Source: Sclerodactyla briareus
Lineage: Eukaryota > Echinodermata > Holothuroidea > Dendrochirotida > Sclerodactylidae
NCBI GenBank assembly: GCA_026419785.1
Contig: JAODTK010002710.1
Span: 1 to 64,000, forward strand
Length of the DNA: 64,000 bases
Reading direction: 5' to 3'
Made by a program: the position numbers and the translations under genes. Shown here piece by piece: positions 1 through 64,000 of this stretch (the first letter of the stretch is position 1; each line of letters begins with the position of its first letter). The notes beneath the pieces were generated by a model, which was given only the letters and a program-made list of their open reading frames with translations, was not told where the DNA came from and did no database searches.

Positions 1-960
1 CTTAAGTATGAGATGCATTTCCATTCCAGGTGGGGGTCAAGTTATAGTGTTACAATTGCAAGCCAAAATTAGTAAAAAGATATAAACTTCTCCACATTTT
101 TTACTATTTTTGACCAAGATTCACCCCTGACCTAAAACAAAAACGATGGGGTCCTGTACTCCCAATCAAGAAAGCTTAAACCAAATTTCACTTAATCTGA
201 CCAAACCGTTCGGGACTTCTCATGTTTACAAGGTTTTAGATTTCGACCTCTTGACCTGGCCCCAAAACAATTAGTAAATCATCATGGGGAGAATACACAT
301 ACCAGGTATGAGCTTCATCCATCCAGGTGCGTAAGGTTATCATGGTTAAACCAGGCTAGACTGCATAGGATTCCGGACTTCGTAAAGGAATAAAAAGGGC
401 AGAGACAAAAAAGAAGAGCAGGATGGATGGAGTAAAGACTATGGGATGAGCAGGTCAGTAGGTGGATGAATGGATGAAATGAAAGAGGCGATTAGCTCAA
501 CCAGTAGAGCTCCGACTGCAAAACCATTGATTGCAGTTCCAGAGATCATGAAGCCCGAGACTCCTCTGCCAGTGCTGTTGGACGAGGGCATGTCGTACAC
601 ATGTCCGCCTCAGTGGAATTTTGGATGGGTTAGAAAGGTGGCATTATGCGGTACTCTTGTCGTAGGTTTCAGTTAAGTTAGTCTGATATACACAAAAACT
701 TGGTGGGTGGGGACGAGGGATCATCCCGGTAAAACATGGACAGTGAGTTCAAGGTCACCGGATATCAAATTTGTTGATTTCCTATGATTTTTCTTTAAGT
801 TTATAGGATTTGAACAAAACCTGATGGATGTGGAATGTTTAAGTCATAAACAACATTAAAGATCATTTTAAGATCACAGGAGGGTCGAAAAATTATGATT
901 TTTTTCTAATTTTGTCATATTTAATAAACAAAACACAAATTGGGAAGAATGTGCAATATA
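1..960. repeat. AGGTCA-rich interspersed repeat fragments
   Basis: Blocks such as TCATCCATCCAGGTGCG, ACTTGGTGGGTGGGGAC and GTGAGTTCAAGGTCACCGG recur at 13255-13400, 29100-30060, 40640-40760 and 57850-60180. No conserved reading frame. Confidence 0.6.
485..560 (+). mobile_element. Second tRNA-like SINE family, head fragment
   Basis: GGCGATTAGCTCAACCAGTA, GAGCTCCGACTGCAAAACCA and a weak B box GATTGCAGTTCC, shared with 13785 and 15548. The 68-codon frame over it is not a gene. Confidence 0.45.
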
Positions 961-3394
961 GGTGGTCTGAACAAGAGGTAGGTGTAAATCATCGGGGGGG
1001 AGGAAAATGACCATAATTTAAAGTGCTGCGGTTCACCCGGGCGCACATGGAGGGGGGCCAGAGGCATTCCAACAGAAGGGCATGCCTCTGCTATGCCCTA
1101 TTTCTGTGGTCCTTTCAAATTCATTTTCCAGTGATATTATAATGGTATAAACAAATCAAATTGCATTGCTACTTACTATCAATGCATGAGCTTCAATTAG
1201 ATGATTCGTAGGCAGAATAATAGGTAAATCACAAGACCCAACAAACATAGCTGATATTAAAGTTAATACCCAATGTTCTTGCAAGGTGCGTAGCCAACAA
1301 CAACAAAGAATCAGGGGACACCTTGAATGCGCACATGGAAACTTTATTAGGTGTTTTCCTCTATCTTGAAGATTTGTGGACATTGTAACACACTCATGCA
1401 CTAAACAGGCCATCTACACATTAACATCACAAGTACAACTGAACACTCAGTACTTTGGAATAAAAGCTGGCCCACCTCTTTCGGACAGGTTCTCTGGAGA
1501 ATAACACTAGGGGACCGTCCGCCTATATTATCCATCTGCTGGAAATAGCTGGAATCGAAAACCTTTCAAACCCTTCATTTCCCCTTAAAAACCTGGTCCG
1601 ATGTGTCATACATCAGTGGGAGAGTTAACATCAGACCACAAGTAGTATAGCATTGCCATATACACAAGTTTTCACCTGTGATTTTTTTCCTGAGTGCTCT
1701 GAGCGAGGCACTTGACCGTGCTAGTTCAACTCGCCTGAATGCAAAACCATGAGACCCCTGGGCCTAACTGTTTCATGCCCCTCCCCCCCCCCCCCCCCGC
1801 AAACCCACCATGGGTTGGGGAGGATGTGTGCATAGAGTTCAATATGATGCACGGGCAAGGCTGTGAAGCCTCACAGCCACACCCACACGTAGACTCGCAA
1901 AGTCGCACCACAGACAAATTCTACCCGTAAAAGAAAGACAGATGCACTATGGGCCCGTAACTGATAATAATAATTTTTGCTTATATTAGTAGAAATAAAA
2001 AAAATATATCATCTATGTTGGGTTGAGCGGAGCTTGCTGCAGAACTACCAATAGGACTCTACATCATGAGTTCACAGTTAACAAAACACAAAAGGATATT
2101 TACACAGCGACCGGAGCCGGCCTAGCGCCAAACTCAACTCTTGTACAGAAATAAATTGTATCAATTATAGATCTTCTCTAGTAACAGGATATTCAATACA
2201 AATATGTTGCAATTTTTGCGTATCATAATATGTTACAATTAAAGTTAGGTTAATATTAGCAGTTGTAGGATGCTCAAGCAAGCCCCACCACATCCTCCCC
2301 TGACCCCCCTCTCCCACCCCATACCCCTCTCTCCCTGCAATCTCCCAAGTATCATGGGTCACCTTTCTCAGGCTAATAAGCGAAAGCGCCAATACTATGA
2401 GTAATTTCTAGATGGTTACATTCAATCATGATGTCAGATTCTTAGATTATCTGCTCTATGTGAGAGAGGCAGTTCATACGATTAACCCAGGCAAGGAGAC
2501 AACTCGCGTTTATGTAACAACTCCCGGCTGTATGGTTGGCGGCAGGCCATCAGGGGGGGAAAAGGCGGGATAGGTTAGCCGTCAGGCCCAGGCCGGGTGA
2601 TTGCCAAGTGGTGAGGCTGGGTAGGAGGGGGGGGGGGGGGGGGGGAATGAGACAGGGGACTATTGACATTACACCATTTAGACTTTGAAGCCCCTCAGAA
2701 GCATCTAATACCCATGTTCAGCTTTCAACAATCAAAATAAAGCAACAATGTTTTTGAATATCTGAAAGTTTGATGCAAAGCAGCTCTGTTAAAACTCTCA
2801 GTTTATACATCCCCAAGGAGAGCCATAGCACAGAAAATCATAACAGCCCAATGAAGAGTCACCATTTCTGATTAGAGCCATGGTGATATTGGGACATTGA
2901 GATTGTCAGCGTAGCAACCTTTCGCATGGTGTGGGACGATCCCCAAATACTTACAATCCTTCCCTGATGAACCTTTTCAGGAACCCCGGACATAGGTCCA
3001 AGACACCCACCGGCCTGCATAGATGACTGGTGCATTATAAAACATTCAATCAAATGTTGCCACAGTAAATGTTAACGGCATTACATAACTATAGGTGGGA
3101 CATATTCCATCACCTCAGGCTGTAACCTAATGTATGGAAATCCTTTACAAATACCAGCTACAGAGGGCAGCAGAATCTTGTTCACTTGTATGTATACTAA
3201 TACACATATTTAGGGATGCTTAGCATGAAGTAAACTAATGAATTTCTTCACAGGTGACCATATAGCAGCTGTGATTCGTTGGACCATCAAACCGGGAGGG
3301 GGCGGGGGGTATTTGACCTTCCCGATGGAAAGGGGACAGGCCCCTATGCTACCCCATCCCCAGTGCCACTCTTGCTCATAACATCAGTGATATA
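960..3394. other. No gene recognised
   Basis: AT-rich sequence with a C run at about 1783-1798 and a G run at about 2628-2645. Short open frames on both strands show no family resemblance or splice context. Confidence 0.6.
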
Positions 3395-3960
3395 TATTGG
3401 AGACATCTGGCGATGTGAGTGCATGACTCTTACACACTGAGAAATTTCTTATAACATAGTCATGATATACATATCTGCCTGAATGACAGTACATGACTTG
3501 CACGCACTACAAAGTCCATTTCTATAACATTAGTCATCGATATACACAGCTGATTGAGGGAGAGTACATGAATTCTGCACTGCCAAGACCCTTTCTATAA
3601 CATTAGTCATCGATATACACAGCTGATTGAGGGAGAGTACATGAATTCTGCACTGCCAAGACCCTTTCTATAACATAGTCCTGTTATACACATCAGCCGG
3701 AAAACAGTACATGACTTGCATGCACTACAAAGTCCCTCTTAAACAGAGTCATGGATATACACATCTGCAAGAATGGACAGTACATGACTTGCACGCACTA
3801 CAAAGTCCCTTTTATAACATTAGCAGGATATACACATCTGAATTGAGTGAGTGCACATGATTCTGCATGCAAGACCCTGTGAATCAGTCATGTAATAACA
3901 TTGATTAAGTGTAGGTACATGACTTGCACCACTCATATTATAAAGTGATCGCCCACATTT
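3395..3960. repeat. ~70-90-bp tandem array
   Basis: About seven copies of a unit containing ATAACATTAGTCATCGATAT, ACACAGCTGATTGAG and AGTACATGA followed by TTGCAYGCACTACAAAGTCC. Two adjacent copies (about 3521-3592 and 3593-3665) are essentially identical. It directly adjoins the ~150-bp array at 3968. Confidence 0.85.
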
Positions 3961-3967
3961 TACACCT

Positions 3968-4720
3968 CTGCACCTTGCCAAAGTTTTCCTAAGCTTCCGG
4001 GACCATTAATCTCGTTCTTCACTAATGGCGATAGAGACATCATCCTGAACATTCCGTTGTTAGCGAGTGGCCGGCACGTTACCAAATCTCCCTCCGCCCT
4101 CGAGGTGACCCTAGACTGTTCTCGCATCTTACCAAAGTTCTCCCTAAGCTGCCTGGACCATTAATCCCTGTTCACTCGCTGGCAAAGGGACAATCCCTGA
4201 AATGGTCTTGTCAGGTTGAACGCATCGTTACAATCCCATGCCCCTGGGTGACCCTGGAGTTCTTGCATCGTACCAAAGTTCTCCCGGAGCTTCCCGGACA
4301 TTAATATCTGTTTCACTAATGGCGATGGAAACATCATTCCTGAACATGTCCGTGTCAGGATTAGACTGCATCGTACAATCACCCGCCCCTCGAGGTGGTT
4401 ATATGAGGGCCCTGTTTTGCAGCTTATCAAAGTTCTTCCTAAGCTTTGTTTCACTGCTGGGCAGATAGAGACATTATCCCTGAACATTGTCTGTGTCAGG
4501 ATAGACGTACATGTACAATCACCCTCGCCCCTGGGGGTGACCCCAGAATGTCTTGCATTTACCAAAATTTCCCTAAGCTTCTGGACCATTGAATGAATCC
4601 TCGTTCATGCTGGTGACGGAGACACAATCCTGAACATGTCCGTGTCAGGACTGGAACTGCATCGTACAATCCCCGTCCCCCCTCGACGGGTTGGACCCGG
4701 ACTGTTCTTGAATCAGGTAC
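3968..4720. repeat. ~150-bp tandem array downstream of the TESK stop codon
   Basis: Five copies anchored by ACCAAAGTTCTCCCTAAGCTT-like sequence at about 3976, 4131, 4270, 4424 and 4558, followed by GGACCATTAATC, CATCCTGAACATGTCCGTG and a CCCTCGAGGTGACC stretch. It begins about 155 bp beyond the stop on the minus strand, so it may lie in the 3' untranslated region. Open frames of 76-142 residues across it are repeat by-products. Confidence 0.85.
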
Positions 4721-4873
4721 CCGCTGATCTTTGTGGAAGCACGGGCAGCGATGTAAACCTGTTCCTCTCCCCTGCAACCCCCCTAGCTCTTCGGCCGCCC
4801 CGGGGCCAGGACTGACGTAGCTTGTCACAGAGCCCGTAAACAGGGGACTTCGGATCCTGAGTGGGACCATCGA

Positions 4874-5057
4874 CTACAGGGGCAAATCTAGGCGCCTCTT
4901 GGGTGGAGTCTGAGAAAGGGTCAGTCTCCGACTGACCTTGCTAGTAAGTCTTAGGCCACAGTCCGAGTTGCTGCGGACAAGTGGTCCGCCAGTCCTGAGC
5001 ATTCTGGAAGGCACGGAGATCTTGGAGATTGTCCGAGACCTCAGAGAGATGGCACTG
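4874..5057 (-). CDS. TESK: TESK-like kinase, last exon (basic Ser-rich tail)
   Basis: 184 bp from acceptor ctctttctgcctttcag|CAGTGCC to a TAG at 4874-4876. One base completes the Ser codon from the previous exon. Sixty residues then read SAISLRSRTISKISVPSRML ... LTSKVSRRLTLSQTPPKRRL and end DLPL. The tail is rich in Ser, Arg and Lys with several R.x.S-like sites, consistent with a regulatory tail but much shorter than the long tail of vertebrate TESK1. Acceptor CAGCAG allows a 3-nt alternative. Assignment rests on strand, position and exact phase; the tail itself is not a conserved domain, and other tail exons may exist. Confidence 0.65.
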
Positions 5058-8000
5058 CTGAAAGGCAGAAAGAGAACGTAATAACGTAATGAATATTCCG
5101 AATGCTGAAATATTAAAATAACTTATTTTGTTACATGCCGAAATTTGCACATATTACTCCGATCCCAGAAAAAAACAGGCACATTAACCTTTAGACAATC
5201 GTTAGAGTACAATGGTTCATTCAAAGGATCATGCTAAAAACTGACAAAGATGTGAAAAGAGGACATGTCAAAACCCACAACCAAAATTTGCCAATTCTAG
5301 CATGTTTCTCTGTGAGTTATTTGTTTCACTTTGAATTGCACCCTAAACTGTGACGGGTACCAGAGTAACGATGCAAATGCGCCTTAATAGACTTCACACG
5401 GTAAATGCTGATGTTTTGCACCATTATAGCAGAAAAATTAGTTTTTAAATTAATAATCAGAATGAAATTAACGAAACGATTTTTTCATATCTTGTGCACA
5501 AAGTGTATGTTTTCGAATCAGATCCCATTGTAGTTTTTGTTGTCACTAGGTTGGTATAAAAATACATGTTTTGGATTAACTTTGTATTACACAGGGTCCT
5601 CGGTTACTCTTGGACGCACAAGGCACATGCGCTATAGCACAATTGCCTCTTTTCTCACTCGAATCGGCTGAGACTCTGAGATGAGATTCTTTCGGGGTTT
5701 GGGTTTCTTGAATAGCTAGATATACACACCAAAATAGCAAAAGTTAAAGTTACATGACCATGGCTACTTTAAAAGACAACTGCAGACTTCGATACTACAG
5801 AAAGTTATATCGTGGTAATGGAAAAATCGGTATTAATAGGTCCAAACCCGTTCAAACAATGTCCTAGTGGGTATGCCTTTAAAGTTAGGTCTCCATTATG
5901 ACAGAGAAAAAGGAGGGAGAGGATCCCAACCTGCGCAAACATGCATGACGTACACTTGGACGAAACAAGGAAGTCATGCCATTTCATTGTTATTGCTGTT
6001 GAATAAGTCAACATTAGCAGGAGTTCTGTTGTCTTTGTCCTCCCCCCAAACCAAATTAACCATCGACACCTACCAAAACCCACTACAGTCAATCCCTCCC
6101 AAGACTAAATGCTTCCAAGTGGAAAATATAGGAAAGAAAACCAAGATTGTTTGCGGTTGTGCTTATGACATTATTATTGCATGAGGATGCCTTTCGATCT
6201 TGTGCGATACACATACACAAACTTCAAAGGGACTGTAACTCCCTAACGAACGGTCCGTATCAACGTCAGGTTGGGATGATGAGTTAAGTTGTTCTCCAGC
6301 TAATATATTAGCCTCTTCGTAAATATCCTGCAGATGTCCTTTAAAGGGGAATCCAGCCAAAACTATTTAAAATGTCATTTGAGGGGCATGAAAATCATGA
6401 CAATCAAAATTGGTTTCAGTTCATAGCACGTTCGGTCATGAAGTTACAGATTTTCGAAGATGATTTATTTATCACTGCTATTTTGGCAACAATTTTGCAG
6501 ACGGAAACGTGTGTGACGTCCTATCTACCAATTTTTAAAGAACGGTTAGGAAATTGTCCTAACTTTTCCCTTAAAATTTGGTAGATATGACATAAAAACT
6601 ATAGGAAATTTGAGGGAAGCCCATATCTTACAACCGAAACATGAATAATAAACCAGGAAACAAAGTGATATTTGAAGGATTTTTTTAACACCCAAAAAGA
6701 GTATTAATTGCCGGACTTTGCCTTTAGTAATCAAGGTTCCTGCCATGTCAGCGGAGGCATTACTCTGCTGTTCCCACAGGTGACCAGTATTGTCTGGGTG
6801 GGGTTCTAGGTCTCTTCGTCTGGGGTGGGGTAACCACCAGACAGATGTGGTGGCCACCACACTGACAGTATCCATACGACGCTCAGGCTGACCACCCACA
6901 CTGGAGTAGGGTTGCGTTGGTACACCGGTATTGTTGTTAGTACCGGTTAGTACTCGCAGCACCGGCACTCGCAGTAATGATAAGTCAACTGCACAATTAC
7001 TATTAATTGACGGATGAAATTACTGGTTAATGGCAACAAAACCACGGTAATAGTTGCGAATTACAAAATCCAGTGCTGTCATATACTTTTGCCGATCTCA
7101 GCTGCCACACTAATGGTGCTGTAGCCAAACCGCACAAATGTCCCAGACGGATGTACAATTATGGGTTAAATGTTCAAGATAATGAACCAAGAAGGCAGTT
7201 TCAAACAATAGGACTATTGTGAAGGTAATGACTTTCGACTCTTTAGTTTCATATGGCCAAAGGAGTCGTAGCAGTCAATAATCTAACATGATGGGCCCCA
7301 GGGCCCAAAATGGGCCTTGGTCCCGAATCCATGAGCGCACGGTGAAAGTACGGCTATTAGACAATCATTAGGATCGAACATCTCAGGGCACCACTGGGCC
7401 TGAGTCCTAGATCCTGGGTAAATGAAAGGTACGGGGTAGTAGACCCTAATGATGACCGAACATCAGCACTGTGCATTCAAATTTGTAGGCGATACAATGA
7501 TTTTGCATATTTCATATAAATGGGGCCCTAGGGCCAAACTGGGCCTGGGCCCAACGTTCCAAACACCCTAGTGGCCCTCTACCCAAGGACCATTACATTA
7601 TTAATCTTTGAGGAAAATCAATTGGGCATGCGGGAGGAGATTCATGTCAAGTACCATTGTGCGAAAACTTCATAAAATGGGGCTGGCCACGTAGGACTTT
7701 TGTCACCCCGAAGGTTACGGTCAGACCAAAATTATGACCAAACATCACTACTGTGCACAAAAATTGTTAGAAAGAGAAAGAGGATACACTTTGAATGTTA
7801 ACATAAGGGAATATATGACCATGACCTCACAGAGTCCAAATGTCCAGGGGTCAAGGAACGTTGTGTTCATGCAAGTTTGGGTGACATCAATCACTGAATG
7901 GGACTGTGGGGACCAAAAGGGCAATGGGTAGACAAATGGATAGATGAGGGATAGATAGAGTGAAAACCCTGCCAATCCAATAGCTCAACCAGCTGGTTGA

Positions 8001-9339
8001 GCTAAGAAGGATGTATAAAAGGAGACCATTGTGGAAATAGACACCTCTAACAGGAGCTACAAGAATGCCAGTGGTCAGTATAACTATCGCTAGCATATTT
8101 CAGGTTAGAGAGAATACTGTGACCAGCACCAGCACCAATTACCGGTGCCAGAGCATGGTTGCACCTGTTCAAAAAATGTTGGTACCGCCCAAACCCACAT
8201 GGTGGAGGGAGGTCCCTCTATCAGAAAAATTGAAATGCCCCGACCCGGATCTCAGTTCGGCTCGAGCTCAGGCAACTGCATACACCAACGGACACTGCAC
8301 TGGTTTTCACGGTATTCACCCCAGACGACAGTATTGGACGTCAACCTCTGACAGTGAGTGGCAGTAGCAGTTATGAGCAGCTGGACTGGTATGTGCCCAA
8401 GGTAACCTCATAGTCGAAATCAACACCTGGGTACATGGGTAAAAGAAAAATGGCATACTAAGCCTCTAAACTAATAGGCAGGATAGACACACACTCCGAC
8501 ATTAACACCAGTGTGTGACAGTAACGCCCAACCATGCCAATACCCAAGGGTGGAAGCAAAGTCCGAACCACAAAGAGAACATAGGCCCACGGAGACAAAA
8601 AATCCTGTCTCCAAGACGATGATAGGCGCTAGCGGCCCAGAAGCGGGCAACGTTCTTTAGACTCCGATTTGAAAAGATGGACGATATTGAATAAGAGAAT
8701 TCCACGAAATGGTTCGTGCCAGAAATCGCAAAAAAATGTGCGATGTTTACGTCGAGTATGGCAAAAAATGACTGATATTGGTCATTGGTGTGGCCAGTTG
8801 TGCTGCTTTCTTTTTCTGGAATATAGCCTAAGCATACCGTTTGGTTTCAATTTACGGGTTCAGGAGCGACTAAGGCTCATCAGGAACCCTGGCCGAATTG
8901 ATCGTGTCCGAGCTCCGCAGTAGACTCGCCTTCTCTCTCACAAGTGCTCAGATGTATCGAGCAGGGGTGTCTCCGATCCCACCTGCTCCCGGGAACTGCC
9001 ATTTTAGTCCCCTCCGAAAGGACTATCAGTGACTCCAGGGCCCCACCAACTTTTCTTGGAACCTGGAGGAGCGAAGTTCAACGTGACTGCTCCAGCCCGA
9101 CCGACGAGACTTATTGTGCAAATATCCCGTAAACAAACCCCAGTACCGCAGGAAGTCCACTGTACCCCAGGGGAACCATGACGTGAATACCAAGACCTGC
9201 CGATCCCAAACGGCTAGTACAGCGCATGGGAAAAAACGTCCGGTGATGCTGTTTCCGAACCCGGGATATTTTGCTTGCAGAATGTCGCCGATACCATTCT
9301 TCTGCCGTGGTGGCAAAGGTGATTGCGAGGACATGATCC
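5058..9339 (-). other. Distal part of the last TESK intron
   Basis: The intron between the RPTF exon (10414) and the tail exon (5057). Outside the two interspersed repeats listed at 5790 and 8860 I see no exon. 6740-6980 and 8090-8380 hold CACC/CCGGT-rich low-copy sequence of unclear origin. Confidence 0.55.
5790..6330 (+). repeat. Interspersed ~540-bp repeat, copy A
   Basis: Shares long blocks with 18985-19530: TTATATCGTGG.AATGGAAAA, TAGGTCCAAACCC, GGAGAGGATCCCAA, GTTGAATAAGTCAAC and AAAGGGACTGTAACTC. No reading frame is conserved between the copies. Element class unknown. Confidence 0.75.
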
Positions 9340-9340
9340 C
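8860..9340 (+). repeat. Interspersed repeat, copy A
   Basis: Shares CTCATCAGGAACCCTGGCC, ACTCGCCTTCTCT, the GGGAACTGCCATTTTAGTCC block and a CATTCTTCTGCCG end with 34990-35440. The 62-135-codon frames over it are not conserved between the copies. Class unknown. Confidence 0.7.
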
Positions 9341-10440
9341 AGCTTCACCTGATCTTTTGTGAGCACAAGTGAGGGACATTCTTTTTCCTTTACCATCCAG
9401 ACTTGTATAATTTGCATGAAAGTGACCTTTCACCAGATCACAGCACCTTGATGAAGCTGGAGTATCTTAACTGACCTAAGCTTTTGTCAGCACAAATGAG
9501 TGACTTGCTGACATTGTATTTCTTTGTCATTAGACTCTAGTAATTGGCAATGAAGTGACCTCTTCACCAGATCACAGCACCTTGATGAAGCTGGAGTATC
9601 TAACTTACCTAGCTTTTGTTCATCAGAATGATTTACTTTTGACATTGTATTTCTTTGTCAGTAGACTCTATATAAATTGTCATGAAGTGACCCTCACCAG
9701 ATCAAGCACCTTGATGAAGCTGGAGGGATCTTAACTACCCAAGCTTTTGTCAGCACAAGTGAGTGACTTGCTGACATTGTATTTCTTTTGTCGTAGACCT
9801 ATTTAATTGGCATGAAGTGACCTCTCAACCAGATCACAGCACCTTGATGATGCTGATTATCTTAACTTACCCAAGCTTTGTCACACAAGTGAGTGAACTT
9901 GCTGACATTGTATTCTTGTGTCAGTAGACTCCTATATAATTGGCATGAAGGGCCCCTCTTCACCAGAATCACAAAACACACCATGATGAAGCTGGAGTAT
10001 CTCTTAATTAACTAACTTACCCCAATTTTGTCATCAAAGTGGGTGATTGCTGACAATTGTATTTCTTTTGGCCACAGACTCTATATCATTGGGCACGAAG
10101 GTGACCTCTCACCAGATCACAGCACATTATGATGCAGTGAAAATCAGCTTGGCCAAGCTTTCGTCAGCACAAGTGAGTGACGTGCTGACATTGTATTTCT
10201 TTTGCTAGTAGAACTCTACATAATTGGCATGAAGGTGACCACTTCACCAGATCACAGCACATCGATAAGGCAGTGAAAACTTCCAAGCTGTGTATCAGCA
10301 GAGGACTTGTGACCTTTTTCTCCCCTTTTACCAGCAGACTATGTATAATAGCATGCAGGTCGCCTCTCCACTAGATCATAGCATGTGAAAGAAGTGGAAA
10401 AATCCTAGCATACCTGCATCGGTACAAGTGAGTGACTTGC
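9340..10440. repeat. ~130-bp tandem array carrying the end of the subdomain XI exon
   Basis: About nine copies. Each holds CACCAGATCACAGCACCTTG, a GATGAAGCTGGAGTATC stretch, a GTAAG-type donor on the minus strand, and an ACAAGTGAGTGACTTGCTGA block. That last block is identical to the 3' part of the exon at 10414-10523. Copies recur near 9367, 9495, 9628, 9757, 9888, 10038, 10171, 10300 and 10427, the last being the exon itself. Copies differ by many one-base indels. Confidence 0.9.
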
Positions 10441-10523
10441 TGACGTTTGTGACATGGGAATGCCTCATTTCCCGATAACGTGCCGACGATGCTTTGGAAC
10501 GTTGGTCTCTCTTTCGGACATAC
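10414..10523 (-). CDS. TESK: TESK-like kinase, subdomain XI exon
   Basis: 110 bp, acceptor ttatcactccttctag|GTATG and donor GATGCAG|gtatgc. Reads VCPKERPTFQSIVGTLSGNE, then AFPCHKRQQVTHLYRC. PKERPTF..IV..L is the kinase subdomain XI signature with the invariant Arg that pairs with the PE glutamate. It closes the kinase domain, so the remainder is tail. It leaves two bases (AG), completed to Ser by the last exon. The final ~22 bp of the exon and the donor region recur in each unit of the tandem array that follows in the intron (9340-10440). Confidence 0.88.
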
Positions 10524-10819
10524 CTAGAAGGAGTGATAACGAAACATGGCTTCAAGAAAATTATTTGTGTCTGACTGATCTGTTTGAATTGATCGAGAAT
10601 TGATCGAGAATTGATCGAAGCTGTCACCTGTGCTAACTGACAGCATTAATGCAGTTTGTAGTATTTGCTGACCTTTCATCTGATCACTTCACTTCTTTGA
10701 ACATAGCAGTGTTACTGATACGTGCAGGTTATGATGCGGACAAGTGCAGATATTCCGTTTCACAGAGAGAAAGATCAATTGGTGGAATAGCTTTACAGGA
10801 ATGTTGTTCCATCTACAAC

Positions 10820-11155
10820 CGAGTGGTCAGCACAGATGGTAGAGCCTCCGCCTTTCACCCAGGGAACTGGGGTTCGATTCCCGGTCAGGTTATACCAAAG
10901 ACCTTAAAAATGGTACCCTGTTGTCTTCTCGCTGGGTGCTCGCATGGGGGACTGGAGCAGGACAAACGAGGGGTAGGCAATTTTGCAAGTTGCCCTATGC
11001 ATGTGATTACCCCCACCCCCACATTAAGGTACCGCCGAAGAGACATTGCCCAGCAAGGATGCAGACCGGATACTGATCTATTGTCAGCTGCGAATCCCTC
11101 ACCAGGTAGCATGGAATAAGGCAATGCCTCTTTGGCCAGTACCTAATTGCAAATG
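10820..11155 (+). mobile_element. tRNA-derived SINE (copy 1)
   Basis: Head resembles a tRNA: A-box region CAGCACAGATGGTAGAGC, an anticodon-arm-like stretch, and a perfect B box GGTTCGATTCC at 10871-10881. The body follows with TATACCAAAGACCTTAAAAA, then a CAGCAAGG...TATTGTCAGCTGCGAATC block and GGCAATGCCTCTTTGGCCAG. The head and part of the body recur on the minus strand at 12325-12450, and the distal block recurs at 22760-22880. Copy number and body show it is a SINE, not a tRNA gene. Confidence 0.75.
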
Positions 11156-13645
11156 CTACCCTCGTTTCCCTGCTCCAATCCTTGTGCTGAGCGTCTAGCA
11201 CAGGGGTTTTCAACCTTTTTTGGATGTCGTTCCCAATTGGCATTCATGAATGTAACACGTCCCCATCTCATTATTAAATTGGAAAGCGTATGAGTGGAAA
11301 AATGATAAGACACTTGAAATGGTGCAGTTTGTGTCTTTAGGAGAAAAGTCCCCTATAGTTCATGTACGGCACTCGGTCACGCAGGGGAGGTGAAGGGTTG
11401 ATAATTAGGGGGGGGGGGGGGTGTCGTAAAGACTTGATTTGCACGAAGGTATCTGGCAATGGATACCGATATGGTGTCCCCCTCCCCCTTGGGAAAATGC
11501 TGAACATTGAAACGACCTCAGATGCGATCTGGTGCAATACTCTCAATAAAATTGGCCTGGTCAGTTAAATACTCGACCCCGCTCACCACGTACGCGGTAC
11601 CCTTTCAATTTGGGACACCGAAAAATCCTTCTGCCCGAATCCAAACAATGCTCGATTTTTACTGCAACTTGTGAGTATGAAGGACAATGAACACACGCGC
11701 GCGCAAAAGCGTGCAAACAATTTGACACTTTAATGGGGCAATTGATCAAATTTTCGGCCATTTACTTCAAATTCAGATAATCTTCCACTTTTGCATTAGG
11801 ATATCTCTACTAACCAGAGTTTAACTTATTCTGTGCTCAAAGTTTGGTAGTGTTCTGCCCAAATTTTGATCTAGAAAAAAACTGTGGGGGGGGGGGGGGA
11901 CTGTCCTCTATCTCTCGCCTTGTACTCTGTCTATGCCGCTAGGCAGAGTTCCCGCTGAAACGACTGTTTCATTGCTAAGTTGTGGGAAATTCTTTCTTAT
12001 TGTTTTCAGCAAAATGGCTTGATTTTTTTTTGGACACCCTACTCGCTACGGCCCTGTCCTCACGTTGACGGACGGACGGAGGCGGAAACTCTCCATTTCG
12101 AAAATACACACATATTGTCAGGTTACCCCTGCGCGCAGTATTGTCGTGTTAATGTGTGATCGCAACATTCACTGCACACGCCTATGTTCATGTATCTCAA
12201 ATCATTCTGATGTATGAAGAATGTATCATTTTGCCATTATTTTTCTGTGAGACTTGGGACAAGCTCACGTCCCACCAGAAATTGCACGATGTCCCACCGG
12301 TGGGACGCATCCCCCAGGTTTGAAACGCCTTGTCTAGCGAAAGGCAACAGGTCCCATTTTAAAAAGTCCTTTGGTATGACCCACCTGAATCGAACTCCAG
12401 TCTCCTGGGTGGAAGGATGACGCTCTACCAACTGTGCCATCCACTCTGTCAAACATACCCCTACTTTCCCACACAAGCTTTGGCTTCTGAACATTCTCTG
12501 GGAAGGACACCAAGAGCAGTAGCATCCTGAAGTAGTAATTGTTGAGGGCGTGGGACCTTCAAGTAATGGTTGAAACAATTGCCATTTGCTTCCTTTGGTT
12601 ACCCCTTCATGACAGGGAGGGAATGAACATGTTCCTATATGCCACTACCTAAAGTCACACACACTCGAAGAAATCTGAATGGAAGTTGCCCTGTGGTTTT
12701 CGAACACACTTTGATTCAGATACATGATCGTCGTCAGGGTATAATCTCACCTCTTACCTGAAGGGTGGGATCAATATGGATTTTTTTTCTATGGTCCCAT
12801 GCCTGATATTCTCTGTTGCCCTAGTCTCTAATTTCTTCCCCTTATTTTCCGTCTGTTGTCCCCGAGTCTGGAGACGTGGCCGGCCTATCTCTCTTTCTTC
12901 CTCCTGATAATCAGCCCATGCAGCATCCTCAACTCCAGTGGTCTCAAGGATCCAGGTGATTTTCCCTGATCTCCCTGTGAGTGGGTATAAGTGTTATCCC
13001 CTCCATCTTCCACTGAGAGCTTTTCTAAACATTCGGAAAGTGCCTACATCCTGCCTGCCCCATTTCATTACGGGCAAGGTGAACTCGTTAAAGGCCGCCC
13101 TTTCACTATTTTACTCAGAATTAGCGCTGTGCATGATGAAACCCACTTGTCCAAATCAGCTCAACTAAATCTAGTTCCTCCCTTAATCTCTCTGAAAGCA
13201 GGTCCCAACTACTTGAAAGCAGTTGTGTATGTTTGAAAGATATAAGTGGGTTTGACCTCTAGGCTGACCTTAGATTACCTTGGCCAGGCTCCAAAACGAT
13301 TGGGATCATGTACTCAATATGACAAACCCACACAAGTATGAGGATATGATCCATCAAGGTGGGGTAGAGTAATTGTGTTAACAAGCCAATATTTGCCAGA
13401 ATATCAAATTCTCACACTTTTCCATTCCTTACCAACATACGCATTGACTAACCATCCCTCTGCTCTGCTTTCCAAGGACAGTGGTTACTCGCAAGCTCAG
13501 CCGCTGTTGCACATTTTGCACAACATTATAATGTTACTGATTCTGACTGTAGACAGAAACCCCCCTCCACCCCACCACCTCCCCCACCCCCACTTTCAAG
13601 CACTTCTGTTCAGGGAGGTTTTACCGGACGAGCCTCTCTACTCAC
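11156..13645 (-). other. Intron between the DFGLN and RPTF exons
   Basis: Apart from the SINE copies at 10820 and 12325, it has G runs at 11408-11420 and 11884-11898 and an AGGTCA-type fragment at 13255-13400. No further exon seen. Confidence 0.55.
12325..12450 (-). mobile_element. tRNA-derived SINE (copy 2, minus strand)
   Basis: Minus strand reads GATGGCACAGTTGGTAGAGC (A box), then GGAGTTCGATTCAGG (near-perfect B box at 12386-12397), then TCATACCAAAGGACTTTTTA. Same family as the copy at 10820 but truncated in the body. Lies in the intron between the DFGLN and RPTF exons. Confidence 0.7.
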
Positions 13646-13732
13646 CTTACAGCAGCATACAGCTACTCTCAGCATATCCCTCGGACAGTCCCCAGCCAGC
13701 AACTCGAAGGCTGCTTCGTTCAACCCAAAGTC
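13646..13732 (-). CDS. TESK: TESK-like kinase, DFGLN exon
   Basis: 87 bp (29 codons), acceptor ctcggcag|GACTTTGGG and donor TGTAAG|gtgagt. Reads DFGLNEAAFELLAGDCPRDM then LRVAVCCCK. TESK1/2 have .FGLD..AF..MVGDCP..FL.L...CC at this place, between subdomains IX and XI. The DFG here is not the metal-binding motif. Phase 0 at both ends, continuing into VCPKERPTF in the next exon. A tRNA-like SINE fragment lies 60-150 bp upstream in the intron. Confidence 0.9.
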
Positions 13733-13784
13733 CTGCCGAGCGGACAAGGAGATAGTACAGAATTAGATAATATAATGACTAGAT

Positions 13785-13850
13785 CACGGAGGATGATTAG
13801 CTCAGTCAGTAGAGCTCCGAAAGCAAAGCAAAGTAGCGAGCGCCGTATGT
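13785..13850 (+). mobile_element. Second tRNA-like SINE family, head fragment
   Basis: AGATCACGGAGGATGATTAG followed by CTCAGTCAGTAGAGCTCCGA resembles a tRNA A-box arm. The same head recurs at 15548-15620 (GGAGGCTGATTAGCCCAGTC) and, shorter, at 485-545 (GATTAGCTCAACCAGTAGAG). B boxes are degenerate. A repeat family rather than tRNA genes. Confidence 0.5.
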
Positions 13851-14545
13851 GGCAGCCCTATTGGGCAGTCCCTTGTGGAAAAGATTAAGTGACGTACTGA
13901 AATGGTACGTCGGGAGTGAACAAGCAATTAGAGCTGCATGACTGGATAGTATCGGTGGAACAAGTCACAGAATATATATTCTTGTCATTTTATTGGGCAA
14001 TTGTCATCACATGGGATCAAATTGAGAAGTACTGTTACATGATCATGCATGGAAGAAAATACTATTATATACCTTCATGCAATAGAGAGACCAACAGTAT
14101 TCAGAAGTCCTTTTCCTATGTTGGCACATCATGCGTGAAACAATGACAGCCACTAATGGTTAGTGATACTCTGCAGCCTTAACAGGGTTTTACACACTAA
14201 TCTTATACATATTTTGTTCATCCAATGCAAATATAGCGAGGCAAATTACAAGAAAAGATCAAGTCCCGCAAAGCAAACCTACAAAAAACTAACAAAAAAA
14301 CATCAGGAATTTGCCAAATATTCTGGTTGTTGGTATATGACACGCATGTCTTTCATTCATGCAAAAAACAGATTTTCATTTGTTAAACATTTGTTGGCAA
14401 ATTCTATTCAACAAGGCGAAAATTTCAACTCATAAAAATGTTTGTTTTGATTGAGAGCTATAGAGATAATCTGCTGGCACACCCAAATACTGTGGATTAA
14501 TAGTGGCACCAGAGTCGGAAAATTATTTGAATGCCCCGAGAATAT

Positions 14546-14645
14546 ACCCACCCCCCCCTTCCAGTAGCTACCCACCCCCCCCTTCCAGTAGCTACCCACC
14601 CCCCCCTTCCAGTAGCTACCCACCCCCCCATTCCAGTAGCTAGCT
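14546..14645. repeat. 24-bp minisatellite (CCCTTCCAGTAGCTACCCAC)
   Basis: Four head-to-tail copies of a C-rich 24-bp unit, differing in the C-run length. It lies in the intron between the DVFSFG and DFGLN exons. The minus-strand translation SYWKGGVG repeated is a by-product. Confidence 0.9.
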
Positions 14646-14976
14646 TGCCTCAACACTACTGGGACATCACTACTGTAGTGACCATGCCAGAAAACCTAAC
14701 CTGAACAACCCCCCCCCCCCTTCCTCCCTCATATGGTCTGACGAGCTAACCAAACCTCTCAATTAACACTAAAATGAGGCCTCGTCCATGAGACAATTGC
14801 CCCATCCTGTAAAAATCTAGATAATATTCACAGCAGATGAATTCGCATTAACATTGGCAACCTTGGACAGTACTTGAGGCTCTGTCAAGATTGCACTGGG
14901 TAGTCAGTGAATCCCCACACACCAAAGGTGAAACTAAGTCAGAACGCTGTGATAATGTGGCACATACCAGAATAAT

Positions 14977-15905
14977 TCAAATGCATGCATGCATGCAGGG
15001 AATGCAATCTTCAAGAATTCTGAGAAATTCAGGCCCACTGATGTTACCTGTCTGAATGTTTTGCTCATGATAAAAATGTTTTGAGGTGCAATAAAAGTGG
15101 GGAAGAAACATCAAACAACTTTCAAAGTGTTTTCTATATGCATGCAGAATCCCATTGACATTTGAAACATTCCAATCACACCCGAGGGAGAAATGAAACC
15201 ACAAGGCTGTTCAGCCCTGCTAGAAGCATGGCTTAGCTGTGTGAGAAGATATGAAGGCCATTCTCGTTAGACGATCATGTGTGCAAAGTTCATATGGATC
15301 CAGCAAGGCACCAGGGAGTTATTGTACAAACACTATCAATTCAGTTTCGTTGAAAATCCAAGATGGCCACCACAAGAGTGGTGGGGCGATGCCCACATTC
15401 GAACCCATCCAAGATTTTGTACGGGCGAACATGTGTGCAAAGTGTAGGTACAGTCGGAATTGCTTAGAAGAGTATTGAGTTAACACGAAAGTCTTCCGGC
15501 GGGGGTGACGACGATGCCAAAACCATATTATCTAGTGGGGATATAATGACCAGATCACGGAGGCTGATTAGCCCAGTCGGTAGTGCTCCGAACTGCAAAA
15601 CAATCAAGTTCAAAGCCCATTGAGAGCATTCTGAAAATTCAGGCCCACTGATGTTACCTGTCTGAATGTTTTGCTCATGATAAAAATGTTTTGAGGTGCA
15701 ATAAAAGTGGTGAAGAAACATCAAACAGCGTGCAAAGTGTTTTCTAAATGCATGCAATCTGGTGGCAGCATTGGAATGCTTTCGGGAATCCTATTGTTAT
15801 TTGAAACATTCCGATCAAACCAGAGGGAGAATTGAAAGCACAAGACTGTCCAGCCCTGCTAGAAGCACGACTTAGCTGTGTGAGAATGATATGGAGGCCA
15901 TTCTC
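14977..15905. repeat. Direct duplication of a ~280-bp segment
   Basis: Segment about 15025-15270 (GGCCCACTGATGTTACCTGT ... TTAGCTGTGTGAGAA) recurs at about 15635-15905, with a tRNA-like SINE piece between. Both copies lie in the same TESK intron and include GCATGC-rich stretches. Divergence is moderate, with an extra ~40 bp in the second copy. Confidence 0.8.
15548..15625 (+). mobile_element. Second tRNA-like SINE family, head fragment
   Basis: ATCACGGAGGCTGATTAGCC, CAGTCGGTAGTGCTCCGAAC and a degenerate B box AAGTTCAAAGCCC. Inserted between the two copies of the 15025/15635 duplication. Confidence 0.5.
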
Positions 15906-16240
15906 ACGCAACATTCTCGTTACACCATGAACAGCAGTTCTACGTTACACCATGAACATTCTAAGTATGTTCTACGTATTTGAGTTGCATTTTGATGGAA
16001 TCAGATAGAGACATTCAAACCATATTCAACAGCTGTTCCAGAGTTTCAACTGCATTCAAAGTGCTATCTTTGCACCAGAAGGGAACTCTTACTGAGCTGT
16101 AAGAACCATTCCTAAGCCCCATAAAAAAATTGTAGTCTTCTCTCAAGCTGGTCCTGCTGAATTGCTGGGAGTGAATAGATGGAGTGAATAGATGGAGTGA
16201 TGAAGGAAATAGAAAATCTTGCAATGAGGGAATTATTCAC

Positions 16241-16324
16241 CATGGTCCTTGGTAATTCCTCCGGGTCAGCGCTGACTCTTGCGATGATCTCACACATGAC
16301 GATGCCGAAGGAAAAGACGTCACT
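16241..16324 (-). CDS. TESK: TESK-like kinase, DVFSFG exon
   Basis: 84 bp (28 codons), acceptor cttttcag|AGTGACG and donor ACCATG|gtgaat. Reads SDVFSFGIVMCEIIARV then SADPEELPRTM. This is subdomain IX of TESK/LIMK kinases, which read DVF.FGI.LCEIIARV.ADPDYLPRT; the IIARV.AD wording favours TESK over LIMK. The conserved helix-F Asp is present. Both ends are phase 0, joining PE|SDVF upstream and TM|DFGLN downstream. The donor gtgaat is weak. Confidence 0.92.
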
Positions 16325-16549
16325 CTGAAAAGATGAAATGATGGGCGTAGGGAAAGGAAAATTACAAAATCACCCTTGATGTGCCCAAGTGAGTGGCTGA
16401 CACATCTGTTTGTCAGGAGTAATTCTTGAAACTGCTTACTTTAGGTTCCTCCCGTCAGGCAATATATTTGTGCTTTTAGAAATTCTAGATGTTTGCTGGA
16501 AGTTTTTACCCTTCCACTGTGAAGATTTTAAATGCACACAATAGTCGTT

Positions 16550-16863
16550 AACGGTGATGCGGTTCGCTTGTTTTATTTGTTTGTTCCTGTTTGACATGAA
16601 CGTGGCATCATTTCTTAGCATTTCATTGTTATGTGTTACATATTTTCATAGTCATGATTCATGCATATTTATTAGGCACATCTTTTTCTCGTCCATTATT
16701 TCATATTCGATATTCATATTATTGTTTCATACTCGCCTAATGTTCTTTCATGTCTCGCTGTTTGTTTGTGCTTCTTATTTGTGAGAGCTCTTATTTTCCA
16801 TTCCGATTCCCATTGTATTTATTGGCAATTGGCTGAATAAATCTATCTATCTATCTCTATCTA
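16550..16863 (+). mobile_element. LINE-type 3' end with TCTA tail
   Basis: A T-rich 3'-UTR-like stretch ends GGCAATTGGCTGAATAAA and runs straight into (TCTA)n at about 16838-16863. A polyadenylation-like AATAAA followed by a short tetranucleotide tail is typical of CR1/Jockey-type non-LTR retrotransposons. No reverse transcriptase frame is attached, so this is a 5'-truncated copy. It sits in the intron between the DVFSFG and activation-loop exons. Confidence 0.5.
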
Positions 16864-17049
16864 CTAAGAATCATCGGGGACGAGGCTCCCCTGGAGACTA
16901 CAGCTCTCTCCTTGTATGGGAGAGTTGAGTTGCCATCATAATCATCACCATCATCCAGTTTTACGTCGCGGTGCCACTTCTAGTGGGTTGGACGGTTCAT
17001 GACTGTAGGTACTACACTACGCCATCCTATGATCTATTACGCTCAGTGG

Positions 17050-17210
17050 GTGAAATATCTTGAAAGATTTGAAACTACCAGGCCTTCGTTGATGCAACTG
17101 CGCCAGTTCTTTTTCTGTCTACCTCTTCTCCCTCTTCCTTCAACAGTGTACTCTCCTATTCTGCCAGTCCAGCTGTGGAAACTGTTCTTGGATCGAGGCA
17201 GTGAAGTGTT
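17050..17210 (-). pseudogene. Reverse-transcriptase C-terminal fragment
   Basis: A short minus-strand frame reads SWTGRIGEYTVEGRGRRGR then QKKNWRSCI. An EG.R.RGRQ.K.W wording is common at the extreme C-terminus of non-LTR retrotransposon polyproteins. Only about 50 residues remain, ending at a TGA. Judged from wording alone. Confidence 0.35.
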
Positions 17211-17625
17211 CAGCTTCGGTACTCTACAGGTTATTCTCACTCCACAATCGACAGCCTATGCGACAATGCTGATTATTTGCTCAGTATCGTACCTGTCAAT
17301 CATTCTGTGATGCTATCGGTCAATTTTGATCTAGCTGATTATGGCTAAATCTTGTAGATATAAACACAGTAACCACCCAGGTTGTATAGCAGAAATAGCA
17401 AATCAACGGTGAAATAATTTTTCTGACACCATTTGCACTGCGATTGCAGCTAATCATGTGTGATCAGTTCACTGGACCATCCACACACATTTTTATTGTA
17501 TAGAATACGAACACTGCAGTATTTTGAAGGCTCTAACTACATAACCATACAGCTGCTATAGTTTTTGGATTACACAACTTGCTGGTGTAGGCTGAAGCAT
17601 AGCCTCAGTCTACAGTGAATCTTAC

Positions 17626-17710
17626 CTCTGGGCCATAAAACTTTCCATGGAGGCACTCGGGTGATATCCAGTAGGGTGTCCCGACTACCGGTAGCACATC
17701 TTTATCACTC
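17626..17710 (-). CDS. TESK: TESK-like kinase, activation-segment exon
   Basis: 85 bp, acceptor cctctttcag|G and donor CCAGAG|gtaag. After one base that completes the previous codon, 28 codons read SDKDVLPVVGTPYWISPECL then HGKFYGPE. The family pattern is L.VVGSPYWMAPE.L....Y.EK; here the APE motif is SPE, still with the Pro-Glu that anchors the activation segment. Phase is 2+1 with the previous exon and 0 with the next. The Ser/Thr before PYW is Thr, a normal substrate-selection residue for this group. Confidence 0.92.
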
Positions 17711-18984
17711 CTGAAAGAGGATTGGATGGATCAATTAGGTGGTAGGTGATCAACGACACACATTAACACATAACTGATATAAACTGTTACCAATCTATGA
17801 AGACAAATCTGACACATTCTATCTTTGAGTACGTTATTGCACTGAAGGGAGAGGGGTGTGTGTGGGGAGGGGTGTGTGTGGGGGGCGGGGTATGTGTGAT
17901 ATCTCTTCCTTGAAGGTTAGTTACATTTTCATGAGCATGATTTCTAAAGATTACTCTGCAGGGCTTGAAATACGAATCTAAAGGGGCAGGGACGAAAGCC
18001 ATTTCAGCAGGACGATTGTAGCAGTGTTGCAAAGATTTTTCACATGCTTAGTCACATTTTTCAGGATTTTTGAAACTTTCTCAAAACATACATTCTGAGG
18101 GGGGTGGGAAGGGGGGGGAGGGCATCGATGGGCCATACACTCTGGCACAGCGGCAGTTTTGGCTGTCAGTTAGCCTCAGTTTGGGAGGTGGGTGGCATTG
18201 CAGCAATCATCTACTCTACAATGTTTAGTTTAAGCCTGTATGTGTCTGTGCCCAATTGACCTTTGACACCATATCGTAACATCAAAATGCATCACTCCTG
18301 AATAGGCTTTTTGTTCTCTTTACTCCGTTGCTTAGTGGAGCTATCCACACAAGGCCACTGTGACCAGAAGATTGGTGGTCTCCATCTTGAAACACTTAGG
18401 AACAATAAGCGGACAATCAGGCATGTTTCCTCTATCATTTTGGGAACATTCCATTCCGAATGAGTCATTTTGGATAGAAAGAACTCCTGTAGTTTCCTCG
18501 TGACGTGCCAGATAAGTTCTGCAGGTGTGCTACTGAAGACAATTTTACATTTGTTCCAGGTTATTGACTGTTCCATAATAGCGATAGTGAAAATAAGATG
18601 ACCAGGGATTGAGCCTCACCCGCCCGACAACAAATCAGATGCTTTATTCAACCCAGTGGTCCACAACTACTACTACTTATCTGCAACCCATATGCGAACT
18701 GTGGGAATATGCTGACCTGCACAGTGGCGCCACCAGAATATCTAGCGGAGCACAACCAGTGGTTGGTCACTGGAAACTGCACTCTGTGGGAACTTTCGCA
18801 GTGAAAACAAAGTAGGACACAGGCCAAAGATCACTAGGTTTTGCGTGGGGGAAATGGGTTCCTGTCCCTATTTCGATTCAAAGTTCGCCTTTTTTTCTTC
18901 ACAAAAATCTGCACCGAGGCCCACTGGATGCAGACCTGCCCTAAACACTGACCCACACAGCTGTGAGGGACAAACTGCGGCTCG
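17711..18984 (-). other. Intron between DLG and activation-loop exons, proximal part
   Basis: GT/GGGG low-complexity sequence at 17840-17890 and a G run at 18098-18118. A 94-codon minus frame (18292-18576) has no kinase-like features. Nothing else recognised. Confidence 0.5.
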
Positions 18985-19530
18985 GATACAACAGATGTTA
19001 TATCGTGGAGAATGGAAAACTGTATCTATAGGTCCAAACCCCATTACAATACAATGTTCCTATGTGGAGTTATTGGCCTTCAAAGTTTGGTCCATTATGC
19101 AGAGAAATCGGGGAGGATCCCAATTGTGAATAAACACAGGAGGTCCACTCGGACAACTGGTAAGTTATGTCATGTATTTCATTGTTCGTTTTGTTGAATA
19201 AGTCAACGTTTGGCAGAAGTCTGTTGTCGTTCTCTCACCAAGTAACTATCAACACGAACCAACCCAATACAGCAATCCTCTCCCATGGACTAATGCTTTT
19301 CAAAGTGAAAGTAATGTGTGAATTTCAATAGAAAACAAAGATTGTTTGCACGATTGTGCAAGTATGACATTATTATTGGATGATGGGATGATTCTCGATC
19401 TGAGCCAGACACATGCGCAAATCAAAGGACTGTAACTCTGTACGGAAAGTGGTATGAACGTCGGGTTTGGACTGACGCATTCAGTTTTCTCCAGCAAATA
19501 TATTATCCTGCAGTTGTCCTTTGACATTTG
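18985..19530 (+). repeat. Interspersed ~540-bp repeat, copy B
   Basis: Second copy of the element at 5790-6330, in the intron between the DLG and activation-loop exons, ending about 80 bp from the DLG exon. The copies differ by numerous substitutions and indels. Confidence 0.75.
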
Positions 19531-19611
19531 AGAACAACTGAAGAGCCAGCCATCATTTCACCCTTGAAGAGAAGTGGCAGAGGACTTCTTCCGAATGTAA
19601 AAAATTCTTAC

Positions 19612-19688
19612 TTTGGCTTCCTCACTGCAAGACCCAGATCTGCTATGACACACTCAAAATCAAGATGTTTCCTCCGGACCAGTATATT
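19612..19688 (-). CDS. TESK: TESK-like kinase, DLG exon
   Basis: 77 bp, acceptor tttctgcag|AATATACTGG and donor CCAAA|gtaaga. Reads NILVRRKHLDFECVIADLGL then AVRKPK. This is the segment after the catalytic loop, with the catalytic-loop Asn (NILV) and the metal-binding Asp. TESK1/2 have NCLVRR......VVADFGLAEKIP here. The motif is DLG rather than DFG, a change seen in some active TKL kinases such as TGF-beta-family receptors. It starts in phase 0 and leaves two bases (AA), completed to Lys by the first base of the next exon. Confidence 0.9.
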
Positions 19689-19744
19689 CTGCAGAAAGAA
19701 TCAGAGGGGAGTCATCAATAGAAGAGCTCTTTATTGTGAACTCT

Positions 19745-21800
19745 ACAGTGAAGACCAAGAGTATTCCCAACTATTTGAATCCAAATTCATTCATGTCTCA
19801 GTGCAGTATTCCTTTAGACTTGGTTACTTCATGCCATGTTCTTAAACTCATGACTTGTGACAGCTAGGTCCTGAGGCATTTATCTTCTGAATACAACGAA
19901 CTTGTGTGTTGGCACTTAGTGGTCTATATCCATTATTCCTTTGGAATACCTTGGTATGCTTTGAGGTTTGAGGTACACCACCACATATCTAGATGGATAG
20001 GTACAAGGACAATTATACCTCTGACATACAAGAGAGGCTAGGTCTTGATGCATGAATCCTTCCGAGTGTTGGGCCTTTGGATGGGAGAAGATGACAGGCA
20101 GCAGTGCATGAACCATCTATTTAAGACATATTATGTTAACACCCAGCCAGAGTGACATATAGCTCAGCGCATTAGGCTGCCAGATCACAAGATCACAGTG
20201 AATTTGACCAAGCTGATGAATACCAAGTGAAGACCAAAGCATTCCCAACTATTTAATTTCTAAATCATTCATGTCTCAGTGCAGTATTCCTTTGGACTTG
20301 CTTACTTTATGCCATGTTTTAAACTCAATCAAACTCATGATTTGTGACAGGTCCTGTGGCATTTATCCTTTGAATTACAAGTACTTGTGATATCACTTAC
20401 ATGATAGGACAGGTCTATATCCATTATTCTTTTGGACCCAGCTGATGATTATCAAGTGCTATATTATGCTTTACATGCTTGTGAGTCTCGGTGCGTTGAT
20501 CCTTCAAAGTGTACGCTATGACACAACATGAGGAAATAAAATTGTCAAGACACCCAAGCCCATGTTGTCAATATGACTAGAGAACCTCCGAACGACAGAT
20601 GAACCCCAACTCTCCATATAAAGTTGCACAAGTTGAACATTTCCTTTTCTCATTGACATTACATGAGGCATAGGTCGCAGTGCACAAACTCTCATCAGAT
20701 TAAATGCTCATTATAATGGACGAGGACAAGGTCGCGCGCATGGAACCTTTAATGCGTGTTAGGTACATTAGAGTCATGACACAAGGAGACAGGTACCAGT
20801 GCACAAATCCTCTGTAGACTAAGTGCACCATACTATTACATACTTCAAGGATATAACCCCTAAACTATCACTTACGAGGACAGGTCGCAGTGCATGAAAC
20901 CTTAATTGTGTTAGGTATTTAGGTCATTACTCAACAAGGAGCCATTTGCCGTGCACACATCCTATACAGATTGAGTACCTCATATTCCTACTTGCGGGGA
21001 ATGGGGCAAGGACATGTTTCAGTGCATGAAACCTTCATTGTCTTAGGTACTATCAGGTCATTACTCACACAAGGAGCCAGGTCACAGGTCACAAATCCTC
21101 TACAGATTGAGTACCTGCATATTACACTTACTTGGGAGACTGGTCTCAGTGCTTTAAACCTTTCTGTGTTTAGGTTACGTCAGCATTACTCACACAAGGA
21201 GCCAGGTCACAGGTCACAAATCCTCTACAGATAAGTAACTCATGCTATTACTTGCAAGGACAGCGTTTCCCCCCTCTCAAAATGCATAAAACCTTTATGT
21301 GCTAAAGTACTTCAGTCATTACTCACAAAAAGAGCCAGGTGCAGGGTACAAACCTTCTTAGATTGAAGTACTCATATTATAACTTACTTGGGAGGGAATG
21401 GTCTCAGTGCTGAAACTTTACTGTGTAGGTACGTCAGGTCATTACTCACACAAGGAGCCAGGTCACAGGTCACAAATCCTCTACAGATAAGTAAATCATG
21501 CTATTACTTACTGTGAGAACAGGTCTTCATGCATAGGTACTTCAGTCATTACTCACACAAGTAGCTAAGTCGCAGTGTACAAGCTCTCCTACAATTAAGT
21601 ACCATCATACTATTACTCACAGGCAGCAAGGACAGCTAAGGACAGGTCGCAGTGCATGAAACCTTCATTGTGTTAGGGTCATTACTGACAAAGGAAGCCC
21701 GGACGCAGTTTACAAACCTTCACACTGAATGATTAAGTCTACTCATATACTTACTTGCGAGGACAGGTCTCGGTGCATAAACCTTGGAGTGTAAGTACTT
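19745..21800. repeat. Tandem array of decayed catalytic-loop exon ends (~60-bp monomer, ~120-bp dimer)
   Basis: Fills nearly all of the intron between the catalytic-loop exon and the DLG exon. On the minus strand one half-unit runs GTACCTAACACAATGAAGG, then TTTCATGCACTGCGACCTG, then TCCTCGCAA|gtaagt. This mirrors the true exon end at 21755-21800, which encodes KYLH.KGFMHRDLSSQ plus donor. The other half-unit (GGATTTGTGCACTGTGACC ... gtgagt) is a more diverged copy. Clear copies sit near 20730, 20890, 21020, 21140, 21290, 21420 and 21660. A longer duplication (19745-19965 and 20225-20445) occupies the distal end. Confidence 0.88.
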
Positions 21801-21903
21801 CATTGCCATCGGCGATGTCGCTGGAGAGTTGAGTCGATCAGGCCACGACAAGTACTCACGATCATCGCCAGATCAACTCTTGGAGGTTGCCGCCATTAAC
21901 ATA
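21755..21903 (-). CDS. TESK: TESK-like kinase, catalytic-loop exon (frameshifted)
   Basis: Acceptor ctccctccag|TATGTTAATGG and donor CGCAA|gtaagt. The first residues read YVNGGNLQELI, matching TEYINGG.LEQLL of TESK. In other frames the same stretch gives GDDREYLSWPDRLN, SSDIADG, MKYLHSK and, after one more base is lost, a catalytic loop of the HRDLSSQ type with the HRD arginine codon (CGA) present. Three to four single-base indels interrupt the exon, although the other exons are clean. Either this allele is broken or, more likely, the consensus is poor here because the exon abuts a tandem array made of copies of its own 3' end. The donor leaves phase 0, fitting the next exon (NILVRR). Confidence 0.75.
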
Positions 21904-22759
21904 CTGGAGGGAGAATAGGCCAAAATAGAATAGCTAAATCAGATTTAAAGAGTCCATTTTGATATAATCACTTCTAATCCCCAATGAGCGAGTGTCTAGT
22001 CGCCAATTAAGAGGTCAAACAATTCAAAGTTCACTGCTTCGTTTGGTCCCGATGCATTCCACTTGCAACAAAGCTCGTTGAAATCGGAAAATTGTGTTAC
22101 AAATCAAATGAAATGGTCACGCTGCACTCATACGAATTGAACAAGCTTACTTGACTAGCGAAAATCGGCAAACCCATAGCATTGTGTAAATCTGGCACCT
22201 TACATTTCACCACATTTGACGTAGAACTTCAATATGCTGTATGTATAGCAAACACCGATTGAAACCTATTTTCTGCCCAAAGAAAGACAAAGAACGACCA
22301 CTTTCCGAACCCTGAAGGAATGGGAGTTGGAAATGATGCTCAAGCCAACAACTATTGCAAATATCTGTAACAAACCAAGTTAACCTCAAAGAGTACACCT
22401 GCTATTAGAAGGAATCCGAAGTGAGACCGCGACCATCACACTGCAAGTACAGTCAGGGAAGAACCGTCCGCGTGACTACGGGACTACTGAAGTTAACCAC
22501 AGCTTATCCTTCCAAAGTGTCACTGATACCACTCACCATTCTTCCGGTGGCCCCCCATCTAAGGTCAATCTCAGTTGATAATGAAAAGGTTCTAATGGCC
22601 TAGAGAAACATTCACGCATCCAAGTATTATTCAAACACGATGAGGTTCGAGAAAAACATAAAACAAAATTTATTGTTAAAAAAAACTTTTAAAAATGACC
22701 TCCCCGGTTGTTGTTGTTCTGTGATGGTATTTGCCAAGCAGAGGATCAAATCTATTCAA

Positions 22760-22880
22760 GGCCCAGCAAGGCTGAGGACATGGGTTACTGCAACCTATTG
22801 TCAGCTGTGAATCACCACCAGGTACCGAATAAAGCAATGCCTCTTGGCGGTGGATGTGGGGGTAATCACACGAAGATGGC
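22760..22880 (+). mobile_element. SINE 3' fragment (same family)
   Basis: GGCCCAGCAAGGCTGAGGAC, then CTATTGTCAGCTGTGAATC, CACCAGGTACCGAATAAAGC and AATGCCTCTTGGC match the distal block of the SINE at 10820-11155. The tRNA-like head is not recognisable here. Confidence 0.55.
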
Positions 22881-25720
22881 AAAGGTTGTGAGGAATCAAT
22901 ACACAACTTTTCTTGCCCACAAGAAAAATCGCTCATCACTGCTTCAGACAAACACCCCCTTCCCAACTTTGGACAGGTGGGTGTGCCATCACTGACCATA
23001 TTTTTGATCGATCCTGCCACCTGATCACGACACAAGGCCAAAATAGACAGGTGGGGCCAGGATAGGGTTACCCTCTGTGAGGTGAAATGTATGTTTTGAG
23101 GGGAAAGTGATGGAGATGTTAATGTAAAGTAAAAGTTGATATGTGGGTAATACAAGGAATTTCGCTGGCAAACGGCTACTATTTTTGGAAATTGCCAAAT
23201 CGCGTTCGAATTTATATTTTAAATCTTAAGATTCCTCATTCCTGGTCCCTTGAAAAAAGTCGTGTGGCTATAATGAATGTTACCAACACTGATGTGCAAA
23301 AGGTGACACCAAACACATGGTTTACTTTTCGCCTTCCAAACAACCACGGAGTCATTAATCGAAGGATTAGTTCAACTCTTGCTGCCACAGTGTGAACCCA
23401 ATATTTATTTGATAATTGTACATCTTTGTCTTTTTTTTCTTGGTCTTTTAAATTGGCCTAATTTGAAATGATTCACATGGATTCTGTGAAAAAGTAGTAA
23501 AACCAAATTGGTTTGCTCATACCTTCAGTATTGAGCTATATTATATTCACCTTGAAAATTTGTAACAGGTAAAAATTTTCATATGAACACACCCTGAAGG
23601 CTAGAAATGGTCATTGCACTCTACTCGTAACAAAGAAAATGACTGTTTGGTTCTATTACACGCTAAAAGCATACAGAACAATGATACATGAAGTCAAACA
23701 AGTTTGGACATCCTTTTGAGATAGAAACATGGTACACTGTATTAATTGCATGTGTGATATGGACTCAAAATAATGGTGATTCAGGCATGTCAATAGAATT
23801 TATTCTGATTTCCATGGTGAATTGGCTTCCTAGCTCTATAGTGTTTTCTAATTCAGCTAGTATAAAGCTGGAGTGACATACCCCAATACTTGGGAATAGT
23901 CAGGCAAGTGTGGGTCATTGTCAACATTCTGAATTTTGATCACAGTGCGTTCATTTTCAGCAGATAGTTCAGACTCACAACCAAGCTGTCAAGCCGACTC
24001 TGGGAATGCGTTCATTTCACTGGATTGTGTGGAAAATAACGAAAAAGATGGCCTATAGTGGTCGTATCAAATATCATAGGTCCCTATTTGAATGACTGAG
24101 AGGTGTGTCAATGAGCAAGACTTGTATAAACCACCTCTGACAATGACTAACCCTGCCTGGGTATAGGCGGGGGGGGGAATCATACAACTGACAAATGCAT
24201 TGAAATGCAGAATATGACAAGGGACCACCACAGGTTAGTACAACAAAGGGTTCCTGATGGGGTGTTCTTTCATACTTTGCAGAAAAATAACTCCCTCTGA
24301 GTGGCTAAAATCAGGTCAGCCTGACGTTGCATTAACCGGCGTTCACGGTGCGTCATTCTTTTATTGCCGTTTAATAATCCCCTCGGATTCGCTAAATCAG
24401 GGCCAGCGACCGGCATACCAGACTTAATGCAGTGTCTTAGCTCGATGCTAGTGTTAATGCACGGTTAGATCGGCACGGGCGATCAACTGGTGTATGAATT
24501 TCATGTTTCCAGTGATCTGAGAGACGCACGTATTAATTTATTCGTGCTTATTCCTTGCAAGCAGCTTGGCAATGTCATGGGGGGTTCCTGTTCTATCATA
24601 TCATAAAGTGGTTAAAAACGAGAGTCGTTTGTTGCATAGTCAAACAAAATTTGTTGTGTGAATGACCCGGGTTAATCCAACGGTGTTTTATCTGCGCCCT
24701 CGTGCATCGCGAGAATTAGCCTCCAGACTTGCATTATCCAGTGGGTAAAACACGCTCGACCATTGATAAACCCCTAATTAACAGCAGAGATTTCAGAATG
24801 GGTTGTGAGTTCATCTACTCTCACATATACCATGGAAAAAAAATCAATGAATGTTTCCCTATTAAAATCACAAGAGTGCGGCCCTTCGGTAACTGTCACA
24901 GAGGACCTTTTACTACCGACCAAAGGCAGACTTTTTTGTATTAACATTGCTTTGGGTTCATGTACAGGAGCTTGCCTGGTTCCACGGCTTGGGGACTGGA
25001 ATATGTAGTAAGTAGTACATATTCTATTCTATAATTTCTTCATTTCTATCATTAGAACAAGCTCAGTATAGAGTAGCCCTCTCCATGGTATGACCTACTG
25101 ACAGATTATGTAAGCTAACTTCCCTTAACACACAGCCTGCCCTGCAGAGATCCATCCATTTTTTAGTTTTGTGGCATCTGATGGTCTCTGTAACCTAAGG
25201 GTGGCCGCACATGTGGTAAAGGACAACAGCAGTATATACAAATGAAGTCTAGTTGTTTGCCATCAGTGGTACGCTATCACACGTCAGCAACACAATGGTA
25301 CCTGACCTTACAGTGTTCTTTTATTCTTGCATGAATTCTAACTATCCCATCCCCTAATCTGTGCTAATGAGTGACGGCTATTATGATTGTAAGTAACATA
25401 ACTCGTTCGACCAGCATGAACATAACATCAGGCCAGTGTTGCCGTTGAGCTTTTTATCTGGGGGGGGAATTCCCTCTCTGTGATTAATTTCAAAGAGGAT
25501 TTAGAAGTGAAAAGAGGAACACGCATATACAGTCAAACACTAAACAACCCCCAAACCCCGAATGTTGGGAGGGAATGTCCCTTTTGACATAATTTCTGAG
25601 GAATCTCAACAACTAGCAGGAGAAATCCTATCCTCCCCCCCTCCCTTACCTTAGCCGCAACACTGCATCAGGCTATCATCAAGTGCTGCACTGAAGCAAA
25701 TTAACGAAGGTTGCCAATCA

Positions 25721-25913
25721 TTAAGGAACTGAGGGCACACATCAACATTCAGGTTGGAAACAAGAGAATGACCCCTTTGATGTGGACAATCTCTTGCTGA
25801 TGTGGAAAAAGCCAATTAGGGTATTTAATGGAATTGATTCCACACAAGCAAAACAAGAATGCAAGCCTAGCCTAGGCCAAGATGCGCTGCACACACCATG
25901 TTACAACCTGATA
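25721..25913 (+). CDS. Candidate plus-strand exon, unknown protein (5' part)
   Basis: An open frame after a TAA reads SGWKQENDPFDVDNLLLMWK and ends ALHTPCYNLI at ATA|gtaagt, a strong donor. An acceptor in the same phase (0) follows 117 bp later at 26031. I do not recognise the protein. It lies inside the long TESK intron on the opposite strand. It may be a nested gene or a captured or mobile-element-derived frame. The true start is unknown. Confidence 0.3.
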
Positions 25914-26030
25914 GTAAGTATGGTACAGAACTTATTGACAAATGTGATGAGCGGACTAAAGAACGGAAGACATGGTGACGGCTTTATCTGCTCAGCCAGA
26001 GCTAAAAATTAGAAGGGCCTATTAATACAG

Positions 26031-26433
26031 GAAGTGAACAGATTTGATGCTTTCGAAATATCCTTCACCCCGGTCAACGCATACCAACAACCGGACGACA
26101 CTGCTTGGGTTTCATTGCAGCTGCCAGGAATATCTATCAAGCAAAAGATAGATTTCCAGCTCAACGGAAGGAAGTGAACTTGAGGGGAACGACACACAGG
26201 AACGAAATCACTTCAACAAACTGCCCTACTTGCCAGGACAGGAGCTGCATGGAGTCTCCCCTTACAGGAAAGAGGAAACCCCCGCATCATTTGACAATGC
26301 AGGGATGCACATTATTATATTTGTATGGCTGCATGCGCCAATCAATATTCAATATTGGAAGGCAACCAGTGGTGCCTTAGGGATAGTGGATAGGAAGTTT
26401 CCGGGAGATTTAATAAGGCTCGGTATACGCTGA
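26031..26433 (+). pseudogene. Candidate plus-strand exon, frameshifted, unknown protein
   Basis: From acceptor attaatacag|GAAGTG the frame reads EVNRFDAFEISFTPVNAYQQ, continues through DTAWVSLQLPGISIKQKIDF, and meets a TGA near 26178. One base over, it resumes with ELEGNDTQERNHFNKLPYL and stays open to a TGA at 26431-26433, through FVWLHAPINIQYW and SGALGIVDRKFPG. The wording is protein-like over about 130 residues in both halves, so a single indel is the likely break. No family recognised. It could be a remnant of a mobile element or of an unplaced host gene. Confidence 0.35.
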
Positions 26434-28194
26434 GCGAGATACATATGCTGGTTGAACCCATGCCCCTGATATAACAAACCTTCTGATAGACGACCGCAGG
26501 AGTCTTCAGGAGTTAGGACAAGAATGGCCGAACTCTGGTGATTATGAAAATGTGGACACATGTTTTTTCTTTTCGTTTTTGCCGAGAATGAGGGTCTAAT
26601 GAAAAACAATATAGTTTTTGTACCACACATCAAATTTCACCGAGGATGATCTCGTTGACCTCAGATGACATCACTTTATGAACATATGCATAACAATATT
26701 CCTTGCAAATAGATGGAAATGGCGATTCATTTACAGGATCTATATCATGAAAATAGAAAAAGAAAATACACATCAAATGCCCGTACAGCACAGGAGACTC
26801 AATTCACCAAACGTTCATTTCAGGTTGAACCATACATTGCACTCAATAGGAATGAAAAAGCAATGCATTGTTCATAATTTTGGGTTCCCCCCTAAATGCC
26901 CCCTCAGGAAACATATCCAGGGAGACACTGAACAAATACTGCACACAAAGTAAACACATCTGTCCAGCATGTCATGAGTATACACATCGGGTCATGGCCG
27001 GTGGTGTTAACTCTCTAGAACTGAATATACATTACAGAACACAGAGCTAATAATAGCCACAGATACCTATCAACTGGAATACTCTAGTTTGGATTCCTGG
27101 CGCCAATTTCTGGGACAGGTCAATGCCAGTGTTTCAACACTTGACTACCAACTGTGTTTCGCATTTTGGAAGTAGCTCAGTTAAAGGAAAGGTTTTAAAC
27201 TCCATCCAGTTAAACCTATGGGAGTAGGTCACCAAAGCAACTGGTTATTAACTGGTCGCATAAGTTTAACATGATTTGATGGGGTCCTACGTTTGGACGT
27301 CATCAATACATATACCATGAGTCCCCAATGTACCAACGTTTAGAGGGAGGAGTGGAAAAAACCTGAACAACATGTGCAGTAAGTCCCCTAGAGACGCGGA
27401 ATCATGTAACGAATATCTGGCATGGTGCTAGTAGGCCAAACTAGAAACTACCGGAGCCGATGGGCACACATGATCCAGGGTCAAACCATCACCGCATCCA
27501 GGCCAATGCGGCATCGCGCCTAGCTACAGGAATGGCCATGATACAGTGACCTGGCTTACTGAAGGGTGTTGGCAGAAAAATGTGAGTAGCCCCTGCAACA
27601 GGCACAGTGACAATATCGTCAAAAAAGACCATACAGCCTACGGAACAACAACTTTCCAAACTAGAAAAGTTTAAATTCTGTCACATCACCTTTTGTTGTT
27701 GGTGGATAGAAGTTTAGTACAAGTTTTCCACTTTAATATTTTTACCATATAAATATGATAGGAATGTTGTATGAATTTAGACTCAGAATTTTAAATGTTA
27801 CAGTATTTTTGCGCACAATTTGTTGGGATATCACAGTCTTAACCGTAAAAAATAATAAGTTCCATACAGCACTATTCCAACTGGCATTTGAAACATATTA
27901 CAGAATTTTACAGCTCCTGATCATTTTAAGTGACTTGCTAAACCTGTATTATAGCTACTTTCTACAATTCACCTCAATTGAGGAGCCTCGTCCAACAGAC
28001 TCCATTCATTGAATGGGTCTTGAGCTCCACTGACTGAGATAATTGCGACTCATGGACAGCAGTGGGTTTAGTTTTAGAATCATACTTGGATATATCTCAT
28101 ATGTTTGGCTCAATCAGCGATTTTTTAGCCAGCACCATTAGTGATCACACAAGCAGGCAGTAGATCAATCATCCTCTCTATCTCTTGTCTTCAG

Positions 28195-28466
28195 GGATCC
28201 GACCTTTCTTCCTGGCAGCAAAACTGGACGGATGTCCGTAACACTAGTTCTCATCAGCAAAGAATTTCTGAGGGTTATGACACCTGGCGTAAACCACTTG
28301 CTTGTCGGACGTATTATTCAAGCTCCACAAGACAAATGTGCAAACTGCAGCGACGTTGTATATAGATGCACACCCACGTGTGGCCAACACCACACGAAAC
28401 CCAATGCTGTTGTACGCAAGGGATGTATGAATTCCAGCGTATTGCACTTTGCTGTTAACCATTAAC
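28195..28466 (+). CDS. Candidate plus-strand exon, unknown Cys-rich protein
   Basis: Acceptor ctctatctcttgtcttcag|G is followed by an open frame reading DPTFLPGSKTGRMSVTLVLI, then SKEFLRVMTPGVNHLLVG, CANCSDVVY and CGQHHTKP, closing with VLHFAVNH and TAA. CxxC and C...C...H spacing hints at metal binding but fits no family I know. Not contiguous in phase with the 26-kb candidate. Confidence 0.25.
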
Positions 28467-29099
28467 TGAGGACTAGCGGACCACGTCCGGACATTCTGAG
28501 TGAGAAGCAAAAGCACACTGATTGACCGAAGCGCGGTGCTATCTCACTTGGTCCCCGTAGTGTAGCAACGAATAAATTCAAGGTGTAAAGGATCATGATC
28601 ATCATCAATTACCATTACTCTGTTAGTGCATGCAACTGGCCTTCCTCAATACAGACCCCTTTTAACCTGCGGAGACAGAATAAAAGAAGTATAGGGAGAG
28701 GGGTTAGTGCTCCATCCATCTAACTGCAAAATTCAGCTTGGTTGGACCAGGGTAGCACCCAATAGTATTCGAATGTTAACCACTGGTGAAACACCAGTCT
28801 CTAGATTGGGAGAATCATTAATAAATTTCAGCACTTTTAAACAATATATGTTTCCTTCCCCACCAAGCATTGACAAACAAAGTATGCATAAAAAATAGGA
28901 TAACAGTCACAACAAGTGTTTCAACTGGCTATGTGGGACGTGAGTGTCAAAGCACATTTTCAAAATTGCATCGGATTACATTGAAGCCTTCTTGGAGCAG
29001 GACATATTTCAAAACCTTTTGAGTAACAAACTTAACCGGTCTCCTGTGTGCTGTCTACATAATTAGTTGAGACTATGAATGTTGCTATGTACACAGTAA

Positions 29100-30060
29100 T
29101 TATATCCCTGCGACACTGGAAGTGTCCGGGATATTATGTTTTGGTGTGTAGCCGCCGCCGTCCCAGGCTCCGCGGCCTCCGGAAACTTTAGTCGTTACGC
29201 AATAACTCTTTAACACTATATCCGATCAATCTTAACGTACCGGCCCTAGTGAAATCTCGGATGAGTTCGAAAGTGGGCATCACTGCAATGCTGGGGGCCG
29301 CTAATTTGCATAAGTTACGCAAATTTCTTCAAGTTGAGTCCCGGATTGGGCGAAACTTGGTGGGTAGGGACTAATAGTTTGATCCAAAAATGTGAGGTCA
29401 TTCACAGGTCATCGAAGTTCAATTTGGGAAATTTATGCGTTTTTCCAGCTTGTAAGATTTGAGCGAAACTTGGTGGGTAGGGATTATAACTGATCCCGAA
29501 AAATGTGGAGGTCATTTCAAGGTCATCGGAGGTTAATTGTGAAATTTAGCCATTTTCCAAACTTTTTGTCCAGATTTGAATGAAACTTGATGGATGGGGC
29601 TACATTTGTTCCTCACAAGTTAGAAGTCATTTCAAAGCCATTGTGGGACAAATTTTCATAATTCATGTGCCTTTAACTTCCATGGATTACAACAGACTAG
29701 GTGGATGAAGTTCATCTAGGTTTCTGACCAAAATGGGGTCTCTATGGGGTGTTAGATAATTTCTTCCCATGATTTCTCAAAAGCGGGATATACACGTGGG
29801 CGGTTTACCCGCCTACACAGTCGAGTTGTTTTTTGGAGACAGAAGGAAAACCATACCCACCAGGTTTCATGATCCAACAAACTTTAGGTTTTTACATTAA
29901 TTATGCGGTGTAGACATATTTAATGACTTCCAGTGACCTTGGGATATTTGCTAGTACCTTTGGGACTGGGGTAGACCATATTCTTGATCGGTTTCTGACC
30001 ACTTTTGAATTTTTCATAACTATGCAAATTAGATGATCTAATTAGCATATTTCACACTGG
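29100..30060. repeat. AGGTCA-type interspersed repeat, fuller copy
   Basis: Starts near TGTCCGGGATATTATGTTTT, then CGTTACGCAATAACTC, two near-tandem blocks of GCGAAACTTGGTGGGTAGGG about 120 bp apart, then AAGGTCATCGGAGG and AACTATGCAAATTAGATGAT. A related head (AAGTGTCAGGGGATAGTATG) occurs at 60640-60710. Class unknown; no coding frame. Confidence 0.65.
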
Positions 30061-30639
30061 AAATTTAATCAGTCTGGGATCTACCTACAGTAATATATCC
30101 TCTAATAATGTGCCAAACGAAATCACAACACGAATACATAACGATGAATAACAGAAAATAGTCTAATCACCCTACTTATTTAGGGTCTTCCATGCCAAAA
30201 ATCTAATCAAAATTATCAGATGAATATATATATATTAGAGCCCTACTTTCATGAACCTCCAAATTATGCCTCTTTCGAGTAAATAAGTAATAAATATTAT
30301 ATTTCAAATTATATCAGGAGCCTACTGTTTTTATCTCCAAATTTTGAAATCTAATGAAATTGTGTTCACCTAAAAAAAATATCAAGAGCCTACTTTATGC
30401 ACCTCCACATCCATGTAATAATTCCAATATGCATAATCTATTCCGCGATAAACAGTAAATATAATATAATCATCAGAGCCTGCCTGTACAGACATTTAGA
30501 ATGCTTTGAATAAACGGGACACTAGGCAAAGAACTGTCTACGGTAAACACCAACAATGGACACAACATCTAACCATAAAAGGCCCACACTGTTCACAGTA
30601 AAAGTTGTGCATGCAACTGTAACTATATTGCCGCCCAAT

Positions 30640-31330
30640 CAATGTGAAACAGGTGATATTGTATTCCAGTATCAATGCTCAACCAATCAGCTGCTGTATA
30701 ACAGATAATGCAGCATGCCATGTGACCACTGATCAACCAATCAGTGCTGCATAACAGTTAATGATCAATCATGTAACATGCTACTTGAACAATGCTCAAC
30801 CAATTCAATGCTGTATATAACAAGTAATACTGCATGTCATGTTGCATGCCATACGACCATGCAATGCTCAACCAATCAGGAGTTGTATAACAGATCATGT
30901 TTTACATTCCACCTGAACAATGTTCCAGGCGAAATAGGAACCTGTCACAGTAACGTTGCATGCCATGTAACCGATCGGGAGTTGTATTATAACCGATCAT
31001 GTTGCAGCCGTGTGGAAACTGTCAAACTAATCACATGTTGCATAACTGAAGGGGTCATGTTGCTTGTCTGACACTCGACCAATCAGCTGCTGTACAACAG
31101 ATGATGCTGCATGCCATGTGACCAAAGCTTAACCAATCAGGTGTATATGATATTGCATGCTATGTGAACAATGCTCAACCAATCAGCTGCTGTATAACAG
31201 ATAATGCAGCATGCCATGTGACCAATGCTCAACCAATCAGGTGTATATGATATTGCGAGCTATGTGTCTATGTTCACCAATCCGGTGGCTGTATAACAGA
31301 TATGTTGCATGCCATGCGAACCCTACTCAG
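30640..31330. repeat. ~55-bp minisatellite with CCAAT-like motif, intron 2 of TESK
   Basis: About ten imperfect copies of a unit containing AACCAATCAG, a TGTATAACAGATAATG-type stretch and GCATGCCATGTGACC. Copies are visible at about 30680, 30735, 30797, 30868, 31077, 31132, 31178, 31232 and 31276. The array ends about 40 bp from the exon 2 donor. I see no exon-derived sequence in the unit. The CCAATCAG core matches the CCAAT box bound by NF-Y, but no function is implied by that alone. Confidence 0.85.
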
Positions 31331-31367
31331 CTAATCTGGCATCAGAAGCATGAGGTTTACCCTTTAC

Positions 31368-31489
31368 CTGAGAATGTTTGGATGATGCAGTCTGTTAAGG
31401 AGCTCAATCTCATGGAGGTTGTTGCCTCTTGTATTCGTCTGCTGACTCATCTTCATTACTAGCACTTCTCCTGTTGTACGATGGGTCAC
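31368..31489 (-). CDS. TESK: TESK-like kinase, exon 2 (beta-3 lysine, helix C)
   Basis: 122 bp, between ccatcag| and AG|gtaaag. It begins VTHRTTGEVLVMKMS and ends with ELLNRLHHPNILR, the N-lobe of TESK1/2 (V.HR.SG.VMVLKMN ... NRG..L.E..LMNRL.HPNILR). The Lys of VMKM is the ATP-anchoring lysine, and the Glu of HEIELL should be its helix-C partner. It joins exon 1 in phase 0 (VYK|VTHR) and leaves two bases (AG) for the next exon. That next exon, which should encode the RF.GVC...G.L..L.E stretch, was not located. A ~55-bp tandem array starts about 35-60 bp downstream in the intron. Confidence 0.9.
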
Positions 31490-34400
31490 CTGATGGGGTA
31501 AGAGGGGGTCAGGCTGGGTACAGGTATCTTGTTCATGATTCTTCTCATTAACTCGCCCTTCCCATATCTTTGTCATTGTCACTATCCAAAACTGAAAATC
31601 TCAAGAGCCAAGTCTTGGCAAAACCAGAAGGTTTGGCTGGCAAAATGAGAAGGGACGTGATGGGGTTGGCCCAAACCCGAGACTATGCTGTTAAACGAAA
31701 ATGCCAGGCCTTCACATAATATAGGGTGAGGGAAGTGGGTGGTTGCAGGGTTGCTAATTGGGTATTGTATGATTCTTCTCATCAACTCACCCTTCCAATT
31801 AAGGCTGCATGGTTAGTCGGTTAAACCGTGAAACCGGTTTGACTCGGTTTCGGTTAGACTCGGTTACATAATTTACAGATAACGGACTAACCGAGTCAAC
31901 CACAAAAACTGTGTCACTGATCATTAATGGAGTCATCCGTTAATAACCACGGAAAACCAAGTCTTTGAAAAGAAATTATCGGCCCGATGCCTGCACTGCA
32001 ACAGACGCACCGAGCCCGAAGGACTTGAAAATTCACTATCGCCGTGAGGCATGTATTCAGATCCCAGCCCCCGCGCTACACGCAGCTCTATCCGCAACCT
32101 GTTAAAAATGATAATACTGTCCCTGTGTGTTGCGTGTTTATACATTATTTTCCTAATATCCCAGCCGCCGCGGACATCACAGCTTTATCGTACCGTAATA
32201 ATAAACTGCATGCAAAGTGACTGTCATGTGCTGGCTCACTCACCCATGCTGTTGTCCTTCGTTCAGCCATAAAACGTAGCCCTGCTTAGAACACAAGTTC
32301 ATCACCATCAGACCTTTCTACCGCCGCAGTAAACGTCAATGGGAATTTTTCCATTAAAACTCTGTGTGATTAAGGACTGAATTTAATTTGTGATCGGCGA
32401 TCAGCAATACTGCAACATAATTCGCGTCGGTTTACAATTATATGAGTGAATGAACATGATTAATTAGATATTTGTGGATAAAACATTAATACAAAGGTTT
32501 AGCATGATCCGGTGGCTTTTACGGCTATTTTTAGATCGTGCCTTGCTTCCGTTTCCTTGCTAAAATAATCACAGTCATGTTGGGGGCTCCATGCAGCTAC
32601 TCTTGCGCCCTCGACTACTGGTTGAGAAGGCATGAGAGAGGTACAGTCAGGATGTAGCTACAACTGGTCAGTGCTGGTCGGTGTAAGCCAGCACTCGGCC
32701 CGACCAACCGGCACTCACAGCAAATTCAAGTCTTCCCAATCAGCACTGAAATAATAACTTCCTAACGTCACCCCTTATTAAACAACGTTGAATGCCACAT
32801 GGTCACTTGCTAGTAAATTGACCGCAATTGGTGCCAATTTCAGCCAGCACTGAAATTTGGCTAGCTACATCGCTGCATACAGTGTAAGTTCCAGAGATTA
32901 CACATTGCATGCAGCATTACCCATTAAATTACCCCCAATGCTGAGAACTCGAAGCATCATTGTTCATAGGTGTGGATTTTTTCTCTTCAAATTTTTCCTT
33001 TCAATAGAGTATTGGCTACTTCATAATAATCCTACCGTTGCTCATGTATTGACTTCTTACTGGAGAATTGATGTGGAAAATGAATGTGAAGTTCACTACT
33101 AACTACTACGACATCACAATGGAATAAGCCTGTTCAAGATTACAGTCAACAGATGATATAGCTATTGTGCCAAAGGTCATAGGGGTACAGACTGTGTCTA
33201 TGTGATTATAATAGGCAGAATTATGCACTCTGGACTAGAAGCTTGCATAATTTGGATTGCACAGGTTTAGTGGTTGTGCAATCTGCCAATCAATGAACCG
33301 GTCGAGATCTACTGTAGGGCAAGCAGTGTGCCCTAATATGGTTTATACCAACATTCCAATAGTTCTTAGACTGATCGCATGTTGCCACAGATGTGTCTGG
33401 GCCAATGCAGTTTGATACCAGGAACATAGCTCACATACTCCCCTCACCTTTAAATTTATAAGGGCCTAGTGTCATTTCTTACCCACCCACATAAAGCCCC
33501 CAGGGACATGCTGACGTCAATGGCACCTAATCAATGGCTCTGTGGAAATCCTTACCTAGTCAAAGGTTCAAGTTCACTCTGATAGCCAGGTTCTCATATG
33601 CTGTCAGTGATATCGATGCTAATGGTGTTTTGCATACTCTTCTCATGTTCTCTGATGACAGCCAAATCAGAGAGGCATGAAATCTCACCAATTTCATGTA
33701 GACAGGGCACATGGATTTACAATGAATACAACCCCAGAACAGGGGTCAATTCCTCTGGTAATTTCCTTCACAATTTCTGGTTTTCCACAAATATTTTGAA
33801 ACCTAGAATTATTGAGAATCCCCCCTTTCCTCCTCTGTCCAAGAACACTTGCCCAGTGTTGGCGCTAGGGGGTTGTATAGAGGGATTCCTCCTGCTTATT
33901 GCTGAAATCCCTTTCAACAAAATAGACAGAGGGACATTCCCTCTCAAACACGGACTTGCAGGTTTTCTTAGGGGGACAGTTTTCATGGTTTTATGGTCTA
34001 TACAAACACAGTAATGAGACTGGATATTTAATAGTAAATTGTACACAGCCCAAGTGGATGTATTACCCAAAGCACACCCCATAATACTACCTGTACCACA
34101 TTACCCTGCCATCAACGAGTCTGTGAAAAAACGCTTGGAAACCGATGTTAACCTCCAACGCGGTGACTGGTAATTAATAAACAACCAATTGAATACTGGG
34201 CCAACAGCCTCGGCACATGCCGTAAGCCCACAAACTGCACGTACAGCTACAGATAGCTGGTAGTGTAAAGGCCTCGGCATCATACATCGGATATGCCTGA
34301 GGTACCCCCCCCCCCGACTGTCGAAAGGGGTGACAAAAAGGGAATCTTTGTTCGAAGACTAATTCTGTATCAACCATTCTGTATCATCACCAACTTCTGA

Positions 34401-35907
34401 ATATTTGAGGGTCCTTGATGCAATCTGGTACTTTAATTTGCTGTCTTCCACAGTACTGTTGACAGAAATGTATATTTTTTGAGAAAACAAACATATTTGG
34501 GGGGGGGCATCTGGGGGGCACACAGCATACCTCCTCTTCTCATGCCCACCCTTGGTGATGCCACTGCAAACTTGCGGATATGTTATAACCTGCCAACAAA
34601 TCCAGTACAGGGATCGTTAAGAACAGGATATCAATAAATACTATCATTCCTCTCTAGTATCCAGGAATCACAAACCTTCACCGAGGAGAATGAATTGTGT
34701 GTAATCCGATCGATCTGCAAAGCTTGGTAGAACTCAAGCAAAAGATCCGGATGGACTGGCCATCCAGAATAAATGGGAGAAACTGGGTTGTCTTGTGTGT
34801 GCAGTAGATATTCAGAGGTTTGCTGGTACTAGAGGCTGATGAATGGGGCCTACACTTGAAGGAAAACTTGATCAGGTTGTCCAGAAGATTTGCTTCCGAA
34901 GTTTCCGGATATGAAGTGAATATTGTCCGCCCAACTCATGTCAACATGAATGTGATGATGATAAGCTCAGATCAGATTAAATTTGATTTGATTTCCACGG
35001 GTAAGCCAGCCAAGAAAGGCTCATCAAGGAACCCTGGCCATATTGATCTCGGATGATAGCCATAACTCGCCTTCTCTTCAAAACTAATGCTCGGGTGTTA
35101 TCAAGGAAGTTGTGAAATCATTCGCTATCTGCACCCGGGACTGCCGTTTAATGTCCCCTCTGGAAGGGAGATCCGTGAACTCCAGTCCACTTCCTCAGAA
35201 CCTGGGGAAGCGGAAGAATTATGTCCAACGGACTGATCACAGCCAACCGATGGGACATATTGCATTATCTCTGAAGAAACCATGCACAAATCCACTGAAC
35301 CATAGTGAAATGATGGAGTGAAGTGTAGCCACCCAGAAAAAAAAAAGTCCGGTGACTTTGGGATTGGAACCTGGAATTTTTTCTTTTTTTTTGCAAAACA
35401 TCAATGATAGCACTCAGCCATTCTTCTGCCGGGAAGAGAAACACGACAAGCAATTAGCTGGTTCATGAGGCTCTGTAGGTTATCCTCCTCCGCATGGGCA
35501 GTATGAGCTGGTCCACTCTTTTTACCAGAGACACTCTGACTTCAACCCCTCCACGACCTGTAGTCTTAGACAATATCGCACATACAAATCCTGATGTTAT
35601 CTTCCCTTGGACCATGAAAACATGCTATTTTGGGCAACCTTCTTTCAACAGATGCATCCTGACTTTCAACATCATCTCATGCCTCCCACCAGCCCTAAGA
35701 CCCCCCCCCCCACTGACCTCTCCCAGCAACTAAGTGACAAAACAACCCCACCCCAACCCCACCCCCCAACTCATTTTCCGCAGCCTCAGTATGGCCAATC
35801 TACATGCTATGGTTTTGTGTATAACAAATCAACAAGACAGTTATGTGATTGTCTCCTCACTTCTGTGGACTTGCAGGAAGGCAATTTTCACCACTAACAA
35901 TGTTGGC
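31490..35907 (-). other. TESK intron 1, unique part
   Basis: 31800-31910 holds inverted GGTTAGTCGGTTAAACC / CGGACTAACCGAGTC motifs, possibly one end of a small DNA transposon. 33598-34014 is a 138-codon plus frame that looks like transposon debris. 34500-34520 is a G run. Apart from the separately listed repeat at 34990, no exon was found here. Confidence 0.5.
34990..35440 (+). repeat. Interspersed repeat, copy B
   Basis: Partner of 8860-9340: GGCTCATCAAGGAACCCTGG, AACTCGCCTTCTCT, GGGACTGCCGTTTAATGTCC and GCCATTCTTCTGCCG. Lies in TESK intron 1, next to the triplicated array. Confidence 0.7.
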
Positions 35908-37372
35908 ATCAAGGGGCTGGATAGTCAGATACTGACCCTTTTTTTTTCAAAACAAATATTTGTCGGGGAGAGTCGGGGAGAGATTTCTTCCCAGTTTTTG
36001 GACTTCTTTCAACATCTCAGCTGATATCAACATTATTGCTGATTGGAATCCCCTCTTGGCTTTGAAAAACCCTCTGTTAAAAGATTCCCTAAGGGAAATT
36101 CCCAACCAGACTCATTCCTTAGCACTGGCATGGGTAGAGAGGCTGTATTAATATTTGAAGTAGGTCCTACCACCTTAAGCTCTATCACCCACCCCCCTCA
36201 CTCACACCATCTTTTCACAGGGTGGGATGGTGGAATCACAGGCCTGAGGCATGCCCCGGTCATACAGATGACTAGAAGGGGGGGGTGGCTGGTACCACCC
36301 GACACCTAGCAACTAGATAACGTGATAGTCTTCCAACATCATGTGAATCACGCTAACACAATTTCTCTGGTCTACATACCTTATACACAACTGACATCAA
36401 GGGGCTGGATAGTCAGATACTGACCCTTTTTTTTTTTCAAAACAAATATTTGTCGGGGAGAGATTTCTTCCCAGTTTTTGGACTTCTTTCAACATCTCAG
36501 CTGATATCAACATTATGCTGATTGGAATCCCCTCTTGGCTTTGAAAAACCCTCTGTTAAAAGATTCCCTAAGGGAAATTCCCAACCAGACTCATTCCTTA
36601 GCACTGGCATGGGTAGAGAGGCTGTATTAATATTTGAAGTAGGTCCTACCACCTTAAGCTCTATCACCGCCTCACCCTATCCACCCACCCCCCTCACTCA
36701 CACCATCTTTTCACAGGGTGGGATGGTGGAATCACAGGCCTGAGGCATGCCCCGGTCATACAGATGACTAGAAGGGGGGGGGGGGTGGCTGGTACCACCC
36801 GACACCTAGCAACTAGATAACGTGATAGTCTTCCAACATCATGTGAATCACGCTAACACAATTTCTCTGGTCTACATACCTTATACACAACTGACATCAA
36901 GGGGCTGGATAGTCAGATACTGACCCTTTTTTTTTTCAAAACAAATATTTGTCGGGGAGAGATTTCTTCCCAGTTTTTGGACTTCTTTCAACATCTCAGC
37001 TGATATCAACATTATGCTGATTGGAATCCCCTCTTGGCTTTGAAAAACCCTCTGTTAAAAGATTCCCTAAGGGAAATTCCCAACCAGACTCATTCCTTAG
37101 CACTGGCATGGGTAGAGAGGCTGTATTAATATTTGAAGTAGGTCCTACCACCTTAAGCTCTATCACCCACCCCCCTCACTCACACCATCTTTTCACAGGG
37201 TGGGATGGTGGAATCACAGGCCTGAGGCATGCCCCGGTCATACAGATGACTAGAAGGGGGGGGTGGCTGGTACCACCCGACACCTAGCAACTAGATAACG
37301 TGATAGTCTTCCAACATCATGTGAATCACGCTAACACAATTTCTCTGGTCTACATACCTTATACACAACTGA
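35908..37372. repeat. Three near-identical ~490-bp tandem copies spanning the TESK exon 1 donor
   Basis: Copies start at 35908, 36395 and 36895 (periods 487 and 500) and are almost identical, differing mainly by short insertions: an extra GGGGAGAGTC-type stretch in copy 1, about 20 bp in copy 2, and the length of T and G runs. Each copy ends with the last 15 nt of exon 1 (minus-strand TCAGTTGTGTATAAG) and its gtatgt donor. Only the copy at 37358 is attached to the rest of the exon. Open frames of 73-88 residues inside the copies are repeat by-products. The high identity implies a recent event. Confidence 0.95.
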
Positions 37373-37615
37373 GAAGAACCCTGAAGCAATCCTTTCCCTC
37401 CAGAAGTCATCGCCGCTGTAGAGGGCAGAGAAAGCATTCTTCAATGCTACGTAGGAGCTCGACCTCCGTCGCAGCCTCTTTCTATCCCCCGATGCATCCC
37501 CGGATTCCTGCCTGGCGGCCTCCCGTAGTTCCCCCAGGTTCCGCCCTCGGGGCAGCGGCCAGACCCCCAGGGAGGCAGTTGGCCCCCAGAGGGCGCCTTT
37601 CTCGCAGGGCCTCAT
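37358..37615 (-). CDS. TESK: TESK-like kinase, exon 1 (N-terminus and glycine loop)
   Basis: First coding exon of a testis-specific-kinase-family (TKL group, LIMK/TESK branch) dual-specificity kinase; members phosphorylate cofilin and act on actin. The minus frame reads an 86-residue segment: an Arg/Pro/Gly-rich leader of about 50 residues, then SSYVALKNAFSAL, then DDFWRERIASGFFSVVYK. TESK proteins have the same order, SSY.AL..A...L...DDF followed by I.AGFFSEVYK. The exon ends AAG|gtatgt in phase 0, matching exon 2. The ATG at 37613-37615 is the first after an in-frame TAG and gives a leader length typical of the family, but an upstream 5' exon is possible. The surroundings (37440-37760) are GC-rich, as expected near a promoter. 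Oddity: the first glycine of the loop is Ala (IASG, not IGAG). Confidence 0.85.
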
Positions 37616-37672
37616 TAGTATCCCCCAGCGGTGCTAGGTGATCTGCCTCTCGGTGGGGGTGTTCCACCTGTC

Positions 37673-40600
37673 ACCGAGCTCGGTGGGGGTGTCACCGAGC
37701 TCTGCTGGTGGTGAGGTTGCCGTTCTGGTCGGGCATGCACCCCAACTCACCAGGGGGGCAGGATTTCATTACACAACCGTGGCAACCGACTGCTAACATC
37801 TTCCGGGAATGCTTGGCACAAGCTCCTGATAGTTACATGGTCTCTGGAGAGCCATACCGTATCTTGTCACGCAAGATCTGTTTAATAATGAATGAGAAAA
37901 TTGGAATGAATAATATTGAAAACTAAATTTAATTCGGAAAACCTATAGCTGCGTGAAAAAGAAGTGCATAGGGCTACTATATATCTATATTCTAATTCAA
38001 TCTCTGCAATCCGTTATCCGTGTCTACCATATCTCAGCAAAAACATTTCTGCAACGGCACAACCACTCATGTATGTATAAACTTTATGAAGGCCATCCTG
38101 AAAGCCAGGAGGAAGAAGTACCCTACCACCCCACACCCACCTCGTACCACAAAATGGGGATACCCCGAGAGGGTGAATTTCTGCAAAACCAGCGAGTCAT
38201 GACGACTTTCAGTTTCTCTCCAATAGCTCTGACACATGTAGTGTTATGGATCACAATTATATTTTTCCAAAACTCATGTTGTTTGGGGGTATCCTCCATT
38301 ATTCCTCCTGGATGCCATACTTCCCTTGCTCTCCATTATATATAACACCCTATTATACCATTGTTGTCTCATTGGGCGATTTTTGTGAATGGAATGAGGA
38401 GTACTATTACATGAGCGTACAATGAGTCTCCCCCATAAAAATCACTAACAATCACTTATTGTAGCTTTCCAAGCACTAAGAACCAACAATATTCATATTA
38501 TGACATTTGACAATGTCATAAGCCAATCTCGGCTGAACAAAATATTGTCAAGAAGTTGCAAGATTCCATCTTTTGTTGTATATGACTCAGAAAACAATTT
38601 CATTTTTTTCAATTGTTTATAATATTATAATCAATTCATTTGTAAGCCACGCCTCTTTGAAGACAACATTTAATCCTCCCAACTCATTCAATATCATGAA
38701 CTATTGCTAACATTCATCATTCGTATACCAGCAAACTCCTCCACTCATCCAGTCTGAATATCCATGAAACGTAGAATATCGAAATCTACAATAACAAAAT
38801 TGACCTGTCCCGATTGCCAGAAAGAGTGGACTCACTAAGAAAACACAACTCAAGATTATAATGAATATATATTCCTCAATGAGATAGACCAGTGGCAATA
38901 TCTGGACTGCTTTACGGAAACAACTGTTGATTTCTGAGAAGGCTACATTTGAATTGAATCAAAACAGCCCCTCTGGATTTGTCCGTCCATAGACGGATTT
39001 TCACCGGTTTGCCAATTGCTTCCGGAATAGGAGGAAGCCATACACTGAGCCTGGGGGATTACCCCTCCAATAGAGGTAAATATTAGCAGTGCTCGAAGGG
39101 AATGCTTCCAAAAACTAGAATGAGACGAGCACGATGGTACATTGGAAACGGTGGGTTGCGGTGGATTGACCTGGGCAAAACGGCTGTCCATGACAGGAAG
39201 AGGCAGAATCAATTCGAGTGCAGATACTAAATAAAAGACCTGTGGCGAAATCTGGACAAAGCCGAGCGTTAACTAGCGTTAAAGTGTTGAAGCTATATAG
39301 CAAAGATTTTTAATAGGTCAGAATGAGTTCCGCATCATAGTAGCTTTTTAAGGGTAAGCAGGTCCCCAGGTAAAAATTGGGGGAGAAAAGAAGGGAGCAA
39401 TCTTTGGAGGGATCTTGGGCAGGCAAGACATCGGGTTCAATACATCCCTTCTCTGCCCCCTGGTTTTCATGTGGATGGAAGTAACTGAGTAGGTTACGTC
39501 AGCCTCGCTAGTCGGTGGGTGGGTAGGCAGATGGGCATGTCAGGTTCACAAAACACTTTCTAATTTCATCACTAGACATCGCCTGGCGGGTTACCACCGA
39601 CATGTATTTAGCCTCACTTTTGCCATGGAAGCTGAGATGGTTATGGAGGATTACATTCAAAAGGACACATCCATGACCGAGGAAGGGGAGTTCATTCTGA
39701 AATAAGTGCTTTTTGTATTTTGGAACCAACTGTAGTCTACTTTCATCAAGTTTTGTTGAGATTTGGCGAGATTTGAGAAATCTCAACATTTTGCAAACTT
39801 GACCTCTTTTAGAATCTCGCCGAGCTTTCTCGTGTAAGTACACCCACACCAAGTGGGTGCGCTCTTAAAATTGGACGAACTCCGTTACCGCACATTTGAC
39901 CTCCGATGATTTTGAATATTCCCATGTTTTTTCGAACCATCTAAACCACACCCCCCATTTTGCGTGAAGTTACTTGACAGAATCGGGCGGCCATGTGTGT
40001 CTGTGCTCAGATTCAATTGATGGATCGAGCATTGAAGACTTGCGCTCACACGAAAATCTTCCGGCGGCGGATGCAGAGGGGAACGTGGACACGGGCGTGG
40101 ATGCCCGAAAACCCACTGAAATCGGTTCTGTACTTCATGCACGCATGGCTCTCACTGTTTCAAATCTCCACCTGGGATTTCCCAATTCCATAGGAACTTT
40201 CATGACATAAACTAGTACATTAATGAGTTGGTATTGCGATGTGAATGCTAGGATTCTCATTAGCGGATAGATTAATTCGGGGCAGATTTTTTTAATTCCT
40301 AACGTTTCAACGATTCTGGCACATTTCCGAGGACATTTGTTCATAGATGCACAATGTAAACGGGAACATTCCTGGAGAATCAAGGACATCTGGTCCCACA
40401 GTCAACGACCAACGTGAGATGGACAGATCTATGTGTGATATACAGTACGAGTAAAAATTATAAGGACAACGCCTTACAACTTCCATTAATACAGTTTAGC
40501 AGAAGTGGGCTTCCAAGGTATCCACTCGAAAGGTCAGTATGGCATTGTCCCAATTCTGTAGGCGGCACTACAAGTTTACTTGTCATGATTCTGTCAATAC

Positions 40601-42049
40601 TGGGACACAGTGTGACAAGGGTGAAACTATACACTTGAAAGAAAGCAATAGGGATCATCAAGTAATCATTTATATGGGTGATCCACATGCAATCAGTTCC
40701 ATCCATCCAGGTGAGGTTGAGTTATTGTGTTTACAAGCAAGGCATTACATACCTTTACACACACACACATCCTTCACATAATGTAGACTGTTTCATGACT
40801 GCGTAGCTTCCTCACAGACTCAAAACACCATATTTATTTAAGTTAGAAGAGGTCCCCAGAAGTAAACTAGTGTGATCTGTGGGGGGCAGGGATATGCCCG
40901 ATATCTAGATCACTGAATTTCAGCTCCACTCAAAAGTGAGTAGCCCAACAGTTTTGCGACAAGTGCAGATAGAGCATCTAGCCATTTGCAAACTTGGATC
41001 AGATGATTCGTCGGAGGTCTTGGCTATCGAAAATGTAATAACTTTTTCTTAAAAACCCTTCTGAACCTAGAAGGCCTGTTTTCGGGTCACAGGAAAATTG
41101 GCCGAGGAAACATGGCGAGAAAAATGTTCTCCGCAGATGAAAAGACTGCAGAAGAAACTCAATTGTTTGCTCAAAATTCAGGGTTGTGAGAGCCGTCCTT
41201 TGCAGAAGTTCTGGGTTCCAAGGGTTAAGGAACCTACAGTAGGTCAATGCAAGGCCAACAGAGGGGAAGAGGCTTCGAACACCAGACGAAGTATGCAGTA
41301 TCACTGGCCACCAGAGGTGAAAGGCTGGAAATCCACTCTCTATTCATATCATCCTTGCTTCCAGCTGTCCCCTAGACCATGGGTGTACACTCAATGGCAG
41401 CATCAACAATGAGAGCTAATGAGCGAGATAAGCAGCGATAACTAGCAGTGCAGGTGGATCCAATTAGCAAAAAAGATGAGGCAGTTAATTATTCAGGGAC
41501 ACAGAAGTATTTTATGGAGTCATATGAATATTCAATGAATATTCTTAGCACGTAGCTTGATGATATGGGTGTTAGCCATTCCAACTACAGTTTTCAGAAA
41601 TAGAATTCAAAAGTACTGTCGGATGTAAAATTCCGGTTTCATTTCAGCTTGTTTTTAGTCAAAAAATAAATGCTAAAATCCATAAATGGCCAAAGATATG
41701 TGTTAGACATAATGTAGTAGCATACTGTGTGTTCATGCGTGTTGTGTTGTTCAAATAACAAGGCCAGACCTAATGCATTTGTTATCATTAGTGCCCTTAT
41801 GATTGTTTGAGCAAAGACGCCTGGGTGTGGTTGTGTTTAAGAAAACCAATATAGGACCTTCGATAGCATGACGGCCTTCCTTACTCCTAGGTAAGGGCTA
41901 AATGCAAAGCACCACTCACAGTGGGCAGTAGAGATTCTAGATGGAGAGCATGGACGGTGAAAGTGCTCATGATGGGCGCATTTGTAATACACGCAGGTTT
42001 GCATTTCGCTTCCGGCCCAAGGGCGTTGGGGAAAATTTTTCCCCCATAG
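37673..42049. other. No gene recognised upstream of TESK
   Basis: The first kilobase should contain the TESK promoter or 5' untranslated exon; I cannot place a start site. 39993-40210 is an open plus frame with an acceptor-like tgtgctcag, but its ACGAAAATCTTCCGGCGG block also occurs at 15476 and so is repeat-derived. 40640-40760 is an AGGTCA-type fragment. Confidence 0.5.
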
Positions 42050-42280
42050 GCACAGGACAAATCTATTGCACATACTGTTCTTCTAGAACGTCTGTCAAAA
42101 TTGCTAGAACGTCTTGCATTGGGGAATACTCCCAATGATATCCCACAGACAGTGATTGCTGACATGAGGCAGGAGGATGACCCTCCGCTTTCCATTCACT
42201 TGATGCAACATCGAATTTCCACTGTATCACTTGTTACATCATTCACCGACCTCTTCTGTCCTACCATGGCTAATGACTAG
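42050..42280 (+). CDS. Candidate plus-strand exon, unknown protein
   Basis: After a good acceptor (tttttcccccatag|GCACAGG) the plus frame is open for 76 codons to a TAG. It reads AQDKSIAHTVLLERLSKLLE, RLALGNTPNDIPQTVIADMR, QEDDPPLSIHLMQHRISTV and then SLVTSFTDLFCPTMAND. Composition is protein-like (Leu/Glu/Arg helix, then a polar stretch) and there is no ATG near the start, as expected for an internal or terminal exon. No family recognised; partner exons were not found. An AATAAA-type signal is not obvious just downstream. Confidence 0.45.
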   Translation, partial: AQDKSIAHTVLLERLSKLLERLALGNTPNDIPQTVIADMRQEDDPPLSIHLMQHRISTVSLVTSFTDLFCPTMAND

Positions 42281-45200
42281 GGGGGCCACCAATCAAACCT
42301 TGTTCACCTTCACAATGCTGTCTGATGATGACGTCTTATCACTCTCCTATACACAATGAACAGGATTATTGCTAGAGTGTGCAAACACGATTTACTGATT
42401 TAGTGATTTCAGTTTTTTTTTTTTTTTCAAAGTTCCTTCATCCTCATGTCATGTCTCTTTCCCACCCTTAAGCTAACCCATACTGTAGTTATCTATTGTC
42501 CCTGACTGATACCAAAACTACAGATGGAAAAAACTGTTTGAAACACACGTAGTATTGGATCGAAATTTGCAATTTTGTAAATAGGTCCCTGTGGCGAAAT
42601 ACACTTGTTGCGACTGGCCGTCATTTTTCCAAAATTCCCGGACTGACCAGTCTCTCTCTCCAAGATAGGTGATGTGAGTGTCTGTGATTTTGACTTGAAA
42701 TCCTTTGTAGATGAGGCATCAAATGATGGCATTCATTTTCAATACACTGATACTTATTTTCTCAAATATTTCAAAGGCTCAATGGAACTTTAACTGGATT
42801 TTACACATACTAACAGTAATCCTTTATAGTAATAATTTCCACTACACATAATAGGCGACTCCTACACAAGTGCTCACTGAATTGAATTAATTGGAGGACA
42901 CTTGTGGTGCAAGTACATCCCTGAGTGGTCAATAGGCAATCATCCAGACAACTTTCCCCAGCTATGTTCTTACTGATATCATTGGAAGGCAATTGACGAT
43001 TGATGAAGAGTAAGACATTGCCACTGGTTCTTTGCAAGCTGTAACAACAAGCGATGCTCGTCAGCACTGTGTGGGTTTGTTTGACAGCACTGTGTTGGGC
43101 AAGTATGACCAGCTGCGTGTATAGCAAGATAGACCAATCAGTCATGAGTTGGTGCTGTGTCTTATTCAATATATTGATAAACGACTGGAATCTTGTTAAG
43201 CATAGCCCCGCCATAACTCGTGACTCCTACACAGGGAGTTTATTTTCAAACACTATAACACAAATGCCAAATGCCGCCTGGTGGGTGAATGAAGCATCAT
43301 AACCAACAAGCTATGTCTCATTGGTAACTGAAGGCAATTGACTGATTGACAGAACTATACGTGCCACTGGTTCTGTGCAAGCCTGTAACGACAAGGGATG
43401 TTTGTCAACAACTGTTGGGCGAGTACAGGTATGATCAGCTGCGTGCACCTGAGCTAGATCGAACATTATTGTTGTAACAATTGTTGAACAATTATTATTA
43501 CAATGTTGACTTATTTGATATGGAATAATGACTGGAAATCAATTGTAACAATGCATTTTCTAAAACGGATCTGGGGATTTCGGATTATTTAACCAACTAT
43601 ACATATCTCACTCTCCCGGCTTACACCTTGCAATACCCTCAGCATGCAGGCTACTGTTTCATCACAATCAACGAACATCCCTCGCTGAACTCAGGGCAAA
43701 CTCTGCCGCATTCAACCACTAAGTCAATTGATTGAGAGCCTGGGAGTATCCTGGTAATCGCTGTGTAGATCCCCACATGAAACCGTCACTTTATGATAAG
43801 TGAACACCCCTGGCCAAACTGTAATCTATCGCTCCAGATAATGAGGGGGCCGTGGGTACAATTGGCAAGTACATAAAATAGTGAAGGGATCTCTGATTAT
43901 CATGGGTTTATGGAAATTATGGACTCGACTTCCACTCCGGAGCACTGATTGTACAAGATGGAATACCGGAGGATTAGAATGCAGTGGCGTAATTTTTGGG
44001 GGGAATGACTCACACACCCCGGGACTGAGGAGAGAGCGCTGTGCGTCTCTGGAGAATGTAGTAGCATGCAATTTGGCGCCATGAGCAGCTGTTTAGGCAC
44101 CCATTAGCTGTCGAAAACTTCATACATGTTGGGAAGTTGTATTCTAACTTTTCATGTTCTCACAAATGGAGGCCGGTTCCTTTTTCACTAAATACCCCCT
44201 GCTGGTCTGAGAAGGTGAATCCATGAGTTTTGTTTATGTTGTCACAACCAGTGAATTTTGGTCACGCTTTCCAGTGGCAAGGAGGAAGATAGAAGACAAC
44301 CCAATTAGTTAACCGGGAAGACAATATTCTCCAGTGACTTGGTATTAGACATTGCTAAGAAGCTGAAAAACAAACCAGGGTGAGAGATGTGCTTTATCGT
44401 CCCCTACTTTGACCAAATAAATGAACACTGATTAATCTTTGAGAGAAGAAGTCTGGAGGGGGGGAAGTTTAAAAAGGGAAAAAAACTTAAGAATAAGACA
44501 ATAGTGGGCTGAAATGCCCAGGAACGGAGTAGGCAGAGTCCCACAAGGTAGCAAGGCCCCCAGTTTGTGAAGTAATTTATATGAGTTCTGTTTCAATGCA
44601 ACATGTTCCCATTGTCAGCCACTCTGCAACACTTGAGAAATTGCCCATTGACATTGGTTTGTTACAGAGTGAACAAGAGTCATGCCCTCCCCAACGTCGC
44701 CCCCTTCCTGTTTTGTCTCAATACTGTAGCTGCTCATGGAAGCACACTCCTACAAATCTGACAATCCAGGTCGCACACACTGACACACATGTAATGACTG
44801 CTAGTCTTGTTCAAGACGCCGTGACTGTGAATCAATTTGCACTCCTCATATATACATCTAAATAGGCCTTGAACAGTATGGTCCTAGATATGTGTTACAG
44901 GTAGCTGTATGGCATTAGCTGTATGAATGAGCGGCGAAAATGATTTCTCCTACCGTTCCCACTCGGCATGGAAAACTTCACACTCTTGACCGTCTCTCAC
45001 TAGGTCTATTTCCTATATCGTACTATTCATGTTGCCTATTCTTGTTGAATAAGATATTCAAATAGCAATAATGAATTGAAGACTTCTCCGACAGAAATGA
45101 ATCTTTCGTTCCCATCTGTCAATCTTATTTTCATTCCAGATATTTTTCACGAATATTTGGAGAGACATAAACTTGAGTTATTTATTTTACAGGTCCTCGT

Positions 45201-47556
45201 ATAAGCCGAATTAGCAACCCCACGGTCTACTGCGAGGTCGGCTTATGAATAAACAACACTTGAACGTGGTGTGATTGGCTTCTTTAGATTGTAAAGACAA
45301 TGAACGTATAACTGACATTTCCTCCCCCATGCTCAGCACCTTATCCGCCATTAACACTGATATATACCATAACGAGATGGCACAATTAAACTATTTTGGT
45401 TTATTGCAACAAAGTTGGAGAGTTAGCTACATCTTTACCCAAAACTAAATGACTGCATACAAAGTTCCAAAGGTTTCAAGGGCCGTTGATATTTCTCCAC
45501 ATCCCAGACACAGTGTCCAAGTTGTCATTATGAGACCACAGTCTGTAGGTTCTGAAACTAATCAAGGTTTGCCCTAACTAGGCCAGTATACTTGCTTCAG
45601 GAGATTCCTGCTGATAACATGGACCAGTAGAGGCAACAACCCAGCAGGTTGAACCTAGCCTAGTGAACTCTATTATGTATCTCCTGTTATATCCCTAATA
45701 CCGAGAGAGGTGGCTACATGTGGCTGGTCAAGTGGGGTTGCCAGTGGCACCTTTTGTTTTCCCCCAGATTAGGGAGGCTAGGAAATATATGACTTATGTG
45801 TACAGGTAATGACGACTGCAGTCAATTATTCAATTCATAAGCAGCTACTCATCAATATCTCATCAGAGGACAGAACTTATAGGCATTTCCAGAAACTAGC
45901 TGATGGCAGTTGTATTGAATTAGGAATTATCAAGTCTGAGAAAGGTACTGTACCGTATTCATTCAAGCTCACGCCCTGAAAAAACGTACCTGCAGGATTT
46001 TTTTTCTATAAAATTAATGATTTTTGCGGTGTGTAATCTTGTTGTTTTGGGGAATCCCAAGACACCCAATGTGCCCACCCAGAGGCTGAACCATCAGGCC
46101 TACCGCTACCTGTTTCCATATCTTCCCAAAGGAGTACATTCTATACTAATTTTTCATATTTGGGACATTCTTTCAATTTTTCCATTTATAATTTTGTTAC
46201 CATAAAAAAAACCCAGAGGTGAGGCTACCCTGATCCCCCTTTATGACACCACTGTCTGAGCCTCCCAGTGGAAAATTGGATGCACCAGATTCAGTGGACC
46301 ACATATGGTCACACTCACTGTAGCCTAGATGCAGCTAGCCTAGCTAAATGCACAACCAAGTTGAATATAACTTACATTTGACAATGTGCTGCAGTTAGTT
46401 GGATACCGTTAGTTCAGGTATATACACAACAAACAGTGTCTCCAAGGTGCAAATAAGTTCTTCCCATCAGTCACCTCTCACTACTACCTGCAAGGTACAA
46501 ATTAACATGTACTGCACATGAACTACTCCATCCCCAGTCCCCACCTACAGAGGATTCCTAGGAAATGATAAAAATAGGCCACTGCTCTAGATATTTAGTT
46601 CTGACCAGGCCATATACATGTACCGTCTTCAATTCAATACAAAGACCTCATTAGCTGCAATTAATATTGATAGACAAATATCTCTGAGAAAGCCAGACTC
46701 TGTGGCTACCAGTCTGGGGTTAACTAGAGGGTAAATCATTCCTAATATAGGGCATAACACAAAAAATGGTCTTAGCTAGGTCACAGCACCCTTTTATACC
46801 CAGGTGGTGATCAATCAAGTCAGCTGATGTGGATTGGCTATTTATAGGCAGACGTAATTCATCTGGTTATATTGACCACAACAAATTAAATTACCACAAC
46901 AAAACCACAACTGAATAATTACGTAATTCTTAGTGATGTACATCACTATAGACCAGAGGATCCTGGCAGTGGAGTCACAAAGCTGTTTGGGGGGGGAGGG
47001 GGGGAAGATTGCACCCAGAGGCTGAACCATCACCTGATTTTTTATACCATCCTATATGTAATTGATAGCTCACCCAACCCCATGTGGTGGCGATACCATT
47101 TTATTCACTTTCATATTCGCTTATTTTTTTTCTACTTCTATTTATTCATTTTTAATCAGAGAAAAATCCTGCGTACCTTTCCACTTGGCGCCCTCTGGAC
47201 TGTGTAGAGGGAGGTGGCTGCCCCTCTCTGACCCCCCATTGTGACGCCACTGGGTCCTGGCCTTTTTCATTTACAGTTCCTCCAGTTTCAGCAATGATCT
47301 GATTGTCACAGGGGGCACAATGTAAAGATGACCTTGTGCCTTGATGACATGGAGACTAATGGTGGTATTCACGAAAAAAAAAGTTGGGTCCTCCATTCAT
47401 TGCTTGAGAAAATTGTGTGTATCCCAATCATTAATAAGTCAATAGTTACAGGCAATGCAAAGTATGTTTTGCATCGAGTTCGTGTCGCAGTGGCCTCGGT
47501 AATGCTACCTTCTATAATAAATATAGTAAATATGACAGTTGTACTTTAACAGCAGA
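42281..47556. other. No gene recognised
   Basis: A ~200-bp segment (43020-43190) is partly duplicated at 43375-43450. T and G runs occur near 42412 and 46988. 46070-46100 and 47009-47030 share CCCAGAGGCTGAACCATCA. A 94-codon plus frame at 44581-44865 has no splice or family support. Confidence 0.5.
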
Positions 47557-47564
47557 GTCCTACC

Positions 47565-48742
47565 TAGTGTTGGGCCGATTATCGGTAACCAGTATCGGTA
47601 TCGGCCGATATTGGCTGTATTGGCCTGATATCGGTATCGGTAAAAATTGTGATCCTTACCGATATTGGCCTACCGATATTCAGCCCAGTGCCAGTGCCGA
47701 AACTATTCCGAACAGTGGTTCAGTTTATTTCCAGAATGACAGCCTAATTGTTTATCGCATCTCTCACATGAACCAAATTTTTGTTGGCTGCATACCAAAG
47801 CCACTATTGCACCCCTGGGAGGTTAAGCGCTCAGTAAATGGCCCATCGAGCTTCAGATTCAGGTTTCACAGCTGGACATATTGGTTTGTTATCGCAGTTC
47901 TTTTTTATGGATTAAACCCCATCGCTAAGGTACTAGTCTCATCTCCGATCATGCCGCGCTTATATGACTGCAACAATGAACTCTGCACATCGTACATTAC
48001 TGTTGTATACTACCACTACAGTAACTATGACTTGAAATGCCTACAGTGCACATCGGCCCTGCAGAGGATACGAGGTAGTTACGTTGAACTTTGACCATGA
48101 CAGAATCGCTGCGAATCGCGAGTGCACGATTCCCCGTCAAAAAACATTTATCCCTAAGTCACGAATGGAATCGATTTATATTCAATCATTTTTGAACACA
48201 CCAGGACAGTGAATAAACTCATAGGGATAGGCTAAGTTGTGATTCAAGCAGCCCCCCCCCACAAGCTAGCACGGACCAGGAAACCCCAGTGTTTCAGAAA
48301 CTAGGTTAGTTACGAACGGGCTTTCCAGGCCACGTGCACGTGTCTTTAATCCCAGGTACCGAGCTCTCGCGCACCCGTGACTTATTTCCAGGGTGATATT
48401 CGTTGTTTCAGTTGACAGTATACAATCCTATAAGTTAGTATCATAACTCTTGAATGAGCAGATGGAAAAATTACCTGTTTAGGTTTTCATGAGTGAACAA
48501 TGCATTCACATTCGGAGGTATTTTTAATACAAACTTAATTTAAGGTAGGCTAGTCTGCCCACGGCGATATTGGGTTCATTATTAGACACAAACAGACAAG
48601 CAATCATGCAATTTTTGGGGGGATATCGGTACATTTTAAATCATGTACATACTGTATAAAAAAATATTGTACGGCCGATACTGGGCAAAATAATATCGGA
48701 TATCGGTAAAAACCGATACTAGCGTTATCGGCCCAACACTTA
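47565..48742. mobile_element. Non-autonomous hAT-type DNA transposon
   Basis: 1178 bp bounded by terminal inverted repeats TAGTGTTGGGCCGAT (left) and ATCGGCCCAACACTTA (right), with one extra A in the right copy. Both sides carry the 8-bp target duplication GTCCTACC (47557-47564 and 48743-48750), the hAT hallmark. Subterminal regions are packed with ATCGGTA/CCGATA motifs in both orientations, as transposase-binding repeats usually are. A 175-codon plus frame starts in the left terminus and ends at 48094, but I see no RNase-H-like DDE or BED-finger motifs, so the element probably depends on a transposase elsewhere. The intact duplication and termini suggest a fairly recent insertion. Confidence 0.92.
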
Positions 48743-51700
48743 GTCCTACCTAGCCAGGCCCACAGAGTTCTAGCAAACTATGCCCATGGAAACTAATACC
48801 CACTGTGTCCTCAAATGGTAATAACTGTAGGGGGGGGGGGATCATCCCTGAAGGTAGGGGGGGGGAACTTTCAGGCAACAGGGCCAGATGAGGGCAGTTG
48901 TCGATGACTGTGAAGGATGCAGACCAATTTTTCGAAGCAAAAGAACAGGAAGGAGATGAGGTAATCGGAAAGACAAAGGTACGACAAAAGAATGGCAACA
49001 AGCAAAACTTTTCGCAGTACCTGAGGCGTTATCTAGGTTTAAATAGGGCAGTGCAAAGTTTCCCTCCATATTTCAATGATTTTACGACAAGTACAGTAGG
49101 TACCTACTACACAAGGCCCACTAGACATACGCCAACCTTCAATACACAATATTGGTGAGTTTGTCAATATGCTAGGATAGTTTTTGAGCTATAAAATAGA
49201 AGTGATATGGTCAACTGAGAAGTGTTCAGAAGATAGCGCCTGAATAAATGAAAAATAATAATTCTTTGAAATAATGAAACTTTGAAATTCAAAATTGCTA
49301 ACTTTGAGACTACTTACCAGCATCTTGAGGTTATTGTTTATTTTGTATTAACTCACTGCCACATCATTCACAATGAGCATCAACTCTGATCAATTTGATC
49401 CCTTTCAAAGTCGCAGCCTCGTCAGTAATTTCCCATCAATCACTCACAAAAGTCGAGAAAAAAAATTTGCAAGACGGCAGGGGGGAATCAATACTGTACA
49501 CTGTGTGCAGTAGCTTTCTCAAGATACAGAAAGCTGCGAGAGTAGAGCTCCGTCACGGCCTGGAAAACTATCACCTATGCCGGTTTAAAGAAGTGTTAGG
49601 CTTTCGGTTTGTATTTGCAGAGACGTGTATACACAAACAGGGGTCCTATTATCCCTGTGTTGACTTCACACCTGTATTACATCACATTAGGACTTCATAT
49701 GGGGCCACGGATAATACTGTACTTGGTACTGTATTGGAGTCAAATTTTTTTTCGTGGGAAAATTAACCCTCTTGAAAATTCCAACTGGAGCCACTCATCA
49801 GATGAATCAGGCTACACGGCTAGTAATAATATTCTGATTCCCCCCCCCCCTTCTTATTATCAATAAAGGTGTGATAGATGCCACTGATCAGCTCTGCGGT
49901 CACTTGTTCCAAATACACATACCAAACACATGTTCTTGTGAGCTTGCATTCACATTTTCACAATTTTGCACAGTGCCCACATCGAAGCTGAACACAACTC
50001 ACGGTTTGCAGAGCGACCATTCCATATTTCATTAACAGAACCATAATTACCCGGCATACATGCGACACTTGCACCCAATCTAACTCCTGGACAGGACGCT
50101 TTTAATATTGATACATTCTCACGTCGAAGAGCACTGAAGGCAATTCTGCTAATTTGGAGACTTGCCTCCTGATGATGAAAGGCAGAAGCAGCTCTAGGAC
50201 TGTCCTGGCGAACAAAATTAAAAGAGCAATTGTGGATCACAAGCTGTAAACTGCTGAAAGGACAGAATGATTTTTCTGGAAAACATATTGTCAGTGTATG
50301 GTAATGACATGGCCTCATGATAGGACCCATTAAAAGTCTGTTCATTTACAAACACATGTGGGCAATTACGCATAATACAGGGAACCTATGCTCAGTAAAA
50401 GACAGAAAGATGTAATAGTTCTGTAAGCTTTTCCTGCAAGAATTTCCTGCTTTTTAAAGGTCAATTTCTGCTTTATTTTGCTTCTTCAAGGTTTGTACAT
50501 TGGTTTTGTACAGAGGGAAGATGCTACATTCTGCTTTTTAAAAATATAAAGCAGAAAATTCCCTGACACTACCGTAGCAAAGCAAACAGAAGTCTTGCAT
50601 CTTTACATGCTTTGCAGAAGTAATAACATGAATTTTTTTGAGATCAAATCGTCAATGTCCTTCCACTTCTCCCCAATGTGCTGAACAATAAACATCACCC
50701 CAAACATAGTAAAACAGCATAGTAAAACATGAGATGAATTGGTTTAGTTCCGATGAGTGGTGACAGTTTCAAAGGTCAATGGAAGTGTAAACTAACATTT
50801 TTCAAGTGCTGTGGATCATTTTGAAAACTGCGTAGATAAAGAGCGTATTTCATAGCCACCAAAAGTGAAGTTCCCGAGCTCAAGTCATTTTTGTGTTGAT
50901 ATGTACATCAATAGTTTAGGTATTATGACGTCAAAAGGGGAACCAAATCAGATTCTGCTATTTAGTTTACACAGTAATTGCCTAATTTTTTCTCATTCCT
51001 TTACAAACAACAAGTTCAAGGTATTTTTTTCTCTGACGTCAATAAATGCTTTGCATCTATTTATTCTCAAGAGAGTTTTGGAAATGTACATTTTGCATGA
51101 CTTTGCATTGAACAGGTATTTTCTTCCCGCCCTGATGTCAAAGACATTGCATAGTAATAGCTAGGTCTATCTCATCATAAGTTTGCAGGTTGGATTTTCT
51201 TGTCATGTCCCAGCAGTTCCACTCTTTCACTGACCTTTAAAAAATAGGCCACAATGATAGAGCTATGTAGAGAATCTTGTCTACACCCCCCCCCCCCCTG
51301 AGCTGTGTAGAGGTGAGCATGCGCACATTTAGCAAGCTATTAACGTACATGGAGTACCCAACGGCCTGCGCACAGAATCCGAGGGGCGAGGGCAATGGCG
51401 TCTTGCACATTTCGTCATTCAGATTCTAGTCCATTCATTAGTTGTAACTCACAAGCAGCAATAACACTGGCCCACGGGTAATCATAACTATCAGTATAAA
51501 GTAACTGAACATGGTTATATGCCAGGTGGGAGGGTGGGGAAATTTGGCTGATGGAATGCTGATTGCATGTAGAGTTATACTTCCTCCATTGAGGTTACAG
51601 TCTGCTATTATGTACTCTGTTCCACCAGCAGGTCGAGGAATGCTCACTGACCTTTTCCTGCTAATCAGCACTCCAGTTGAGAATTAGCAGAGCATGGCCA

Positions 51701-53511
51701 TGGGGGGAGGGGGGGGGGGGCAAGTCCGAGTGGCTGTACCAGCCTCTGCACTGGGGGGGGGGGAAGCAATAAGAAAATAGGGGAAATTTTGGGGGGAAGG
51801 GTAAAGAGACGATACGACCACACGATCTGATCAATGAGAATTTATTTCAACATTCTATTGAATTTGTGATGCCACACCCTTATATAATTTAACTACACTT
51901 GACTTGAACAGACCATCAAGCCAAGGGGTAACAGTTGTAGGGAATGAGGAACACTGCTTGCACTCAAACCTTCAGTACATCATCCATTAGGGCTAGTTAC
52001 ATCTGTTTTGTAGGGAGTCAAGCACAATTATATTGGTTCCCAGGTACCGATAGCACACCATTACATGGCAGACATTATTTACACAGCTAGGCAATGGACA
52101 AACAAGATATAGCAGGCAAGTCACATACCACAATGACAGTGTGGGTGTATATATGACTTCAGATCTTTGAACCCTGTTAAGAAAGTGATTTAAAGCACCA
52201 AAGACCATGTTAAACTCATAAAGAGCATGGTGTCATCGCGTTCATCTAGATGGGAAACTACAATCGTTTCAGATCCCTGGCTCGATGCTAGCTAGGCACA
52301 GTCCAGTCACTGAATGTAATCTGTAGGGGCAACTTCATCAGGCTGACATGTTTTGGAGCCTCAGTAGTCACCAACTGTGGCAGTAGTCGATCAAAAACTT
52401 CTTTTCTGAAATCAGGGCCAATTCTCATGCCTACCAGAAAATAATTTTACTAATATATATATATATATGTTACTAACACTAATTGAAATAAATATTGTGT
52501 CTTCATTTTCAATTGAGGCCATCAAATTGTGCGTTTGTGGTGCTTGCTGTTACTCAATCTTGCAGCCGTGCTCCTGATTCTGTACAGTTTAGCTCATCAT
52601 TCTTGGGAAATCAAACTTTCGGTATTTTATCAACTTGTTAGGTGCCCTGAAAATTTATAAAACAATTATAAAATAAAACTTTTGGAGATCTCTTACCAAT
52701 ATTAATAGATCAATCATCAAAAATCAAATCCAGTAATTTGGGGCACATATTGGAATTTCTTCTATGTTGCTCAAGTACACTAAATAGCAACTTACGCAGC
52801 CAGCTAATAAAAACCGCGATACCAAATATTGTTGATGTTGATCCATGACTGCCTTTAACAGAGACTATTATTCAGTGCGGTTCTGTATGACTACCTTTTC
52901 ATGTTAAGGACATAGGACTACATTTCTATGTATCACATAAAGTGTTGTTGGTAGAACAGACAACTGCCAATTGAGGACAAAGATGTTGAAATCATGACGG
53001 CGTGTTTTACCCTTATCCTGCTGAGGACAGGCTTCATTTTGCATTTTGTTCTGCAGGAGTGGTCACCGTGACTGTATGAGATGAGATGAAACACCATCCC
53101 TCCAGTCCACCATGACAACATTCTGCAATATAAGTTAGGGTTGCAAATTCAAGGCACCTGATTGGCTGAGATGTATCATTTTGAAATTTGGTTTATAGAG
53201 CACCCTCACTGGGGACATGTCCACTACAGCTTGATAAGGGTTAGAAAACGGCACTACATACACAATACTGTCATGTGGCGGGCTCGTGCCCAATGATGAG
53301 AACTGTTTTCCCAAGTTTCATACATCACAATAAATTAATAACTTGGATAGACAGGGTTGAGATTTAGAAGCTATGCAAGTTCTCCCTTTTTCAAATAAAT
53401 TCCTCATGCTGAAAATTAATATTATAAGTTTAAAAATATGCATGTTCTGAGATTAGAACATCCACAGTGGGCAAAAGACTTATAACATAAACAAGCTGTT
53501 TTTTTATATTT
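48743..53511. other. Mostly unrecognised sequence with weak exon candidates
   Basis: A plus frame at 48895-48980 (VKDADQFFEAKEQEGDEVIG, ending AAAG|gtacg) and a 123-codon plus frame at 49395-49766 followed by AATAAA at 49862 could be pieces of a plus-strand gene, but neither has a recognised family. C/G runs lie at 49840, 51285 and 51710-51765. A short TA repeat is at 52454-52468. Confidence 0.4.
50003..50253 (-). CDS. Candidate minus-strand exon, unknown protein
   Basis: Open minus frame flanked by ttctgtcctttcag(cag) and GCAAACC|gtgagt, both good splice signals. Reads LQLVIHNCSFNFVRQDSPRA, ISRIAFSALRRENVSILKAS and CMPGNYGSVNEIWNGRSANR. Several Cys and a possible N-glycosylation site suggest an extracellular protein, but I recognise no domain. 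Confidence 0.3.
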
Positions 53512-54725
53512 TGACAGTTGCACTTCATTTGGATAGTTGCAATATTCATATTAGCATTATTTCCATAACAACTGATAACTACTATGTACAGTTTTCAACA
53601 TCAAGAATACAGCAACAATAAAGCAATGTCATTCGTAGTCTGTGTATCCTGTTAGAAGTTGAAGTCTATGACTCTATGTACACCAAGCACAGTATGGCTC
53701 CCATACATATAACTACACAGTCTATGTCAGAGCCCCTCTCCCTTCCCTAATCTCTTGCTGAAAAATCCAAATAATGGACACTTTAGGACTAATCACAACC
53801 ATGCTGCTTTAAGGCTTGTCTCAGGTTAAGGCCTAAAAAAAGAAATTGCTTGTTTGTCCTCCACCGCCCGCTCGGAATTTTCCTTCCCTCTGAACATATT
53901 TTTACTTTCAATACTTTTTTTAATTTCTTGTTCCGCTTGCAAAATATTACATTTCCATCACAAAAAACTCTCCCTGTTCGATCGTCGACTTAACACACAT
54001 TCTGACCCAATCATACACATACCTGTGGGATTATGCCAGTCCGTGACGGCGTGACTCATCGATCAAAACTGTTCTGTCTCAGGACTGTCCTACCCTGCTC
54101 TAATTTCCCCGAAATACTACTCCCGCACTTACTATTAAAGTTGTTGTAGCCTAGAACAGGAAACGTTGGAGCCGCGCGATGCACGGCGGTGCTATGGAAA
54201 TGGCTTGGAAACGTTCATCACACAGATCAAATTACTGACTGGGCCTGGGCTGCATGGTTCGCCGCGACAATGCATTTATCACACGTGCCAGACGGCACTA
54301 CTCTCCTAAACTTTTGGAGCACTATACAGTGTTGCCACTTCGCACCTGAGATGTAAGAATAGTGAAAGTTTTGCAATAAAATTTCTGAATGAAAAAACAA
54401 CAATCATTGCAACAACATAGGAAATTTGAGCATAATCCCTTCACGATCAGTGTGAACTGTCAAATTCCTGTCAAAGAAAATAAACCTTCAGCCCTATAAA
54501 TTTTAATAGTGTTCTCATACAAATGGTAGCAACGCTGATGAGAGCGACAACACAGTGTGGGCTGATAGCACTTCTTCATGTATATTCTTGCAACTCGCCG
54601 AGCGTGCGGCGTGCGCTCCCGGTCACCACTCAAGTAGTTGTGATACTACAAAGTGCCGATCACTATAGTACTAGCAGGGGTCTAACTGGGTCGTACACGC
54701 TCTGGATCAGTGTTTCGCGCTAGGA
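53512..54725. repeat. ~1.2-kb direct duplication, copy A
   Basis: Begins TGACAGTTGCACTTCATTTG and matches 55603-56840 along its whole length: CATAACAACTGATAACTAC, TAATCTCTTGCTGAAAAATC, AGGAAACGTTGGAGCCGCGC and CCTATAAATTTTAATAGTG. The copies differ mainly by single-base indels. No convincing frame is shared, so function is unknown. Confidence 0.88.
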
Positions 54726-55602
54726 TCATTTTTGGGAGGGAATTCCCTCCCAAGAATTTTTTTTGGAAGGGATTTTCCAGAAATCTAGGAGGGACCTAAT
54801 CTTCCGGCCATTTTTCGCACAAGTTCCCTAACAAAGTTCAGGGGGCAACAAAAAATAACTTTAGATTAACTAAAACCTCATGACTGCCCTGTGGTAACGA
54901 CATTATACGAGCGTCCCTTATACTTAACTAACTCATGCACTCTTAATAAGCCTATATATTGTGTTTGGTCATTAGACCTAAATACCCTGGTATCTGAGAT
55001 TATTTTCAAATCCTACAGCACCAAAAAAGGTACCATATCCACCGGAAGGCACATCTTTCATCGGCAATTTTTTTCTGAAAAATTAAAAATAACAAAACAA
55101 TAAATATAAAATTTTTTTCAGAAAAATTGACAAAATCGAAATAATTATTACCATTAATTCAGAGGGTAGGACTATGCTGTTGAATTCGCTATCACTTTGT
55201 TACTGAGCCCAGTTCAGCCTAAAACTAAAATCCACGGTCTGAAGACACCTCATGAATAATGTGCTTCAGACGTTGGTGAAAAGTATTAATATTAATTCCA
55301 CCATGTGATGTTATTTGAGAAAAAATCAATTGCAGTTGTTTACTACGTTATTTCACAGTGATTTGCTACAGAGCACAGGTCATAATAGAATTTGTACCTG
55401 TGCTAGTTGTGTGAAATGTCAACGAGAGGCACTAGTTGCTCAATCATAATACCCACATGCTGTGTGCATATGTCTGACTGATAGTAAAATGTTTTCACCC
55501 ATGTCCTGCAACGTTCAACGATGTATGCATGCAAAAAGCGTGCATGTGCTAAATCGCCGTCCGACCGCAAAATGTATATTGAATGCGTTTTTTTCGATTT
55601 GA
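54726..55602. other. Spacer between the 1.2-kb copies
   Basis: AT-rich sequence with GGGAGGGAATTCCCTCCC, a 9-bp-arm palindrome at about 54734-54751. No gene recognised. Confidence 0.5.
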
Positions 55603-56840
55603 ACAGTTGCATTCATTTGGATAGTTGCAATATTCAGATTAGCATTCTTTCATAACAACTGATAAATACTTGTACAGTTTCAACATTTCAAGAAATAGCA
55701 ACAATAAAAGCAAAATGTCAGTCGTTAGTCTGGTATCCGTGTTAAAGTTGAAGTTATGACTCTATGTACCACAAGACAGTATGGCTCCAATATATATAAC
55801 TACACAGTCGATTTCACCCCCATCCTCCCCTAATCTCTTGCTGAAAAATCCAAATAATGTACATTAGGATAATCAACAACCAGCTGCCTTTACGGCTTGT
55901 CTCAGGTTAAGGCCTAAAAAAGAAATTGATTGTGTGTCCTCCACCGCCGCACGATCGGATTTCTTCCTAGGGAACATATTTTTACTTTCAATAAACTTTT
56001 TAATTTCTTGTCCGCTTGAAAAATTTAGTACATGGACATCAAAAAAACTTCTCCATGGGCGATCGTGTTTCGTAACACAACATTATGACCAATAATTACA
56101 CATACATGTGGGATTATGCCAGTTCCGTGCGGCGCGTTGATAATCATCGATTCTTCAAAACTTTCTGTCTATGACCTGTCCTACCCTTTCTCTAATTTCC
56201 CCGAAATACTACCCACGCACTTACAGTTCAAAAGTTGTTGGAGCCGAGAACAGGAAACGTTGGAGCCGCGCGATGCACGGCGGTTGCTATGTAAATGGCT
56301 TGGAAACGTGCATCACACAGAATCAAATTACTGCCTGGGCCCTGGGCGCATGTATCGCGGAGGACAATGCATTTATCCACGTGCCCGACGGGCAGGCACT
56401 ACCTTACTAAACTTTTGGAGCACCTCAGTGTTGTCAGTCATGTGACTTCGCCACTATTGAAGATTTTGAATGATGTAGTGATAGTTTTGCAATAAAATTT
56501 CTGAATGCAAACAACAACAATCACCTGCAACAACATAGGAAATTTGAGCATAATACCTTCACGATCGTGTGAATGTCAAATTCCTGTCAAAGAAATTAAA
56601 CCTTCAGCCCTATAAATTTTAATAGTGTTCTCATAAAAAATGTAGAGCACGCGATGGGCGACCCACCGTGTGGGGCTGATTAGCATCTTCGAGGTATATT
56701 TCTTGACAACCTCCCGAGGAGTTGCGGGTGCGGGCACTCCCGGCACCACTCAAAGTGTAGTTTTTGATTATACAAAGTGCCAATCACTATAGTACTAGAA
56801 GGGTCTCAAAACCTGGGTCGTACACGCTCGGAGAGTCGGA
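55603..56840. repeat. ~1.2-kb direct duplication, copy B
   Basis: Second copy, same orientation, 880 bp after copy A. The CGCGCGATGCACGGCGG block is intact in both and is the most CpG-rich part, so both could be copies of a promoter or element end. Flanking homology stops at TACACGCTC near the right end. Confidence 0.88.
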
Positions 56841-57849
56841 GTTCTTGTGAACTCCGGCGTTAGAATTATTTATGACAAATTTGCACTGTTGTTGTGATGA
56901 TTTACCCTGAAGGAGATTTTTATCACACTTAGGCAGTGTGGAACAAAAACGATTCAAGACACTACTTTTTCTGAAAAATGTGAAAGTCGTGGAAGTCACG
57001 AAATTAGCCCCTTAGAGGAATAGGCCCAGAGAATTGGTGGTCAACCCGTGGCGGGGTTCGCATGCGAACTTCTGGTCACGGTTTGCTACTTAAAACACTT
57101 TTTACCCCCTTCGCCAACGGGTTGCAGCTGAAACTACTGATGCAGCTAGTAATAGTAGTGCTGGGGAACGTAACGCATTTAGTGTCCTATCTTCACATGT
57201 TACTTATGTGGGAATATGCGTTCCCCCCCCCCCCCAAAAAAAAAAAAAAAAAAAAATTCCGCCACGCCTGTCCGCCATTTTTCAGGGGTCTGGAGGACAA
57301 GCGGAAACATCTTTTTTAGGCCTAATAATGAAACCCGCACCAATCCATTTCTGGGCCCAGCACGGTTCACGATCACATAGCAGGGGATTTGATGACGGAC
57401 AACTAACATCAAATCTCTCTTGGGGATTCCCGCTGGAGGTGGTGAGGAATCATATATAGGCTGAGGTCACTTTTCCAATGATCGGCTCAAGGTTAGCTAC
57501 CAGGGCGTAAGGTCAGGGATGGTAATATCATTTTTTTTTTGTAACAAGCAGAAGTGACTCAGGGTTAAAAAAGGAGGTTTGGGTTTTGGACAATAGATGA
57601 ATCTGTCTGTTTCAGATAGGAATACTAGTTCAGATGAATAGAAATAACATACCGGAGGGGTTGAAATGAAGTAAAACTCCAACATGAGATGTAGAGATAG
57701 TTCTGCAAATGTTGTTATTGAGAGCAAGGCTAGCAATTAATAGTAATGATTGTCGCATCATGCTGGCAGCTAGGGTGCCCCAAGAATATACCATTCTAAA
57801 TAGGTAGGAGACTGTCTCTAGAGGTGTTGCAGGGAAGAATGTTATTATT

Positions 57850-58331
57850 GGACAGGTTGGGTCCATAAGTGACCTTGAATGACTTGATGACCTTAAACGG
57901 TTTTTACTGAAAAAATGTACCTTGATAATATTGCAGCATGTCCCAAAATTTATACCATATCACACACAGTCACTAGAGGTCATGCAAAAAAAATGTTTTT
58001 TTATTTGGCAGTTTCTTGACCTCGAATGACCTTTGATGAACATGACGGTTTTTGAGTGAGAAATGCTGCCTCAATGTGATGCAACCAAGCCCCAAAAGCA
58101 TTAATCGTAATCAGGTTTTCACACGCCTATGCTATCGCCCAAAAGGTATTAAAATAACCTTTGGCCCCTTGTACTTGAAGACCAAGTGTCAGATCAAAGC
58201 AGAGTTGGTTTGTCTATGTAGCAGACAGAGATCTATCCCATATCCAAAAATGACAGTTTTTGATTCTTGCAACGGCAAAGGAATCTATGCGGTCACGCCA
58301 AGTATGTGTGTGCTGGGGTGTGTGGTGTGTG

Positions 58332-58363
<32 letters not shown>

Positions 58364-60180
58364 TGGGTATGTGACACATTTTGTACGGACGAGATCTGCA
58401 GAACGCAAGCATGTATCAAGGTCATATTCGGCATGTGGGCTTCGTCATGTGGTGTAGTTGATCCATATTCTTCGGTTGCCCGTCAAGGTCACGAAAGGTC
58501 AATGAGAGGCCAAATCTGAATATCAAAAAGGGCAAAAAACCTCCTTTTAGCAAGGTCCTACTCCGCTGATCTTTTGGGGGGACTAGTTGCGATTGATGAG
58601 AAGGCTCATATTCAAACATAACTCGGTAATTGTCATCCAAGGGTCACAAAGGTCAATTAGGGGTAAAAAAACTATGTTTTTTGGCCATAAATGGTGAAAC
58701 CGAAATCTGCCGGGTTGGAAGGTGCGCCATTGTGATCCCAATCGTTGACCCATTCCTGTGTGGGACCTTTGACCTCAATTTGACCTTTACATGTTTTGGG
58801 CCAAATCAACTTTTCGTGGCCATTTTCGGATCCTCAAGGTACCTTCGATCGAAATGGACCAAATTGACCACATGTGACCTTTGTGTGCGAAGATTTCAGA
58901 GGTCAAGTTCCCTTTGAAAATTTAGTGCAGTTAGGATGTGTTCATAGTCATTTTTCATGGTGTTTTTAGAATCAGTGGTCAAACCTCTGATGATTGAGGT
59001 CAAAAGGGTCAAGGTCAAATCTCGAATAAGATGTGCTATTTTCGAGTTACAGGGCAAGAAAATCAACTGTCAATCTTTGGGATATGGACAGGCTCTGTGT
59101 GCTGAAGAAGAAATACACTCCCGCTTCAATCGAGCACTCGGTTCACAAGTTACAACGGGGTTCCAAGGTGGTTTTGATACCTTTTTGGCAATAGCATCGG
59201 AAGTATACTTTGGGATGGATACTTAATGCTTGTAGGACGGCGTGCATATCATAGAGAGTAAATGTTCATAAATGTGTATGTCATCAAAGGTCATTTGAGG
59301 TCACTTAGGACAAAAAACGAATATTTTTTGAACAACTTACAGTGACATTGTTGGTCAATGCTGTGAAGTTTCAGGAACAGGGTTTACATCCTGGGCTGGA
59401 GAACATTTTTCATAAAAACAATCATGTTATTCAAAAGGTCATTCAAGGTTCACGTATGGGCATAAACTGCCAATGTATTGGTCCGGCAACAACTTCCAGT
59501 GACCTTCCTGATGTGGTTTGTATTTCCGGACACAGTGTATCCATCTAGGGATACATTTTTTAATAAAAAAGGGTCAGTCCTCCAAGGGTCTAAAGGTCAA
59601 ATTAGAGGTCAAAAACTAGTTTTTGGCCATAACTTGGAAACCATATGTCTGCCGAGGTGGGAGGTGTGCCAAAGTGATCCAATCAGTGACCTCCATCTGT
59701 GTGACCATTGAACTAAATTTGACCTTTACCTTGTTTTGGCCCGAATCAAATTTTGGTGGCCATTTCGAATCTCAAAGGTACATTCATCGAAATGGTCCAT
59801 AAATTGACCCCATGTGAACTTTGTGTGCAAAGCTTGTGACAGAAGCTCTGCGTGCTGAATACACAAAAAAAAAAAATCCCGTTTTCAATCGAGCACTGGT
59901 TCTCAAGTTACAAAAAATATGGGATCAAAGGTTGGTTTGGATACCTTTTTGGCAATAGCATCGGCAGTATTTATTTGGGATACACAATGCTGTAGGACTG
60001 CGTGCATTCATCGAGTGTAACCATATTCATAAAAATGTAATGTCATCAAAGGTAATTTCAAAGTACTTACGACAAAAAAATAATGTTTTTGGAACAAAAC
60101 TTACAGTATCAGTTGCTTGGCAGGTGTTGAAATTTCAGGGACAGTATGTACGTCAACAAGGTATTGTTCTGGTCACAACA
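57850..60180. repeat. AGGTCA-rich repeat with internal direct duplication
   Basis: 58634-59560 and 59577-60170 are two copies of one unit, the second shortened internally. Shared blocks include TTTTTGGCCATAA, CATGTGACCTTTGTGTG (CATGTGAACTTTGTGTG in the second), CAATCGAGCACT and ATACCTTTTTGGCAATAGCA. AGGTCA/TGACCT half-sites occur dozens of times. The 58308-58365 run is a (GT)n microsatellite. No coding frame is shared by the copies. Confidence 0.8.
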
Positions 60181-62560
60181 AGGATAATATGCCTTAATTA
60201 CTGACATTACTGAGTTGTTAGCAATGTTATTTGTGATTGACATACTGCTCGTTCACAGTAATTGAGGTTCCCCTGCATTTCAATATGACTACCCAGTCCA
60301 GGTCCTTTAATAGTGGCCGGCAGTTCGGATACAAATAGCATTTACAATGTCTGACAGCTGTCTGATGTAGTCTTCATTTGGCACTTGACCTGGGCTTCCC
60401 CCCTCTACTCCCATAAAGGCTGTGTATGATCAATATTCCCATGAAATTTGGTAGCCCTGTTCTCAGTAGGCCGTCTGCGTAAGTTGTCATTTAGGGTATT
60501 TGAGCAACTGAATGGGAGATTTATTCCAATATGACCCTAATTCACTTGAATAATCTGAGGATTGATCGTATAGTAATGAGAGAAGATCTCTTGAAGTTTT
60601 TTTTTTATAATTATATGATTATTTATTCCCCGTGAAAATGGAAGTGTCAGGGGATAGTATGGTTTGGGTGTGTTGTAGCTACCTACCGCCGTCACAGTGC
60701 CATTATTGGACACAGCTAGTGTAGTTGGGGTTATACCAGGCAGTGACGGTTTAGTGACTTGAAAACTGAATATTACGGGCTAAATGGCAGGATAATACAA
60801 CTGATATGTTTGATAATTTGGGCTCCTGTGAATGAGGTGGTAGGGGGGAATTTTCCCAAAAAACATCATGTTGAGCAAGGTCAGTAAAGGTTCAGTAAAG
60901 GCCAATGAGGGGTCATTACTTAGTTTAAGTGGCAAATCAATTTTTTTTTTGGCATTTGTTTTTCATTTTGAATCACAAAGGTATGGGTCCTCACTCGTGC
61001 CAGTTGGTTGGATCACTGCCACAGTGCCCCTGGTCACAATGTCTGACAGGATGTTGTAGTTCTGTGATATGTTTATATCATGAGTGAGAGGTAAATGCCT
61101 GTGGTAAGCAGTCAAGCGTATAGGGCTTATTCAGGGGGGTGGTGGCAGGCAGTAGCGGGCGCAGATGTGGTGGTGCAAGAATCCAGTTTTCCCTCACATT
61201 CACATACATATACTATGACCCCCCACGTTTTGTCCCAGAAACACCAAGTATCAAAAAAAATTCCGAAGTGGGGGCCATGCCCCTCCCTGCCTAGCAGCAT
61301 AGGCTAAAGGGTGTAATTTTTTTTTTGTTTAAAGTGGGGTGGGGGTATATTCCCACAAAAACACGAAAGGTATCATCAACCCCAAATGGGTAGATGAACC
61401 CCCATTTCAAAATTTGATAAGGGGCTAATAATCGTAATACCTTAAACAGGTCCAGGAAAGGTCCAGTTAACCTTCCGGGAAACTTGCAAATTGGGCATAG
61501 GCCCAAAACGGCCCATTCTAAAAAAACAAATTTATCTGTTTCAAGTAATTGAGATCTCACAACGGTCAAATTGAGGTGTAATAAATATGGGGTATGTGTT
61601 GACACTGTTGTGATGAGAGAGTGTGAACCCTGTTGTCGTCTGTGAGCACCAAGAGAAAGGAGCAAAACAGGTCAGGCTCAAAAGAACAGTCAGTCCCACT
61701 CGAACCCTCCACCCCTTCCACTTGTATTCGAATTCATGTGCTCCTGGCTTACATGGAAGTAAGGAGTTGGGAGGTAGGCCTATGCCATTGCTATTGCGTA
61801 TATTGTACTGCTGACTCATTTGTGTGTCCTTTGACCTCACTGCAGTGACCTGTGGCATTTAAGACATGGATGAGACAACCACAGATGCAAACATTGGACT
61901 TGGTGAATATATACAACTCATCAACCAAATTGTAATTGTGATGCTAGGCAGTAAGCATAGGCCTAGGTTGTGTAATCTTGTATAGGCCTAGCATTAGGCC
62001 GAGAGTAGACCTATAGAACTGATAGGTTGTACACCCAAGCTCAGCCAATGTTTCCATGTATAGGTGAGCTAGGGCCTGAGTTAGGCCGGAGGGCTAGGCC
62101 TGAGTCGATAGGCCTGAGGGGCTAGTCCGAGGGCTAGGCCTGAGTGTTACTGTTTTCCACATGATTATTCGTCTTAAGTCATGTGTATATCCAGCCCATG
62201 TCTTCCATGTGATGCCATACTCTCGGATCTGTTCCCCCTTGCATTATAATCAGCTGACTCCCTGCGTGGGTGCATAACCATGAATCAGCGTCATTAACTG
62301 CAGCTTGCATCTTCACAAATTTTGCAATTTATTCAGAGAAAGGTTCATGTGCATGCTGGGCACATCACACGGTGGTCCGTTCTTCTGTCAACATCAACTA
62401 GATGTATTTAGGAAGCGATGTAATCAAACCGCCCATTGTCAGTTTTTAAGGTGCGGTTTGTCAGAAATGTTGTTATGCTGTCACTCTAGGCCAATCATTA
62501 TATGTTGAGCCAATGTTGAAATCTTATACAATGTTCATACAGATTTTTATCTCCTTGCAT
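60180..62560. other. No gene recognised
   Basis: 60600-60760 is a repeat fragment related to 29100. 62050-62150 holds several copies of GGGCTAGGCCTGAGT, a small tandem. T/A runs at 60598 and 61316. No exon supported. Confidence 0.5.
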
Positions 62561-62579
62561 TCCAATTGGAGCGGCTACG

Positions 62580-62935
62580 GTTGAGCCCGACTTCCGATGC
62601 ACGCGGGCGAGCGGGCGGGCACGCAGACAAACGCGAGTAAAGCCGCTATCGTTGACAATTTAGAACAATGGTTCTAAGAAACTAAACATCGTGTTTATAG
62701 TTTAAAAGTTTAAACATGCCTAGGCCGTCCGGTGTTTGATGAATAATAATAATAATATGATAAAAATCATAATAACAATTAATAACAGAAATAATAGTAG
62801 GCGACACGGTTCTTTTATATAACGCATATACACACTAGGTGCGTGGATTTTCGAGAAAACGCCCGCCCGCGTGCATGAAACGGGTCACTCGCGTTGTCCG
62901 CGTGCCCCGCCGTCAGGTCATGGAAACGCGGGCTT
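62580..62935. mobile_element. Possible MITE with GC-rich inverted ends
   Basis: Left end AGCCCGACTTCC...GGGCGGGCACGCAGACAAAC followed by GCGAGTAAA matches the reverse complement of the right end (AGCCCGCGTTTCC...GCGGGGCACGCGGACAACGC, GAGTGAC). The interior is AT-rich with TAATAATAATAATATG. No target duplication could be fixed by eye. Confidence 0.4.
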
Positions 62936-63119
62936 AAGATCATGTGTATAACGATGGCGGCAGTCAAGGTTCTAGTCAGGCACCAAAATTACATTTTTAT
63001 TTATAACCCACTCCACAGTGACTTACTGGTGTCAAAAAAGTTTTGATATCGTGATATGCAAGGATGCACTACACAACTTTGTGTTCTTGTTATTTCTTTG
63101 CCTGTTTAACTCCTAAAAT

Positions 63120-64000
63120 AAGCACATTCCATTAGACTTGACCTTTGACCTTCCCATTTTGACCTCGTCTTTAGATGGATTTGATCCACTGAACCCATAA
63201 ATTACCATGACAATCCTCTACGAGCACCCTAACTGCAATCATTCAATTGTTACTGCCATTTAACAAACTTCGAACAAAATTGCATAATTTAAGCAAATTA
63301 TTCACATTAAGACCTTTTAATTGACCTTTACACTGTTGTTTAAATTATCGGATCAAAGGTGTACCCATCACACGTTTCATGAGATTTCAACCAACTTTAA
63401 AATAGAATATATATATATTTGCCAAATTAGACTAGGTTTAAATGCGAAATTAGTAAACATAAATGACCTTGGTGCCTCGTCCCTACTGGTAAAAGTTATT
63501 GGGACTATAGATTCAACCATCTCACCGAGTTTCGTCAAAATCCAATGGACTTCAAAAATATCGCAGGAAATTATGCAACTTAGACTACTTAATTAGCATA
63601 TACAATGCCAGGAGAAATTCTAATCAGTGGTGTACTCTTCATAGTGTTATATACCCGAACGGCATCACCAAGCATACTTGGATCGAGAGATATCGTGTAC
63701 ACAAGCTTCGGGCCAATTTTCATTAAATATCAAATTTTATGAAAAATGAGATGTCTTTCGGCAACGGAAAGTGGATGAACATTGGAAACTCTTCAACGCG
63801 CACCTCCAAAAAAAGGTCCCAGCATGTGGCTTTCATGGGTCAGGAGATATCGAACCGCACATACGGACAGGACAGAAGGCAGCAAGACACACACATACAA
63901 AGTGACCACTATATCTCTCCTCGAACAAAGTTCAGGCGAGACAAAAAAAAGCCTATGCTGGGTTACAGTTATGAGAGTGATATTATTTTGTCAAAGGTTA
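63120..64000. repeat. AGGTCA/GACCTT-type interspersed repeat, window edge
   Basis: ACTTGACCTTTGACCTTCCC, AGACCTTTTAATTGACCTTT and an end with GACAGGACAGAAGGCAGC then ACAAAGTGACCACTATATCT. The last block resembles the tail of a widely dispersed element. Continues beyond the window. Confidence 0.55.

Follow-up and report, generated by a model that had tools for sequence, protein, structure and literature searches.

Minisatellite-like tandem duplications of exon-intron boundaries have been described in a paper on amphioxus globin genes, and had earlier been named 'mirages' at Adh3 (PMC3087553). Their units measure 10-72 bp at Adh3 and 150-160 bp in the globin genes BflGb6 and BflGb9, and many of them, but not all, keep the splice signals (PMC3087553). 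From the Adh3 data and from RT-PCR of the globins, the authors suggest that regular splicing is undisturbed (PMC3087553). Repeats of 60 bp and 108 bp have been reported at PGBD5, with TnC cited as a further case (PMC3902484), and in the potato RdRp gene a tandem duplication crossing an exon-intron boundary led to a new intron (PMC4974935). The type of structure treated here is already known in the form of the amphioxus mirages (PMC3087553, PMC3902484), and it has been little studied.

Two introns of one kinase gene in the DNA analysed here carry arrays that resemble the amphioxus mirages, as far as the cited sections describe them: intronic tandem copies span an exon-intron boundary, many units keep the splice signal, and the published unit sizes (10-72 and 150-160 bp) bracket the units at this locus. 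The first array consists of 15 diverged copies, whereas the two BflGb6 haplotypes have 6 and 3 units, which are 81-100% alike. The amphioxus cases were followed at the RNA level, the present arrays in genomic sequence. By their structural features the present arrays can be classed as 'mirage' minisatellites of the donor side.

The window, by which we mean the whole stretch of 64,000 nucleotides that was analysed (64 kb), carries the host kinase gene on its minus strand, where six stretches can be read as successive pieces of a kinase domain. These pieces, and the 5' splice site of the intron that holds the first array, are given below.

31489-31368, minus strand: upstream kinase exon (VTHRTTGEVLVMKMSQ...HHPNILR; GEVLVMK...HHPNILR), from Pfam
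21755..21872, minus strand: catalytic-loop kinase exon, subdomain VIb (...EYLSWPDRLN-SSDIADG-MKYLHSK-FMHRDLSSQ), from Pfam and PDB; the upper bound 21872 is the stop-to-stop limit of the frame and not a located exon start
21749..21754, minus strand: authentic 5' splice site CAA/GTAAGT, first intron base 21754, by sequence
19612..19688, minus strand: next kinase exon (NILVRRKHLDFECVIADLGLAVRKPK), starting at 19688, by sequence
17730-17605, minus strand: open stretch containing the kinase piece VLPVVGTPYWISPECLHGKFYGPE
16369-16112, minus strand: open stretch containing a kinase piece (28 protein letters)
10414..10523, minus strand: probable exon further along in the kinase gene (VCPKERPTFQSIVGTL...), with the donor GATGCAG/GTATGC; kinase subdomain XI by eye

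Four of the six pieces matched a Pfam kinase family at E≤1, and among them the catalytic-loop exon scored best (PK_Tyr_Ser-Thr, 3.9e-7). No Pfam match was obtained for the NILV...RKPK piece, and exon 10523-10414, searched alone, gave no Pfam kinase match and only an unrelated weak one. When the catalytic-loop exon was joined to the next exon, the PDB search returned LIMK1 (LIM kinase 1) at 2.6e-9; one score was better, that of a two-domain EGFR chain (3.9e-11). Judged from these comparisons, the host gene is a LIMK/TESK-like protein kinase; it may be a TESK rather than a LIMK.

The sequence-only reading had proposed that the catalytic-loop exon ends with codons for KYLH.KGFMHRDLSSQ followed by gtaagt, and that the next exon lies at 19688. 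Both were borne out on the minus strand, the former as ...MKYLHSK-(G)FMHRDLSSQ and GTAAGT, but the exon is frame-broken in the assembly: to read LSWPDRLN, SSDIADG, MKYLHSK and FMHRDLSSQ in succession, the frame must be shifted three times in ~50 bp. Internal stops were found in 30 of the 129 exon-match rows of the assembly (10/36, 0/4, 1/8, 2/8, 11/39 and 6/34), some of the rows referring to one and the same exon. Indels in the assembly are the likeliest cause of the frame breaks; the frame-broken catalytic-loop exon may, alternatively, be decaying. No second copy of either the array intron or the exon end turned up when the whole assembly was searched, and an Rfam scan of the 64-kb window returned 0 matches.

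The intron between the catalytic-loop exon and the next exon contains the first array and, beyond it, remnants of the same unit.

20657..21742, minus strand: tandem array in which a ~62-bp unit occurs 15 times in direct orientation, each time at E<1e-3, by profile HMM
20021..20418, minus strand: degenerate copies that match the unit weakly, 20070-20027 at E=0.0024 and 20415-20391 at E=0.025, by profile HMM

The ~62-bp unit comprises the exon end, the donor and the first intron bases, its exonic part being the last ~46 bp of the catalytic-loop exon (21800-21755). The profile HMM was seeded with 10 intron monomers, picked by a donor-like pattern and with the exon left out, and in the 64-kb window it gave 16 matches at E<1e-3, namely the 15 intron copies and the exon end. 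This exon-free profile matched 21800-21748, the exon end plus donor, at E=2.2e-9, and the exon end still at E=2.3e-6 when the donor columns were cut from the profile. The similarity, which might have been limited to one copy, is therefore shared by 15 intron copies and extends beyond the donor consensus. Three further profile matches at E<1 all fall within the array intron, and outside this intron and its exon no match at E<1 was found in the 64-kb window. All copies are direct and on the strand of the gene. The exon end (21800-21748) is itself the outermost copy and the next one lies at 21742-21679, so that the array abuts the authentic boundary. Monomers of two types, ending in ...GTAAGT and ...GTGAGT, follow each other in rough alternation and so form a dimer of ~125 bp, and TRF detected a period of 256 over 21023-21509 only.

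These results confirm, at the level of sequence, that an array of exon end and donor exists, and they modify its description. A ~60-bp monomer had been thought to fill the next 2 kb; the unit length holds at ~62 bp, but the clear array covers ~1.1 kb and not 2.1 kb. The proposal that the monomers share the layout of the exon stands for the DNA, donor included, but the protein motif GF(M/V)H.DL is literal in only 3 intron copies (starts 21663, 20901 and 20059), and the relation of unit to exon is one that holds at the DNA level. There is no need to regard the copies as mini-exon remnants: the unit is a ~46-bp exon end, with the acceptor outside it.

The proposed growth of the array out of the exon fared well. 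The profile homology (both E values above), together with the kinase constraint on the exon, supports a derivation of the first array from the end of the catalytic-loop exon and its donor. The exon is bound by the conservation of a kinase catalytic loop, and the array is free of it; since the two are homologous, the direction runs from exon to array. The founding event is unreadable from the sequence because the copies are ~65-90% alike. Their divergence bears on whether the repeats could be false products of a noisy long-read assembly (the long-read nature is our guess). The broken exon frame and the stops in the exon-match rows do suggest indel errors, but the copies differ by roughly 10-35% and fall into two types, and comparable arrays are found on other contigs, each time with the local exon sequence. 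We know of no case in which misassembly created divergent arrays of short units, and an artefact of this sort is extremely unlikely.

The acceptor half of the array intron has a ~200-bp direct repeat of its own (19747-19945 and 20226-20436, 77%), with no clear kinship to the exon-derived unit.

A tandem duplication of an exon piece containing AGGT might have created the intron itself, the array being what remains of that event; the model and cases of it are known, to judge from the cited parts of the two reports (PMC4974935, PMC3087553). In that case the acceptor end should be a copy of the unit. No profile match at E<1 was found near the acceptor at 19689, and a BLAST comparison on the acceptor side showed no similarity between the start of the next exon (19688) and the preceding intron. 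In potato RdRp, as there described, a new intron arises (PMC4974935), whereas at this locus an intron already present has been lengthened, with the acceptor lying outside the unit. Intron gain is thus very improbable at this locus, and birth of the intron by duplication was rejected on the ground that its acceptor end is outside the repeat unit.

Each copy had further been regarded as a potential decoy donor. As sequence this applies to part of the array and not to every copy: exact GTRAGT is kept in 9 of the 17 minus-strand intron copies detected at E<0.1 with the donor-free profile, and this share is biased upward, since that profile uses the same 10 seeds, chosen by a donor-like pattern. 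On the minus strand, GTRAGT sites of the array start at 21556, 21511, 21449, 21387, 21326, 21193, 21131, 21068 and 20875. Read-through past the first donor gives V-S-I-stop, so that splicing from any donor further on would yield a truncated kinase. Competition among the repeated donors for U1 snRNP could then regulate how the kinase transcript is spliced, and might for instance give truncated forms. The human IFI6 (6-16) minisatellite, reportedly described by Turri, Cuin and Porter in 1995, is said to supply multiple splice donor sites; it would resemble the present array in that donors recur in tandem at the end of an exon, and would differ from it in that its unit is much shorter and its donors are used. 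Other studies deal with minisatellites and alternative splicing in C. elegans and with tandem repeats in human segmental duplications. A functional decoy array is nevertheless unlikely here. The donor is lost in about half of the copies, the count of those kept is inflated by the choice of seeds, and the amphioxus cases, in the published sections cited, go with normal splicing (PMC3087553, PMC3902484).

The same gene carries a second array, in the intron that follows its probable later exon.

9335..10382, minus strand: second array, in the intron after exon 10523-10414; its ~131-bp unit is present in seven clear copies at 10258-9335 and in one degenerate copy at 10382-10258

Its unit contains the exon end AACGTCAGCAAGTCACTCACTTGTACCGA, as AA(C/T)GTCAGCAAGTCACTCACTTGT..., and a donor-like GTAAGT. 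Against its own exon end, the best copy is identical at 26 of 29 positions (BLAST, 1.2e-4; intron-only profile, 1.3e-4); against the exon end plus the intron start, BLAST gave 5.1e-7. Copies of the boundary were present at 2/4 donors and 0/3 acceptors located in the host gene, a test that left out two further donors of the gene (exons KFYGPE and LPRTM). Exon 31489-31368 had copies of neither its donor nor its acceptor in the adjoining 2 kb. Directly after this exon lies another tandem array (30648-31339, with 46/100-bp units), in which similarity to the exon end was looked for and none was found.

Recurrence at other exons was analysed in a sample of Pfam exon matches from the genome, comprising kinases, ABC transporters, kinesins, myosins and tyrosine phosphatases. 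The loci taken were 30 of 36 for PF07714, 30 of 39 for PF00069 (two already in the set, 28 new), 20 of 34 for PF00102, and all of those for PF00005 (4/4), PF00225 (8/8) and PF00063 (8/8), in total 98 loci, which merged into 90 exons. Repeats overlapped the exon on the donor side in 4/90 exons (L007, L012 and L056 clearly, L040 weakly) and on the acceptor side in 1/90 (L047). Repeats lying wholly within the 800 bp of flank were seen downstream of 14/90 exons and upstream of 8/90. With intron-only profiles, the exon end was matched at E=1.2e-18 in L007 (...LMITEYLDW/GTAAGG), at E=1.5e-11 in L012 (...HEHKILH/GTATGT; 15 exonic bases in the match) and at E=2.2e-30 in L056 (...DELFTQAIN/GTAAGT). The weak case, the kinesin exon L040 (...KLHMVDLA/GTGAGT), reached E=4.5e-4 with a profile made from one copy. 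In-frame stops are present in L012 (TGA) and L056 (TAG). Together with the two in the host kinase gene, these make six donor-side introns in five genes, one of them weak. The locus had implicitly been presented as a single odd intron; instead, several introns of the genome carry such arrays, of a kind known from amphioxus, and six of them in one genome suggest that this type of array is common in such genomes.

In L056 (1507-2290, kinase exon APEVILRQGYGKPVDWW...) the ~180-bp copies take in most of the matched exon piece. The in-frame TAG (VVL-stop-EF) is common to copies 1-3, and copy 4 reads VVLYEF. Which copy is the working exon is ambiguous; it may be one of them, or none.

The acceptor-side repeat of L047 (1624-1870) overlaps the first part of a myosin exon match, with 64.7% identity, and is possibly a 3' boundary mirage. 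Both 5' and 3' boundaries are likewise affected in the amphioxus mirages, in the sections cited above. In L039, a kinesin intron whose exon is on the minus strand, a tandem array begins ~36 bp past the donor and contains no exon sequence. By eye, the repeats begin beyond the exon end in all six loci with repeats ≤150 bp past the match end (L014, L039, L050, L067, L068 and L090), the exon ends of L014, L068 and L090 being uncertain.

It could be argued that 5' splice sites, for instance through RNA-DNA hybrids or breaks, start arrays more often than other places do. The six introns in five genes (one weak) all start on the donor side, and arrays overlap 4/90 donors against 1/90 acceptors, numbers that are too small to prove an asymmetry. 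Direct repeats, counted at E<1e-3 with neighbouring copies ≤400 bp apart, covered 10.2% of the downstream flank bases of the 90 exons, 7.6% of the upstream ones and 2.7% of the bases inside the exon matches. In the nearest 100 bp, coverage was 6.4% after the match end and 1.5% before the match start, the distances being counted from the ends of the Pfam matches and not from proven splice sites. The value after the match end is lower than the mean of the downstream flank, and donors are not enriched for repeats in the 90-exon sample. The low coverage before the match start would follow if splicing suffered more from copies at acceptors than from copies at donors, and such stronger selection at acceptors fits the difference between donors and acceptors. 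Seeding of arrays by splice sites is therefore improbable. Since there is no excess of repeats near donors, chance straddling together with tolerance suffices.

We consider it probable that an ordinary tandem duplication straddled a donor, that it was tolerated since the first donor still yields an intact exon, and that minisatellite-like growth followed. At the first array, a short tandem duplication would have covered the 3' end of the catalytic-loop exon, the 5' splice site and the first intron bases. As long as the spliceosome went on joining the outermost donor, which is the first one, to the old acceptor, the mRNA would stay as it was and the additional copies would become part of the intron. 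Unequal exchange or slippage may then have multiplied the copies, from monomer to A/B dimer and to a higher-order unit of ~256 bp, and mutation would have eroded them. We infer in this way the mechanism of duplication, its neutrality and the persistence of normal splicing. If the host exon, L012 and L056 were decaying rather than hit by indels, 'tolerated' would mean something else.

An intron with nine intact near-copies of its own donor near the true one is a natural test of the choice of the first 5' splice site. Such introns bear on how introns lengthen, and their number in a genome can be determined from gene models and RNA-seq. They are also a trap for gene prediction, in which exon ends that recur together with donors are apt to be called as false exons. 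If the host is not a cephalochordate, mirages are a wider kind than the cited sections describe (PMC3087553, PMC3902484). Searches for the GFP family and for a piece of B. floridae huntingtin gave no match, a blank outcome that carries no weight either way, and no COX1 turned up. Tentatively, and short of an even chance, boundary-spanning mirage arrays could be a recurrent, genome-wide mode of intron growth in another animal lineage, beyond the lancelets, affecting a few percent of exons and leaving arrays of live 5' splice sites, on which the preference of the spliceosome for the outermost donor could be measured.

The window contains other repeats as well. A long-unit tandem array of three ~490-bp units, 94-97% alike, occupies 35907-37372; a 1.2-kb direct duplication, 82% identical, is formed by 53498-54702 and 55587-56829; and a 24-bp repeat at 14545-14642 has 4.1 copies with 98% matches.
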